Source of the DNA: Clostridia bacterium
GTDB taxonomy: Bacteria > Bacillota > Clostridia > Christensenellales > SZUA-584
NCBI GenBank assembly: GCA_018648645.1
Contig: JABGQS010000002.1
Location: forward strand, 62,001 to 126,000
Direction: 5' to 3'
DNA length: 64,000 nucleotides
The notes under the pieces were generated by a model. It was not told the origin of the DNA. It was given only the letters and a program-made list of their open reading frames with translations, and ran no database searches. The translations under genes and the position numbers were made by a program. Position 1 is the stretch's first letter, and the number at the start of each line of letters is the position of its first letter. Positions 1 to 64,000 of this stretch are shown here, in pieces.

Positions 1-777
1 ATATCCCGTGATGTCCGGGTATATCCAAAAGTTGCAGTCATGATACCATGCAAAATAGCCGTCCTGGTGGATAATGATGTCGAAGTAGTAAGTCGTGAAC
101 GCTTTGACTGAAGTATCAGTCGTCTTTGTGTTAAGCATCAAAGTGTCTTGCGAGAAATCCAATGAAAAAATCTCGATAGACAGCGTATCGTTTGCCGCGC
201 CCAGAGCGCCTTCGTCAAAGGATATGATATTGTCTTGCGTTGGTATCTGTGTCTCCGCCGCGTCCCGCTCTAGCTGCGTGACTGTCAACCAAAGCAATTC
301 TACCGTATTTCCGGCATCATCGTACAAGCTGCCAGCGCCGCCGATAGTACCGCGCACGTATACCAGCTCGCGGTTCGCAAGCACCGGGACTTCGCCGGGA
401 AACTCGAGTACTGTGTACGATTCGAATTGACCTCCGTTTGTGTATGCTTCTGCGTAGTACACAGAGATTCCGTCAAGCTGCTGCAGTTCGCTGACGATCA
501 TGAATGGACTGCCGTATTCGCTTCCTGCAAACGCGTCCGGGTCGGCAAAAACAGCGGGCGCGTGCGCAAAGCTGTATGCTCCCATCTCTGTATTTGCGGT
601 CGGCTGCTCGGTTGGCTGCTCCGTCGGCTGCTCGGTCGGCTGCTCGGTCGGCTGCTCAGTCGGCTGCTCGGTCGGGGTGTTGTCAGGTGGCTCGCCCAAA
701 GTCGTGTCGCTTATTCCGCATGCTGCCAGCGAAAAACAAATAACCAGAATGATGATAATCAGTAAAGTTCTTTTCAT
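1..777 (-). CDS. Putative lipoprotein with (PTEQ)n linker, truncated by window edge
   Basis: Minus-strand ORF open from ATG at 777 to the window edge (not in ORF track because it is incomplete): MKRTLLIIIILVICFSLAACGISDTTLGEPPDNTPTEQPTEQ...; lipobox LAAC; RBS aggagg upstream. Confidence 0.8.
   Translation of the reverse strand, partial: MKRTLLIIIILVICFSLAACGISDTTLGEPPDNTPTEQPTEQPTEQPTEQPTEQPTEQPTANTEMGAYSFAHAPAVFADPDAFAGSEYGSPFMIVSELQQLDGISVYYAEAYTNGGQFESYTVLEFPGEVPVLANRELVYVRGTIGGAGSLYDDAGNTVELLWLTVTQLERDAAETQIPTQDNIISFDEGALGAANDTLSIEIFSLDFSQDTLMLNTKTTDTSVKAFTTYYFDIIIHQDGYFAWYHDCNFWIYPDITGY
601..672. repeat. 12-bp tandem repeat (CGGCTGCTCGGT x6) encoding PTEQ repeats
   Basis: Six consecutive near-identical 12-mers read directly at 601-672. 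Confidence 0.9.
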
Positions 778-809
778 GTTAAAGCCCTCCTTTTTGGTTA
801 AACTTTTAA

Positions 810-1439
810 TTACGGTGTTATACTCTTTTCGGCAAACCCTAGCCTCAATTTTTTACTCGTGTAGATGATTGTAGTCACACTAACTGCAATCATTGCGGCT
901 TCAACGATAAAACCAGATATAATCGGTGTTAAGGAGTTCAAATCAACGTAGTTAAGAAGCAAATCAATTATGATTGGTGAAAATAAAAACATATATGGTA
1001 TTAGTATCTGCTCCTGGCTTTTCTTGCTTCTTCGATTAAGCAGAAAAAGTGCTGACCATACAACCAGTATTGATAAATATAATATGATTTCGACTATGAC
1101 GATGAAAATAGTCGCAATAGACGAACTTTCATAAATCACGTTCAGTATTGCACTTTGTGTCATTAATAGTGGCAGCGATAGCGCCAGTATTAAAAAAACG
1201 ACCTTTGGCTTGGGCTTTTCCCAAAAAAGAAATAAAGCAGCTGCTCCGGAATAAAGAAAAATTATTGAAAGCGTGCCTAAAAAACTACTCGCAAATACCT
1301 TGCTCCATATCGTTTCATAATTTCTAGACATAAAATTCCAATAAATAGATTGATATAATCTAAAAAGTATTACGTAAGCACAAGCTGCAATGAGAAACCA
1401 GCAAAGTATTTTTTTAGCTGTTATAATTCTATTGGACAT
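810..1439 (-). CDS. Hypothetical multi-pass membrane protein
   Basis: ORF 810..1670; likely start MSNRIITAKK at 1439, because upstream residues overlap the neighbouring aminotransferase; several hydrophobic segments. Confidence 0.7.
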   Translation of the reverse strand: MSNRIITAKKILCWFLIAACAYVILFRLYQSIYWNFMSRNYETIWSKVFASSFLGTLSIIFLYSGAAALFLFWEKPKPKVVFLILALSLPLLMTQSAILNVIYESSSIATIFIVIVEIILYLSILVVWSALFLLNRRSKKSQEQILIPYMFLFSPIIIDLLLNYVDLNSLTPIISGFIVEAAMIAVSVTTIIYTSKKLRLGFAEKSITP

Positions 1440-1465
1440 GTTTTCTCCTACCGAACTTCGGGAAG

Positions 1466-2635
1466 CTACATATTCTCCTGCACAACCGCTTTCAATATGT
1501 CCATGCCTTCGTCTATTTGCGACAGCGATGCCATAGAGAAGTTTAGGCGCATTGTGCTTTTGCCGCTGCCATCGGGATAAAAGTGGGTGCCCGGCACGAA
1601 TGCTACGCCGCGCTCTACCGCGTTTTCGAAAATTGGCATGGCGTCGGCGCCGTTTGGCAGGTCTAGCCATATGAAGAGTCCGCCGTCGGGGACGGTGTAT
1701 TTAATGCTGTCCGGGAAGCTCTTAAGCTTGGCCAGCATGGCATCGCGCTTGGCTTTGTAGACAGCGTTGATTTTGGCGATGTGTTTGTGGAGCTTTCCTG
1801 AGTTTACATAAGCCGTCACGATTTCTTGCGATAGGTTGCTGGTGTGCAGGTCTTCGCCCTGTTTGCAGACGTTGTATTTGGCAATTACGCGCGGGTCGGC
1901 AATTGCTGCGCCGACGCGAAGGCCGGGCGATATAATCTTCGAGAAGCTCATGAGGTAGATTACGTTGTCGGTTTTGTCAAAGCTTTTGATGGGCGGCACA
2001 GGATCGCCAGAGTATCGCAAATCGCAGTATGGGTCGTCCTCGAGAATGAGCACGCCGTGCTTTTCGCAGACCTGCACCATTTTGGCTCTGCGCTCTATAC
2101 TCATCGTTCGCCCTGTCGGGTTTTGGAATGTCGGGATGGTGTAGACGAACTTAGGGTTGTGCGCGATAATCGCAGCTTCAAGCGCATCTATGTCCATGCC
2201 GTGCTCGTCCATCTTGACGCCTTTTACGTCCGCTTCGTATGTCAAAAACGTTTGGAGCGCGCCTATGAACGTAGGCGATTCTGCGAGGATAACGTCGCCC
2301 GGATTGATAAGCGACTTGGCCGCTAGACCGATGCCTTGCGTGGAGCCTGACGTGATGATGACTTGCTCGGGAGTCGCCGCGATGCCGCGCTGTTTCGCCA
2401 TATCTATGACGACATCCTTCAGCTTTGCTGCGCCGGGTGTGCCGCCGTATTGCAAAACCGCGCTGCCGTTTTTGTGGAGCAGCTTGTGCGCGATGTCTGC
2501 AACGTCGTCGTTCGGGAAGCAGTCGGGCGCGGGATTGCCTCCTGCGAAGCTGATCATGCCGGGTTGCTCTAGGAGCGCGAAAATTGCCCTGATTGCGCTG
2601 CCCGAAACGTTGTCTAATCTTTTTGCGAATTTCAT
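1466..2635 (-). CDS. PLP-dependent aminotransferase class I/II (2-aminoadipate/aromatic aminotransferase-like)
   Basis: 389 aa; fold-type I features: LILEDDPYCDLRY, SFSKIISPGLRVGA (PLP lysine), MRLNFS. Confidence 0.9.
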   Translation of the reverse strand: MKFAKRLDNVSGSAIRAIFALLEQPGMISFAGGNPAPDCFPNDDVADIAHKLLHKNGSAVLQYGGTPGAAKLKDVVIDMAKQRGIAATPEQVIITSGSTQGIGLAAKSLINPGDVILAESPTFIGALQTFLTYEADVKGVKMDEHGMDIDALEAAIIAHNPKFVYTIPTFQNPTGRTMSIERRAKMVQVCEKHGVLILEDDPYCDLRYSGDPVPPIKSFDKTDNVIYLMSFSKIISPGLRVGAAIADPRVIAKYNVCKQGEDLHTSNLSQEIVTAYVNSGKLHKHIAKINAVYKAKRDAMLAKLKSFPDSIKYTVPDGGLFIWLDLPNGADAMPIFENAVERGVAFVPGTHFYPDGSGKSTMRLNFSMASLSQIDEGMDILKAVVQENM

Positions 2636-2819
2636 AATATATATTTCCTTTGTTATTTATTGCCGTTTTGTTGATTATAATATGCGAGCGGGTGTTTGTA
2701 CAAGTACATTTGCGCCTTAATTTGCACTCTTGTGCGCAATACCGAGAAACGAATTGGCGGTGCGGCTGTTGTATGGTATACTTTTAAGTAACACAAATAC
2801 TATACTGATGGAGAAAAAT

Positions 2820-3488
2820 ATGAATAAAACAAAGGTTAAAAAACAGGTAATGGATGCGTACGGATTTCGACATGCGTGCAAGATATTTGATGCGGACAAG
2901 AAGATAGGCGATGAGGATTTTGACTTTGTGTTGGAAACGGCGCATTTGTCGCCAAGCAGCTTCGGGTTTGAACCGTGGTCGTTTGTTGTGTTGCAGGACG
3001 CAAGAATTAGAGAGTTGCTGGTGCCGTATGCTTGGGGCGCGACAAAACAGCTGCCCACAGCCAGTCATTTTGTAATTTTGCTTGCCAAGAAAAGCGTTGA
3101 TATGAAGCACGGGTCGGACTATGTGCGATATATGATGAAGGAGATTCAGCAGCTGCCCGACGATGTTGCGGACGAGAAAAACGAGAAATATAAGCATTTT
3201 CAAGAGAGCGATTTTGACATTGCGGACGAGCGGACGATGTTTGACTGGGCGGGCAAGCAGTGCTACATTGCGCTGGGGAACATGATGAGTGCTGCCGCGA
3301 TGATTGGCATAGACAGCTGCCCTGTTGAAGGGTTTGACAGAAAGCTGTTGGAAAAGGTTTTGGCAGACGAAGGGGTTTTGGACAGGCAGAAGTATGGCGT
3401 CGCCGTTATGGCGGGCTTTGGGTATAGGATAAAGCAGCCGCGAGAAAAGACGCGACGAAGCAAGGCTGATAAAATCAGAACTGTATAA
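2820..3488 (+). CDS. Nitroreductase family protein
   Basis: MDAYGFRHACKIFDADKKIGDEDFDFVLETAHLSPSSFGFEPWSFVVLQ is typical NfnB/nitroreductase N-terminus; start MNKTKVKKQ. Confidence 0.9.
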   Translation: MNKTKVKKQVMDAYGFRHACKIFDADKKIGDEDFDFVLETAHLSPSSFGFEPWSFVVLQDARIRELLVPYAWGATKQLPTASHFVILLAKKSVDMKHGSDYVRYMMKEIQQLPDDVADEKNEKYKHFQESDFDIADERTMFDWAGKQCYIALGNMMSAAAMIGIDSCPVEGFDRKLLEKVLADEGVLDRQKYGVAVMAGFGYRIKQPREKTRRSKADKIRTV

Positions 3489-3504
3489 ACCAGAAGGCGG
3501 TGGC

Positions 3505-3840
3505 TTAGAACACCACCGTTAAAAGGAATTTCATCTGTTCTGTCGCCATCACTGCGTGCGCGATGCCGGCCGGCATGATTATGGTCTGCCCCGCCGATAC
3601 GGCGTATTCTTCGTCGGCGATTGTGACGCCGGCAACGCCGTCGAGCACGGTGACCATCGCGTCGCCGCCCGACTCATGCGAGCTGATTTCCTCATCTTTG
3701 GCAAACGCAAACAGCGTTATGTTGACGGCTTTGTTCTGCACCAGCGTTTTGCTGACGATCTGACCCGGTTGGTACGCAACCAAGTCTTTCATATCGAGTA
3801 TCTTTGATTTTTCGATGTTTTTCATAATTGTTTTCTCCAT
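3505..3840 (-). CDS. Cupin domain protein
   Basis: 111 aa; EISSHESGGDAMVTVLDGVAGVTIADEEYAVSAGQTIIMPAGIAHAV cupin motifs. Confidence 0.9.
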   Translation of the reverse strand: MEKTIMKNIEKSKILDMKDLVAYQPGQIVSKTLVQNKAVNITLFAFAKDEEISSHESGGDAMVTVLDGVAGVTIADEEYAVSAGQTIIMPAGIAHAVMATEQMKFLLTVVF

Positions 3841-3860
3841 AGTATTGTTCCAATCCTTTC

Positions 3861-4574
3861 TTATTTGCTCCTAAAATTCCTAGGCTTTAGTATATCAAAC
3901 ATTTTGCGAACCGACCACTTTCTTTTGCGTGTCGCGTCGCCTGTCGAACGGGCGAACGTCAGCACGAAAACGTCACTTGCACCTGCGCCCAGCAGCACCG
4001 CCGCGCATTCTGCAGCGGTTGCGCCGGTAGTCAGCACATCGTCTACGAGGACTACGTTTCCGCTGATTGGTCCGGTGCTGACAAAAGCGCCTTTCATGTT
4101 TTCTTGGCGCTGGACCAGCCCGAGACTGACTTGCGTTCTTGTGTTGCGGGTGCGCTTTGCTGCGCGCACAAACGGTATATCGGTAATTTTCGCGATTCCT
4201 TTAGCCAGCAATTCCGCTTGGTCGAAACCGCGCCGGCGAAGCCGCTTTTTGTGCAGCGGAACGTGACAGATTGCGCTGTAGTCACCTTTCACTGCCGCCG
4301 CCATTTCGCTTGCTATGTACGCGCAGAGATACCGCTTGCCGTTGTATTTGTAGTCGCGAACAACTTTGCTGACCAGTCCTTCGTAATCGTAAACCGAGAA
4401 GGCGCAAAGGTCTTTCGCTTTAGTGTCGCCGTGCTTTCGAGCATTGATTTCATCGCAGCACCGCTTGCACAAAAACGACTCAACGCCTTTTTCTATGCTG
4501 CAAGCCACGCATTTGTCTATGTGGGGCATAGCAGTATCTGCTGCTTTGGTAATCAATCGCGAAAGTTTCATCAC
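3861..4574 (-). CDS. comF: ComF family phosphoribosyltransferase-like protein
   Basis: N-terminal CxxC...CxxC, RRGFDQAELLAKGIA, NVVLVDDVLTTGATAAECA PRPP motif; 4-bp overlap with recD2. Confidence 0.85.
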   Translation of the reverse strand: MMKLSRLITKAADTAMPHIDKCVACSIEKGVESFLCKRCCDEINARKHGDTKAKDLCAFSVYDYEGLVSKVVRDYKYNGKRYLCAYIASEMAAAVKGDYSAICHVPLHKKRLRRRGFDQAELLAKGIAKITDIPFVRAAKRTRNTRTQVSLGLVQRQENMKGAFVSTGPISGNVVLVDDVLTTGATAAECAAVLLGAGASDVFVLTFARSTGDATRKRKWSVRKMFDILKPRNFRSK

Positions 4575-6796
4575 AACGCCCCCAGCACGTCTTCAAGCTC
4601 TATTATTTCGTGGTCGAGCGTGGTGTAGCGCCCTTTGATACGGTTGTTGTTTACCATATATTCCACCGTTTTTTTCTGCCCGATGATGATTACTTTTTCC
4701 ATTGCGCGGGTCAATGCAGTGTACAGGAGGTTGCGTGAAAGAAACCGACCTGCGCCTGCGAACAACGGCAAGATCACCACAGGAAATTCGCTGCCTTGTG
4801 ACTTGTGAACTGTGACGGCGTATGCGTGCTCGATTTGCTCAAGTTCTTTGAATTCGTAGGTGGCGTCTTTGTTCCCGTCGAAGCGTATTACCGCTTGCTT
4901 CGCGTCGGTGTCGAGGTTAACAATGCGCCCGAGGTCGCCGTTGAACACGCCGATGCCGCTTGCTGAAAAGTGGCTTTCGTCGCTGTAGTACCACTCCATC
5001 GAGTAGTTATTTTTGGTTTGCATAACCTTGTCGCCTTGGCGGAACGTGGTGTCGCCTACTTTGACTTCACTTTTGGACGCGAGCCACGGGTTAAGCAGCT
5101 CGCGAATTTGCACGTTGATGTTGTGCACGCCGAGGATGCCTTTTTTGACAGGGCAGAGTATTTGCGTGTCCTCGAGAATATCGTAGCGTTCATTAAGCTC
5201 GTCCGTCAGCAGCATTTTGATGTAGTCCAAAACCTGCTCCGGCTGCTGCTTTGGTATGAATATAAAGTCGCCCGTTAAGTAGAACTCGGGCTGCTCGCCC
5301 CGGTTCACCCTGTGCGCGTTTTCTACGATGTTGCCGCCTTCCTTTTGACGATAGAATTTGGTCAGATTGCTGACTGTGAACGCGCCGCTTTTGATGATGT
5401 CGCGCAGGACGTTGCCGGGTCCGACGGACGGAAGCTGGTCTGCGTCGCCAACGATGATGAGGCGGGTGCCGCCGCAGAGTGCGCGAAGCAGCGAGCGCAT
5501 CAGGAAAACGTCTATCATGGACGCTTCGTCTACAATCACCGCTTCGGCTTCGAGCGGGTTCTCTTCGTCGCGCATGAAGCGTGCGTAGCCTATAAACTCG
5601 TCCTCGTCGCTACCTCTGCCGTACTCGAGCAGGCGGTGAATCGTTCGCGCTTCTCGCCCGGTTGATTGTTCGATACGCTTGGCCGCGCGACCTGTGGGTG
5701 CACAAAGCACAGTTTCTACGCCGCTCATTTCGAATATAGATATTATCGCTTTGATGATGGTTGTTTTGCCTGTGCCGGGCCCGCCTGTGATGACCTCGAC
5801 CTGACCGTTAAGCGCGGAAAGAACCGCTCGCTCTTGCTCTTCTGACAGGTGCTCGTTGCCGATAAAGCGCTCGTAAGCGTCGTTTGCGTTTTTAATTTTA
5901 ATGCGCGGTGTGTCTTTGGCGAGCATATAAAGCCGCCGCGCCACGTCCGCTTCGGCGATGTGCGCCTCGATATGAAACACCGCCGGGGTGTCGTTAATCA
6001 GCTTTTGCACGATGCGCCCCGACTGGGTAAGCGAAGTGATTCGCATTTGCACAAGCTCTTGCTCGATACCGAGACGCCCGCTTGCTTTGCGGACAACCTC
6101 GCCCCGAGGCAGGCACGTGTGCCCATCGTTCATGGCTATCTTTAGCTCGTGCTGTATGCCTGTGTCGATGCGAAACTCGCTCGTTTTCTCGACGCCCATG
6201 TTGCCCGCGATCCTGTCGGCGCGCTCGAAACCGATGCCTACGATGTCGTCGATCATGCGGTATGGGTTCTCGCCAATAAGCGTGGCTGCTGCGCTGCCGT
6301 ATCTATCGAATGCGCGAAACGCCTGTTTGATGGAAAGCCCGAGGTTTTGCAGGTCGATTACGATTTGCTTGATGCCTATGTGCTCGGAAAAGCTCTCTGC
6401 GATACTTTGGCTGAGACGAGCGCTGATGCCGTTTATCTCTGCTAGCAGTTCGGGTGAGTTTTCGATTATGTCGAAGGTGTCTTGACCGAATTTGTCTACG
6501 ATGCGACCTGCAATCGCTTCGCCCACGCCCTTGACCAAACCGCTCGAGAGGAACATGCGGATGGACTCGTCCGTGTTTGGCAGCCGTGTTTCGACCGATT
6601 TGACAACGAACTGCTGACCGTAGACGCGATGCTCTCCCCACGCGCCGAAAAGACGCACAAACTCGCCTTCGTGAATGTGCGGCATACAGCCGACAGCCGT
6701 GGTGAGCATACCGTCAAAATCGAGCGACATCACCGTCCAGCCGTTTTCGTCGTTTCTAAAGTTGATTTCGAGAACTGTACCCTCTATACTCGTCAT
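4571..6796 (-). CDS. recD2: ATP-dependent RecD2-like DNA helicase
   Basis: 741 aa; Walker A GGPGTGKTTIIKA, VDEASMIDVFLM, YAVTVHKSQGSEFPVVILPL, LLYTALTRA. Confidence 0.95.
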   Translation of the reverse strand: MTSIEGTVLEINFRNDENGWTVMSLDFDGMLTTAVGCMPHIHEGEFVRLFGAWGEHRVYGQQFVVKSVETRLPNTDESIRMFLSSGLVKGVGEAIAGRIVDKFGQDTFDIIENSPELLAEINGISARLSQSIAESFSEHIGIKQIVIDLQNLGLSIKQAFRAFDRYGSAAATLIGENPYRMIDDIVGIGFERADRIAGNMGVEKTSEFRIDTGIQHELKIAMNDGHTCLPRGEVVRKASGRLGIEQELVQMRITSLTQSGRIVQKLINDTPAVFHIEAHIAEADVARRLYMLAKDTPRIKIKNANDAYERFIGNEHLSEEQERAVLSALNGQVEVITGGPGTGKTTIIKAIISIFEMSGVETVLCAPTGRAAKRIEQSTGREARTIHRLLEYGRGSDEDEFIGYARFMRDEENPLEAEAVIVDEASMIDVFLMRSLLRALCGGTRLIIVGDADQLPSVGPGNVLRDIIKSGAFTVSNLTKFYRQKEGGNIVENAHRVNRGEQPEFYLTGDFIFIPKQQPEQVLDYIKMLLTDELNERYDILEDTQILCPVKKGILGVHNINVQIRELLNPWLASKSEVKVGDTTFRQGDKVMQTKNNYSMEWYYSDESHFSASGIGVFNGDLGRIVNLDTDAKQAVIRFDGNKDATYEFKELEQIEHAYAVTVHKSQGSEFPVVILPLFAGAGRFLSRNLLYTALTRAMEKVIIIGQKKTVEYMVNNNRIKGRYTTLDHEIIELEDVLGAL

Positions 6797-6824
6797 AGAA
6801 CTATTGTACCATATCGCGGGTGGA

Positions 6825-7154
6825 TTATGGAAGGTTTATAACCGGTTTAATTGAGAAAGACATATATAGCACTGCAAATACAATGAATGCAATCAGCAGA
6901 GCCGAAATAATCCGCAGAAACAGCGCGAACTGTGCATTTTCATCCTCAATATCTTTGGCGTGGATAAACATGAAAACGATAATCGGCGCAAGTCCACCTA
7001 TAATAACGGGAGACAATTGCGTCAATGTATACGCCCAAAATGCATTCGTGCCGTATACATAGCTTGACAGGTCTTTGATGTACATGACTGCGAACAGCAC
7101 AGTAAAAATGACACCGATTAAAAGGAGTATGTACTTTGCTTTTTTTCTTTTCAT
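6825..7154 (-). CDS. Small membrane protein
   Basis: 109 aa, three hydrophobic segments; RBS at start; resembles the adjacent 114-aa protein. Confidence 0.65.
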   Translation of the reverse strand: MKRKKAKYILLLIGVIFTVLFAVMYIKDLSSYVYGTNAFWAYTLTQLSPVIIGGLAPIIVFMFIHAKDIEDENAQFALFLRIISALLIAFIVFAVLYMSFSIKPVINLP

Positions 7155-7229
7155 TGATTGAGCTCCTTATGGTTAATAATTGGGCACCTGCGGCGTACGC
7201 CGAGATTGATTTATAGCTTGTTTGACAAA

Positions 7230-7574
7230 TTACATAACAAACGAATATGCATCCCAACCGAAAACCAGCGAAACGATGAGCATGATGGTGATCATCAGGG
7301 CGCTGTGCGACAGCCAAGCTATGGACAGCACCATGAGGAAAATCGCAAATCCTTTTTTGCGCTGCATGATGTCGCGCGCGTGCAGGAGCATTGCGATGCT
7401 CATGGGCACGAGACCTACGATTATAACAGCGGTCATTTCGAGCATGGACCACTCCCAAAACACTTGCATTCCAAATGCGAAGTCCAGCATGTTCATGAAA
7501 AACAGCACTGTCCAAAAGAGGGCGACGGCTGCGCCGAATATGAAGAGGGTGAGTTTTACTGCTTTTCTTGACAT
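7230..7574 (-). CDS. Small membrane protein (paralog-like of 6825..7154)
   Basis: 114 aa; same layout, shared H-A-[KR]-D-I segment. Confidence 0.65.
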   Translation of the reverse strand: MSRKAVKLTLFIFGAAVALFWTVLFFMNMLDFAFGMQVFWEWSMLEMTAVIIVGLVPMSIAMLLHARDIMQRKKGFAIFLMVLSIAWLSHSALMITIMLIVSLVFGWDAYSFVM

Positions 7575-7700
7575 GTAAGTGTGCTCCTTTTTGTAATCCC
7601 GGTTCGTTTATTGTACCATAATTTGGACGAGTTGTGGCCGGATATTATTAAGGAAAAGAGAACGCCTATTAGAAGTAAATTAATAATCTACAAAAAGGGC

Positions 7701-7735
7701 TTGACAAACGTAACAGTGTTATGTTACGCTGTTAC
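7701..7735 (+). promoter_or_regulatory. Promoter with overlapping palindromic operator upstream of yhbD-like gene
   Basis: TTGACA at 7701-7706; GTAACAG (7710-7716)...CTGTTAC (7729-7735) and nested GTAACA-N6-TGTTAC (7710-7727). Confidence 0.6.
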
Positions 7736-7753
7736 GCATGGAGGGACAAACAC

Positions 7754-8377
7754 ATGAATGAAGAGCTGATAAGCAAAAAAGAATTGCTGGAGAAAACGAG
7801 TATTTCTTACGGGCAGCTGTATAGATGGAAACGCAAGGGGCTGATTCCCGAGGATTGGTTTATACGCAAGTCGACGTATACCGGGCAGGAGACGTTTTTT
7901 CCGCGCAGTCAGGTGCTCTCTCGCATTGACCGCATCAAGAACATGAAGGATGATGTGTCGCTTGACGACCTCGCCGATGTGTTTGCGCCAAAGCAGAGCA
8001 CCGGCAAGCAGACCCCGGACAGCATCGTAGAGCGCGGGATTGTGAGCGCGGACGTGATGGCGCTGTTTATTGAAGCGCGGGGCGACGACAAGGATCTTGA
8101 GTTCGGCGAGATGTTGAGCTTGTATATATTCGGCACGGTATTAAGCTCCGGCGATGTGAACCTTAGCGAAGCGAAGCAAATGCTCGATGTGTATCATACG
8201 AGCGCTATCAAGCACGGCGACACTGCGAGCGAAATGTATTTGACGCGCAAACTGGGGACGTTTAGCTGCTTTGCACTGTCGCCGCCGGTGAAGATATGTT
8301 TTGACAAGGACACAAAGCTGGTGCGCAGGATCGATATAAACGCAGCTATGGAAGAGCTGAAATTAAAAATTGTTTAG
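7754..8377 (+). CDS. yhbD: YhbD family (DUF4004), MerR-like HTH protein
   Basis: MNEELISKKELLEKTSISYGQLYRWKRKGLIPEDWFIRKSTYTGQETFFPRSQVLSRIDRI; adjacent to a bactofilin-like gene as in Bacillus yhbDEF. Confidence 0.8.
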   Translation: MNEELISKKELLEKTSISYGQLYRWKRKGLIPEDWFIRKSTYTGQETFFPRSQVLSRIDRIKNMKDDVSLDDLADVFAPKQSTGKQTPDSIVERGIVSADVMALFIEARGDDKDLEFGEMLSLYIFGTVLSSGDVNLSEAKQMLDVYHTSAIKHGDTASEMYLTRKLGTFSCFALSPPVKICFDKDTKLVRRIDINAAMEELKLKIV

Positions 8378-8386
8378 GAGGCAAAT

Positions 8387-9112
8387 ATGAGCGATAATAA
8401 GAAAGCGAATGTAATTATTAATGGAAACGGGACTTCGCCGGGCGGTGACTATAATAACGTGAAAATCAACGGCAGCGGTAAGATTGACGGAGACGTGACG
8501 TGCGTAGATTTCGTTATACACGGGAGCGGAAAAGCGATGGGCAGTGTGGCGAGCACGCTGTTGCATGTAAACGGCAGCGGGCATGTGCTTGGCGTTGTGA
8601 AAACGGGCGAATTGAAAGCGAGAGGCTCGGCTACGTTTAACGAAGCAGTTTCTTGCGAAAGCGCGTCGATATCGGGCGCATCGACCTTCTTGAAAAACCT
8701 TGACGCAAAGAAAATACGGGTCAGCGGTTCCATAAAAGTGGATGCGGATTGCAGCGCGGACAGCTTTTTCTCGACGGGGCTGTTCCAGATTGGCGGGCTG
8801 CTGAGCGCGGACACAGTCGATATTAGGCTGGGGCTGGTCAAAAGCACCGCCAAAGAGATCGGCGGAGAGAAAATTACCATACGCACTACGCCGGGGCGCG
8901 CGAAAGTACGATCGTTCTTTGGGGCGGACAAGCCGCTGCTGGAGACGGACGCGATCGAAGGCAACGAGATTAGCCTCGAAAGCACGCGGGCGAAAGTTGT
9001 GCGCGGGCATAACGTCAGCCTTGGCAGCGGGTGTGATATTGATGTTGTGGAGTATACGGGTGTTTTGAAGAAGGCGAGTGATGCGAATGTTGGCGAAGAG
9101 AAGAAGGTTTAG
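8387..9112 (+). CDS. Bactofilin / polymer-forming cytoskeletal family protein
   Basis: Repetitive beta-helix-type sequence (NGSGKIDGDVTCVDFVIHGSGKAMGSVASTLLHVNGSGHVLG). Confidence 0.8.
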   Translation: MSDNKKANVIINGNGTSPGGDYNNVKINGSGKIDGDVTCVDFVIHGSGKAMGSVASTLLHVNGSGHVLGVVKTGELKARGSATFNEAVSCESASISGASTFLKNLDAKKIRVSGSIKVDADCSADSFFSTGLFQIGGLLSADTVDIRLGLVKSTAKEIGGEKITIRTTPGRAKVRSFFGADKPLLETDAIEGNEISLESTRAKVVRGHNVSLGSGCDIDVVEYTGVLKKASDANVGEEKKV

Positions 9113-9146
9113 TGGGTTTGAGAGATAGTGCTAATAATATGTAGGC

Positions 9147-9178
9147 GGAAGCAGCGGGTGGGAGCCTGCTGTTTTTTT
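9147..9178 (+). terminator. Rho-independent terminator after bactofilin gene
   Basis: agcagcgggtgggagcctgctgttttttt stem-loop plus T-run. Confidence 0.7.
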
Positions 9179-9204
9179 GTTTATGTGGGTGATAAAGAAG
9201 TGCC

Positions 9205-11160
9205 TTATATTTCTTTTATTCCAATACTTTTCAAATACTTGTATGTCCCTTCATAGAATGCGGGCTCTCTCGTTTTATCTCGATCATCTCCAAACGGTAC
9301 AAATATTACAAAACCTTGCCTTGCACGTGTCAATAAAACTCGATGTGCATTTTTAAGATAACTTTTATCAATATCATTATTTATATTTTGCCATTTTGTA
9401 CCTTTAAAATTGAAGTATTTAAATTGCCCATCAACGAATCGAAAATTAGCATCCCAGCACACAATAGTCCAATCTAATTCTAGCCCTTGAATATCAAACT
9501 CTGTGGCAGTGTCTTCAAGATAAAATGACGACCTCACATCATCGTCTTTATTTAAAAACCAATTCTTCGCCTCTGCCTTCGATTGAACCCATACACCAAA
9601 GCTTCGCAATCTTTTCGCACCAGAGCTAGCTGTTAAGCCATATCGTTCAGTTCCTCTGGCCATTTTTTGTACCCATTTCTTTGCTTTGTCTAGATCTCTC
9701 GTTAATACTATAGGATAATTTTGTGATAATTCTAAATACAGATGTCTAGCATTATTAACATCTACATCTAAAAGGGTTTTAACAAAATCTGATACTTTTT
9801 CACTTCGAAACGAACGTAGAGATACAGAAAGATGCAGTTCATCGGTCACTTTACAATCTAGTTCGCTTAATAATTTCTCTGCTCGGTTTTCTTTTGTGTA
9901 CTCAATATCATTGATTTTACTCGACACATAAATATCCCAGTGCGAAAACCTACCACGCAACGCATCGAACCACTCTAACAGACCAGCTTCTCCCCTATTT
10001 ATTTCTTGACCACCACCAATCAAACAAACAATCACAGCCCAATCGCTATGTCTATCCATAAAGCTTATCAAGAACTCGGGCTCTGAATCCAAGAAGTCTA
10101 GAACCCCCTTTTTTCGCACCATGAAATTCGATAGCGCCGAAGAATCCCAAGCGCGTTGTGCTTCATCGAATATGGCTACCTTTTCAATTGGCGCTTTGTC
10201 ACTTAGGATAGCCTCATCTCGAAAATGATGAATGTTTTGAATAAAGGATTTCGCTTTTTTCAATGCTAATGATTTTGTAACACCTTCCTTCTTGCTTTCA
10301 TCCCTAGCAAGTGCTTCTTGTAAAACATCAACCAGCGGCTGATTACCAGAAAGGAAAACCGCATGCTCCTCCTCTTCAAATTGATGGCGTTCGTTAGCTA
10401 TATTTAGACCCGCCAACGTTTTGCCAGCCCCTGGCACGCCCGTTAGAAAGCATATCGACTTTCTTTTATACCTCTTGCTGTTATCAATAATGTTATTTAT
10501 TGCTTTTGAAGTAACACCTAGATTAATAGCCCCAGAATCACTTCTTGAAATCTCCTCAACATTATGACCTCTATACAAAGCTTGTGCAGCTTCAATTATC
10601 GTCGGCGTTGGCATGTATTGAGATTCTATCCAATCAGAGTAATTGATATCACGATCCTCATTTATTAGTAAGAAGGATTCTATAGTCTTTTTTATATTTG
10701 ATTGATTACAAAGCAAAGCATCGAAAATTCCATCTTCCGATTTGTTAAACGTGTTCTCTTCGTCTTGTGCTTTAGTAGAAATTAATATTGGGACAAGAAT
10801 GTTGTTGTGACTTTCCTTATGAAAATATTTCAAATCAAGAGCATAGTCAAAAACTTGATTGATAGCTTGTTTCGGATAATACTTTTCTCCAACTTTAAAC
10901 TCCAACAAAAAAATATAGCCGTCAAGCAATAAAACATTGTCGATTCTGCTACCCATTCTTGGTATTGTATACTCAAATAATATATAGCCTCTTTTGAAGC
11001 CTCTCAATTCACTTTTAAGAATACTTATTTCTTCTTCCCAAGTATTTCTTTGCAAATCTTCTAAAGTAAATTGATTGTTATGAGTTAGTTTGCCTAGTAT
11101 CGAGCTCTTGTCTTCAACCAAAAACTTTCCAACGCTATTCGAGTAATATGCTCTGTTCAT
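9205..11160 (-). CDS. DUF2075-type P-loop helicase/ATPase with N-terminal PD-(D/E)xK nuclease-like region
   Basis: Walker A GVPGAGKTLAGLNIA; Walker B VAIFDEAQRAW; N-terminal RIDNVLLLDGYIFLLEFKVG fits D-Xn-ExK; locally AT-rich. Confidence 0.8.
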   Translation of the reverse strand: MNRAYYSNSVGKFLVEDKSSILGKLTHNNQFTLEDLQRNTWEEEISILKSELRGFKRGYILFEYTIPRMGSRIDNVLLLDGYIFLLEFKVGEKYYPKQAINQVFDYALDLKYFHKESHNNILVPILISTKAQDEENTFNKSEDGIFDALLCNQSNIKKTIESFLLINEDRDINYSDWIESQYMPTPTIIEAAQALYRGHNVEEISRSDSGAINLGVTSKAINNIIDNSKRYKRKSICFLTGVPGAGKTLAGLNIANERHQFEEEEHAVFLSGNQPLVDVLQEALARDESKKEGVTKSLALKKAKSFIQNIHHFRDEAILSDKAPIEKVAIFDEAQRAWDSSALSNFMVRKKGVLDFLDSEPEFLISFMDRHSDWAVIVCLIGGGQEINRGEAGLLEWFDALRGRFSHWDIYVSSKINDIEYTKENRAEKLLSELDCKVTDELHLSVSLRSFRSEKVSDFVKTLLDVDVNNARHLYLELSQNYPIVLTRDLDKAKKWVQKMARGTERYGLTASSGAKRLRSFGVWVQSKAEAKNWFLNKDDDVRSSFYLEDTATEFDIQGLELDWTIVCWDANFRFVDGQFKYFNFKGTKWQNINNDIDKSYLKNAHRVLLTRARQGFVIFVPFGDDRDKTREPAFYEGTYKYLKSIGIKEI

Positions 11161-11265
11161 ATTTCACCTTTCTTGATGTTCAAAATGAATAACCACATTA
11201 TACCACATAAGATGTACAAAAAAACAACCGCCGCTTTGACAGCTGTTTTTTATATGCACTATATT

Positions 11266-12396
11266 CTACCCCAATTTGTCCACCATATCCAACCGCTCCC
11301 AAGGGAGGTCTAGGTTGGGGCGGCCGAAGTGGCCGTAGGACGCGGTTTGCAGGTAGATGGGTGCTCGCAGGTTAAGGCGCTCGATGATTGCCGCTGGGCG
11401 AAGATCGAACGTGTCGTCGATGCGCTGGGCCAGTTTGTCGTCGGGCATGGTGCCTGTGCCGAAGGTTTCTGCGTATATGGAGACGGGGTGCGCCACACCG
11501 ATGGCGTAGGCGACCTCGATTTCGCAGCGCTCGGCCAAGCCGGATGCGACCACGGTTTTGGCGATGTGGCGGGTGGCGTATGCTGCGGAGCGGTCTACTT
11601 TGCTTGGGTCTTTACCGGAGAACGCGCCGCCGCCGTGACGTGCGTATCCGCCGTATGTGTCGACGATGATTTTGCGTCCGGTGAGTCCGCTGTCGCCAGC
11701 GGGGCCGCCGATGACGAAGCGCCCTGTTGGGTTGACGTAAAACTTTGTGTGCTCATCTAGCAGATGCTCGCCAATAACAGGCTTTATCACGTGCTCGATG
11801 AGGTCGGTCTCGATTGTGTCGTGCGAGACGTCTTCGCTGTGCTGGGTGGAAACCACGATGGTGTCGACTCTGATTGGCGTAAAACCGTCATATTCTACCG
11901 TCACCTGCGCTTTACCGTCAGGACGGATGTATTTTAATGTACCGTCTTTGCGAACTTTTGCGAGGCGTTGCGTCAAGCGGTGTGCCAATGTGATGGGCAG
12001 CGGCATCAGCTCCGGTGTTTCTTTGCACGCGAATCCGAACATCATGCCTTGATCGCCCGCGCCTTGGTCTGCTTTGTCTACGCCCATTGCGATGTCGGGC
12101 GACTGCTCGTCTATAGAAAGTATGATGCCGCATGTGTCGGCATCGAACCCGTACTTTGCGCGGGTGAAGCCGATGTCGCGGATTGTTTTGCGCGCCGTTT
12201 TTGCGATGTCTACGTAGCAGTTGGTCGTGATCTCGCCCATGACGAGCACTAGCCCAGTGTTGACCGCGGTCTCGCATGCTACTCTGGCGTATGGGTCGTC
12301 AGTTAATATCGCGTCGAGAACGCTGTCGCTGATTTGGTCACAAATCTTGTCCGGATGACCTTCTGTTACTGACTCTGATGTAAATAGTCTTCTCAT
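11266..12396 (-). CDS. metK: S-adenosylmethionine synthase
   Basis: [49 protein letters not shown] signatures. Confidence 0.97.
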
Positions 12397-12418
12397 AATT
12401 TTTCTCCTAGTTTAGTAT

Positions 12419-12440
12419 TAAAAAACCCCGCGTAAGCGAG
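12419..12440 (-). terminator. Intrinsic terminator of the SAM riboswitch expression platform
   Basis: Minus strand CCTCGC-TTAC-GCGGGG-TTTTTT between aptamer and metK start. Confidence 0.8.
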
Positions 12441-12461
12441 GTAGAAAAAAAGACTTTTTCT

Positions 12462-12550
12462 ATCCTCATCTTTCGGGAATTGGCACCTTGGCGTAACGCC
12501 TGGTTGCCGGGTTTCATAGGGCCCGTCCCTCCACCGCTCTTGATAAGGGG
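12462..12550 (-). promoter_or_regulatory. SAM-I (S-box) riboswitch aptamer
   Basis: Minus strand: CTTATCAAGAGCGGTGGAGGGACGGGCCCTATGAAACCCGGCAACC...GGTGCCAATTCC; matches S-box conserved core; directly upstream of metK. Confidence 0.95.
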
Positions 12551-12578
12551 TTTAATTTTGTTTATCATATCATATCCG

Positions 12579-13034
12579 CTAGGCGGTTGCAAACCCCCAT
12601 ATCAGCCAGACAAGCACGCCCGCGACGCAGTTGGCGACAAAGATGATGGGCAGAGCTATGCGCATTCGGATGTCGAAAAGCCCTGCGACCATGGAGCCTG
12701 TCCATACGCCCGTCGTCGGCAGCGGAATTGCCACCAGCAAAAACAGGAACAGCCATGCGCCGTATTTTTTTAGCTTGGTGCCTTTTTTAGCCAGCCGGTT
12801 ATGCTGCCATGTACCAAAGCGGTTAAACAGTTTGACTTTGCTGTTCATCAGCCAATCGAGAATTCGCCGAGTCAGGAGTATTAAAAAAGGCGAGAGAAGC
12901 ATTGAGCCGAAGATGGCAAGCAAAAAGCAGTGCAATACCGGCACACCTAAGCTAAGACCGACGGGTATAGAACCTTTTAATTCGATTATCGGTACAGCGG
13001 ACAGTGCGAACACTGCCGCATAGCTCCAAAACAT
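12579..13034 (-). CDS. Small multidrug export family protein (COG2426-like)
   Basis: ELKGSIPVGLSLGVP...FGTWQHNRLAKKGTKLKKYGAWLFLFLLVAIPLPTTGVWTGSMVAGLF. Confidence 0.85.
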   Translation of the reverse strand: MFWSYAAVFALSAVPIIELKGSIPVGLSLGVPVLHCFLLAIFGSMLLSPFLILLTRRILDWLMNSKVKLFNRFGTWQHNRLAKKGTKLKKYGAWLFLFLLVAIPLPTTGVWTGSMVAGLFDIRMRIALPIIFVANCVAGVLVWLIWGFATA

Positions 13035-13112
13035 CGCGTTTCCTCTCTTGCTTTCTAGTTATTACCTATTCTATATAATCAAGCTTGTTTTTGCAATGGC
13101 TTTGCTGATATA

Positions 13113-13838
13113 ATGGTCAGCATGAAAAGGATATTAGGGCACCTAAGACGTGCCGATGAAGATTTTAATATGATTAACGACGGCGATACCGTTGCGGTCG
13201 GCGTGTCGGGCGGCAAGGATTCTATGGCGCTGGTCAAGGCGATGAAGCTGTACACGAATTTTGCAAAAGTGAAGTTCGAGGTTGTCGCGGTGACTGTCGA
13301 TCTTGGGTTTGACGGGTATGATGTGCGCCCGATTGAGGAATACTGCAAGTCGCTTGACGTACCTTTTACGTGCGTAAAAACGCAAATCGAGAAAATTATT
13401 TTTGACGAGAGGCAAGAGCAAAACCCTTGCTCGCTTTGCAGTAAGCTTAGAAAGGGCGCGCTGTTTGCCGAGCTGAAAAAGCAAGGGATAAGCAAGTGTG
13501 CGTTTGGGCATCACAGGGACGATGCTCTTGAAACGCTGTTGATGAGCATGTTTTATGAAGGACGCATCCGCACGTTTAAGCCGGTGACGTATCTAGACCG
13601 AATGGACGTGACGTTGATTCGTCCGCTGGTGTATTTGGCAGAGCACGAGATTGTATCGGCGGTAAAGCGGCATGGGATACCCGTTGTCAAAAGCCCCTGC
13701 CCCGCCTGCGGAACAACCAAACGCCAGGAAACAAAAGAGCTGCTCAGCTATATCAGCAAAAGCAACCCAAAGGCTCGTAATATTCTATTGACTGCGCTAA
13801 AAAATACGGATCAGTATTCGCTTTGGGACAAGCCGTAG
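13113..13838 (+). CDS. TtcA/TilS-type PP-loop ATPase (tRNA 2-thiocytidine biosynthesis family)
   Basis: PP-loop SGGKDSMAL; PCSLC and CPACG CxxC motifs; GHHRDDALETLLM. Confidence 0.85.
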   Translation: MVSMKRILGHLRRADEDFNMINDGDTVAVGVSGGKDSMALVKAMKLYTNFAKVKFEVVAVTVDLGFDGYDVRPIEEYCKSLDVPFTCVKTQIEKIIFDERQEQNPCSLCSKLRKGALFAELKKQGISKCAFGHHRDDALETLLMSMFYEGRIRTFKPVTYLDRMDVTLIRPLVYLAEHEIVSAVKRHGIPVVKSPCPACGTTKRQETKELLSYISKSNPKARNILLTALKNTDQYSLWDKP

Positions 13839-13839
13839 C

Positions 13840-14235
13840 TTACGGCAGAATCAAGCTGGTTTCGGGCAGCTGTTTCGCATTCTCGTAGTCGTTGTCAACA
13901 ACTTCGAACACAAGACCATAGCGCACAAAGCTTCCGTCCACCTTTTCATATGCTAAAAACGCCATGGCGTATTCCTGCGTTTCTACGCGCGCTTTAGTAC
14001 CTCTGTAAAAATACTCTTGAGCATCGTCTTCAGTAACGCCGTTGCCTTCCACAGGTGTCAGGTATACCACCAAGAAAGTGTTGCCGTCTGCCGCGACTTC
14101 TTCTCCAAGCTGTGATGTGAATATCTGCTCGTACTCAAAATCGCCAAGCTCTGTGGTAATAGGCTCGGGCGTTGCGCACGCTGTCAGTAAAAATGCGATG
14201 CATATAACAATTACAATTAATAGCTTTCTTTTCAT
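13840..14235 (-). CDS. Putative lipoprotein
   Basis: MKRKLLIVIVICIAFLLTACATPEP lipobox; start within ORF 13840..14286. Confidence 0.8.
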   Translation of the reverse strand: MKRKLLIVIVICIAFLLTACATPEPITTELGDFEYEQIFTSQLGEEVAADGNTFLVVYLTPVEGNGVTEDDAQEYFYRGTKARVETQEYAMAFLAYEKVDGSFVRYGLVFEVVDNDYENAKQLPETSLILP

Positions 14236-14345
14236 ATCCGTTCCCTCAACAAGTTTTTTATTTTCTACCCAATTATATATCAGCACCGGTATACTTGCAA
14301 CATTTATGCATTGTTATTTGGTTAATTTTGTGTAATAATTTAGTC

Positions 14346-15179
14346 ATGAACGTGGATAAATCGCAAATTTTGAGCGAAGGCCAAGCGCTGGGCGCAGACG
14401 ACATCGCAATAGTTGGAGCAGATGAGGCAGACGGCAATAGCATTATTGTGCTGTTTAGTCGATACTATGCTGCGCCTAAGCCGCAGGCGGGGTTTATGCA
14501 GCTCTCACCGTATTACGCAGCGTCTAACAGAGGGTATCACGCTGCTAAAAAGCTGACGGCGCATTTGATATCGCTGGGCGCGAAGGCTGTGCACGACACT
14601 AACATAGACGCAAAGGCGGCTGCGCTTAAATCGGGCGGGCACATAGGCGAAAACGGATTTTATTATCACAGCGAGTTTGGGTCGCTTGTCAATTTACAGA
14701 CGATAGTGACAGACGCGGTGACGCCGGATGAAATGAAGGAGAACGACAGTGCGTGTTTGAACTGCGGAGCGTGCTTTGCGGCTTGCCCCAGCGACGCTGT
14801 AGACAACGTGAAAAACTGTCTGCGGTATCACAGCAACTCCCTTGTGCCAAGGCACCTTGCTGGTGACTTGTATCAGCTGTTTGGGTGCGAGAGATGCCAG
14901 ACCGCTTGCCCGCAAAACAGCGCGGAGCAAAGAGAGACGCAGCAGTTTCGCACGGACGAGTTGATTGGCGGTGGGCATGTGAGTGAGCTGAAAGAGCTTG
15001 CCGGAAGCAACATGGCGCGTGCGAATCGGATAAGCTCGCAAGCGACGCTGTATGCTGCAAACGCGGGACAAGCGAAATTAATTACGCAGCTTGAGGAATT
15101 GGCAAATACTGCGCCTTCGCCGACACGCGAGCACGCGCTTTGGGCGATAGAGCGGCTAAAGGGAGGTCCTCATGATTAA
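14346..15179 (+). CDS. 4Fe-4S double cluster protein, epoxyqueuosine reductase (QueG)-like
   Basis: CLNCGACFAACPSDAVDN and CERCQTACPQN clusters; start MNVDKSQILSEGQ. Confidence 0.75.
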   Translation: MNVDKSQILSEGQALGADDIAIVGADEADGNSIIVLFSRYYAAPKPQAGFMQLSPYYAASNRGYHAAKKLTAHLISLGAKAVHDTNIDAKAAALKSGGHIGENGFYYHSEFGSLVNLQTIVTDAVTPDEMKENDSACLNCGACFAACPSDAVDNVKNCLRYHSNSLVPRHLAGDLYQLFGCERCQTACPQNSAEQRETQQFRTDELIGGGHVSELKELAGSNMARANRISSQATLYAANAGQAKLITQLEELANTAPSPTREHALWAIERLKGGPHD

Positions 15180-16023
15180 GTTATACGCATACGCGAAGCT
15201 GAACCTTGCGCTGGATGTGCTCGGCAAAAGGGATGACGGGTATCACGAGCTTGATACCGTGATGCAAAGCATATCGCTTTGTGATGTTGTGACGATTGAG
15301 AAAGCTGAAGAGCTTTCGGTGAGTATGGACAAGGCTTTGGTCGACATGGAAAACAACACCGCGCACACTGCCGCAAAAATGTTTATGGAGAAAACGGGCG
15401 CAGGCGGCGCGGATATTTCGATAGAGAAACGAATACCCAGCATGGCCGGGCTTGGCGGAAGCAGTGCGGATGCGGCGGCCGTTTTGGTTGGGCTGGATGC
15501 GCTGTATGGCACGAATTTGGGTATGAACGCGCTGAGCGAAATCGGTCGGCAAGTTGGCGCTGATGTGCCATTTGCGATAACCGGCGGCACGGCAAGAGCG
15601 CGCGGTATTGGCGAGAAACTGAGCCGAATTTCTCCAGGCATACCGTTGCATTTCGTAGTCGTTAAGCCGTACCAAGGGGTAAGCACCGCGCAAGCGTATG
15701 CGGAGTATAGCAGAGCTGTGCCTGTTCGCATGGAAAGCGTGGTGTACGCGCTGCAAAAGGGCGATATTGATATGTTTAACAAGTACTCGCGCAATGCGCT
15801 TGGCATGGCGGCGTTGTCTATTGCACCGCAGATTATGAAAGCGGCAAGTGCTCTAGGAGGCTTTGGCAAAGCGTTCATGAGCGGCAGCGGCAGCAGCATG
15901 TTTGTGGTGTTTGAAACCGCCGAGCAAGCACAAAGGGCAGCGCAGTCTGTACACGGCGATTTTGAGCTATGCGGCGCGTATGAGAGCATGGACGTTGGCG
16001 TAAAGATAATAGAGGAGAGTTGA
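15172..16023 (+). CDS. ispE: 4-diphosphocytidyl-2-C-methyl-D-erythritol kinase
   Basis: YAKLNLALDVLGKRDDGYHELDTVMQSI; PSMAGLGGSSADAAA GHMP motif. Confidence 0.95.
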   Translation: MIKLYAYAKLNLALDVLGKRDDGYHELDTVMQSISLCDVVTIEKAEELSVSMDKALVDMENNTAHTAAKMFMEKTGAGGADISIEKRIPSMAGLGGSSADAAAVLVGLDALYGTNLGMNALSEIGRQVGADVPFAITGGTARARGIGEKLSRISPGIPLHFVVVKPYQGVSTAQAYAEYSRAVPVRMESVVYALQKGDIDMFNKYSRNALGMAALSIAPQIMKAASALGGFGKAFMSGSGSSMFVVFETAEQAQRAAQSVHGDFELCGAYESMDVGVKIIEES

Positions 16024-16712
16024 TGAGCATATTTTCAGAAACATTAAAACAGATGATGGACGATGGGCAAATAAAATATACTGACGAGGCAGTAGAGCTT
16101 TGCGAGCGGTATTATGAGCTGGTTATCGAAGCTAACAAGCGCACTAACCTGACGCGGATAACGAGTGAGGCGCAGGCCGCGCAAATGCACTTTTATGGCG
16201 CGATTGAGCTGTTGAAATACGTTGACATACCTCCGGGCGCGAGCGTGATCGACATTGGCACAGGTGCAGGCTTTCCCGGCATTCCGTTGAAAATTGTGCG
16301 CGGTGACATTGACATGACGCTGGTGGATTCGGCAGGCAAGAAAACTGCGTTTGTGAAAAGTGCAGCCGAGCAGGTTGGTATAGACGTTGCCGTGATAACT
16401 GCGCGAGCAGAAGAATTAAATGAGCTACGTGAAACGTTTGATGTGGCTGTGTCGCGCGCGGTTGCAAGTCTGCCTGTTTTGACAGAGCTATGCGTGCCGC
16501 TTATAAAAGTCGGCGGATATTTCTGCGCATGGAAAGGGCGTATGTACGGCTACGAGGTAAAGGATGCAAGCAGCGCAATCTCCGTTATGGGCTGCAAGGT
16601 GATCGACAAACACAAAGTCGGCGAAGGTGCAATCATCGTCATGCAAAAAAACAAACCCACGCCGGACATATATCCACGCAGGTTTGCAAAAATCAAAAGT
16701 GATCCGTTGTAG
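16020..16712 (+). CDS. rsmG: 16S rRNA (guanine527-N7)-methyltransferase
   Basis: NLTRITSEAQAAQMHFYGAIEL; VIDIGTGAGFPGIPLKI. Confidence 0.95.
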   Translation: MMSIFSETLKQMMDDGQIKYTDEAVELCERYYELVIEANKRTNLTRITSEAQAAQMHFYGAIELLKYVDIPPGASVIDIGTGAGFPGIPLKIVRGDIDMTLVDSAGKKTAFVKSAAEQVGIDVAVITARAEELNELRETFDVAVSRAVASLPVLTELCVPLIKVGGYFCAWKGRMYGYEVKDASSAISVMGCKVIDKHKVGEGAIIVMQKNKPTPDIYPRRFAKIKSDPL

Positions 16713-16723
16713 GTAACTCTTTA

Positions 16724-17095
16724 TCAAGCAGTCGGTGATGCGGGACCTTTTATACCACAGGACGGGCAAAACGCCATTTCGGAGGCAATCTGTGCGCCGC
16801 ATCCGCTACAGTATAATACGTTTGGCTGAGCATACTGATCGTTGCGCTGTCTAAATTGCCGTTCCATTTCTTTCTGCATAAGATATTTGCTGCCTGATTT
16901 TGGCGTGCGGCTTGCAGCAACAATTATGGCTATCCAAAACGCAGTAAACATACCAAGGCATAAGAAACCGCCATAGCTGTACCCTTTCGTTTTTGCCATT
17001 GCTGCGGCTATAAATGATAGCCCAAAGTTGATGCCGAAAAAAATGAACAAGTAAACGCCGTAGTTTGTAAGAAAATTCGCAAATCCGTAACTCAT
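16724..17095 (-). CDS. Small membrane protein with C-terminal zinc ribbon
   Basis: CSGCGAQIASEMAFCPSCG at C-terminus after hydrophobic segments. Confidence 0.75.
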   Translation of the reverse strand: MSYGFANFLTNYGVYLFIFFGINFGLSFIAAAMAKTKGYSYGGFLCLGMFTAFWIAIIVAASRTPKSGSKYLMQKEMERQFRQRNDQYAQPNVLYCSGCGAQIASEMAFCPSCGIKGPASPTA

Positions 17096-17237
17096 TATAA
17101 CGCTCCTAAAGTTTATTTTATATCCAATTTCTTGTGTTATTGTATCATTACTGCGCTGCTGCTATCAAGACATTTAACAAAAACTAAACCTGCGCTCTAT
17201 GTCCACGCAGGTTTGTCTTTTTAATATTGCTCTGTGA

Positions 17238-18368
17238 TTATTCGGCTTTTTTCAGGTCATGCTTATACGTTCTGTATGTGCGATAATGCACTCCGCCGGA
17301 TCTTTCTGTGCTGTTTATGGACGGCAGATTTCCTTCATCTACACACGAGGCTTCGACATACTCTAGCCCCGTCTTTATCCAATCCTTGTAGAATTCGGTA
17401 AACATGGCGTGGTTCACGCCCAAATTGTGATATTTGTTGTCCACCATCTGAACCAAAGCTCTGGCGCCGGTAATCTTTCTTTTATAGTACAGATACTTTA
17501 GCCACCCTATTGGCAATAGCCTGCCGTTCATGCGCTTTAGCACTTGGTTGTAGTCGGGAAGAGCGACCATGAACCCTATTGGTTTGCCTTTCTTTCTTGC
17601 GATAAATGTATAGTACCCGTTATAAAACTGTTTTAAGGTTTTAAACTCTTGTATAACAGCTTCGAGCGAGGGTGTGTTTAGATAGTCCCAATTATCGGGC
17701 ACGCTGTGATCGAGTATTTCCTTGATGTCTTTTGATTCGTCAACGATTTTTCTTACATTTAACCTATCAACGCTATAGCCGTATTTTTTTCTGGCGTATT
17801 CCGAAACCTTTATATGGCGCTCTATTGCGGCCTGTGGCGGCTTCATTGAATATGCTCTGTGGTTTTCATTCTTAGTAAATCCGTATTCTAAGATAAGCCT
17901 CGGATAATAGTCTTTTGTGTAGGCGTTTAGCAGCACCGGCATACCCTGCCCCCAAACGAGGAAGCCTTTTCTGTCATCGCCGTTGCAGGGAGAGATTGGT
18001 CCTATTACAGAGTCCATACCTATGTCATTAAGCCACTTGCACGCAGCGTCCATCAACACTTTGCACGCTTGCGCGTCATCCGAACATTCAAACATAGAGA
18101 AATATCCTTGCTTAATTCCTTTGGCTTTGTTTAGCTCGTTATCGACACCCGCAAGAACTCGCGCGACAACTTGCTCGCCTTTAAGTACCAAAAAGCACAT
18201 GTGCGGTCCGTTGTCAAAAAGCGGATTGTTTTTCCCTTTTAGCATACTTATTGTATCGCCGATAAGAGGCGGCACCCAATCGCTGTCGTCCTTGTACATC
18301 TCGAACTCTAGTTTTACGAACTTGCGCAGCAGCTTTGTTTCCTTATCAAACGAAATAGCTTTGTACAA
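17238..18368 (-). CDS. GNAT-like N-acetyltransferase family protein (paralog 1)
   Basis: 376 aa; strong similarity throughout to adjacent 18425..19552. Confidence 0.7.
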   Translation of the reverse strand: MYKAISFDKETKLLRKFVKLEFEMYKDDSDWVPPLIGDTISMLKGKNNPLFDNGPHMCFLVLKGEQVVARVLAGVDNELNKAKGIKQGYFSMFECSDDAQACKVLMDAACKWLNDIGMDSVIGPISPCNGDDRKGFLVWGQGMPVLLNAYTKDYYPRLILEYGFTKNENHRAYSMKPPQAAIERHIKVSEYARKKYGYSVDRLNVRKIVDESKDIKEILDHSVPDNWDYLNTPSLEAVIQEFKTLKQFYNGYYTFIARKKGKPIGFMVALPDYNQVLKRMNGRLLPIGWLKYLYYKRKITGARALVQMVDNKYHNLGVNHAMFTEFYKDWIKTGLEYVEASCVDEGNLPSINSTERSGGVHYRTYRTYKHDLKKAE

Positions 18369-18424
18369 AAGAACACCTCCGACGAATAGTAAAATAATAA
18401 AATATAAATCATGCTCATGGTATA

Positions 18425-19552
18425 TTACGCCTTTTCCAGATCGTATTTATAAGTTCTGTACGTGCGATAATGCACTGCGCCGAAGTTCTCTACACCGTTT
18501 CGAGAATCGATGTTGTCTTCATCAATGCACGATATTTCAGCAAAGTCTATACCCGTTTTAACAGTATCCTTATAAGCATCCAAGAACATGGCGTGATTTA
18601 CGCCCATTTTCTGATATTCCTTGTCTACCATTTGAATGAGTACTCTTATACCGTTGATCTTGCGTTTGTATATCAAAAACTTTGCCCAGCCAAAGGGTAG
18701 CAGCTTGCCTCCCATGCGCTTTAGCACTTGGTTGTAGTCGGGCAGCCCAACCATAAACCCAATTGGCTTATCGTCTTTTCTTACTATATAACAGTAGTGT
18801 CCGTCGTAAAGCGGTCTTAAGCCTTTAAACTCTTCGATAACACCTTCGAGCGAAGGTGCAATAAGGTAGTCCCACTCTTCGGGAAAACTGGCGTCCAAAA
18901 TTTGTTTTACATCTATGGCTTCCTCTTTGACTTTTTTTGGATTGAATTTTTCTACACGGAATCCAAATTTCTTCTTTGTGTATTCCACAACTTTTTCATG
19001 CCGGGCCAACGTGAATACCGTTGGGTCAAAGTAGTACGCCAAATGGTCGTCGTTTTTTGTAAACCCGTATTTTTCTATTAACGCCGGGTAGTAGTCCTTT
19101 GTGTATGCATTAAGTAGTACAGGGCTGCCCTCCCCCATAACTACAAAGCCTTTGCGGTCGTCACCGTTACTGGGAGACAGTGGTCCTATGACCTTGTCCA
19201 TGCCCTTACCAGCGAGCCAGTCGTTCCCTGCATCCATCATCATTTTGCAGACTTGCCAGTCGTCTATACACTCGAACATGCTAAAATAACCTTGAGTGAA
19301 ACCGCGAACTCTGTTTAGCTCTTCGTCTATGCCGACGAGAACACGACCCACGACTTTCTTGTCGTCGTAGACCATAAAGAAAATTTGCTCTCCGTTTTCG
19401 AAAAGCGGATTCCCTTTGCCGTGAAGCATTTTAATGGTGTCGCCTATAAGCTGAGGCACCCAATTATCGTCACCTTTATAAATCTCAAATTCAAAATTTA
19501 AGAAATCTTTTACTTTCTTTGAGCTCTTGTCAAACGAGATAATGTTATACAA
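18425..19552 (-). CDS. GNAT-like N-acetyltransferase family protein (paralog 2)
   Basis: Shares GPLSPSNGDDRKGFVV, LLNAYTKDYYP, LPDYNQVLKRMGGKLLP, GAVHYRTYRTYKYDL with paralog 1; likely TTG start at 19552 (MYNIISFDK) by alignment. Confidence 0.7.
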   Translation of the reverse strand: MYNIISFDKSSKKVKDFLNFEFEIYKGDDNWVPQLIGDTIKMLHGKGNPLFENGEQIFFMVYDDKKVVGRVLVGIDEELNRVRGFTQGYFSMFECIDDWQVCKMMMDAGNDWLAGKGMDKVIGPLSPSNGDDRKGFVVMGEGSPVLLNAYTKDYYPALIEKYGFTKNDDHLAYYFDPTVFTLARHEKVVEYTKKKFGFRVEKFNPKKVKEEAIDVKQILDASFPEEWDYLIAPSLEGVIEEFKGLRPLYDGHYCYIVRKDDKPIGFMVGLPDYNQVLKRMGGKLLPFGWAKFLIYKRKINGIRVLIQMVDKEYQKMGVNHAMFLDAYKDTVKTGIDFAEISCIDEDNIDSRNGVENFGAVHYRTYRTYKYDLEKA

Positions 19553-19736
19553 TAAAAACTCACCCCTAACTTGATATATGCAGTAATGATACAGCAAAGA
19601 CTTATGCATCACAATAACGAAACTGTTACGTTTATTTTATAAAACCGCATTAAAACGGCGATTTTCAAGCAAAACGGCGCAGACATTGTTGTGAACTGCG
19701 CCGCTTTGCTATGAAAAATGTGTTGGTTTCAAGTTG

Positions 19737-20594
19737 CTAGTCTTTCTTCTTTTTTATGTAGCTGATGCTGTATGTGTTTGGACCCGCGTGTGCAGAGACG
19801 ACGCAGCTTGCACGCACGGAGTAGACGTTCTCAAAATAGTTTTTTGCGACCACCTTTTCATAAAGAGATGGACGCAGCTGCTTTTCGTCGGGCGTGGATG
19901 CTACAAACGCGACCTCGGGGTCTATGTCCCCTAGATTCTCGAGCCGTTTGTCGATGTATTTGGCAGCAACTTTTGCTGTGGGACCTCGGAACATTTCTCC
20001 CTGCACCAAAAAACCGTCCTTGGCTGTTATCTCCGGCTTTAGCTTGAGAGAGCTGGCTGCCATTGCTTTGACGACGGATGCCCGCCCGCTGCGCCGCAGA
20101 AACTCAAGAGTCTCGGGAACGAAGCTGGTGAACACGCGCGGGATTATGTCATTTATCGCAGCGACAATCTCTTCGTGGGATTTACCTTACTGCGCAAGCT
20201 TTGCCGCTTTGTACGCGATGCATGCCGTGCCGGCAGATATGCTTCGCCCATCTATGATCTGCACCTTGACACCCTTAACCATGTCGGCGGCGATTTGCGC
20301 GACTTGACACGTTGCCGTCGTTTCGGACGATGTGCCGATAAACACTATGTCTTGCTTGGCTTTTTCGCACGACTTGAACGCTTTTAGAAAGTCGTCTACG
20401 CTCGGCGCGGATGTTGTCGGCGGCTTGTCCGTTTTGTTTGACCACGCAACAACTTCCTCGGGGGTAATCTCCTGCCATTCTCTGTAGCTGACCTCGCCAA
20501 GCAGTACGTATAGGGTGACAACACCGATATCAAGCTCTTCGAATAGATCGCGCGGCAGATCGCACGTAGAGTCTACAATAATTTTTACATTCAT
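19737..20594 (-). pseudogene. DegV family protein interrupted by an in-frame TAA
   Basis: ORFs 20187..20594 and 19737..20135 are in the same frame (459 nt offset = 153 codons) and separated only by TAA at 20187-20189; both halves read as DegV. Confidence 0.8.
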
Positions 20595-20792
20595 ATGGAG
20601 CCTCCGATCATTAATATATCCTCACTGTTTCGTATAACTAATAATATCATAGTAATTGCTAAAAACAGCGCCCTGTATTTTATATTTAATATTCGTAAAC
20701 AAATCTTATTTTTTGAATACCCGGCAATTGTGCTTGCAATAAAGGTTTTTTGGAGAGGAGAGCCGAACATTGAAATATAGTAAACTGAGAGC

Positions 20793-21809
20793 ATGGGAGT
20801 GTCTATGAATTCTTTTGAGCGAGTACGCGCGATTATTGACGGTGACGACTTTGACCGACCGGCTGTGATTGCGCCCGTGTCCATCGCCACTTATGAGAGC
20901 TGCAAGGCGCTTGGCATCGATTTTGCTAAAGCGCACCAGGGCCCCGAGGCTGCTGCTGCACTTGCGGTGTATCCGCACTTGAACCTCGGGTTTGATAGTG
21001 CGATGCCTTATTTCAGCGTTGTGCTGGAGGCGGCTGCGCTTGGCGAGACGATAGACTGGGGCAGCGACCTTGATATGCCGGCGCAAAAGTATCTACCGGG
21101 ACATTATGCTAAGGACTTTGATATGCCGGGCGATTTCCTTGACCGCGCGCCGATCAAAGCGATGCTGGACGCTATAAAGCTGATTCGCAAAAAACATGGC
21201 AGCGAGGTGTTTATCTTCGGTAAGGTGATGGGTGCTTGGACGCTGGGGCTGCACCTTTGCGGGACGGAAAACTTTTTGATTGACACGCTTATTGATAAGG
21301 AAAGAGTGCATTATCTGCTGGGTAAGTATAAGCAAATAACACAGGTGTTTGCGCAGGCGCAGCTCTGTGCCGGCGCGGATATGATTACCATGGCGGATCA
21401 TATTACCGGCGATCTTGCCAGCAGGGAAACGTATGTGGAGTTCTTGCAGCCGATACACCGAAATTTGCTGAAGCAGTTTGACAAAACCACGTTTGTGCTG
21501 CATTGCTGCGGCAAGACGCTTGACAGGATACCGCTGTTCAATGAGGCGGGGTTTGATTTGTTTCACTTTGAGAGCAAGAACGATGCGGGCAAGGCGATAG
21601 AGTTGGCGGGCGATATGATGCTGACAGGAAACATTAACATACCCGACACTTTGTATGCCGGGGCGCCTGATGATGTTGGGCAGGAAGTAACGCAAATCTT
21701 AAAGAGCGGAATCAAGCTCATCTCGCCAGAGTGCGCGCTTCCGCTGCAAACGAGAAACGAGAATCTTTTGGCGATATCACAAACCGTGATAAATAGGAAT
21801 CATCAATAA
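20793..21809 (+). CDS. Uroporphyrinogen decarboxylase / MtaA-CmuA-type methyltransferase family protein
   Basis: FERVRAIIDGDDFDRPAVIAPVSI; HCCGKTLDRIPLFNEAGFD; DMMLTGNINIPDTL. Confidence 0.8.
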   Translation: MGVSMNSFERVRAIIDGDDFDRPAVIAPVSIATYESCKALGIDFAKAHQGPEAAAALAVYPHLNLGFDSAMPYFSVVLEAAALGETIDWGSDLDMPAQKYLPGHYAKDFDMPGDFLDRAPIKAMLDAIKLIRKKHGSEVFIFGKVMGAWTLGLHLCGTENFLIDTLIDKERVHYLLGKYKQITQVFAQAQLCAGADMITMADHITGDLASRETYVEFLQPIHRNLLKQFDKTTFVLHCCGKTLDRIPLFNEAGFDLFHFESKNDAGKAIELAGDMMLTGNINIPDTLYAGAPDDVGQEVTQILKSGIKLISPECALPLQTRNENLLAISQTVINRNHQ

Positions 21810-21825
21810 ATTTTAGGGGGACGGT

Positions 21826-23085
21826 ATGGAGAAAATCAAAACGAAACTGACGAAAACCGAGAGGAGCTGGATACTGTATGACTGCGGTAACAGTGCGTAT
21901 TCCATCGCGATTACGACAGCGCTGCTACCTGTGTATTTCGGTATCTTTAACGGCGGAAGCACGATGGACATCGGTTATTATAACTCGCTGGCAAGCATAC
22001 TCGTCGCGATTTTGGCACCGATACTTGGCACCATCGCCGACTATAAGAATTATAAGAAGAGGTTCTTTATATTCTTCTTCCTACTTGGCGTTGTGTTTAC
22101 CGCAAGCCTTGCCGCTGTGCCTGACGGCATGGTCGGTATGCTGGTTATTTTCTATATCATAACTTGCATTGGGTTTGCCGGGGCGAATATATTTTATGAT
22201 TCGTTCCTTGTTGATGTTACCGGCAACAAGCGAATGGACAGGGTCTCGACCAGCGGATTTGCGTATGGGTATATCGCAAGCGTCATACCGTTTGCCATCA
22301 GCCTTGGAGTAATCTTTATACTCGGGTTTGACAATATGTTGGGTTATCAGCTTGGGTTTGTCATCACGGCGGTGTGGTGGGGAATGTTCACTATCCCGTT
22401 CCTGCGGCGTGTTAAGCAAATCCATTACATAGAGCCGGAGAGAAAGCCGGTTGTAAACAGCTTTAAACGGCTTGGCAAAACGTTCAAGAATATACGGCAG
22501 TACAAAATCGTTTTTGCGTTTCTGATTGCTTACTTCCTCTACATCGACGGCGTGGACACCATCATCAAAATGGCCGTGCCTTATTCTACTGATGTGCTGG
22601 GGCTTGACGCAAGCAACGTTTTTTTGCTGTTGGGTATACTGCTCGTCATACAGATTATCGCGTTCCCGTTTGCGCTTTTGTATGGACGGCTGGCAAAGAG
22701 GTATGGCACAAAGCGCATGATTATTGTCGCGATATGCACATACATTGTCGCTTGCATCTTCGCTTCGCTGATGTTTGACATTTGGAACGTGTTTGTGCTT
22801 GGTGCGATGATAGGCTCTGCACAAGGCGGTATACAGGCGCTTTCACGCTCGTACTATGCGAAGATTATACCGAAGAAAAACAGCAACGAGTTCTTTGGGT
22901 TCTATAATGTGTTTGGCAAGTTTGCCGCGATTATCGGACCGGCGCTGATGGCGCTGATTGGCACGGTTACCGGGATGCCGAGACTCAGCATATTGGCGAT
23001 ATTGCCGCTGTTTGTAGTTGGGCTGATCCTCATGCTGAGGCTGCCGGAGCAAAGAGCTGAGATTGAGGAAATTAAAGAAGTATAA
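21826..23085 (+). CDS. MFS transporter, UMF1-type
   Basis: 12-TM-like; WILYDCGNSAYSIAITTALLPVYF N-terminus and GGIQALSRSYYAKIIPKKNSNEFFGFYNVFGKFAAIIGP. Confidence 0.9.
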   Translation: MEKIKTKLTKTERSWILYDCGNSAYSIAITTALLPVYFGIFNGGSTMDIGYYNSLASILVAILAPILGTIADYKNYKKRFFIFFFLLGVVFTASLAAVPDGMVGMLVIFYIITCIGFAGANIFYDSFLVDVTGNKRMDRVSTSGFAYGYIASVIPFAISLGVIFILGFDNMLGYQLGFVITAVWWGMFTIPFLRRVKQIHYIEPERKPVVNSFKRLGKTFKNIRQYKIVFAFLIAYFLYIDGVDTIIKMAVPYSTDVLGLDASNVFLLLGILLVIQIIAFPFALLYGRLAKRYGTKRMIIVAICTYIVACIFASLMFDIWNVFVLGAMIGSAQGGIQALSRSYYAKIIPKKNSNEFFGFYNVFGKFAAIIGPALMALIGTVTGMPRLSILAILPLFVVGLILMLRLPEQRAEIEEIKEV

Positions 23086-23096
23086 ACTGTGAAACG

Positions 23097-23129
23097 AAGA
23101 CGGATGGCAAAACGCTGTCCGTCTTTTTT
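23097..23129 (+). terminator. Rho-independent terminator after MFS gene
   Basis: GACGGA...TCCGTC followed by TTTTTT. Confidence 0.8.
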
Positions 23130-23150
23130 CGAAAATAGTAGGTGTGACAT

Positions 23151-23582
23151 ATGAATTATGAGCGGATGCTGGACAAAGAGGTGACACCGTCGGAGAGCGA
23201 CATTGTCGAGAACATCGGAGAGCGGGCGCAGCTTTGGAAGCGCATACATGAATATATGGCGGCGAGCTGTGATTTTGAGCGCGAGCTGAAATTTTATGCG
23301 AAGAAGTATGGGTGGACTGTCAGGTATCGCAAAAGCGGCAGAACGCTTTGCAGCTTTTTCCCAGAGGCGGGCGCGTTCTCTGCATTGATAGTGCTTGGGA
23401 GCAAGGAAGCCGCCAAGGTGGAGTCGGTAAAAGAAAAGCTGAATGCGAATGTGAGAAGCGTGTTTGTGCAAACGGAGCAGCTGCGTGACGGCAAGTGGAT
23501 GTGGATACGGGTGCTTGAAGAGAGTGATGTTGAGTCGATAAAGATGTTGCTGGGCGCGAAGAGAAAGCCGAAATGCACGTGA
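23151..23582 (+). CDS. DUF3788-like protein
   Basis: LWKRIHEYMAASCDFERELKFYAKKYGWTVRYRKSGRTLCSFFPEAGAFSALIVLGSKE. Confidence 0.75.
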   Translation: MNYERMLDKEVTPSESDIVENIGERAQLWKRIHEYMAASCDFERELKFYAKKYGWTVRYRKSGRTLCSFFPEAGAFSALIVLGSKEAAKVESVKEKLNANVRSVFVQTEQLRDGKWMWIRVLEESDVESIKMLLGAKRKPKCT

Positions 23583-23610
23583 GCATGCGAGATATAACGC
23601 GAGCAAAAGA

Positions 23611-23638
23611 AAAGAGGCTGAAGTTCAGCCCCTTTTTT
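23611..23638 (+). terminator. Rho-independent terminator
   Basis: aggctgaagttcagcccctttttta. Confidence 0.75.
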
Positions 23639-23685
23639 ATTTGCCGATTAATATTGGCTTTGTTGCTCGGCGCCGTCTTGTACTA

Positions 23686-23757
23686 TCAATAGAACAGTCC
23701 GCTGATAATCGCGTATGTGCCGAAGCTGACTGCGTTTGACGCAATTAAAAAATGCGA
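23686..23757 (-). pseudogene. C-terminal remnant similar to end of the adjacent membrane protein
   Basis: Minus-strand translation HFLIASNAVSFGTYAIISGLFY* resembles FTFAANAISWGIYAAITKSFI* at the end of 23770..24564. Confidence 0.5.
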
Positions 23758-23769
23758 ATACCCTCATAC

Positions 23770-24564
23770 TCAGATGAAACTTTTTGTGATTGCAGCGTAT
23801 ATTCCCCAACTAATAGCATTGGCAGCGAATGTGAATATTAGCAGACGCCACTTATTAATACCCATATACTTCTTTCTATAAAACATATACTCAGCCCCAA
23901 ACACAATGAGTTCCAGAATAAGCACGAGCCAGAAATAGCTTACTCTGAACTGCCACATTGCTATGAGCAAAATAATATTCATTACAGGGTTTGTCACTAA
24001 ATTAGCAAACAATACATATCTATATGGCTTTATTTTGAAAAGAAGAGCCGCAAGAAATTCTATTAACAGTGCAACACAGCAGGCAAAAATGAGTGGAATC
24101 AGTTGGTATCCTGAGTAAAAATATTTTAAAAAATCGTATTTTACCAAACTACGCTTTAGTAAATTTCTCTCTACATTATAGTGATAATTTGAATTGTCAA
24201 TCAAATCAATTACTCTTGAGTGCTGCACTTCACCATCAGAAAAGTTTATCATAATCTGAAAACTTTTAAAATGATTCGCTTCATTTGTGAAACCAAATAT
24301 CCGTTCAACCCGATTCTCCGTTCTCTTTATCCAATAGTCTCCGAAAGAGTTGAACCTTTCCATTGATGAGTATTCATACATCAATTCCTTGTTGTCATTC
24401 TCCTCATATCCATATATGGTTAGTGTTTCTATATTACTGCAATCGTCTAGTAGCAATTCGTGCGTATATTTTTCAGGAATTGCAGGGTTAGCAAAGGCGA
24501 TTGTCGGGAAAGTGAGCAGCAATAGCAACACTAGAATTGCGAATAGTGACTTTTTCTTGCGCAT
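23770..24564 (-). CDS. Hypothetical secreted/membrane protein
   Basis: MRKKKSLFAILVLLLLLTFPTIAFANPAIPEKYTHELLLDDCSN signal peptide, multiple TM segments C-terminally; RBS aggagg. Confidence 0.75.
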   Translation of the reverse strand: MRKKKSLFAILVLLLLLTFPTIAFANPAIPEKYTHELLLDDCSNIETLTIYGYEENDNKELMYEYSSMERFNSFGDYWIKRTENRVERIFGFTNEANHFKSFQIMINFSDGEVQHSRVIDLIDNSNYHYNVERNLLKRSLVKYDFLKYFYSGYQLIPLIFACCVALLIEFLAALLFKIKPYRYVLFANLVTNPVMNIILLIAMWQFRVSYFWLVLILELIVFGAEYMFYRKKYMGINKWRLLIFTFAANAISWGIYAAITKSFI

Positions 24565-24651
24565 GAGTTTTCCTCCAATAAAAGAAGTTCTTGTTATATT
24601 ATACCATAGAATTGTGATTGAGAATGTTGAATTGTAAAAAGTTTTGTCGCG

Positions 24652-24891
24652 ATAAAAGCCGGCTAAAGCCGGGGCGGTGGCTGACCTGGTTTTTTCCCCC
24701 ACATTCGCCGGCGGGACGTTTCGCTACTAAGGCGTTTGCCTCCCCACTACTGGGCCTCTCGGGAAACACTTGCGTGCACCCGGCCGGACTGACATCTAAA
24801 CCGCGCTATGCTCACCGGGCAATTTTACCCGGCTTACGTGGATCGTTTTGCCCGCGACTGGCATCGACTTTCAACCACAGACCCACCGCCT
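24652..24891 (-). ncRNA. Free-standing structured small RNA candidate (~240 nt)
   Basis: Perfect promoter on minus strand (TTGACA 24927-24922, 17-nt spacer, TATAAT 24904-24899); 5' GGCGGTGG (24890-24883) pairs with 3' CCACCGCC (24680-24673); internal hairpins; terminator CCGGC-TTTA-GCCGGCTTTT at 24654-24674; no convincing ORF. Confidence 0.75.
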
Positions 24892-24898
24892 ATTGCTA

Positions 24899-24927
24899 AT
24901 TATACGTGCTGCAAAAACGTGTGTCAA
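24899..24927 (-). promoter_or_regulatory. Consensus sigma-A promoter of ncRNA candidate
   Basis: TTGACA-N17-TATAAT exact. Confidence 0.85.
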
Positions 24928-25026
24928 TTGCGCGTGGTGCAGCGCAGGGACAAGAAACTGCAACTATTGCAAATTAATGCTTTCATGTTATAATAACAGT
25001 GATTAAGACTGCTATAAACGAAAACG

Positions 25027-25344
25027 ATGAAAATTGAGGTGTTGAGAATGGCAGGAAGCGATTATAAGGCAATGAGTGAAAGCGAACTTAGAGGCGTTGC
25101 ACAGCGGCGTTATTTTATCAAGCGCGGGTTTTATTATCATTTTGGTGTGTTTTTGGTTGTGTGCGCGGTGATGCTGCTTCTCTATTTTTTGACCGGCGAA
25201 GGGTATCCTTGGTTTGCATGGCCGATTGGGCTTTGGGGACTGTTTATTGTCGGGCATATCGTTGGCACGATTAACTCGCTAAGAAGAATTGACGGGAAAC
25301 CGAGCGCGGTGGACAGAGAGATGAACCGATTGCGCAAAAAATAA
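25027..25344 (+). CDS. 2TM domain-containing protein
   Basis: Two hydrophobic segments flanked by RRYFIKRGFYYHFGVFLVV and FVIGH-like/NSLRRIDG sequence. Confidence 0.75.
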   Translation: MKIEVLRMAGSDYKAMSESELRGVAQRRYFIKRGFYYHFGVFLVVCAVMLLLYFLTGEGYPWFAWPIGLWGLFIVGHIVGTINSLRRIDGKPSAVDREMNRLRKK

Positions 25345-25372
25345 CGGATTTAGGGATTTTTAAGGAGGTGGT

Positions 25373-25438
25373 ATGCGTGGACGCAGACCCGAAACATTTA
25401 TGCAAAAAAAGCGACGTGCATACCGCAAGGCAAGCTAA
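25373..25438 (+). CDS. Possible 21-aa basic leader peptide upstream of corA
   Basis: AAGGAGGTGGT-ATG: MRGRRPETFMQKKRRAYRKAS*; excellent SD, short intergenic gap to corA. Confidence 0.4.
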   Translation: MRGRRPETFMQKKRRAYRKAS

Positions 25439-25499
25439 TGTGGCACATCGCTAAACACGCCCTTGATAAGGGACACCGAATAGAAAGGCGGTGCTTGCC

Positions 25500-26432
25500 A
25501 TGATTTACTATCACAAAACGGAAGAAAACAAGCTCATAAACCAAGACGCTCCGTGCCCGGGTACGTGGATTCATCTTCTTGACCCGACGCAGCAGGAGAT
25601 TGACGACATTGCTATGGCGCTGGGCGTTGAGCAGGATTTTCTTACCGCGGCACTTGACGAAGAAGAAACGCCTCATACAGACAGAGAGGACGACCAAACG
25701 CTTATTGTCGTCGACATTCCTGTCGTCGAGCCGGAAGGCACTTCATTTTTGTATAACTCCATACCATTGGCTATTATACTGCTGCCCGACATGGTCATTA
25801 CTGTGTGCCTGGAGGAAACCACAATTATCGAAGACTTTATGGAAAACCGTGTGCGCGGGTTTGACACGTGCAAAAAAACGCGGTTTGTTTTGCAGCTGCT
25901 TTATAAGTCGAGCACGAAGTATTTGCAGTATCTGAGGCAGATAGACAAAGCAACGACCATTGTCGAGAATGCGCTGCACAAGAACATGAAAAACCGCGAG
26001 CTTATGGGAATGCTCAAGCTCGAAAAATCGCTGGTGTTCTTTTCGACATCACTGAAAAGCAACGATATTGTGCTTGAAAAGCTGACCAAAACGAGCATCA
26101 TAAAGAAGTACCCCGAGGACACAGATTTACTGGAAGACGTTATTATCGAGAACAAGCAGGCGATTGAGATGGCGGAGATATACCGCAACATTTTGACGGG
26201 AACGATGACAACGTTTGCTTCCATCATCAGCAACAACTTAAACAACGTCATGAAGTTCTTGACCGCGATTACCATTATCATCGCTGTCCCAACGCTGATT
26301 GCAAGCTTTTGGGGCATGAATGTGCCGGTGCCGTTTGCGGGCACGCCGTGGGGCTTTGGCATTATGATGGGGCTCTCGCTGTTGTTTGCAGGCGTTACCG
26401 TGTTTATATTGTGGCGAAGAAGGATGTTGTAA
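25500..26432 (+). CDS. corA: CorA family magnesium/divalent cation transporter
   Basis: C-terminal TM with GMNVPVPF (GMN motif) ...ASFWGMN. Confidence 0.95.
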   Translation: MIYYHKTEENKLINQDAPCPGTWIHLLDPTQQEIDDIAMALGVEQDFLTAALDEEETPHTDREDDQTLIVVDIPVVEPEGTSFLYNSIPLAIILLPDMVITVCLEETTIIEDFMENRVRGFDTCKKTRFVLQLLYKSSTKYLQYLRQIDKATTIVENALHKNMKNRELMGMLKLEKSLVFFSTSLKSNDIVLEKLTKTSIIKKYPEDTDLLEDVIIENKQAIEMAEIYRNILTGTMTTFASIISNNLNNVMKFLTAITIIIAVPTLIASFWGMNVPVPFAGTPWGFGIMMGLSLLFAGVTVFILWRRRML

Positions 26433-26435
26433 CCA

Positions 26436-26642
26436 ATGGCATTATTGAAGTTTATATGTAACGAATGCAAAACAGTTTATGAAGAGCTGACAAGCGCAGA
26501 CACACGGCCGCCATGCCCGGAATGCGGGTCACCAAACATACAGCGATATTATCAGGGTAAGTGTTATTTTGGCGGTGGCGTCGCGGGTGGCAGCGAATGC
26601 AACAAGAGCAGCTGCAGCAGCTGCAGCGGGTGCGCCAGCTAA
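26436..26642 (+). CDS. FmdB-type zinc ribbon protein
   Basis: CNECKTVYEELTSADTRPPCPECGSPNIQRYYQGKCYFGGG, Cys-rich tail. Confidence 0.8.
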   Translation: MALLKFICNECKTVYEELTSADTRPPCPECGSPNIQRYYQGKCYFGGGVAGGSECNKSSCSSCSGCAS

Positions 26643-26648
26643 TTTTCA

Positions 26649-27422
26649 ATGGAGATAAAAATGGGTGAAGGTCACAGAGCGCGAATGACGGCTCGCTTTT
26701 TAAAAGGCGGGTTCGATAATTTCGAGGAACACGAGGTGCTCGAATACATGTTGTTCTATGCGCTGCCGCGCGTGAACACCAACGATATCGCTCATCGGCT
26801 GCTTAAAAAGTTTGGCAGCCTTGCCGGTGTGCTTGAAGCCGGTGAAGCGGATATTGCGCTCGTTAAAGGCATGGGCGACAAATCTGCGGCGTATTTAACA
26901 ATGTTCCCCGATTTGCTACGCGCGTACAAAAAAAGCAAGATTGGCAGGAAGCCCGCGCTAAGGTCTATCAAGCAAGCGTGCGAGTTTTGCGTGGCGATGT
27001 TGTTTGGCAAGCCTTATGAAGAGTTTTACGTAATGTGGCTCAATACTCAAAACCGCGTGATACACAGCGAGAAGCTGAGTGAAGGCGGTATCAAGGAGTC
27101 GCCTGTGTATACCGACAAAGTGGCGGCAAGTGCGCTAAGACACCATGCTGTAAAAGCGATTATCGCGCACAATCACCCGGGCGGAAACCTGTCGCCGTCA
27201 CCTAGCGATCTGACCACAACGCAACTGATACTAAATGCACTTGCTTTGCTGAACATCGAGCTTGTTGACCACATCATCGTTAGCAACGAGCAGACGTTTA
27301 GCTTTCAGGCAGATTCGCTGATGGGCAAGCGCGAGATTAAACAAACGGATGCGTATGCGGCAGAGTATTCGGGAGTGAGGCAGTTTGTTGCCGTGCTGGC
27401 AGAGGAAATAGGCAGCAGATAG
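26649..27422 (+). CDS. radC: RadC/JAB domain DNA repair protein
   Basis: AIIAHNHPGGNLSPSPSDLTTTQ JAB metal motif; N-terminal HhH. Confidence 0.9.
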   Translation: MEIKMGEGHRARMTARFLKGGFDNFEEHEVLEYMLFYALPRVNTNDIAHRLLKKFGSLAGVLEAGEADIALVKGMGDKSAAYLTMFPDLLRAYKKSKIGRKPALRSIKQACEFCVAMLFGKPYEEFYVMWLNTQNRVIHSEKLSEGGIKESPVYTDKVAASALRHHAVKAIIAHNHPGGNLSPSPSDLTTTQLILNALALLNIELVDHIIVSNEQTFSFQADSLMGKREIKQTDAYAAEYSGVRQFVAVLAEEIGSR

Positions 27423-27470
27423 CGAATATTATATATGAGTACACACGACTGATTATTAGGAGGCGGACAG

Positions 27471-27932
27471 ATGACGATTTCGTTTAAACCATTGGAGCAC
27501 ACGAGCAGCGAGCGGCTGGAGCAGATTATGGGCATTGAGAAGCAGGCGTTTGGCAAGGGTGCGCTCAGCGAGTATGTGATTGTGCCGATGCTGAGGTACG
27601 GCAAGGTGTATGCGGCAGTTGACGAGGATGACGATCCTATTGCGTGTGCGTATTTTATGCGCGATATAAACGAGATTGGCAATGCGTATTTGATGAGCGT
27701 TGCTGTGCTGCCTGTGTTTCGCGGCAAGGACGTTGGCACGGAGCTGCTAAAGTATGCGTTTACGCATCTGAAACGGTTTGGCATCACCAGCATACGCTTG
27801 ACTGTGGACCCTGCGAACTTCACGGCGCTGTCGGTATACAGAGAGAAACTCGGTTTCGCGGTGGTCGAGAATTCTAAGGACGAGTACGGCGAAGGCGAAG
27901 ACAGGCTCGTGATGGAGCTGGCGTTAAAATAA
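27471..27932 (+). CDS. GNAT N-acetyltransferase
   Basis: YLMSVAVLPVFRGKDVGTELLKYAFTHL, LSVYREKLGF. Confidence 0.9.
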   Translation: MTISFKPLEHTSSERLEQIMGIEKQAFGKGALSEYVIVPMLRYGKVYAAVDEDDDPIACAYFMRDINEIGNAYLMSVAVLPVFRGKDVGTELLKYAFTHLKRFGITSIRLTVDPANFTALSVYREKLGFAVVENSKDEYGEGEDRLVMELALK

Positions 27933-28300
27933 AATTGAGTTTACAAAAAATATATTGTCTGTTTACACATTATTCATATTAAAGGTATATGATAATAATT
28001 GTAGATAAGGCACTCAACATATATTGTGTGCCTCACAGGTAAGGCAACCAGCAATTTATATAGATTTGAGAGAAAGTGCTTGTAGGTAATTGGCACTTTT
28101 TCTTTGCAAAAATATCGCGGTTTTGCTTAAACAATCAGGTCATCCAAGGAAAATTTATATATATGGAAAATGTGCCGGGCAGACATCTTGGTGCTTTTTT
28201 CGTTTATGCAAAATCCGGCGGTGTCAATCGGGCGCTTTTCTGTTATAATGTCACAAGAGGTGAGCATTGGTGCCTCGCGAATGAAAGGAACAGGTATAAT

Positions 28301-28558
28301 ATGAGATTAGACAAGTATTTGAAGGTGTCGCGCATTATCAAGCGGCGCACAGTTGCCAGCGAAGCGTGTGACAAGAAGCGCGTGAGCGTGAACGGCAACG
28401 TGGCGAAGTCGGGCAAGGACATTAAGGTCGGCGACGAAATCGAAATACGCTTTGGCGCAAACACTTTGAAGGTGGCCGTTTTGCGTATGGCTGAGACGGT
28501 GCGCAAGGAAGACGCGGGCGAGATGTATGAAATATTAGAGGAAACACGAAATGGCTAG
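28301..28558 (+). CDS. rqcP: S4 domain RNA-binding protein (RqcP/YabO-like)
   Basis: [52 protein letters not shown]. Confidence 0.9.
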
Positions 28559-29687
28559 GGCAGTCGGAATTTTGCTTGCTGCGGGCAGCGCGACGCGGAT
28601 GGGCGAAAACAAAATGTGGATAAGCATTGGCGGCAAAAGCGTTATTGAGCGCGCTATGAGTGCGTTTGACGAAGCCGGGTGCTTAAGTGAAACAGTTATC
28701 GTCACAACGAGCGAGGACGAAGCGCGCGTAGAACAAGCGGCGCAGCTTTGTTTGAGCATGCCGTATCGCATAGTAATCGGCGGTGAGCAAAGGCAGGATT
28801 CTGTCGCAAATGCATTAAGTGCAATAGGCAACGCGGATGTCGTGGCGATTCATGACGGCGCGAGGTGCTTTGTGCAACCGGGCGTAATCAGCGAGTGCGT
28901 GCGCAAAGCGAGCGAGACGGGCGCGGCGGCAGCAGGCATAAGAACTACCGACACAATAAAGCAAGTTGACGGCGACATGATTCAAATGACGCTGGACAGG
29001 AATAGCTTGGTCAACATACAGACCCCTCAAGCGTTTTCGTTTGAGCTGATTAAGCGCGCGCACAGCAGGGCTGAGAAAGACGGATTTATCGGCACGGACG
29101 AGTGCAGTCTTGTCGAGCGGCTGGGCGAGAAAATTGCGTTTGTGCAGGCGGACGCGCACAATATAAAAATAACCACGCCGGAGGATATCGCAATTGGGCG
29201 ACATATAGACGGCGAGAAAATACGCGTGGGCAGCGGATATGACGTGCACCGATTGGTAAAAGGACGGCGGCTGGTGCTGGGCGGAGAGACGATCCCATAT
29301 AAGAAGGGATTGCTTGGGCACAGCGACGCGGACGTGCTGCTGCACTCCATAATGGACGCGATGTTTGGAGCGGCGGCAAACCGCGATATTGGGCATCACT
29401 TCCCCGGCATTGACGAGTTTAAAGATGCAAGCAGTTTGAACCTTTTGGCACGCACGGTGGATATCATTGAGAGCGATGGATTTACAGTATCAAGCATAGA
29501 CGCGACTGTCGTGATGGAGCGCCCGAAGCTCTCGCCGTATATCGACAACATGCGGGTAAATATTGCGCGAACGGTGGGCATTGATGTGAGCTGCGTAAGC
29601 GTAAAAGCGACCACAACCGAGGGGCTTGGGTGGCAAGGAAAAGGAAAAGGTGTGTCGGCAAGCGCGGTTGTGACGGTGATAGGGTAG
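28551..29687 (+). CDS. ispDF: Bifunctional IspD/IspF (MEP cytidylyltransferase / MEcPP synthase)
   Basis: Isp[13 protein letters not shown] and HDGARCF; Isp[47 protein letters not shown]. Confidence 0.95.
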
Positions 29688-29755
29688 ACAGCCCTTGCTT
29701 TTTGTCGCGATTTATATCATAATGTAGCAAGCAACAGACAGGGGAGAATTATTTA

Positions 29756-32176
29756 ATGGATTACGTACAAGTAGAAAAAAAGTGGCAGAAAAAGTGGCAG
29801 AAGGACAAGCTGTACAGCTTTGACAAGAGCAAAGTGGACAAGAAAAAGTATGTGCTTGAGATGTACTCGTACCCAAGCGGCAGCAAGCTGCATGTTGGGC
29901 ATTGGTATAACTATGGGCTAAGCGACAGCTATGCACGCTTTATGCGCATGAGCGGATACGAAGTGTTTGAGCCGATGGGTTTTGACGCGTTTGGTCTGCC
30001 CGCAGAAAACTATGCCATCAAGACAGGGATTCACCCCGAGGACAGCACGCTTGCCAACATCAAGACGATGGAGAAGCAGCTAAAAGCGATGGGCGCGATG
30101 TTTGACTGGGACTATGAGATCAAAACGTGCATGCCCGATTATTATAAATGGACGCAGTGGTGTTTCTTGAAGCTGTATGAAAAGGGCCTTGCATACCGAA
30201 AGCAAGCGCCGGTCAACTGGTGCGAAAGCTGCCAGACTGTGCTTGCCAACGAGCAGGTTGCAGACGGTACGTGCGAGCGCTGCGGCAGCGAAGTCATTAA
30301 GAAGAACTTGACGCAGTGGTTCTTCAAAATAACCGACTATGCGGAAAGGTTGCTAACCGGACTGGATGACCTTGATTGGCCGAGCAAGACCAAAATGATG
30401 CAAAGAAACTGGATCGGTAAATCGGTGGGCGGCGAGATTACTTTTAATATTGAAGAGAATGGCGAGAAATTCACCGTGTTTACGACACGCGCGGATACGC
30501 TGTTTGGGTGCACGTACGTTGTGCTTGCGCCGGAGCATCCGCTGACAAGCAAGATTACGACGGACAGCCAGAAAAAAGCTGTTGAAGACTATATAGATTA
30601 TGCTGCAAAAGCGAGCGAGATTGACAGACTATCGACCGCCAGAGAGAAGACGGGCGTGTTTACAGGCGCATATGCGACCAACCCCATTAACGGACGCAGA
30701 ATTCCAATATACGTTGCGGATTACGTGCTGTTTAGCTATGGCACGGGCGCGGTTATGGCGGTGCCTGCGCATGACGAGCGCGACTATGAGTTTGCGCACA
30801 AGTATGACCTGCCTATCGAGCGCGTGATCGGCGCGAAGGGCGATGAGGACGACAGCCTACCGTATGTGGAGTATGGCGTGATGGTGAATAGCGAGGACTT
30901 TACGGGACTGACCGTGGAAGACGGCAAGGAAGCTGTATTAAATAAGCTGAAAGCGCTGGGCAAAGGCGACTTTAAAGTGAACTATCGGTTGCGCGATTGG
31001 CTGATATCCCGGCAAAGATATTGGGGTGCACCGATACCGATTGTGTATTGCGACAAGTGCGGGCAGGTGCCTGTGCCCGAAAGCGAGCTTCCTGTCAAGC
31101 TACCATACGACATCGACTTTACGCCGGACGGAACATCGCCGCTGCTAAAGAGCGATGAGTATATGAACGCAACCTGCCCCAAATGCGGCGGGAAAGCGGT
31201 GCGCGATGCGGACACGATGGATACGTTTGTGTGCTCTTCATGGTACTTCTTGCGATATCCCGATGCGAAGAACAAAAAGGAAGCGTTTGACACCGATTGG
31301 ATCAACAAAATGCTGCCGGTCGATAAGTACATCGGCGGCGCTGAGCACGCGTGTATGCATTTGCTGTATGCAAGGTTTTTCACTATGGCGTTGCACGATA
31401 TGGGATATATCGATTTTGACGAGCCGTTTACTTCGCTTGTGCACCAAGGCATTATAATTGGTCCTGACGGATACCGCATGAGTAAAAACAGAGGAAACGT
31501 CATCTCACCTGACGAGTATATCAAAAAGTATGGCAGTGATGTGTTCCGAACGTACTTGGCTTTTGGTTTCTCGTATATCGAGGGCGGTCTGTGGAGTGAC
31601 GACGGCATCAAGGCTGTGCATAAGTTCCTCGACAGGGTGGAGCGTATCACGGGCGAGCTGATGAAAGTAACCACAAAGAGCGATACTGACGTCAAAGAGA
31701 TTGCGTATACCAAGAACTATACGATTAAGCACGTGACGGCCGATATAGAGAACTTCCAGTTTAACACGGCAGTAGCGCGGTTGATGGAGTATACCAATGC
31801 GCTGAGCAAGTATGTGAAAGCTGCGCCCGACAAGCAAACGTCGATTGACGCGGCGAAGACTTTGGCGCTGCTGATTGCGCCGTTTGCGCCGCATTTCTCG
31901 GAAGAGCTGTGGCAGGGCTTTGGCGAGCCGCAAAGCGTGTTTAACACGACGTATCCGATATGTGATGAGAGCAAGCTGGTGCTTGACACCGTTGAGATGC
32001 CGCTGCAGATAAACGGCAAAGTGAAGGCGAGATTTTTCGTAAGCAGCGATGCGACAAAAGAAGACATCGAGAAGTTTATCATGGAAACGGACAGCCTGGC
32101 TGCGCACTTTGAAGGCAAGAGTGTACGCAAAGTGATTATCGTACCGGGCAAAATCGCCAATATAGTGGTGGGCTAG
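29756..32176 (+). CDS. leuS: Leucyl-tRNA synthetase
   Basis: [49 protein letters not shown]; 806 aa. Confidence 0.97.
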
Positions 32177-32266
32177 GATATGATGAGAAGTTTTAGTGCG
32201 GCAGAAGTGCTGTTTGATAAGGGCGCTCATGCGCGATTAAATATCCAACGAAAGTTGGTGGGTTAA

Positions 32267-32800
32267 ATGATGAAGCGAATTTTTACTCCGCGGTTTATTG
32301 CGGAGGCGGGGATTATCGCAGCGCTGTACTTTGCGCTTACAATGGCTGCGCAGCCGATTAGTTTTGGACCGCTTCAGGTGCGTATATCAGAAGCACTGTG
32401 CATTCTGCCGTTTTTTACGCCCGCTGCAATCCCGGGGTTGTTTATCGGGGTTGTGCTTTCGAATCTGGTTGGCAGTCCGCTTGGCCCGTATGACATAGTG
32501 TTTGGGTCGCTGGCGACATTGGTTGCTGCTGCGATGACATATGGCATTTTCCGCTTTGGCAAAAAATGCGGCGATGCAGATGCAAAAGTATCAAGATGGT
32601 TTCTTCCGCTTCCGGCTGTTGTGGTCAACGCGTTTGTAGTTGCCGCGATTTTGCAACATTATATTCCGGAACTGGCGAACGCGTATTGGGTAACCGCCGG
32701 TTACGTTGCTGCTGGTCAAGTGATTGCGTGCTATGTGCTGGGGATACCGTTGTTCTTTTTGCTTAATAAACACAAAAACACGCTGTTTAGGCGTATTTAG
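32267..32800 (+). CDS. queT: QueT transporter family protein
   Basis: AEAGIIAALYFALTMAAQPISFGPLQVRISEALCILPFFTPAAIPGLFIG. Confidence 0.9.
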   Translation: MMKRIFTPRFIAEAGIIAALYFALTMAAQPISFGPLQVRISEALCILPFFTPAAIPGLFIGVVLSNLVGSPLGPYDIVFGSLATLVAAAMTYGIFRFGKKCGDADAKVSRWFLPLPAVVVNAFVVAAILQHYIPELANAYWVTAGYVAAGQVIACYVLGIPLFFLLNKHKNTLFRRI

Positions 32801-32862
32801 GTATTTTGTCACGTTTTTTTACATTATAATAGTATATTGCTGATAATTATAGGTAAATTGGC

Positions 32863-32891
32863 TTGACATCCTTTTTTGGTTGACCTATAAT
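32863..32891 (+). promoter_or_regulatory. Consensus sigma-A promoter upstream of greA-lysS
   Basis: TTGACA (32863-32868), 17-nt spacer, TATAAT (32886-32891). Confidence 0.85.
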
Positions 32892-33000
32892 CAGCATATT
32901 ATAAAAATGAAGTCTATTTCAGCATTTGAAATAATCTATATATAATTTTTTTACGTCACACACACTAATTTGGCAAAGCAGGCATACAAGGAGGCAGCAA

Positions 33001-33477
33001 ATGGCAAGCAACCAAGTGATTTTGACACAGGCGGGACTAGAAGAGAAACAGGAGAAACTCGAGTATTTGAGAATTGTCAGAAGAGGCGAGATCTCGCAAC
33101 AGATTAAAGAGGCGAGGGCGTTTGGCGACCTATCTGAAAACGCCGAGTATGACGAAGCGAAAAACGAGCAGGCACGTGTAGAGACCGAGATTGCGAAGCT
33201 TGAAAAGGTGCTGCGCGACGCGGTTGTTATTGCGGAAAGCGAGATTGACCTTTCTACCGTTGGTATCGGCACGACAGTTCGTATATACGATAAAGAGTTT
33301 AAGGAAGAGCAGGAGTATCATATCGTAGGCAGCGTTGAGGCGGACGCGGACAGAGCACACATCAGCAACGAGTCGCCGGTTGGGTCGGCTTTGATGGGTA
33401 GTAAAGTTGGCGACACCGTTGAAGTGCTGGCGCCTGCCGGTTCGTTCAAAATAAAGATTATCGACATTCATAAATAA
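33001..33477 (+). CDS. greA: Transcription elongation factor GreA
   Basis: EARAFGDLSENAEYDEAKNEQ; ISNESPVGSALMGSKVGDTVEV. Confidence 0.97.
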   Translation: MASNQVILTQAGLEEKQEKLEYLRIVRRGEISQQIKEARAFGDLSENAEYDEAKNEQARVETEIAKLEKVLRDAVVIAESEIDLSTVGIGTTVRIYDKEFKEEQEYHIVGSVEADADRAHISNESPVGSALMGSKVGDTVEVLAPAGSFKIKIIDIHK

Positions 33478-33486
33478 GGGGAGAAT

Positions 33487-34977
33487 ATGTCAGACAATAA
33501 TAACAACGAGCAACACCAGCCGCCCGAAAGCGAACTGCTTCGCATAAGGCGCGAAAAGCTGGAGCATCTAAAAAGCGTTGGGCTTGATCCGTATGTGCAA
33601 ACGACATTTGACAAGTCGCACAGCAGCGTATCTGTGCTTGACAATTTTGAGGCGCTTGAAGGAGCTAGCGTAAGCGTTGCCGGACGCATGATGAGCAAGC
33701 GCGTGATGGGCAAGGCGAGCTTTTCGCATATACAGGACATGGAAGGCAAAATTCAGCTTTATGTGCGCAAAGACGTGATTGGCGAGGAGCCTTATGCCGA
33801 GTATAAGAAATATGACATCGGTGACATTGTTGGTGTTGTCGGCGAGGTATTCAAAACGAACAAGGGTGAGATTAGCGTGAAAGCGCATGAGATTACGCTG
33901 CTCAGCAAGTCGCTGCTGCCGCTGCCCGAGAAGTTTCATGGTTTGAAGGACGTCGATTTGCGGTATCGTCAGCGGTACGTGGATTTGATTGTGAACCCCG
34001 AAGTGAAAGAAACGTTTATTGCACGAAGCAAGATTATCAAGTATATCCGAGAGTATCTTGACGAGGGCGGATATTTTGAAGTGGAGACGCCGATATTGAT
34101 GGGCGAAGCGGGCGGAGCGTCTGCAAAGCCGTTTGAGACGCATCACAACACGCTTGATTTGGATATGTATCTCCGCATTGCGACCGAGCTGCACTTGAAG
34201 CGCTTAATCGTCGGCGGGTTTGAAAAGGTGTACGAGATTGGCAGAATATTTAGAAACGAAGGTATGAGTATCAAGCACAACCCTGAGTTTACAATGATTG
34301 AGCTTTATGAAGCGTATGCGAACGTAGACACCATGATGGCGCTTTGTGAGAACTTGTTTGACTATTGTGCGCAAAAGCTGCACGGCACAAGCAAAATAGA
34401 GTATCAAGGAACGTCGATTGATTTAAAGCCACCTTGGAGGCGTCTGAGTATGTTGGACGCGGTAAAGCAATATACGGGTGCAGATTTTAGTGATTGCGAC
34501 GATGAGCAGGCAGCGCAGATTGCAAAAGGTATCGGGCTTAAGACGGACAAAACGCAAACGCGTGGCGAGCTTTTGTACGCGGCATACGAAGAGTTTGTTG
34601 AGGAGAAATTGGAGCAGCCAACGTTTATCACAGGTTATCCTGTTGACGTTTCACCTTTGGCAAAAAGGATGCCGGACGCGCCTTGGTTGACCGAGCGGTT
34701 CGAGCTGTTTATCATGGGCAGAGAATACGCAAACGCGTTCAGCGAACTTAATGACCCCGATGACCAGCGGGCGCGGTTTGAGAGCCAAGCAGCTCAGCGC
34801 GAGAGCGGCGATGACGAAGCGCATATGATGGACGAGGATTTTATAACTGCGCTGGAGTACGGCATGGCGCCGACGGGTGGTATGGGCATCGGCATAGACA
34901 GAATGGTGATGCTGCTGACCGACAGCTATTCGATACGCGACGTTATACTGTTCCCCACCATGAAACCAAAGGAATAA
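33487..34977 (+). CDS. lysS: Lysyl-tRNA synthetase (class II)
   Basis: [60 protein letters not shown]. Confidence 0.97.
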
Positions 34978-34987
34978 GAGATAAGAC

Positions 34988-35021
34988 AGCGCCTTGGCAA
35001 ACCGCCCGGGCGCTTTTTTTG
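34988..35021 (+). terminator. Rho-independent terminator after lysS
   Basis: AGCGCC...GGGCGCT followed by T-run. Confidence 0.75.
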
Positions 35022-35088
35022 TTTTGTGCGCGTGTTGCTGACGATGCGTTATTATGGTATCATGTAGCAAATAGATAGGAGCGATACT

Positions 35089-35646
35089 TTGTCTGAATCA
35101 ATGATAAAATTTCTGCGGGCTCTTTGGTATTTAGTGTCGAGACTCCTCATTTGGGGGTCTATTATACCGCTTGTTTTGTTATCGTTTTATGCTGCGATGG
35201 ACTATATGAACGTGCGGATATTATCGAGCGATGGGTTGGAAGCGCGCGCGGGTGTGATTATCGCGGGAGATGATCCGACACCGCTGAGCAAGGTTTTCAG
35301 CAAAGGATTTTTGGATGGCGATACCATGCTGTATTCCAATCTGTATCGTCAGTATATCGTGTCCGATTTTGACTATAGTATTGAGATGCCGATTATTATT
35401 ATAATGCCTTGGAAAGACACCGTTGTTTTGCGTATTACCGAGGAGATTGACGATATCGAAGCGGAGGTTTATGCGAGCGTTGAAAACTCGGCAACTGTCA
35501 GCGAAACGCCGCCGGAGTGGAACAACGCGACGTATGATTTGACGCTGGTGCGCTATGAGAATAACTGGCGCATTGTCAGCATGGAAGAGGTTGTAAATGA
35601 GCCGACCGGCTCGCCAAGCCAAACGGAAGAGATTGTAGCGCAGTAG
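35089..35646 (+). CDS. Hypothetical membrane-anchored protein
   Basis: 185 aa with one N-terminal TM; abuts dus gene. Start uncertain (TTG 35089 or ATG 35101). Confidence 0.7.
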   Translation: MSESMIKFLRALWYLVSRLLIWGSIIPLVLLSFYAAMDYMNVRILSSDGLEARAGVIIAGDDPTPLSKVFSKGFLDGDTMLYSNLYRQYIVSDFDYSIEMPIIIIMPWKDTVVLRITEEIDDIEAEVYASVENSATVSETPPEWNNATYDLTLVRYENNWRIVSMEEVVNEPTGSPSQTEEIVAQ

Positions 35647-36639
35647 ATGATTAAGTGTAGAAACAACATTTTTCTGGCACCTATGGCCGGCGTGACTGAC
35701 GCGGCTTTTCGGCGAATTGCTATCGAGCAGGGCGCTGGGCTTACGTATACCGAAATGGTAAGCGCAAAGGGGCTAAAATACGGTAACAAGAAAACCACGC
35801 AATTGATATCCCCCGCTGCAAACGAGGACTTTTTTGGCGTGCAGCTTTTTGCCAGCGATACCAATTCGCTGAAGCAGAGTATTGAAATGATTCAAACGAT
35901 TCACGAAGGTGCGGTATCGGTGTTTGATATCAACATGGGCTGCCCTGCGGCAAAAGTGACCAACAACGGCGAAGGCAGCGCGCTTATGAAGGAGCCGAAA
36001 AAAGCGAGCGGGATAATCGCTGCTGCGGTCAAGGCGTCTAGTATTCCGGTGACGGTGAAGTTTCGAAAAGGGTGGGACGAAACGAGCGTGAACGCGGTGG
36101 AGTTTGCCAAGATGTGCGAAGAGTCTGGCTCTGCCGCAGTTGCGGTGCACGGGCGAACACGGGCGCAGTTTTACAGCGGGCATAGCGACAACGACATAAT
36201 AGCGCAGGTGAAAAGCGCGGTCAGCATACCCGTGATCGGCAATGGCGATATATTTTGTGCGGGCGATGCGGTGAATATGTTCAACGAAACCGGGTGCGAT
36301 GCCGTGATGGTGGCGCGCGGTGCACAGGGAAATCCGTTTATATTCCGCGAGATATTGCATTTGATGAAGACGGGCAGCGAGGCGCAGCCACCGACAAGTG
36401 CAGAAAAAGCGACAGCGATGTTGAGCCAAGCGAAATTAAGCGTTGTGGAAAAGGGCGAATATTTGGCGATGCGGCAAATGCGAAAGCACGCGTCGTGGTA
36501 TCTAAAGGGTGTGCGCGGTGCAGCGCGGGCGCGGGATGAGGCTGTAAAAATGGAAACTTTCGACGATTTGGTGCAGTTGATAAGCAAAGTGTTCCCTGAG
36601 CTTGACGTGACAGAATTATTGAATAGTATTTCTATATAA
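35647..36639 (+). CDS. dus: tRNA-dihydrouridine synthase
   Basis: FLAPMAGVTDAAFRRIA, TEMVSAKGL, FDINMGCPAAKV, HGRTRAQFYSG. Confidence 0.95.
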   Translation: MIKCRNNIFLAPMAGVTDAAFRRIAIEQGAGLTYTEMVSAKGLKYGNKKTTQLISPAANEDFFGVQLFASDTNSLKQSIEMIQTIHEGAVSVFDINMGCPAAKVTNNGEGSALMKEPKKASGIIAAAVKASSIPVTVKFRKGWDETSVNAVEFAKMCEESGSAAVAVHGRTRAQFYSGHSDNDIIAQVKSAVSIPVIGNGDIFCAGDAVNMFNETGCDAVMVARGAQGNPFIFREILHLMKTGSEAQPPTSAEKATAMLSQAKLSVVEKGEYLAMRQMRKHASWYLKGVRGAARARDEAVKMETFDDLVQLISKVFPELDVTELLNSISI

Positions 36640-36716
36640 GCACAAAAAATATGCAAAATGTGGTTGACGTACAGCACAAAATTGATTAAACTAGGTAGTA
36701 CGTATTTATAGTGCGT

Positions 36717-36793
36717 GGAGGCATAGCTCAGTTGGTTAGAGTGCCCGCTTCACATGCGGGAGGTCGCCGGTTCAAGTCCAGCTGTCTCTACCA
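36717..36793 (+). tRNA. tRNA-Val (anticodon CAC)
   Basis: Cloverleaf GGAGGCATAGCTCAGTTGGTTAGAGTGCCCGCTTCACATGCGGGAGGTCGCCGGTTCAAGTCCAGCTGTCTCTACCA; anticodon CAC 36751-36753; encoded CCA. Confidence 0.95.
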
Positions 36794-36865
36794 GCAACGT
36801 TCCGTTGCATCGTTTGTTCGCGAAGTTAATTCTTTGCTGACAATTTTTTTGCAACGTGGCGTTGC
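36794..36865. repeat. Two hairpins of a 57-bp-period repeat after tRNA-Val
   Basis: GCAACGttcCGTTGCATC (36794) and GCAACGtggCGTTGCATC (36851). Confidence 0.6.
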
Positions 36866-36998
36866 ATCCTTACTCGTGAAGTCATCGTTGTGATTTGAAA
36901 GGGCTTGAAGCGATGTTTTGATCTTGTAAACTTTGCTCTTTAACTATGCGCGGCTATGCGATATAATAATAGCAATTAATAAAAAACGAGGAGATTTT

Positions 36999-37499
36999 AT
37001 GGTTACTATAGAAATGCAGAGCGGAAAGAAAATTGAGATTGAGCTGTCGGAGCAGGCGCCTAACACCAGCGCAAACTTTAGAAGCCTTGCGGCGGACGGG
37101 TTTTATGACGGGCTGATTTTTCACCGTGTGATTAAAGGATTTATGATACAGGGCGGGTGCCCCAAAGGCAAAGGCACGGGCGGCCCGGGATATTCCATCA
37201 AGGGCGAGTTTTCTGCGAACGGGTTTGATAACAAGATAAAGCACACAAAGGGCGTGATTTCTATGGCGCGCTCGAGCGCGATGGACAGCGCAGGCAGCCA
37301 GTTCTTTATCATGCACGAGGATTCGTTTTTTCTTGACGGTCAGTATGCCGCGTTTGGCAAAGTGGTTTCGGGTCAGGATGTTGTGGACGAGATTGCGACC
37401 ACGCAGACGGATGCAGCCGACAGACCGAGCGAACCGCAGAAGATCAAAAACATCACGCTGAGCGATGACGAGGTTGTTGACAGCCCTGAAACAGTATAG
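36999..37499 (+). CDS. Cyclophilin-type peptidyl-prolyl isomerase
   Basis: NTSANFRSLAADGFYDGLIFHRVIKGFMIQGGCPKGKGTGGPGYSIKGEF; AGSQFFIMHEDSFFLDGQYAAFGKV. Confidence 0.95.
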   Translation: MVTIEMQSGKKIEIELSEQAPNTSANFRSLAADGFYDGLIFHRVIKGFMIQGGCPKGKGTGGPGYSIKGEFSANGFDNKIKHTKGVISMARSSAMDSAGSQFFIMHEDSFFLDGQYAAFGKVVSGQDVVDEIATTQTDAADRPSEPQKIKNITLSDDEVVDSPETV

Positions 37500-37513
37500 A
37501 GGAATTATTTAAG

Positions 37514-37562
37514 ACAAGCAGGCAAAACAGGAGCACGTAATCCTGCTTTGCCTGCTTTTTTT
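37514..37562. terminator. Bidirectional rho-independent terminator
   Basis: AAGCAGGCAAA...TTTGCCTGCTTTTTTT between convergent genes. Confidence 0.85.
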
Positions 37563-38601
37563 ATTTGAAACCAAACATGTCCTTGCCGTTTTGCCAGAAA
37601 ACTTTCTCGATGTCGTTGCGACTTAGTTCTGTGTTGATTGACGCTTGGCGAAACGCTTCGATTGTTTCATACATGAAGAACGAGAGCGCGTCCGCTTCGG
37701 GCGGGTCTACCTCTTTCATGTTTTTGTCGGCACGCACGTCGCCGTAGAGACCGCGCGGCACAACATTTTTGTATACGCCATCCTCTTCAATACGGCGCAT
37801 TCGCATACGCGCTATCGGCAAGTCGCTGCCAAACATGATGCGCGAAGGACCGACGGCACGGATTAGCTGCTCGAACACCCAGCCGTTTGTGTTTGCGGCG
37901 AAATCGAACACCATGTTGTCGGTTTTGGAAAGTATATCGAGAGCGTCGCCGACGTCGCTGTTGCAGTACGCTCTGCCCACATGCGCGACGATTAGTTTGA
38001 GGTTTTTATACGTGTTCTCGATCTGCTGCAGCTGGGCAACGTTGACAGGGTCACGCAGGCGCGCGTCTCTGGAGATGTGCAGCATGACCGCGCAGCCGAG
38101 TTTATCGCAGACTGCCAGATGCTCGTGCGTCAGAAAGTCGAATATGCGGATTTGCGGCACGGGAATGTACAGCGGCGCGAAGGTGAGGTATACCTTGATG
38201 CCTTTGAAACCGCCGCCTTGAATTGCACTTTCCAAGTCGGTCGCGCTCATTTTGGGGTGGGCAAGCAACAGCGATGGAAAGCCTGTTTTTGCGGCTACGT
38301 CCGATATGTATGTATTTGGCGCGGTCAAATCCACACCCTTTGTCGGCGTGCCGAACATCAGCGGCACGTATGTTTTACCCGGAAACATCAACTGCGCAGT
38401 TTCCATTAAATCTTCGATTGGGTTTTTGTCGGCAACAAGCGCCGGCCACGTTACGGTGCGAACTTCGCCCTTGCGCGGCGGCTGGGGCAGATATACGTGC
38501 GTATGTACATCAAAAATGCTGTCCGGTAGAAAATCCTCCAGTCTATCCTTGTAATATGTTTTATCGACTGCTTTGACTTCGAATAGTGACAAAATATCCA
38601 C
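37561..38601 (-). CDS. Amidohydrolase family protein
   Basis: FLPDSIFDVHTHVYLP (HxH), LIVAHVGRAYCNSDV, IMFGSDLPIARMR. Confidence 0.85.
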   Translation of the reverse strand: MDILSLFEVKAVDKTYYKDRLEDFLPDSIFDVHTHVYLPQPPRKGEVRTVTWPALVADKNPIEDLMETAQLMFPGKTYVPLMFGTPTKGVDLTAPNTYISDVAAKTGFPSLLLAHPKMSATDLESAIQGGGFKGIKVYLTFAPLYIPVPQIRIFDFLTHEHLAVCDKLGCAVMLHISRDARLRDPVNVAQLQQIENTYKNLKLIVAHVGRAYCNSDVGDALDILSKTDNMVFDFAANTNGWVFEQLIRAVGPSRIMFGSDLPIARMRMRRIEEDGVYKNVVPRGLYGDVRADKNMKEVDPPEADALSFFMYETIEAFRQASINTELSRNDIEKVFWQNGKDMFGFK

Positions 38602-38797
38602 GCTCCTAAAAAATAGTTAGTCACAGAATAAGCGTATATGACCGTAAATATACTATCATTTTTTGGCGTCTATTTCAAAAGGTTTTTGCCAATGCAGCAC
38701 AATATTATTTTATTAATAGGCAAATTTTGTGTTCACTTTCTTTGAGTAAGCTGGTAGAATGAGAGTACTATAATACTTATAATTTGAGGTGGAGACG

Positions 38798-39376
38798 ATG
38801 AGTGACAAACCCGTACTAATTACGATGATAAAGAAGAGTTTGGATGATATTATCGACGTGCCGTTTGCGGATGGGTATACAATGCGCAGATATGCAAAGG
38901 GCGACAGGGATATGTGGATTGCGCTGTATGACAGGCTGGACGAGTACTATCACGTGACGCCGAAGGATTTTGACGAAAGCTATGGAGACGACCGCGATGA
39001 AATCGGCAAGTACGTGTACTTTTTGATGCACGAGGGTAAAGAAATTGGCACCGTTGCCAACTGGCCGGAGCCGGATATGAACGGGCAGAAAACGGGACGC
39101 GTGCATTGGCTTGGCGTGGAGGACGGGCACAGAGGCAAGCACCTAGGGGCCGCAATGCTCTCTTTTATATTGCAGGATATGAAGCAGCAGGGATGCACAC
39201 AATCTATACTTGGGACGATGAACAGACGGGTTGCTGCGCTGAATCTATATTTTAAGTTTGGGTTTGAAGCGATCGTGTATACCGACCAGTGGAGCGCGAT
39301 TGATGACCAAAGCGAAGCTTGGAGCGCGCTAAAAGACACGATGCCAAAAGAATATCAAGGAATGATAAACATTTAG
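38798..39376 (+). CDS. GNAT N-acetyltransferase
   Basis: VHWLGVEDGHRGKHLGAAMLSFILQDMK, ALNLYFKFGFEAI. Confidence 0.85.
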   Translation: MSDKPVLITMIKKSLDDIIDVPFADGYTMRRYAKGDRDMWIALYDRLDEYYHVTPKDFDESYGDDRDEIGKYVYFLMHEGKEIGTVANWPEPDMNGQKTGRVHWLGVEDGHRGKHLGAAMLSFILQDMKQQGCTQSILGTMNRRVAALNLYFKFGFEAIVYTDQWSAIDDQSEAWSALKDTMPKEYQGMINI

Positions 39377-39999
39377 TTGTTGTCAGATAGTTTTTCTTCT
39401 TTTCTTTGATTCCTGAATTTACGGAACAAGTTGAAGTATGCGTACTGAAAAAGTGCTACTATCATAATGAACAGCGCAAAACTTAGGAATATTGAGGGCC
39501 AGTTGAGGAAGGGTGGCGGAGGCCAAAATGCGTCGATCTGTTTATAGAAGAACGCGAAGCCCATCGCCGTGTTGAGAATAACAGTAGCGATTTTACCAAA
39601 TGCGTTTGATGGTGTGACGATTTTACGATAGTACAGGAAAACGCCGCCGCCAATCATCAACGCCTCTTTGATTAGAAGTATGATGAGTATGAACGCAGGC
39701 ACAACGCCGATTGAAACAAACGCGACAATCACAAACACCGCCATAAGCTTGTCGGCAAGCGGGTCGAGCAGTATGCCCTCTTCGGTTATCATGTTGAATT
39801 TTCGCGCAATAATACCATCGAGCAGGTCGGTCGCACACGCAACAACGTATGTTGCGAACGCAGCCATCGTTAGCCCGTAAAATATGAGTATTACTGTAAC
39901 GGGCACAAGTGCAGACCTGAATAATGTTAGCACGTTGGGAACGTTTAAAGAGATTCTGTTCAAATGTATACTCCAGTTGTTATTAGTTGCTTCAAGCAC
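39373..39999 (-). CDS. CDP-alcohol phosphatidyltransferase (PgsA-like)
   Basis: NVPNVLTLFRSALVPV; DLLDGIIARKFNMITEEGILLDPLADKLM (CDP-OH-P transferase motif). Confidence 0.92.
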   Translation of the reverse strand: MLEATNNNWSIHLNRISLNVPNVLTLFRSALVPVTVILIFYGLTMAAFATYVVACATDLLDGIIARKFNMITEEGILLDPLADKLMAVFVIVAFVSIGVVPAFILIILLIKEALMIGGGVFLYYRKIVTPSNAFGKIATVILNTAMGFAFFYKQIDAFWPPPPFLNWPSIFLSFALFIMIVALFQYAYFNLFRKFRNQRKEEKLSDNN

Positions 40000-40160
40000 G
40001 TTTATACGCCTTTAATGTATTATACCAAAAAAACTCACGTTTTGCACATATTTATTAGCAAAAAGTTTAAGATTTTTGTGCGTTAGCAAAAAATTATTTA
40101 GTAAAGTGTTTTTATGCACCGGTCTGTTTTTAATGCCTATAAACAATTTCATATATAAAA

Positions 40161-40194
40161 GCACACCGAAAGCGATTGTTGCCTTCGGTGTGCT
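40161..40194. terminator. Rho-independent terminator
   Basis: AGCACACCGAA...TTCGGTGTGCT long stem downstream of the dehydrogenase. Confidence 0.75.
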
Positions 40195-40226
40195 TGAATG
40201 CCGTTATGTGTGTCTGCCAGCTCTGT

Positions 40227-41489
40227 TTAGCTGATTGGTTTAGCTGTTGCCAGCAGATATTTTTCTGCTTCGGCTGACCAAAATCCGCCGTTTGCTTTTG
40301 TGATTTTCGCAAGCTCAGAATACATCGCGTCATCCTTGCCGAGTGCTTCAAAGTCGTCGATTGCGACGAGAGGCATGGAGATGTGCGTGTAGATTAACTT
40401 CTTGCCGCCCGGAATGTTCGGGAGGTTCAGCGTTGCTTCGATTGCGCTGTCAAGACCGCCGATGTGCGTGATCATCGATGTTGGCTTGATGATGCCGTTC
40501 GCCATCATGTCGAGAGACTCGCGCATGTCGTTGTTGTTACCGCCGGATGTGCCTACGATGTGCGTGAAGCTGTAGTGCACGTTGTAGAAGTTAAGGCTTG
40601 CGCTAAAGTTTTGGTCAGACGGGCCTGCGAAGAAGTTGAGGCAGCCGTCTTTGCCGAGCAGCGAGTCGCCTTGCTCTATTACAGGCTTTACAGGTGCCAT
40701 GACGAGCACGTCGTTGTAGCCTTCGCCATCTGTCAGTGCCATGATCTCGTCTAGCTTGCTTGGGTCTGATGTGTTGTAATAGTGCAGCTCTACGCCGTTT
40801 TTGGCAGCGTCTTCTACCGTGTATATCTTTGCGGCACGAGCAAGGCGCTCTTCGTCGATGTCTGTGACAACAAGAAGCCTTGGGCGTCGCTCGCAGTTGA
40901 GCGCATAGTCTATGGAACCCAGCCCCATTGGACCGACGCCTGCGAGTATCGCCATTGTGCCGCCCTCAACGATTCCCATGTCATGCACATATTCGCCCTG
41001 GCGCGTGTGATAGAACGCGTGGAACGTGCCTACGATACAGCTCATTGGCTCTGCAAGCGAACCGTAGAAGAATACATCGGAGTCGTACTTTAGCAGGCAG
41101 TCCATTTCCATCGCTTCGTTCGGGATGACAATATACGTAGCGTCTCCGCCGGCAAGCGGATATGAGTATCCGGGTGCGTTTTGGCTGCCTTTGTAGTTGA
41201 ACGCAGGTTGAATTGAAAAGTTTTCGCCCGCTGCGAACTTGTCTTTCCACTTGCTGCCCACATCGACAATTGTTCCGCAGAATTCGTGACCGAGAATTGT
41301 CGGGTTTGTTGCAGCGTCGTCAGGCACGCGCTTGTGATCGCTGCCCTGCACCGCCGCTTTGTAGCTTGACATACACAGGCTGTCAGAAACTACTTTTGCC
41401 AAAATCTCATCGTCCTTGATTGCAGGAAGTTCGAACTCTTCCAGCCTCAAATCTTTCTTTCCGTAAATCCTTACTGCTTTTGTTTTCAT
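40227..41489 (-). CDS. Zinc-dependent alcohol dehydrogenase (sorbitol dehydrogenase / L-sorbose-1-P reductase-like)
   Basis: MDR features: LGHEFCGTIVDVGS; GGTMAILAGVGPMGLGSIDYAL; EPMSCIVG. Confidence 0.85.
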   Translation of the reverse strand: MKTKAVRIYGKKDLRLEEFELPAIKDDEILAKVVSDSLCMSSYKAAVQGSDHKRVPDDAATNPTILGHEFCGTIVDVGSKWKDKFAAGENFSIQPAFNYKGSQNAPGYSYPLAGGDATYIVIPNEAMEMDCLLKYDSDVFFYGSLAEPMSCIVGTFHAFYHTRQGEYVHDMGIVEGGTMAILAGVGPMGLGSIDYALNCERRPRLLVVTDIDEERLARAAKIYTVEDAAKNGVELHYYNTSDPSKLDEIMALTDGEGYNDVLVMAPVKPVIEQGDSLLGKDGCLNFFAGPSDQNFSASLNFYNVHYSFTHIVGTSGGNNNDMRESLDMMANGIIKPTSMITHIGGLDSAIEATLNLPNIPGGKKLIYTHISMPLVAIDDFEALGKDDAMYSELAKITKANGGFWSAEAEKYLLATAKPIS

Positions 41490-41593
41490 GTTATTAACCT
41501 TTCCTTTCTTGCACTAGGCACAAACCTTTTATTTAACTTCATGCGATACACGAAGTTTCCTCAAATGTATTAAGCTTTAAGCTTCCTCCATTT

Positions 41594-42340
41594 TTATACG
41601 ATAGTTAAAATCGTTTGTTCTTTTATTATATTAGCCACATCAGCGCCAATTCGGCTGTCTGTGATAAGCTCGTCAATTTCACTCCATTTTGCAAACTCGA
41701 CTACAGCTTGCTTGTTGGATTTGCTGGCGTCCCCTAGAACGATTACTTTGTTGCCCGATTCTATCATTGCGGACTTTATCGCCGCTTCGGAAAAGCCTTC
41801 GACACATGGGCCGGTTCGACCTTCAAAACCGCTGGTTCCGAGAATCGCGAGGTCTACCTTGATTTCACGCAGGTTGCGCAGCGCCCAGTTGCCGACAATT
41901 GCGTTGCTGTTGGAGCGGATTTTTCCGCCGAGGATGTATGTTGTGATTCCGTATTCGTCGAGCACCTGCGCCGCTTTTACGCCGTTGGTGAATACTGTGA
42001 TGTCGCGCCGGATCGCAAGCGCTTTTGCTAGCGCGTATACCGTTGAGCCCGCGTCGAGTATCAGCGACATGCCGCTTTCGATGCGAGAAAGTGCTTCGTT
42101 GGCGATGCGCGTTTTTTCCTCAAGATGAGTGACCGATTTTAGCTTGAAGCTGGGTTCAAACGCGCCGCTGAGTGCAACAGCACCGCCGTATTCCTTTTTT
42201 GCTATACCGTTTTCTTCGAGATAGATGAGGTCTTTGCGGATGGTTTCTGACGACACGTCAAAGAAGCTCGACAAGTCGGAAACTTTGATGCTTCCGTCTG
42301 CGATAAGCCGCTTTTTTATGTAGTTACGTCGCTCTTGCAT
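41594..42340 (-). CDS. DeoR/GlpR family transcriptional regulator
   Basis: MQERRNYIKKRLIADGSIKVSDLSSFFDVSSETIRKDLIYLEENGIAKKEYGGAV; sugar-sensing domain. Confidence 0.92.
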   Translation of the reverse strand: MQERRNYIKKRLIADGSIKVSDLSSFFDVSSETIRKDLIYLEENGIAKKEYGGAVALSGAFEPSFKLKSVTHLEEKTRIANEALSRIESGMSLILDAGSTVYALAKALAIRRDITVFTNGVKAAQVLDEYGITTYILGGKIRSNSNAIVGNWALRNLREIKVDLAILGTSGFEGRTGPCVEGFSEAAIKSAMIESGNKVIVLGDASKSNKQAVVEFAKWSEIDELITDSRIGADVANIIKEQTILTIV

Positions 42341-42388
42341 CAAATGATTGCTCAAAATGTGCTCCCAATCGTTATTTGTTGTCAGAAA

Positions 42389-42408
42389 CCAACCAAATCC
42401 AACCAAAT
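42389..42408. repeat. Perfect 10-bp tandem repeat CCAACCAAAT x2 upstream of DeoR regulator
   Basis: 42389-42398 and 42399-42408 identical. Confidence 0.8.
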
Positions 42409-42555
42409 GCAATTATATAATTGTTTTTAGTTTGAGTCAAGCAAAATAAGCGTAAATAACAATAAAGTACTATGCAAAATCGAATTTTGTTATATAATAA
42501 TAGCGGATAAAAAAATAAGGCGCTTTTATAAGCGTTGAGATAAGAGGACACAGAC

Positions 42556-44229
42556 ATGCAGTATAAAACAGATTTGGAAATTGCCCAGGCGGCAAAAGCA
42601 ACGAACATCGGCGAAATTGCGCAATCCCTTGGCATTAGTGAGAACGAGCTTGCTCCGCACGGATATGACAAAGCGAAGGTTTCGCTGTCAATATTGGAGC
42701 GGCTTAGCAGCAAGCGAAACGGTAAGCTGATACTTGTGTCTGCGCTGAACCCGACACCTGCGGGCGAAGGGAAAACGACGGTGTCTATCGGGCTGGCCGA
42801 CGCGTTGAAGAAGTGCGACCAAAACGTTTGCCTGACTTTGCGTGAGCCGTCACTTGGGCCTGTGTTTGGCATCAAGGGCGGGGCAGCCGGCGGTGGGTAT
42901 GCGCAGGTGATTCCAATGGAGGATATCAATCTGCATTTTACCGGGGACATGCACGCGATTACGTCTGCCAACAATCTGTTGTGCGCGATGCTGGACAACC
43001 ATATACAGCACGGAAATGCGCTGGGGATTGATCCGCGGCAGATTTTGTTTAAGCGGTGCATGGACATGAACGACAGGCAGCTGCGAAACATTACCTGCGG
43101 GCTGGGCGGACGGCTTAGCGGCACACCGCGCGAGGACGGGTTTGATATCACCGCTGCGTCCGAAGTAATGGCGATATTGTGTCTGGCGACCGATTTGCAC
43201 GACCTAAAGGAACGATTGTCCCGAATCATTGTCGGGTATACATACGAGAACACGCCTGTTACTGCAAAGGATTTGAAAGCGCAGGGTGCGATGGCCGCGC
43301 TGTTAAAAGACGCTATTAAGCCAAACCTTGTGCAGACGCTGGAGCAAACACCATGCCTGATGCACGGCGGTCCGTTTGCCAACATTGCGCACGGCTGCAA
43401 CAGCTATATCGCGACCAACTTGGCGCTGCACTTGTCCGACTATGTGGTAACGGAAGCAGGCTTTGGCGCGGATCTTGGCGCGCAGAAGTTCCTCGATATC
43501 AAGTGCAGGCAGACCGGGCTTTGGCCGGATGCGGTCGTGCTTGTCGTGACCGTGCGTGCTCTCAAGTTCCACGGCGGCAAAGCCAAAAATGATTTGGTCG
43601 CGCCGGATATTGAAGCGGTGGAGCGCGGTATCCAAAACGTATATAAGCATATTGATAACTTGAAGGACTTTTATGGGTTGCCGACAGTGGTCGCCATCAA
43701 CAAGTTTCATACTGACACCGATGAGGAAATTGCGCTCGTCAAAACGCTGTGCGAGACAAAGGGCGTGAAGGCCGCGCTTACGGAAGTTTGGGAAAAAGGC
43801 GGCGAAGGCGGAGTCGAGCTGGCAAAAGAAGTGATACGGATTGCGCAGCCAAGCAAGCCGGTGCATCCGTATGAGTTAGAAGACGAAATTGAAGTTAAAA
43901 TAGAGAAACAGGCGATTGCCATTTATGGTGCGTGCGAGGTTGGACTGGATACCAAGGCTCTCAAAAGCATTAAAGCATTGAAAAAGCACGGGTATGGCAA
44001 GCTGCCAATTTGTATCGCGAAGACGCAATATTCGTTGTCGCATGACGCTACGCTGATCGGCGCGCCAAAAGACTTTTGTCTTACGGTGAGGGACGTGAAG
44101 CTGTCTGCCGGTGCCGGGTTTATCGTTGTTCTTGCCGGTAGTATCATGACCATGCCGGGGCTGCCTACTGTGCCTTCGGCAGAGGCGATTACTATTGACG
44201 ATAAGGGGCAGATTGACGGGTTGTTTTAG
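42556..44229 (+). CDS. fhs: Formate--tetrahydrofolate ligase
   Basis: [66 protein letters not shown]. Confidence 0.97.
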
Positions 44230-44238
44230 GAGGCGTCG

Positions 44239-44318
44239 TTTAGGGCGTTGCCCTAAAAACCCACAAGCTTTTTGGAAAAAGCTTGACCAAAAATTTGTTA
44301 GGCTTACTGCGTAAGCCT
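44239..44318. repeat. Multi-hairpin dispersed repeat, copy A
   Basis: TTTAGGGCgttGCCCTAAAaACCCACAAGCTTTTTggAAAAAGCTTGACCAAAAATTTGTTAGGCTTACtgcGTAAGCC. Confidence 0.85.
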
Positions 44319-44335
44319 TTGGAAAATTATATAAG

Positions 44336-44374
44336 AAAAGAGAGTAGTCGATATCTGTTGACTCTCTCTTTTTT
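44336..44374 (+). terminator. Rho-independent terminator downstream of fhs
   Basis: AAGAGAGTAGTC...GTTGACTCTCTCTTTTTTG. Confidence 0.75.
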
Positions 44375-44392
44375 GTGTGCTGAGGGTAGCTG

Positions 44393-44470
44393 TTTAGGGC
44401 TTGCCCTAAAACCCACAAGCTTTTTGAAAAAAGCTTGAGCAAAAACTTGCCCGGTTTACTGCGTAAGCCT
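44393..44470. repeat. Multi-hairpin dispersed repeat, copy B
   Basis: TTTAGGGCttGCCCTAAAACCCACAAGCTTTTTgaAAAAAGCTTGAGCAAAAACTTGCCCGGTTTACTGCGTAAGCC. Confidence 0.85.
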
Positions 44471-44650
44471 TGGGGAAGTAATGCACATGTGTGTATGCCT
44501 CCATTTTCGGTTGGTAATGATTTCGGTGCTTTATATCGGTATACACTTATGCAAGTTTTCTATTTCTGCGGTGACATGTTCTCGACGCGCTTATCAATTT
44601 ATACATATGTGTACATTGATAAGGATCTCCCTCATGCTGTTTTTATTGAA

Positions 44651-45463
44651 CTAGCCGTCAAGCTGCAGCTCGCCGTCCTGCTTTTTGAATAGCTTGTACA
44701 TCAGGATGACGTACAGCACGCTGGCGAGAGCTATGATGAGCAAAAACGCTTCGGACAGGTAGATATTGACGTACTGCGCAAGGCTGACCGCTATAAAATT
44801 GACGGCGCTGTGTATGAGTATCGCCAGAAACGTGAAGCCTATTTTTCTCTTGCGAACGCCGTGCAGCACCATGACCGACAGCGCGATGTGCAGGCATATG
44901 GCGAAGATGCGCTCAATGCCGCCAAGCAGGAAGTGGAAGGACGGTGTGTTTACCATCAAGTCGATCGTGGGTTGGATTAGCTCAGCCTCCATGCCCGGCA
45001 GAGATGCGAGTAAGCCATTGTTAATCATAATGCCCACAACGATATTGGAAAAGAACGAAAGACCGATGAGCAACACCGCCTCGATGCCGCCATGACCGAT
45101 GCCGTAAGCGATGCCGTGGCGAAACTCGTGCTTTCTTTTCAGCATAACTTTGAACGCAAAGAGTCTGCCGAACTCTTCGACCAGACCTGCCGTTAGTGAG
45201 GTAAGACCAATGTAGAGCAGCATGTTGTTTGCTATAAACGTTTGGCCAACCTCGGTCAAACCAAACAATTGCAGTAAAATTATTCGAAATCCGATTTGCA
45301 CGACGAAGAACACAATCATGCCACATAGCACGGCCCAAAACCCGGGTTTGAATTTCTTCATCACCCAAACGGCGAGCAAAATCGGAACGCCTATCGAGAT
45401 GATTAATGCTATTGCCATGAATACAAACGATAATGCCGGTACCATATAAGTCCTCCTATACAA
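44651..45463 (-). CDS. YhfC-like intramembrane protease family membrane protein
   Basis: Multi-TM; GLVEEFGRLFAFKVMLKRKHEFRHGIAYGIGHGGIEAVLLIG (E..GR / GxGHGGIE). Confidence 0.75.
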   Translation of the reverse strand: MYRRTYMVPALSFVFMAIALIISIGVPILLAVWVMKKFKPGFWAVLCGMIVFFVVQIGFRIILLQLFGLTEVGQTFIANNMLLYIGLTSLTAGLVEEFGRLFAFKVMLKRKHEFRHGIAYGIGHGGIEAVLLIGLSFFSNIVVGIMINNGLLASLPGMEAELIQPTIDLMVNTPSFHFLLGGIERIFAICLHIALSVMVLHGVRKRKIGFTFLAILIHSAVNFIAVSLAQYVNIYLSEAFLLIIALASVLYVILMYKLFKKQDGELQLDG

Positions 45464-45488
45464 TATGCTTGTCTGATATGCTGTCTGC

Positions 45489-45884
45489 CTACATAAAGTC
45501 GCTGCTTCTTGACAGCTCTTCGTAGGCGTCGTTGCAAACGCTGATCCACTCGCCCGCTTTTACGCCTCTGCAGGCAGCTTCGGTAGCATATACGAGAAGC
45601 TGCTTTCTTAGATCGTCCAAATAGACGCTGTCGGCGGCAAACTTGCTTTGCGGATTGACAACCGCGCCTTTATTGCGGTGAACCGACAAAAAGCCCTTGT
45701 CCTTTAGCAGGGTGTATGCTTTGGCAACCGTGTGCATGTTGACTTCCAGCTCGTCTGCCAGAGTTCGCACCGACGGCAGTTGTGTGCCGGGGGTAAGCTC
45801 CTGCTTTGCAATGCCGCGAATGATGTTTTCCATTAGCTGTTGATAGATTGGAGTGTCGCTGGTCATGTCGATTTTAGTAAACAT
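45489..45884 (-). CDS. GntR family (YtrA-type) transcriptional regulator
   Basis: MTSDTPIYQQLMENIIRGIAKQELTPGTQLPSVRTLADELEVNMHTVAKAYTLLKDKGFL. Confidence 0.92.
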   Translation of the reverse strand: MFTKIDMTSDTPIYQQLMENIIRGIAKQELTPGTQLPSVRTLADELEVNMHTVAKAYTLLKDKGFLSVHRNKGAVVNPQSKFAADSVYLDDLRKQLLVYATEAACRGVKAGEWISVCNDAYEELSRSSDFM

Positions 45885-45961
45885 ATCTGCATTTCTCCTT
45901 TATTATATATGTTATATATGTTATATTACATGCCAGGATTTGTCAAGGAAAAATAATGCAA

Positions 45962-45987
45962 AAAAGACGGCTTTTTGTGCCGTCCTT
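45962..45987 (-). terminator. Rho-independent terminator downstream of gltX
   Basis: Minus strand GACGGCacaaaaaGCCGTCTTTTT. Confidence 0.8.
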
Positions 45988-46122
45988 TTGATCTATTATA
46001 TTGATCACATATGAAGAAAATTTTCTCTAGTAAAATTTTCCTCTCGATCACTAATGAATTAGTGATCGATTCACTTTTAAAATACGCTCCTGTTAAGGGG
46101 TGTCGCGCTCTGCTGACAGCGA

Positions 46123-46180
46123 TTTAGGGCGTTGCCCTAAAAACCCACATGCTTTTTGAAAAAAGCTTGACCAAAAACTT
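46123..46180. repeat. Multi-hairpin dispersed repeat, copy C (third hairpin missing)
   Basis: TTTAGGGCgttGCCCTAAAaACCCACATGCTTTTTgaAAAAAGCTTGACCAAAAACTT. Confidence 0.85.
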
Positions 46181-46192
46181 TCATACCACCTG

Positions 46193-47638
46193 CTACTTGT
46201 TTTTCGCTATGCTGGCTTTCAGTCTATTCAGCGTTTCTTCTTTGCCAAGCAGACACGCTGCCTCGACTGCTCCGCCGGGCGTCACCTGTGTGCCTGTGAT
46301 TGCGACACGCAGCGGCCAAAGGAGCTGACCGTTTTTGATTTCCAGCTTTTCAACCAACCCCATCAACGCTTCTTTCAATGGCTCCATCGAGTAGTCCTCG
46401 TGCGCGGTTAGCAGGCTAAGCGCCTCTTTTAAAACCGGCAACGATGTTTGCGCGTCCGTTTTCATGCGCTTGTGAAAGTACATCTGCTGGCTGAACTCCG
46501 GCATTTTGGAGAGGAACGCGAGCTTAACCGGAATCTCTGTCAGTGTTTCGAGCCGCGGCTGCATAATCTGCGTGATTAGCTTGAGGTCGAACGCGTCGGC
46601 GCCGCACTCTTTAAAATATGGCATTGCGGTTGCAATGAAGTCCGCTTCACTTAGCGCGCGGATGTATTGTGCGTTCATCCACGTTAATTTGTCGGTGTCG
46701 AATATGGCGGGCGATTTGCTAAGTCCGCTTATGCTGAACGCCTTCGTCAAACCTTCCAGCGTGAAAATCTCTTGGTCTGTGCCGGGACTCCAACCGAGGA
46801 GCGCGATGTAGTTAAGCAGCGCTTCCTTGAGATAGCCCTTTTTTATGAAGTCATCGAACGACGCGTCGCCGTGACGCTTGCTCAGCTTGCGCTGTTTGTC
46901 CTTCATGACGACCGGCAAATGGATGTAGCGCGGGAGAGTCCAACCGAACGCTCGGTATAGGTGGTTGTATTTTGGCGTAGAGCTTAAGTATTCGACACCG
47001 CGAATGACGTGCGTTATGCCCATTAGATGATCGTCTACCACGTTGGCTAGGTTGTACGTTGGCATGCCATCGGTTTTGAGCAGCACGTTGTCATCTAGAT
47101 CGCTGTTGGGCACGGTGATGTCACCAAAAACCGCGTCGCTGTATGTTGTATCGCCGTCCTTCGGTATATTTTGGCGTACGACAAACGTTTCGCCTGCGGT
47201 AAGTTTATCTTGTATGTCTTGCTCAGATAAACCAAGACAGTGCATATCGTATGTGTAATTGCGCCCCGACTTCTCGGCTTTTCGTCGCTCGTCCGCCAAG
47301 CGCTCTTTGGTGCAAAAGCACCGATATGCCGCTCTTGAATCAATCAGTGTCTGCGCGTGGTCTGCGTAAATCTGCTTGCGCTCGCTTTGGATGTATGGAC
47401 CGAAGTCTCCCCCGACGTCCGGGCCTTCGTCGTAAGTTAAGCCCGTCGCGCGTAAAGTCGAGTAGATGACTTGCTTGGCGCCTTCCACCTCTCTGCCTTG
47501 GTCGGTGTCTTCTACGCGAAGTACAAAAACTCCGTCGTTTTGCTTTGCATACAGCCATGCGTACAGCGCGGTCCGCAGACCCCCGATGTGCAGAAACCCA
47601 GTCGGGCTGGGGGCAAATCTCGTTCTAACTTGTTTCAT
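46193..47638 (-). CDS. gltX: Glutamyl-tRNA synthetase
   Basis: RFAPSPTGFLHIGGLRTALYAWLYA; RKLSKRHGDASFDDFIKKG. Confidence 0.96.
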   Translation of the reverse strand: MKQVRTRFAPSPTGFLHIGGLRTALYAWLYAKQNDGVFVLRVEDTDQGREVEGAKQVIYSTLRATGLTYDEGPDVGGDFGPYIQSERKQIYADHAQTLIDSRAAYRCFCTKERLADERRKAEKSGRNYTYDMHCLGLSEQDIQDKLTAGETFVVRQNIPKDGDTTYSDAVFGDITVPNSDLDDNVLLKTDGMPTYNLANVVDDHLMGITHVIRGVEYLSSTPKYNHLYRAFGWTLPRYIHLPVVMKDKQRKLSKRHGDASFDDFIKKGYLKEALLNYIALLGWSPGTDQEIFTLEGLTKAFSISGLSKSPAIFDTDKLTWMNAQYIRALSEADFIATAMPYFKECGADAFDLKLITQIMQPRLETLTEIPVKLAFLSKMPEFSQQMYFHKRMKTDAQTSLPVLKEALSLLTAHEDYSMEPLKEALMGLVEKLEIKNGQLLWPLRVAITGTQVTPGGAVEAACLLGKEETLNRLKASIAKNK

Positions 47639-47921
47639 ATTTAACTTCCTTTTCCTTTGCTTTGTCTAGTTTTGTGTTGCGTATGTATAGCGCGATGTCG
47701 ATTAGTATCATGGTCATGTTTAGTATGTAGAGCACAATCACGATATCAAAACGCACGAGCGATTTGTGCAGTATCCCTGACGTATATGCTAAAAAGATTA
47801 GTATCAGAAACAGCAGGCTTTTTCCCTTTGCGCTGCGCGCTCTTATTGAGCGAACGATAGACACCGGCCACGAAATGCCGAAGCACACGAGCATGGCAGC
47901 TTCAAATATGCTAAACTCCAT
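47625..47921 (-). CDS. Small membrane protein, PQ-loop/semiSWEET-like (paralog 2)
   Basis: MEFSIFEAAMLVCFGISWPVSIVRSIRARSAKGKSLLFL; overlaps upstream paralog by 11 bp and gltX start by 14 bp. Confidence 0.75.
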   Translation of the reverse strand: MEFSIFEAAMLVCFGISWPVSIVRSIRARSAKGKSLLFLILIFLAYTSGILHKSLVRFDIVIVLYILNMTMILIDIALYIRNTKLDKAKEKEVKYETS

Positions 47922-48189
47922 GCGCGACCGCCTTCTCATACTTGTTTTTGATGTAGAAGAACACAATTGTGTCAATTGCAACGAGCACCAAGTTTAGGAT
48001 ATATACCGCCAGCACCCAATCGAGGTTATATATACACTTGTGTACAATACCAAATGTGTAACCCAGCAATATAACGCAAGAGAAAAACACGGTTTTGCCT
48101 TTGGTGCTTTTATTCCTGATCATACGCGCGATGGATATCGGCCACGCGAGGGCTATAAACAGGAAAAACAGCAGTTCAAATATGCTCAA
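47911..48189 (-). CDS. Small membrane protein, PQ-loop/semiSWEET-like (paralog 1)
   Basis: MSIFELLFFLFIALAWPISIARMIRNKSTKGKTVFFSCVILLGYTFGIVHK. Confidence 0.75.
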   Translation of the reverse strand: MSIFELLFFLFIALAWPISIARMIRNKSTKGKTVFFSCVILLGYTFGIVHKCIYNLDWVLAVYILNLVLVAIDTIVFFYIKNKYEKAVAHGV

Positions 48190-48206
48190 AGTTATTGTTA
48201 CCTCGT

Positions 48207-49844
48207 TTACGTAAGTGTTCTGCTAAAGCTGTCTTTCAGGCTTACTATTTGGTTGAACACTAATTTGTCGCCCGCGGTATCCTCGTCCACAACGAAATAA
48301 CCGTTGCGCATAAACTGGAACTTGTCGCCGATGCGCGATGAGGCGCCATGCTGCTCGATTACGCTGCTTAGCACGGTTACTGAATTATCGTTCATTCTGT
48401 CCATGAAGTCGCCATCGCCCTCATTAAGCAGATAGTCGTACCGGCGAACTTCGCACGGGACTGCCGTTTTGGCATCTACCCAGTGCAGCGTGCCTTTGAC
48501 CTTGCGCCCTGCCGTTGCGCCGCCCGTTTTGGAATCGGGGTCGTAGCTGCAGATCACTTCGGTAACGTTGCCGCCAGCATCTTTGACCACGTCTTCGTAT
48601 TTGATGATGTATGCGTTCATTAGGCGAACTTCTTTGCCCGGAGCCAGCCGGAAGAACTTGCCCGGAGGGTTTTCCATAAAGTCGCTTCGCTCGATATAAA
48701 CTTCTCCGGAGAAAGGCATGTCGCGCATACCCATATCTTCGCCAAACGGCATGTTTTTGCTCTGCATGATTTCGCTGCCGGTATAGTTGCTTATGGTCAC
48801 CTTCAGCGGATCGAGCACTGCCATTCTGCGCTGCGCTGTTGCGTTAAGGTGCTCGCGTACACAATGCTCCAGAAGCCTTGCGTCAACTTCGCTGTTGGAT
48901 TTTGCCACGCCGATGCGCTCGCAGAAGTCGGCAATCGCTTCCGGTGTGTAGCCGCGCCGCCGTAAACCTGAAAGCGTCGGCATTCGGGGATCGTCCCAGC
49001 CGGAGACCACGCCTTCGTCAACCAATTTTTTTAGATAGCGTTTGCTCATGATGGTGCGCGTTAGACCAAGCCGCGCAAACTCGTACTGGTGTGGTGTTGC
49101 TTCGCACTCGCAGTTGTTAACCACCCAGTCGTAAAGCGGGCGGTGATCCTCGAACTCCAATGAGCACAAGCTGTGTGTAATGTGCTCGTATGCGTCACCC
49201 AGCGGATGCGCGTAGTCGTACATAGGGTAAATACACCATTTGCTGCCTGACCTGTAGTGGTCCTCGTGCATAATGCGATAGATAATCGGATCGCGCATAT
49301 TCAGATTCGGGCTTGCCATGTCGATTTTAGCCCGAAGTGTCTTTTCGCCGTCGGCGAACTTGCCGTCCTTCATGTATGCAAAGAGCTGCTTGTTTTCTTC
49401 AACAGTACGTTCTCTAAATGGGCTGTCTTTGCCCGGCTCTGTCAACGTGCCGCGATACTCTCTCATTTGCTCTGCATCAAGATCGCAGACGTATGCCAGC
49501 CCTTTGTCGATGAGCAAAAGCGCCTTTTCGAACATGTAGTCAAAATAGTCAGACGCGTACAGTACTCTGTCGGGCGTGCAACCAAGCCACTCGATGTCCT
49601 TCTGAATGCTGCCAATGTACTCATCGTCTTCTTTGACCGGGTTGGTGTCATCGAACCGAAGGTTGAACTCTCCGTGGTATTTTTTTGCCATGCCGTAGTT
49701 TATCCATATCGCCTTTGCGTGCCCGATATGAAGGTATCCGTTTGGCTCGGGCGGAAAGCGCGTTAGCACGCCGCTCTCTCTGCCCGACTCTAAATCGTTA
49801 TCAATAACTTCTTCGATGAAGTTACGGCTTTCTGTTTCACTCAT
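48207..49844 (-). CDS. glnS: Glutaminyl-tRNA synthetase
   Basis: TRFPPEPNGYLHIGHAKAIWINYGMA; LTRTIMSKRYLKKLV; LYDWVVNNCECEATPHQYEFARL. Confidence 0.96.
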   Translation of the reverse strand: MSETESRNFIEEVIDNDLESGRESGVLTRFPPEPNGYLHIGHAKAIWINYGMAKKYHGEFNLRFDDTNPVKEDDEYIGSIQKDIEWLGCTPDRVLYASDYFDYMFEKALLLIDKGLAYVCDLDAEQMREYRGTLTEPGKDSPFRERTVEENKQLFAYMKDGKFADGEKTLRAKIDMASPNLNMRDPIIYRIMHEDHYRSGSKWCIYPMYDYAHPLGDAYEHITHSLCSLEFEDHRPLYDWVVNNCECEATPHQYEFARLGLTRTIMSKRYLKKLVDEGVVSGWDDPRMPTLSGLRRRGYTPEAIADFCERIGVAKSNSEVDARLLEHCVREHLNATAQRRMAVLDPLKVTISNYTGSEIMQSKNMPFGEDMGMRDMPFSGEVYIERSDFMENPPGKFFRLAPGKEVRLMNAYIIKYEDVVKDAGGNVTEVICSYDPDSKTGGATAGRKVKGTLHWVDAKTAVPCEVRRYDYLLNEGDGDFMDRMNDNSVTVLSSVIEQHGASSRIGDKFQFMRNGYFVVDEDTAGDKLVFNQIVSLKDSFSRTLT

Positions 49845-49846
49845 AT

Positions 49847-51460
49847 TTATTTTCCTTCTGCCGCTTTCTTTGATTCGGCGACCAGCTCTCTAAACAACGG
49901 GTGCGAACGTATCGGTCTGCTCTTTAGCTCGGGATGGAACTGTACGCCCACAAACCATGGATGGTCTGCAACCTCTATAATTTCGACAAGCCCAAGAGAG
50001 GGGTTGACACCCGCGACGCGCATTCCTGCCGATTTGATCTCATCAAGATACGCGTTGTTTACTTCGTATCTGTGGCGGTGACGCTCTTCTATGTCTTGCG
50101 TTCCGTATGCCGCAAAGGCAAAGCTGTCCTCCTCAAGGTGACACTTGTAGCTCCCTAGGCGCATTGTTCCGCCCATGTTGGTGATGCTCTTTTGGTCTTC
50201 CATCAAGTCGATAACCGGGTATGGTGTGTCGGAGTAATGCTCTGTCGAGCTGGCTTCCTTGTGCCCCAAAACGTTTCGCGCAAACTCGATGATGGCGAGC
50301 TGCATACCAAGGCATATGCCGAGGAACGGCACTTTGTTTTCGCGGCAGTACGTGATTGCTTTGATTTTGCCTTCGATGCCGCGCTCTCCAAAGCCGCCCG
50401 GCACTATGATTCCGTCTGCCTGCCCGATGATGGATTCAATGTCGTCTGTATCCTCTAGATCGCTAGAGTTGATCCACATGATGTCTACATCCACGTTGTT
50501 AGCGATGCCTGCGTGCGTTAATGACTCGGCGATAGATAGGTAAGCATCGTGCAAGTCGATATATTTGCCGACAATGGCGACCTTGATGTGATTCTTTTTT
50601 GCTTTTTGTATTTTTACGATACGTTCCCAATCGGGAATGTTTGACGGGATTTGCGGCAAATTAAGACGCTCACATACCAATGAGTCGAGACCCTCTTTGC
50701 GAAGAAGCAGCGGAATCTCGTAAAGTGATTCTGCGTCGAGGTTCTGCACAACTCGTTTTGGGCTAACGTTACAAAACAGCCCGATTTTGCGTTTGATGTC
50801 GTCCGTGAGCTCTTTCTCTGTACGACAGACGATGATGTCCGGCTCGATACCGATTGTGCGAAGCTCTTTAACGCTGTGCTGGGTCGGCTTGGTTTTGAGC
50901 TCGCCAACCTTCTTTAGATATGGCATCAGCGTGACGTGCAGGTACATGCAGTTTTCTTCGCCGACCTCCCACTTGATTTGACGGATGGTCTCGAGGAACG
51001 GCTGGGATTCTATATCGCCGACCGTACCGCCGATTTCGGTGATGACAACGTCTGCCTGCGTTCGGTCTGCTACGTTGTATATTCTGCGTTTAATCTCGTC
51101 GGTGATGTGCGGGATAACCTGCACTGTGCCTCCGAGGTAGTCTCCACGGCGCTCTTTGCTGATGACCGTCCAGTATACCTTGCCTGTTGTAACGTTGGAG
51201 TCGGCAAAAGAGTTTTCGTCGATGAAGCGCTCGTAGTGCCCGATGTCTAGATCGGTCTCTGCTCCGTCGTCCGTCACAAAAACCTCTCCGTGCTGCAATG
51301 GGCTCATTGTCCCGGGGTCCACATTGATGTACGGATCGCACTTTTGGAGCGATACCTTTAGTCCTCTGCTTTTAAGCAGTACTCCGAGTGATGCTGCTGT
51401 GATTCCTTTACCCAGTGATGAAACGACGCCTCCTGTTACAAAGATATACTTGGTTGCCAT
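49847..51460 (-). CDS. pyrG: CTP synthase
   Basis: [35 protein letters not shown] glutaminase motif. Confidence 0.98.
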
Positions 51461-51484
51461 TCTTCCCTCTTTTCAATATAAATT

Positions 51485-52132
51485 TTATAAATACTCCATA
51501 ACGACAACCCTGGTGCGTTTTTTGAGTGTCGCTTTGTCAATCATTAGATATGCCTTGCCCGGGTGCGAAATGTCGTATACCCCGCGCGCTTGCTCTAAAA
51601 AGTCGTGCAGCGGTGCGATTTCCAGCTTACACTGCGGTGTCTTAAAGTGCATCGGAATAATGATGTTCGGCGTTATCGTGTCGATAATCACCATCGCTTC
51701 CTTAGCGTCGATAGTATAGTTGCCGCCGACCGGGATAAGCAAAAGCTCGACACCCTTGAGCTGCTCCAGAACATCGGCGCTTGGCACGCAGCCAACATCG
51801 CCCATGTGACACAGTCGCAATCCGTTTACACTCAAAAGGAACGCGAGACTCTCGCCGCGCTGCTCACCATCGCAGTGGTCGTGCCACGTCTTGATGCCCG
51901 TAAGCGTAACCTCGCCAATCTCGTGCACACCAGCTGTGTCGACCACGGTGTAGTCTCCTTTTATGTGGCTGAGGTCGTTGTGGTCGCGGTGGTCGTGGCT
52001 TATTACCACGATGTCGGGCTCTACCTCTTGCTGGGCATAGCCAATTGTGCTGTCGAACGGATCAAACAGTATTACCGTACCGTTTTTCAGCGTTACCTTG
52101 AAACACGAATGTCCTAACCAATCAATTTTCAT
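51485..52132 (-). CDS. Metallo-beta-lactamase fold metal-dependent hydrolase
   Basis: IDWLGHSCFKV; VVISHDHRDHNDLSHI; HMGDVG. Confidence 0.9.
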   Translation of the reverse strand: MKIDWLGHSCFKVTLKNGTVILFDPFDSTIGYAQQEVEPDIVVISHDHRDHNDLSHIKGDYTVVDTAGVHEIGEVTLTGIKTWHDHCDGEQRGESLAFLLSVNGLRLCHMGDVGCVPSADVLEQLKGVELLLIPVGGNYTIDAKEAMVIIDTITPNIIIPMHFKTPQCKLEIAPLHDFLEQARGVYDISHPGKAYLMIDKATLKKRTRVVVMEYL

Positions 52133-52174
52133 ATGTTTTCACCTTCACTTCTTTAAGTTATATTCGAATAATAT

Positions 52175-52603
52175 CTAGTTTACGCGGCCATCTACCCTTT
52201 TAAACGAAAGAAAGAGCTTGTTCATTGTGCTCATGTCGTCGGTGCTAACCTCGTACTCGAGATCGAGCGAGCCGCTCTTCTCACTTAGAGAGCTGTCAAT
52301 GTGGTGCGCCATAATGTTCATGTGTACCATGCCAAACGGTGTGGATACGTTGCTTTCGAACACTTGGTTTTCCTCGAACACCATGTGCGTGTCAATCTCG
52401 CCGTTGCGTGACAGCGTTACGCTTGCGCCCTCGAGCAGCACCTGTGTCGTTACACCTTCCTCGCCCGTAAGCTCGGACTCGTCGTACTCCAACAGATAGC
52501 CGTTTGCTTTGACAAACAGCCTGCCTTCGGTGACAAACTCGACCAAGTCGGTTTCGCCATCGCTGATGTTCATTCCTTTGATTGTCAGCAGAACCTTCTG
52601 CAT
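52175..52603 (-). CDS. DUF1934 (YwiB-like) protein
   Basis: VLLTIKGMNISDGETDLVEFVTEGRLFVKANGYLLEYDESELTG. Confidence 0.8.
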   Translation of the reverse strand: MQKVLLTIKGMNISDGETDLVEFVTEGRLFVKANGYLLEYDESELTGEEGVTTQVLLEGASVTLSRNGEIDTHMVFEENQVFESNVSTPFGMVHMNIMAHHIDSSLSEKSGSLDLEYEVSTDDMSTMNKLFLSFKRVDGRVN

Positions 52604-52763
52604 GTGTTTACCCCCATAAAAAGTCTAGTATATTATAGCATATAAGCGCAAAAGAATAAAACAAGAATAATGGATAATGTGTAAATTTGTTGAGTGGAGG
52701 GTGTGGTTTTGGCTTAAGCACGCTGATTATATATAATAAATCAGAATTACATTCATAAGATAA

Positions 52764-54002
52764 CTAAATATTAGTTTGCTCTAGCTGTTGAATAAGCTTG
52801 TCCCTATCCCACAGTATTACTGCATTCTTCTCAGCTAGGCTTATTGCTGATTTTGTAAAATAGTTGTTTGTTATTACCATTGCCTTGTCAAGCTCATAAT
52901 AACTTATTCCCGCAACTACTTCTTGAACAGAGGAATTGGGTACACTGCTTGAATAGCACTTTGCTTGGATTCCGTATGTTGTGCTTGCTTTTTCGGCAAT
53001 TACGTCAATCCCTTGGTCATAGGATGCTTTAGTCTTGTGTGCAGAAAATCCCAACGCTTTAAATAATTTGACTAAAAATTCTTCGAACTCCTCACCACTC
53101 AATAAATCTACATCTGATATTTTTGTGTTTTCCCTTATATCTTTATCTAAAAGAGATTTTTCAAAATTACTTATACTATTTTCTTTTTCAGATATCTCAA
53201 TTATTTTTTCAAGGTGGGGATTCATAGTATTATAAACACTTATCGTGTTGTCTGAGGTTACTATCCCTTTTGCCTTTAAAAAATGTATAAAGGGAATTAA
53301 CTTTTCTGTTACATCGAATAGTCTGTCATCATATATTTTTATATACGCTTTTATATATTCATCAAACTTCTTTGTGGCTATGCTATTAAAATACACACCA
53401 TATTCATCTTGAAATTTCAAATGCCATTCCTGAACAGAAATATCTTTGAGCAACATCCATGTAAGTAATTCGATGTACTCAGAATTGTGATGTTTTTCTA
53501 GTACTTTAGTTAACTTGATAAAATCTTCTGGCAAGTATCCCTCAATATCATATATTGCTGAAGAAGTAATGTATCTATGAATGTCCCCATATTCAGTATA
53601 TATATACTTGCAATAGTCGTTATCTTGAGATAAAAAATACATATCAATACTTAAAAATGATTCTATTGGCTGCATCATCTCAAATCCATAATTGCTAAGA
53701 AATCCTTTTACAAGTATGTTTACTGAAGGATTTTCATTCAAAATATTATAATCATTTCTGATCTGTTGGTTTTCCTTATCTTTTGCCAATAAATTCCTTT
53801 CTCGTTCCTCCTCTTCTATTTGCTGCTTCTGTTTCTTGGAAGTCCAATCTTTCACACCTATAATGATTAGCAATGCAGCCGATCCACCTATTCCTACAAT
53901 AAAAAATGTCTGTGTTACATTGTCACCGCCAACTGAAACTGCGATTACAATACTAAGTATAATCCAACCAATAACAATCCAACCAACATTACCTTTTTTC
54001 AT
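52764..54002 (-). CDS. Membrane-anchored Mrr-like restriction endonuclease domain protein
   Basis: N-terminal TM pair; C-terminal LSGEEFEEFLVKLFKALGFSAHKTKASYDQGIDVIAEKASTTYGIQAKCYSS (D-Xn-QxK Mrr_cat). Confidence 0.85.
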   Translation of the reverse strand: MKKGNVGWIVIGWIILSIVIAVSVGGDNVTQTFFIVGIGGSAALLIIIGVKDWTSKKQKQQIEEEERERNLLAKDKENQQIRNDYNILNENPSVNILVKGFLSNYGFEMMQPIESFLSIDMYFLSQDNDYCKYIYTEYGDIHRYITSSAIYDIEGYLPEDFIKLTKVLEKHHNSEYIELLTWMLLKDISVQEWHLKFQDEYGVYFNSIATKKFDEYIKAYIKIYDDRLFDVTEKLIPFIHFLKAKGIVTSDNTISVYNTMNPHLEKIIEISEKENSISNFEKSLLDKDIRENTKISDVDLLSGEEFEEFLVKLFKALGFSAHKTKASYDQGIDVIAEKASTTYGIQAKCYSSSVPNSSVQEVVAGISYYELDKAMVITNNYFTKSAISLAEKNAVILWDRDKLIQQLEQTNI

Positions 54003-54082
54003 TAATACCCTCCAAAGAAATAATACATATTATATCATAATTTGATTATACTTGACACCAAATATACTTGATGCGTTCCCTG

Positions 54083-55156
54083 TCACCTCACAAGTGAGAC
54101 TAGGCGCTCGTACGCGTAGGGGAAAAACGCTAGATACGCTTCGCACAGGTCAAGGACGCCGGCTTCGTTTCGGCTGCGCTGACAGCCATTGCGACACAAC
54201 GAGAACCACTCGCACTGCTGGCATTTGCTTGGCACAGCAAGCGAGCTTTCGATAAAGCCGATTTGCATGCGGGCTTGGTCGAGGGTGTCAAAGCTGTCGG
54301 TGTTTATGTTGCCGAGAGAAAAATCGTCCAGCATGTAGAAGTCGCACGGGTATACGCTGCCATCCGCTTCGATAGCGTACTGTACGCTGCAATGCCCGAC
54401 CATGTCGCAGCTTTCGGGCGGGACGCGGCGCAGCATGCCTGCGAGGTTTTCGAAGTAGCGGTTGTAGACGAACACGTCGTTTTTTCTGTCCTCGAACCAC
54501 ACGTCGAACATGTCGCGCAGAAACTGTCCGTAAAGTGTGGGTGTCAGCGAGTATTGTTGCGATTGACCGTCCAGCGAGTCGAGGCAGGGGATGTATTGCT
54601 GATATGGCAAATTGTTGTGCATGAAAAAGCGGTAGATGGATTTTGCTTGGTTGGCGGTAGAAGCTGTGACAACACAAAGCACGTTGAACTCGGCTTTGTG
54701 CACGGTCAGTATTTTTGCGGCGCGACGGGCTTGCTTGAACGTGCCGCTGCCGGATGAGTCTTTGCGGTATTGGTCGTGCATAGCGGCGTTGCCGTCCAGA
54801 GACAGCCCGACAAGAAAACCGTTGTCTGCGAAAAAGGTCGCCCACTGCTCATCAATCAGCGTGCCGTTGGTCTGGAGGGCGAAGCTGACTTTGATGTTGC
54901 GGGTGTTGTACTTCTTGACCAGAGCGGTAAATGTTTTGAAAAAGCCCAGACCCGCCAGCGTTGGTTCGCCGCCTTGAAAGCCGAAGGTGCACTCGCGCTC
55001 TTCGGCTGCCAGAGCTTTGCTGACAATGGCTTCGAGCGTTGCGATGCTCATCATGCCGAACGAGCGTGTGCTTCTGCTGTCCGCTTCGTCGTGGTAGAAG
55101 CAATAGTCGCACGAGAGGTTGCAGCTGCCGGAAGCTGGTTTGATTAGTATGTTCAC
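54083..55156 (-). CDS. Anaerobic sulfatase-maturating enzyme (radical SAM, SPASM)
   Basis: MNILIKPASGSCNLSCDYCFYHDEAD; FGFQGGEPTLAGL; C-terminal CQQCEWFSLCRNGCQR; next to sulfatases. Confidence 0.9.
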   Translation of the reverse strand: MNILIKPASGSCNLSCDYCFYHDEADSRSTRSFGMMSIATLEAIVSKALAAEERECTFGFQGGEPTLAGLGFFKTFTALVKKYNTRNIKVSFALQTNGTLIDEQWATFFADNGFLVGLSLDGNAAMHDQYRKDSSGSGTFKQARRAAKILTVHKAEFNVLCVVTASTANQAKSIYRFFMHNNLPYQQYIPCLDSLDGQSQQYSLTPTLYGQFLRDMFDVWFEDRKNDVFVYNRYFENLAGMLRRVPPESCDMVGHCSVQYAIEADGSVYPCDFYMLDDFSLGNINTDSFDTLDQARMQIGFIESSLAVPSKCQQCEWFSLCRNGCQRSRNEAGVLDLCEAYLAFFPYAYERLVSLVR

Positions 55157-56598
55157 AGCCGCCAGCCCCTTTGACCGGCGAGGTTGTAGCTTGGCGTGAA
55201 CTCGTACTGCTTGTCGGGGAGACCGACGATTTCGCCGTCACGAATGAACGCTTCGTCGGAGCCGTACAGATTTGCTAGAAGAAGCTCTTTAAGCTCGTCC
55301 ACGATGCTGTTGTATTTTTCAATGCCAAGCAGGTCATGGCATTCTTTTGGGTCGTCATCCACATTGAACAGATAGAAGCGGTTGCCGCACGCGTAGTAGA
55401 TTAGTTTGTATGCGCCGCGCCGAATCATGCGCGTGGACGTTAAACCTTCATCGTGCTCGCCGTAGAGATAGTCGCGCGATTCGCTGCCGAGCATGTCTAG
55501 ACCCTCGACGGTTTCGGGAGTATCGATGTCACAAAGGTTTAGCAGAGTCGGCATCACATCGCGCAAGCAAACGAGATTGTCGCTTTGTACGCCCGTCCGC
55601 TTCATGCGCGGTGGCAGCGTCATCACCATGGGGATTTTGGTCGCAGTCTCGTACATTTTGCGTTTCGCGTATTGGTTGTGGTCTCCGAGCATCTCGCCGT
55701 GATCGCTCGTGAACATCACGATGGTGTTGTCGGTCAGCCCCTGCTCGTTGAGTGTGCCGATTATAAGACGGATTTGGTGATCGACATAGGTGCACAGCGC
55801 GTGATGCGCTTTCTTGACCAGCACCTTTGCATTGGGTCCTGTCGGGTGGGTGTATTGGTCTTGCTGGAGCTTTAGCGCATATGGCAGGTTGTCGAAATCT
55901 TTCGCCCAATCGCCGATAACAGGCTCCGGCACATCGACATCCTTATACATATCGAGATAGCACTTTGGCGGCGTCAACGGCTGGTGCGGCGCGTTGAACG
56001 AGCAATACCAAAAGCCCGGCTTGCTTGGATTGCGCCGCTGGATTGCACGGCACGTTTGCTTTGCCGCCCAGTATGTCGGGGTAAGCTCTTCGTCCAAATG
56101 CCACGGGCGCACGTTGTATTGGCTGACGCCCATGCCGTGCGTTTGCTCCTGACCTGTTTTGCCTTTGTCGGATAGATAAATTTCGTAGTCGTCGCGATCC
56201 ATGCCGAGGTGGTGACGTCCTTCCTCGCATATCAATATCTCGTCGAACCCGATGCGGTCGCGCTGAGGGTATACGTGCATTTTGCCAACAGCGTAGGTTT
56301 GGTAGCCAGCGTTGCCGAAAGTCTGCGCCATCGTCGGCAGGTTTTCGGGCATCGTCAGGCGCTCTTGGAAGACGCGGTCGCCGTGAGTTTTTGCTGTTGT
56401 CCCCGTCATCAAAGCGCGACGTGCAGGGATGCACATCGGCGAAGTGGAGTAACACTCCGAAAAGCTGATGCCGTTGTCCATCATCTGGTCTATTGTGGGC
56501 GAGAAGATTTCGTTGCTGCCCGCGCCACCGAGCAGATGACCAGGCCAGTTGTCCACGCAGATTAGCAGCACGTTCGGTTTGTCGGTTTGGTTTTGCAT
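55153..56598 (-). CDS. Sulfatase (Cys-type)
   Basis: NVLLICVDNWPGHLLGGAG; FGly motif CIPARRALMTG; FTSDHGEMLGDH. Confidence 0.93.
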   Translation of the reverse strand: MQNQTDKPNVLLICVDNWPGHLLGGAGSNEIFSPTIDQMMDNGISFSECYSTSPMCIPARRALMTGTTAKTHGDRVFQERLTMPENLPTMAQTFGNAGYQTYAVGKMHVYPQRDRIGFDEILICEEGRHHLGMDRDDYEIYLSDKGKTGQEQTHGMGVSQYNVRPWHLDEELTPTYWAAKQTCRAIQRRNPSKPGFWYCSFNAPHQPLTPPKCYLDMYKDVDVPEPVIGDWAKDFDNLPYALKLQQDQYTHPTGPNAKVLVKKAHHALCTYVDHQIRLIIGTLNEQGLTDNTIVMFTSDHGEMLGDHNQYAKRKMYETATKIPMVMTLPPRMKRTGVQSDNLVCLRDVMPTLLNLCDIDTPETVEGLDMLGSESRDYLYGEHDEGLTSTRMIRRGAYKLIYYACGNRFYLFNVDDDPKECHDLLGIEKYNSIVDELKELLLANLYGSDEAFIRDGEIVGLPDKQYEFTPSYNLAGQRGWRL

Positions 56599-56627
56599 GA
56601 TATTCCTCCGCTGTTGTTATAAACAGG

Positions 56628-58073
56628 TTACAGTCGCCAGCCGCGCTGTGCAGAAAGGTTGTAGCTTGGCTCGAACTCGTACTCTTTGTCGGGCAGACCT
56701 ACAAGCTCGCCGTTCTGTATGAAGTCAGCATCGTTGCCATACATGTCTGCAATCATCAGCTGCTTTAGCTCGGCGACCATTTCCTCATGCTCGGGCAGAC
56801 CGTAGAGGTCGTTGCACTCGCGAGGGTCGTCCACCACGTTGAACAGGAAGAAACGATTGCCGCACGGATAGTAGATGAGCTTATGCTCGCCCTTGCGAAT
56901 CATGCGCGTTGCGGTGTCGCCCTCGTCGTGCTCGCCGTAAAGATAGTCGCGTTTGTTTTCACTCAGCAAGTCGAGACCTTCGACGGTGTCCGGCACATCG
57001 ACATCGCAAAGATTCAGAAGCGTAGGCATGACGTCGCGCAGACACACAAGGTTGTCGTCTTTGACACCCGCTTGCTTCATGCTCTTTGGCAGCGACAGTA
57101 TCATCGGGATTTTCATTGAAGTCTCGAACATTTTGGCTTTGGCGTATTGGTTGTGGTCGCCAAGCATATCGCCGTGGTCACAGACGAGCATGATGATGGT
57201 GTTGTCAATCAGCTTCTGCTCGTTCAGCGTGCCGATGAGCAATCTGATTTGGTGGTCGATATATGTGCACTGTGCGTTAAAGCCCTTTTTTGCCATGACC
57301 TTGGCGCCTGGTCCGGTCGGGATTCTGTAGTTCATTTGGTGACGCTTCATGGCGTAGGGGAGTTTGTCAAAGTCGGCAGCCCAGTCGCCTACAACCGGCT
57401 CGGGTACGTCAACGTCGTCGTACATGTCGAGGTAGCACTGTGGCGGCGTGATGGGCGGATGCGGTGCAACAAACGAGCAGTACCAAAACGACGGTTTGGC
57501 GGGGTTTCGCCGCTGTATCGTTCTGCAAGTTTCCTTTGCCGTCCAGTATGTTGTGTGCAGCTCTTCGTCCAAATGCCACGGGCGCACGTTCCATTGGTTG
57601 ACGCCCATGCCGTGCGTTTGCTCCTGTCCGTTTTTGCCTTTGTCAGAGAGGTAGATTTCGTAGTCGTCTTTAACCAGACCAAGGTGGTGGCGACCCTCTT
57701 CGCATATCAGCGACTCGCCAAAACCGATGCGGTCACGCTGGGGGTATACGTGCAGCTTGCCGACGGAGTACGTTTGGTAGCCGCCTTTGGTGAACGCGTC
57801 TGCCATCGTGTCCACATTCTCCGGCATGGTCAGCGTTTCGTTGAACACGCGGTCTCCGTGGCTTTGCGACGTCATGCCCGTCATCAAAGCGCGCCGAGCG
57901 GGAATGCACGTAGGCGTTGTCGAATAAGCCTGCGTAAAATGTATTCCGTTGTCGATAAGTTGATCGAGGGTGGGGGTGAAAATTTCTTTGCTGCCTGCGC
58001 CGCCGAGCAGATGTCCCGGCCAGTGGTCTACGCATATCAGCAGCACGTTGGGTTTACTCGTTTGGTCTTGCAT
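56628..58073 (-). CDS. Sulfatase (Cys-type), paralog
   Basis: NVLLICVDHWPGHLLGGAG; CIPARRALMTG; LVCDHGDMLGDH; start MQDQTSKPN. Confidence 0.93.
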   Translation of the reverse strand: MQDQTSKPNVLLICVDHWPGHLLGGAGSKEIFTPTLDQLIDNGIHFTQAYSTTPTCIPARRALMTGMTSQSHGDRVFNETLTMPENVDTMADAFTKGGYQTYSVGKLHVYPQRDRIGFGESLICEEGRHHLGLVKDDYEIYLSDKGKNGQEQTHGMGVNQWNVRPWHLDEELHTTYWTAKETCRTIQRRNPAKPSFWYCSFVAPHPPITPPQCYLDMYDDVDVPEPVVGDWAADFDKLPYAMKRHQMNYRIPTGPGAKVMAKKGFNAQCTYIDHQIRLLIGTLNEQKLIDNTIIMLVCDHGDMLGDHNQYAKAKMFETSMKIPMILSLPKSMKQAGVKDDNLVCLRDVMPTLLNLCDVDVPDTVEGLDLLSENKRDYLYGEHDEGDTATRMIRKGEHKLIYYPCGNRFFLFNVVDDPRECNDLYGLPEHEEMVAELKQLMIADMYGNDADFIQNGELVGLPDKEYEFEPSYNLSAQRGWRL

Positions 58074-58110
58074 AAAAAGCTCCTCTCTAAAAGCAAAAAG
58101 CACTACATTA

Positions 58111-58536
58111 CTACTGTTCTATTTCTGATATAATAAATTGATCGTATACATTATCAACCCACAAAGTACCTCTTATCGCTGTGAATTTCAGCAGGCAATA
58201 TGTCGGATCATTGACTCCTTTTGGAAAGTGATTAATAAACCAATCTAGCCACATCTGCTCTTTAATGGCTTTGTCCGTAATAATTTCTATTGTACCGTGT
58301 AAGCTGATATTGTTGCCGCCTTCTCTTATGCAAACGCCGGCTTTATTGTTTTGATTGATGTTCGACATTAGATTTGCGCCGGTGCCTGTGCTGAAAAAGC
58401 ACGATGACATATCTTTTGGATGTATTAGAGAGCGAGTGGCTACATTCGGATATCCTTCTTTATCGATTGATCCTACATAGGCTTGCTTCGCTTGCTTCAT
58501 AATTTCGTTTGCTTTATTTAGAATCTTCGCATCCAT
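58111..58536 (-). CDS. Pyridoxamine 5'-phosphate oxidase family protein
   Basis: AYVGSIDKEGYPNVATRSLIHPKDMSSCFFSTGTGANLMSNINQNNKAGVCI. Confidence 0.85.
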   Translation of the reverse strand: MDAKILNKANEIMKQAKQAYVGSIDKEGYPNVATRSLIHPKDMSSCFFSTGTGANLMSNINQNNKAGVCIREGGNNISLHGTIEIITDKAIKEQMWLDWFINHFPKGVNDPTYCLLKFTAIRGTLWVDNVYDQFIISEIEQ

Positions 58537-58711
58537 GAAAGTTACCTCCATAATTGCTTTGTATGGTATCTTCTGTCGGCGCTGATGTAATCTTAGAGAA
58601 AGATATTCTGATATGAATGGGTAGCGCCATATTAGTTCACACAGAGTTTATCACAACAGCAAATCACTTTCTATCGTTTGGGGTAAATAGCTAATAAATA
58701 TATAATCTTGG

Positions 58712-58723
58712 TGGTATAGACCA
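58712..58723. promoter_or_regulatory. dre-like operator 1 (NagR/DasR GntR-type palindrome)
   Basis: TGGTATAGACCA, in context ggTGGTATAGACCAgt. Confidence 0.65.
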
Positions 58724-58820
58724 GTATGAAGTGTGTTAAAATCGCCTTTACAAAGGGCTTGCCCGGTAATTGGAAGGGGTTCTGCTAAGCATCTTCACGC
58801 CGTATTTGTACGGTACGCGG

Positions 58821-58832
58821 TGGTATAGACCA
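58821..58832. promoter_or_regulatory. dre-like operator 2 (NagR/DasR GntR-type palindrome)
   Basis: TGGTATAGACCA, in context ggTGGTATAGACCAct; 109 bp from site 1. Confidence 0.65.
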
Positions 58833-58840
58833 CTTAATTG

Positions 58841-58874
58841 GTAGTAAAAAAGCCCCTGATTGCTCAGAGGCTTT
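58841..58874 (-). terminator. Rho-independent terminator of lipoprotein gene 58894..59868
   Basis: Minus strand AAGCCTCTGAgcaaTCAGGGGCTTTTTT. Confidence 0.8.
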
Positions 58875-58893
58875 ATGCTTTGTGTGAGTCTCG

Positions 58894-59868
58894 CTATTCT
58901 ACAGTCACCAAGAACGAGAAGTCGAATGTGCCGTCTGCCGTTTCGTGTATAAACTCGAGTGTGTATTCACCCGCCGTGTCTATGCTGATTCCAAAGTATT
59001 TGATGTAGCTTCCGTCGTCGCAAGGCTCTGATGCGCCGCTTGCTACGAGTGTCACGCCGTCCTGAGGTGTCATCGACCAGTCGCTTTCACAGTTTTGCTC
59101 CAGCCCGATTGCAAACGTAATGCCCGGCTGTGCATTCACGTGCTCGTCCGCCATGTAGTAGACAGCTTGCGGAAACATGCCATTAAGGTAGCCGCTGATC
59201 GTCTCGCGGTCGTCAAGCCGGATGATTTGATCGGGCTCGCTGAAGACCAGCTTTTCGGCATATATTGGGTCTTTGCTGTCCGTGTCAACGTATACGCCAA
59301 TCAAAAAACCGGTTTCAACAGGCATGTCAGCGTCCAGCACATCGGACGGAATCAGCAGGGTAATCTGCCCATCGAACATGCTTGAGCTTAGCACTTGCAT
59401 TGTGTATGCATCCCCGTCTATCGCGATCACTTTGCCGGTCACATAATTCTCGGGCGCGGGTTGGGTGTCGTCTGCAACGGGTGGTAGTGTGATGGATGGG
59501 TCGATTTCTGTGCGCGTAATCTCGATAAGCTCGACCTGCGGTGGGTAACTTTCCATTATCGCCGTGTTGGTTTTTGCGTAAATAATCGTACCCGGCTCGA
59601 GCGGTGCGCCGTCCGTCACGTTGATGATCGTATTTTCGCTCATGTTGAGGTAGATGATGTCGATATAGTCTAGCCCCGAAAGCGGAACAACGAGCAAGCT
59701 GGTGTCGTTTGCTTCCTGTATGATAGCTTTGATCTCATAATAAACTTCTTCGTCGCTGGCGTTTGGGTCTAGCGGCAAACCGCCTTGCTCTATCACGCCG
59801 TTGTTGCAGGCGACAAATGCACCGACAATCAATGTCGCTGCTAAAATTAATATCGTTATTTTTTTCAT
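58894..59868 (-). CDS. Putative lipoprotein
   Basis: MKKITILILAATLIVGAFVACNNG lipobox; 324 aa. Confidence 0.8.
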   Translation of the reverse strand: MKKITILILAATLIVGAFVACNNGVIEQGGLPLDPNASDEEVYYEIKAIIQEANDTSLLVVPLSGLDYIDIIYLNMSENTIINVTDGAPLEPGTIIYAKTNTAIMESYPPQVELIEITRTEIDPSITLPPVADDTQPAPENYVTGKVIAIDGDAYTMQVLSSSMFDGQITLLIPSDVLDADMPVETGFLIGVYVDTDSKDPIYAEKLVFSEPDQIIRLDDRETISGYLNGMFPQAVYYMADEHVNAQPGITFAIGLEQNCESDWSMTPQDGVTLVASGASEPCDDGSYIKYFGISIDTAGEYTLEFIHETADGTFDFSFLVTVE

Positions 59869-59944
59869 AGTAGTCTCCCTTTGTCTTTATGTCTGTTAGA
59901 CGAAAGCTCTGCTCATTTTGTTCCGCATTATTGAAAACACGCTG

Positions 59945-60580
59945 CTATGGCCGGTAAACTTGCTCGACCAGCAGGACTTGCTCTGTTTCCTCGTCTACCG
60001 TGATGTAGTAGAAATGCGAGTACAGCACGTAGTTTTGGTTGACTTTCCAAAGCGCAAGTATGTCGGTGTAGTCGCTCGGCAGGGCTTGCGCGCCCGAAAC
60101 CAATGTACCATCGGGCGAGTACATCAGCTTTAGCGGCACGGTGGTTAAGTCAACTGCTCTAAGGTATGGGCTTAAATTCTTCGCGATATATTCGCTGTCG
60201 GCATATGCGTCTACCTCGTCCTGCGCGTCGACGCTACAATACCCTTTACCGTTAATCAGCCAATCTACCGCCTCGTCTCCGGTCAGTATGTCGAAGTAGT
60301 CAAACTCGGCAATTCCGGTTGTTGGGTCGAAGCTGCGCATGTGAGCGTAGCTACTGTACATTGACTTATCTTCCGGCTCAATCGGTTGAATCGGCGGCGC
60401 GAGAGTAAGCTGTGGTCCTACAGTTGCAGTCGGCTGCTCTGACGGTGCGCTTTGCTGCTTTGGCGCATCGTCAGCCTGAGTTTGCGGTTTGTCAGCTGTG
60501 ACGGCGAGCTCGTTTGCGCATCCCGTTATCGCAACCACTAACGCCGTGATTATCGCAGCTGCCAGTATAAGCTTTTTCAT
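59945..60580 (-). CDS. Putative lipoprotein
   Basis: MKKLILAAAIITALVVAITGCANELAV; start within ORF 59945..60628. Confidence 0.8.
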   Translation of the reverse strand: MKKLILAAAIITALVVAITGCANELAVTADKPQTQADDAPKQQSAPSEQPTATVGPQLTLAPPIQPIEPEDKSMYSSYAHMRSFDPTTGIAEFDYFDILTGDEAVDWLINGKGYCSVDAQDEVDAYADSEYIAKNLSPYLRAVDLTTVPLKLMYSPDGTLVSGAQALPSDYTDILALWKVNQNYVLYSHFYYITVDEETEQVLLVEQVYRP

Positions 60581-60652
60581 TGGTCTGCTTACCTTCCTGT
60601 ATCTTGGGCAGATAGCAGCGGTAAACACATGCTGCGGCTACCCTATAGTTTA

Positions 60653-60707
60653 ATTATACACCATCATGCAATCAAGATGTGTGACAAAGTCACGAAGTAA
60701 AAAAAGC
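60653..60707 (-). promoter_or_regulatory. Promoter with GTGAC-N3-GTCAC dyad (copy 1)
   Basis: TATAAT (minus; 60653-60658) with TGTGTGACAAAGTCACG at 60678-60694. Confidence 0.55.
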
Positions 60708-60836
60708 ACCTCCGAACAGATCAGCAGTATCACAATCCTTCACATAATATTCATCGCGCTTTTGTTTTGAATCATGTGTGATGCTGTCTGTGGCTATGCT
60801 TAATTTTTACGCCTTTATAACCTGTGACAAAGACCT

Positions 60837-61292
60837 CTACAGCGATTTTGCCCAAGCGGCTGCGCGTTTTTCCTCGTCTTTGACTATCGGTCCTTCGTTT
60901 CCGCTAACGAAAAAGCCGATCGGCTCTGCTGCAGCGGTGCCGCCCTTTTTCTCAAGACCTTTCAACATCTTCTCGGCTGCGTATCCGAATTTGTTCGCCA
61001 TGAAGCTGAGCATTTTGCTGTCAGACTCCTCTACTGCGAAACGCGAGTCGAACGCGGCGACCTTGACGCCTTTGAGGCTGCCGTCGGGCAGACCCTTGAT
61101 GGCGGATTTCATGCTGGGCATCGGCTTGAACATACGCGTCGGTGACCCCGCGATAATCATATCCAGACTCTGCAGATCGGCTTCGGTGCACTCTGACACC
61201 TTCACGGCCTTGCTGTCCAGCGCCTTCGCGATTGCCTGCGCCAACTTGGCTGTGTTGCCAAATACTGAATCGTATACTATCAATGTTTTCAT
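60837..61292 (-). CDS. Flavodoxin family protein
   Basis: KTLIVYDSVFGNTAKLAQAIAKAL; IAGSPTRMFKPMP. Confidence 0.9.
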   Translation of the reverse strand: MKTLIVYDSVFGNTAKLAQAIAKALDSKAVKVSECTEADLQSLDMIIAGSPTRMFKPMPSMKSAIKGLPDGSLKGVKVAAFDSRFAVEESDSKMLSFMANKFGYAAEKMLKGLEKKGGTAAAEPIGFFVSGNEGPIVKDEEKRAAAWAKSL

Positions 61293-61323
61293 TTTAGTGC
61301 TCTCCTTGTTTATTTCTGCTTAT

Positions 61324-61378
61324 ATTATACCACCTTTATGCAAACCAGTTGTGTGACAAAGTCACGGGACAAAAAAAG
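61324..61378 (-). promoter_or_regulatory. Promoter with GTGAC-N3-GTCAC dyad (copy 2)
   Basis: TATAAT (minus; 61324-61329) with TGTGTGACAAAGTCACG at 61350-61366. Confidence 0.55.
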
Positions 61379-61407
61379 CGCTGTGCTTTGAGTCGGTTTG
61401 TACGTTC

Positions 61408-62319
61408 CTAGAACTCTAGTCCTGTTGTAAGGATTATCCGCACGAAACCCGCTTCAAAAAAAGTGTCTACCTTGACAATGCATTCTCTTACTACGCCGTT
61501 ATCACCGATGTCGTATGTAAACGAAACCCTTGTAAAGCCTTGACTGTTCTCTTCTACGGCAAAGTCTTTTTCGCCGTCGTATTGTAGGTACCACTCATGG
61601 ATTTGACGCGTAATGTCTTGGTCGCCCATGCTAAACATACGATACATTGAAAACCCGTCATTCGCTTTGTCTGCGCCGCAGCCCTCATACATTGCAAACT
61701 CGTCAGTCAGCGCTTCGTGAATGATTCCGTTTTGCGGCCAGTACTCTGCTAAGACCTCGTCGATAACGGTTATTCGAGCGCTTGGGAAAAAACCTATATA
61801 GACATAGTTGCCGTCCGGCTTTTCCTTTATTTCAAAAGTTGTTGCGAGCGGGTCGCCGTTTTCGTCTGTTTCATTTAGAAACTCTGCAGCATGGTATAGC
61901 TCATCTAATACATACCCGTACACGCCCAATCCGAATTGGTCTTGGATCTGCTCCACGGTTAAATCTGGCATGTATCTGAACGTCAAGTAGTTGCCGTCAC
62001 CCATCAGACCGTTGTCGCAGAACACAACATAGCTTTCGCCGAACGTGTCCGCACCGATGTTTTGCGCCGGCCACAAGCCTTGCATTTTTTCTATCAGCTC
62101 GTCCGAAAAGTAAAGGCTCGTTTTGGCAGGTGTGGGAGTGGGGGTCGGCATTGGCGTTGGCGCCTTGGTTGGCGCTTGCGTCGGCGCGCCCTCCTCTATG
62201 AGCTCGTCCACAATGGCCTGCCCTTCCTCCTCTTTGCCGGGTTGGCAGCCGGCTGCGAATGTCAGCATGACAAAAAGCACAATCAACAACAGTATCAGTA
62301 ATCGTCCTTTAGTAACCAT
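61408..62319 (-). CDS. Putative lipoprotein with Thr-Pro linker (paralog 1)
   Basis: LLIVLFVMLTFAAGCQPG lipobox; APTKAPTPMPTPTPTPAK; similar to 62582..63484. Confidence 0.8.
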   Translation of the reverse strand: MVTKGRLLILLLIVLFVMLTFAAGCQPGKEEEGQAIVDELIEEGAPTQAPTKAPTPMPTPTPTPAKTSLYFSDELIEKMQGLWPAQNIGADTFGESYVVFCDNGLMGDGNYLTFRYMPDLTVEQIQDQFGLGVYGYVLDELYHAAEFLNETDENGDPLATTFEIKEKPDGNYVYIGFFPSARITVIDEVLAEYWPQNGIIHEALTDEFAMYEGCGADKANDGFSMYRMFSMGDQDITRQIHEWYLQYDGEKDFAVEENSQGFTRVSFTYDIGDNGVVRECIVKVDTFFEAGFVRIILTTGLEF

Positions 62320-62514
62320 AATTATTTCCTCCTGGCTTATTCAGTTTTTTGTCAGTCATTTTAGCAAGTAATTTGATAATACGTGCCGCGCGATGCAGCA
62401 ACGTGGGTTTGGGGTGTTTGCCGTTATGAAATGTAATTAGTAATATTATTATAGCATAATTATTAGAAAAATCAAAAAAGTGTCCTACCCATCTTTTGCA
62501 CGCTTATGCAAAAG

Positions 62515-62542
62515 AAAAGACCCGCATATTTGCAGGTCTTTT
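62515..62542. terminator. Rho-independent terminator
   Basis: AAAAGACC...GGTCTTTT with flanking A/T runs. Confidence 0.75.
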
Positions 62543-62581
62543 GCAGTTGTGTTATTTTGTTTTATGCGAGCCAAGCATTTG

Positions 62582-63484
62582 CTAGAACTCTACTCTTACC
62601 GAGAAGGCCACTTGGATCATATCTGAACTCTCATACAAATGTATTCTGGCAAAGGCACGATTTGATACGTCGCCTTCAATGTCATGGAAAAATGACAGGC
62701 TCGGTGCGTTGTACCCTTCTTCCGGAATGCTTTCGAAGTGCGGTTTGTCTGCTAACTCTGCCTCGAAGCCGCGATATACCGGCAGCGCCCCTGCAGGCAT
62801 CAGCTGATGTGTTCTCCACAGCTCTAAGCCGTTTGTCCCGGGGAAAACCCCAATCCCGATGAAATGTGTATTCTCGTCGGTAAGCGCTCCGTCGCTTTGC
62901 CAGTCTGTCGGCCAAAGGTCTAGGTGAATGTTATCAACAATCTGATGCCGCGAGTCCGGGGTGAAGTTAAGGTACACCGTGTTATAGAGGTCCATCTCTC
63001 CAATACTTACCGACACTTGGAGCGGCTCTCCGGCTGCGTTTTTTTCGTCCACCCATTCTCCAGTATAGTAAGTCTCTGTCAGCGGATGCCCGAATATCGG
63101 TGTGCCGAAATCCTCTTGCAGCTGCTCTATCGGTTCTTCCGAATGATACTCGAACGTCAAGTATGACGTGCCGTTACCCCATTCGTTGTCGGCATAGACA
63201 GCGTACAAACTCCCAAAATCGTCAATGCTTGCATTTTGTACCGGCCACAGATCTCTTATTCCTTCAATCTGCTCGTCCGTTAGGTTGAAACCGACTTTCT
63301 TTGGTGTTGGTGTTGGCGTGCTCGTTGGCGACATAGTTGCTGCGCCCTCTTCTATAAACTCGTCCACAATATCATCCGCTTCAAATTCAAATCCGGGATT
63401 TACGTAATCACATGCTGTCAAAGTGACAACTACTAAAAGCAGTAGTGCGAGCGTCATTATCAATAGTCTTTTCTTGTTAAACAT
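62582..63484 (-). CDS. Putative lipoprotein with Thr-Pro linker (paralog 2)
   Basis: MFNKKRLLIMTLALLLLVVVTLTACDY; IVDEFIEEGAATMSPTSTPTPTPKK matches IVDELIEEGAPTQAPTKAPTP of paralog 1. Confidence 0.8.
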   Translation of the reverse strand: MFNKKRLLIMTLALLLLVVVTLTACDYVNPGFEFEADDIVDEFIEEGAATMSPTSTPTPTPKKVGFNLTDEQIEGIRDLWPVQNASIDDFGSLYAVYADNEWGNGTSYLTFEYHSEEPIEQLQEDFGTPIFGHPLTETYYTGEWVDEKNAAGEPLQVSVSIGEMDLYNTVYLNFTPDSRHQIVDNIHLDLWPTDWQSDGALTDENTHFIGIGVFPGTNGLELWRTHQLMPAGALPVYRGFEAELADKPHFESIPEEGYNAPSLSFFHDIEGDVSNRAFARIHLYESSDMIQVAFSVRVEF

Positions 63485-63832
63485 AGCTAGTTCCTCCTTA
63501 CATCTTTGTTTTCTGTCAATCATTTTAGTTGCATAATTGCTTCTTTGGTGCTCCGCTTTGGTTTCTCTTGTCCAAAGCATAATCGTTAGTTATAAGTTCA
63601 CGGCCAAAATGTCATTCATATAATAGTTAGCCTCTGCTAACATTATAGCACGGGCGCTTTATCTCACCAAATGCAAACGTGCCGTTTATATGGAAAATTC
63701 GGATAATAATGTTGTTATTTTGCGCTGTTCAATATTTTGGCGCTTTTCCAATGGTAAGACCCTGTCATTCCTGCTCTGCTCTTCCAGTCTCGCCCATTGT
63801 GTTATTCGCCTGTTCGTAGTATGATTTAGCCG

Positions 63833-64000
63833 ATGAATGCTCAAGATAAAAAATGGTATAGGCTTGACAACGCGGCCAAATTGTATCCCGCTATTCGCAA
63901 TCGGCGATGGACCGCAGTGTTTCGCGTGTCCGCAAAACTAAACGAGACCGTAGACAAAGCGCTGCTGCAAAAGGCGCTTGACATGACGCTGCCCAGGATG
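63833..64000 (+). CDS. Partial CDS, N-terminus of a possible alcohol acetyltransferase-like/condensation-fold protein
   Basis: ATG at 63833 open to window end: MNAQDKKWYRLDNAAKLYPAIRNRRWTAVFRVSAKLNETVDKALLQKALDMTLPRM. Confidence 0.6.
   Translation, partial: MNAQDKKWYRLDNAAKLYPAIRNRRWTAVFRVSAKLNETVDKALLQKALDMTLPRM

Follow-up and report, generated by a model that had tools for sequence, protein, structure and literature searches.

The window analysed here, a stretch of 64,000 nt from a Clostridia bacterium, holds a segment on its minus strand that begins behind an exact consensus promoter and lies between a divergent corA gene and a gene for a membrane protein. The question raised by this locus is which RNA is made there, whether that RNA stands alone or leads into the downstream gene, and what it may do in the cell.

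Identity and ends of the RNA

The first-pass annotation had guessed at a free-standing structured RNA, naming a raiA-motif RNA first and a 6S-type RNA or a new class as other options, and had proposed a cmscan search against Rfam. That search (Rfam 15) returned RF03072, the raiA RNA called ModT in C. difficile, at 24891-24672 (-) with 179.6 bits and E 1.1e-45, the curated gathering score being 101.3 bits. The match spanned model positions 1-209 of 209, so the first-named guess was right, and it is virtually certain that 24891-24672 (-) is a member of the raiA (ModT) family. This kind of RNA is already described, and the segment is a further, largely ordinary member of it. A genome-wide search found a single copy in the 2.67 Mb, 95% complete source genome. 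The RNA and its surroundings comprise the following features:

24899-24927 (-): sigma-A (sigma-70) type promoter TTGACA-N17-TATAAT, 12/12 consensus match
24672-24891 (-): raiA RNA, complete motif of 220 nt, from cmscan and covariation; RNA position 1 is 24891
24659-24672 (-): terminator-like hairpin CCGGC-TTTA-GCCGG, then CTTTTATCG; -8.2 kcal/mol
23770-24564 (-): downstream gene for a 264-aa predicted membrane protein, outside the RNA unit; no Pfam or NCBIfam family
25491-26432 (+): divergent corA, a CorA-like Mg2+ transporter gene (PF01544, 2e-52; tblastn synteny)

The exact promoter reported earlier on the minus strand was recovered with all 12 positions matching at 24927-24899, and its position places the expected start of transcription at ~24892-24890 (-). 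With a spacing of 16-18 nt allowed, both strands of the 64 kb hold only two exact consensus promoters, this one and another that starts at 32863 (+). Near-consensus promoters were also found 5' of the raiA RNA in most of 25 loci, with a mean best score of 9.8/12 vs 7.6 in shuffled sequence. At the opposite end, the terminator had been called perfect. The hairpin and the following CTTTTATCG are indeed present, but the stem has 5 bp, the U-tract is weak with only four consecutive T, and comparable sites number 3 in 1 kb vs 1.4 expected by chance; taken by itself, the hairpin does no better than chance. Terminators were seen at only some of the 25 raiA RNA loci, which agrees with a published observation that the long isoform does not occur in every family member (PMC11706538). 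The transcript is predicted to run for ~220-240 nt from the sigma-A promoter to the short terminator, and the size of ~240 nt claimed at first fits a motif of 220 nt that reaches about 240 nt with the terminator included. The description of a GC-rich structured RNA segment lacking a good ORF within AT-richer surroundings also stood, with an RF03072 member at a GC content of 0.60 between flanks at 0.39 and 0.29; equally GC-rich 220-nt stretches make up 1% of the window.

Neighbouring genes and the possibility of a leader

Rfam types RF03072 as 'Cis-reg; riboswitch', and the RNA could accordingly be read as a riboswitch or leader acting in cis on the gene for the 264-aa membrane protein. The two share a strand, the motif ends ~107 nt 5' of the ATG at 24564, and an ORF frame extends from inside the RNA into the gene. 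However, the terminator-like hairpin stands between them, and the gene has its own Shine-Dalgarno sequence GGAGG and its own extended -10 (TATGGTATAAT). We compared the locus across five members of the same family, namely the source genome and four other genomes. The results showed that corA adjoins the raiA RNA in all five (tblastn) and that radC, together with S4-domain and ispDF genes where the alignment shows them, is kept 5' of the RNA, whereas the 3' neighbour differs among the five members, leaving no fixed downstream gene. No relative of the 264-aa protein was detected in the four other family genomes, all of which carry the RNA. The RNA of the window is thus flanked by corA/2TM on one side and by an orphan membrane gene on the other. 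The 264-aa protein is a lineage-specific orphan; it has a signal peptide-like start, and among the genomes sampled from the order only two showed similarity to it, which was weak (E 6e-5 and 3e-4).

Within the RNA family, comFC upstream (74%) and the raiA gene downstream (66%) are frequent but non-obligatory neighbours. At this locus the raiA gene is not next to the RNA and comFC is not among the flanking genes; the S30AE (RaiA/HPF) gene, from which the RNA takes its name, lies ~91 kb away (C12:178000 vs 86672). By comparison, an S30AE gene stands directly 3' of the RNA, within ~0.5 kb and on the same strand, in five other genomes of the order (G005, G019, G034, G046 and G056). The C. difficile RNA likewise has no raiA neighbour (PMC11706538), and this neighbour therefore does not define the family.

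Since the downstream gene is not kept and the raiA protein gene is ~91 kb off, control of the membrane protein gene in cis is very unlikely. Published family members act in trans, and other clostridial copies can substitute for the RNA in C. difficile (PMC11706538). The consensus promoter, the terminator-like hairpin, the unconserved downstream gene and this published trans-complementation indicate that the raiA RNA most likely forms a unit of its own, as the first-pass annotation had held, and we consider it a trans-acting RNA in its own right with good confidence.

A recognised cis-regulatory RNA does occur elsewhere in the window: a SAM-I riboswitch (RF00162, 77 bits) at 12463-12549 (-), directly 5' of a metK-like gene at 11266-12396 (-) that encodes an S-adenosylmethionine synthetase judging from its sequence, an ordinary arrangement. 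A 651-aa ORF at 9205-11160 (-) combines a nuclease-like N-terminus with a helicase-like ATPase part and is possibly of the DUF2075 type.

Secondary structure and covariation

The structural elements discussed below are located as follows:

24883-24890 (-): 5' strand of P1, GGCGGTGG, 8 bp with 24680-24673; covaries in relatives
24673-24680 (-): 3' strand of P1, CCACCGCC, pairing with 24890-24883
24853-24859 (-): P3 loop AGTCGCG, 5' side of pk-1, RNA 33-39, pairing with 24805-24799
24814-24833 (-): P5 hairpin CCGGG-TAAAATTG-CCCGG, -13.2 kcal/mol, z -3.8; five of six pairs covary
24799-24805 (-): pk-loop CGCGGTT, 3' side of pk-1, RNA 87-93, pairing with the P3 loop
24760-24782 (-): P6 hairpin, extended in this copy and closed by a GCAA tetraloop; exceeds the consensus and family members by ~8-13 nt

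We aligned 24 clostridial raiA RNA copies and counted pairs on the revised structure (P1, P3-P8 and pk-1). Compensatory changes were found at 30 of the 53 pairs, and the covariation score was 0.447, compared with 0.159 in shuffles. In these 24 sequences, 94.6% of cells were paired, vs 79.2 +/- 0.7% in shuffles and at most 46.7% in slid structures, although the structure was drawn on the window sequence, which favours this figure in one control; the compensatory counts are independent of that. Compensatory pairs were held by 9 of 11 helices, while P3b and a 2-bp helix within P7 were nearly invariant. Covariation on clostridial homologues, which the first-pass annotation had named as a check, thus bears out the structure, and two pairings that it had read directly were recovered as well: the ends of the RNA are exactly complementary over the 8 bp of P1, and its internal CCGGG/CCCGG hairpin is P5. 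Single-sequence folding energy, by contrast, hardly set the raiA RNA apart from shuffled sequence (z -1.5) and was dropped as proof of a structured RNA. The case for the RNA is settled by the covariance model and covariation, not by folding energy.

The published pk-1 pseudoknot, which joins the P3 loop to the P5-P6 junction by 7 bp, holds in the window copy as predicted from its sequence: positions 33-39 and 87-93 can all pair, two of them as G-U. Among the aligned copies, pair 39-87 is A-U in 12 sequences and G-C in 11, and pair 35-91 is U-G, C-G or A-U. Pairs 36-38/88-90 are invariant, and the outermost pair, 33-93, is lost in 9 of the 24. A second published pseudoknot, pk-2, joins the pk-loop to J4-1c by 2 bp. 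The cryo-EM study names the U19-A23 turn, A28 and A43-A46 as conserved unpaired residues under the same numbering (PMC11751092), and U19-G20-A21-A22-A23, A28 and A43-A46 are all kept in the window copy.

Compared with known raiA/ModT RNAs, the window copy shares P1, P3, P4, P5, P6, P7, P8, pk-1, the invariant residues and the sigma-A promoter, and its terminator-like hairpin would yield a longer isoform of the kind known from C. difficile. It differs in the length and GCAA loop of P6, in having a divergent corA gene instead of an S30AE neighbour, and at RNA position 101, which is C here, C or G in its family, and A in all other aligned sequences. Copies from other families (L008, L013, L014, L016 and L022) carry insertions of ~55-95 nt in the P6 hairpin.

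Two further readings of the segment were weighed. 6S RNA and OLE, ROOL and GOLLD are likewise free-standing structured bacterial RNAs, and the long closing helix with internal loops looks superficially like 6S; however, their models do not match the segment, and among 4227 families scanned none besides raiA RNA, 6S included, reached E <= 1 in 24500-25100. Together with the full-length RF03072 match, this refutes the earlier suggestions of a 6S-type RNA or a new class, for which the probability is negligible. It is just as hard to credit that the segment is a coding sequence or decayed repeat: a 93-aa ORF does lie antisense to the RNA at 24618-24899 (+), but some length differences among the family homologues (220, 205, 212, 209 and 209 nt) are not divisible by three, helix changes are compensatory, and the genome holds one copy only.

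Distribution, sporulation genes and function

The same covariance-model search detected the raiA RNA in 25 of the 61 genomes of the order sample. With a DNA pattern, close relatives turned up both in clostridial MAGs, including Christensenellaceae AS01afH2WH_49 and Eubacteriales STB_2, and in Actinomycetota, such as Acidimicrobiaceae MAGs. Carriage on a phage or plasmid was rejected. The raiA RNA had no match in phages; a tight DNA pattern found no viral contig, and none of the three viral contigs recovered with a looser pattern contained a raiA RNA that reached the gathering score. The sole plasmid match was a 2.6 Mb Acetoanaerobium record, labelled as a plasmid but of chromosome size.

We then set the presence of the RNA against that of sporulation genes, which an RNA devoted to sporulation alone would be expected to accompany. 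Spo0A was near-universal (55/61) and hence uninformative. SpoIVA was rarer in genomes with the RNA than in those without it (15/25 vs 33/36; Fisher p 0.004), and the difference persisted when each family was represented by a single genome (p 0.025), although genome size also differs between the groups. A link of the RNA with sporulation genes was therefore rejected, SpoIVA being rarer, not commoner, among carriers. GGDEF proteins were found in 18 of 25 carriers and 11 of 36 non-carriers (raw p 0.002), an association that is not claimed because p rose to 0.15 with one genome per family and to 0.11 after genome size.

In the source genome (G000), Spo0A is present (two Spo0A_C matches) along with six GGDEF matches, and SpoIVA, SpoVAC/EB and SASP were not detected. 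In the same family, SpoIVA was found in G002-G004 and SpoVAC/EB in G001-G004. The absence of all three markers at 95% completeness suggests that the source lineage has probably lost sporulation, rather than that the genes fall in an assembly gap. In the source genome, a Spo0A_C gene is ~68 kb from the raiA RNA; at two family loci (L050 and L052; G001:C229 and G003:C35), such a gene lies ~8-10 kb away on the same strand.

Published work offers a basis for the function of the RNA. In exponentially growing C. difficile, the RNA is comparable to rRNA in amount and stability, and it becomes depleted once cells are in stationary phase; mutants that lack it enter stationary phase late and, via raised c-di-GMP, sporulate less, and probing suggests that proteins are bound to it (PMC11706538). 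As reported in papers citing Soares et al. 2024, loss of function in C. acetobutylicum causes sporulation and aggregation defects. Cryo-EM has shown that raiA RNA folds as a compact monomer (PMC11751092, PMC12286853), unlike GOLLD, ROOL and OLE (PMC12286853).

By analogy, with function transferred from distant clostridia, the window RNA would be made abundantly in growing cells as a stable molecule of ~220-240 nt, would adopt the compact monomeric fold known from cryo-EM, and would act in trans, probably with protein partners, to set when growing cells move into stationary phase, an effect that in C. difficile shows partly through c-di-GMP levels. Its activity is most likely that of a structural RNA that binds a protein or ligand, rather than that of an antisense sRNA or a riboswitch, and confidence in any specific molecular mechanism for raiA RNA is low. 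Taken as a whole, the explanation that this is a raiA RNA, free under a consensus sigma-A promoter, and that it would time the growth-to-stationary passage in trans like its relatives is held with great confidence. The sporulation phenotype cannot apply as such to the source organism, in which the tested sporulation genes are absent. Because in this family the RNA is locked beside a divergent corA-like Mg2+ transporter gene and has here been kept despite the apparent loss of spores, its core task might instead be vegetative, possibly in Mg2+ or ion homeostasis, but we regard this as unlikely.

The retention of the RNA in a genome without these sporulation genes, and its failure to follow them in the order sample, support a role broader than sporulation. 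The ModT authors had already proposed such a role, and many carriers are non-spore-forming according to the literature. The raiA RNA is among the most abundant clostridial RNAs, and a further family member matters little by itself. The source lineage offers a natural case that keeps the RNA, Spo0A and GGDEF proteins with no detectable SpoIVA, SpoVAC/EB or SASP, and this retention, together with the pattern in the order sample, points outside sporulation, as the ModT authors proposed.
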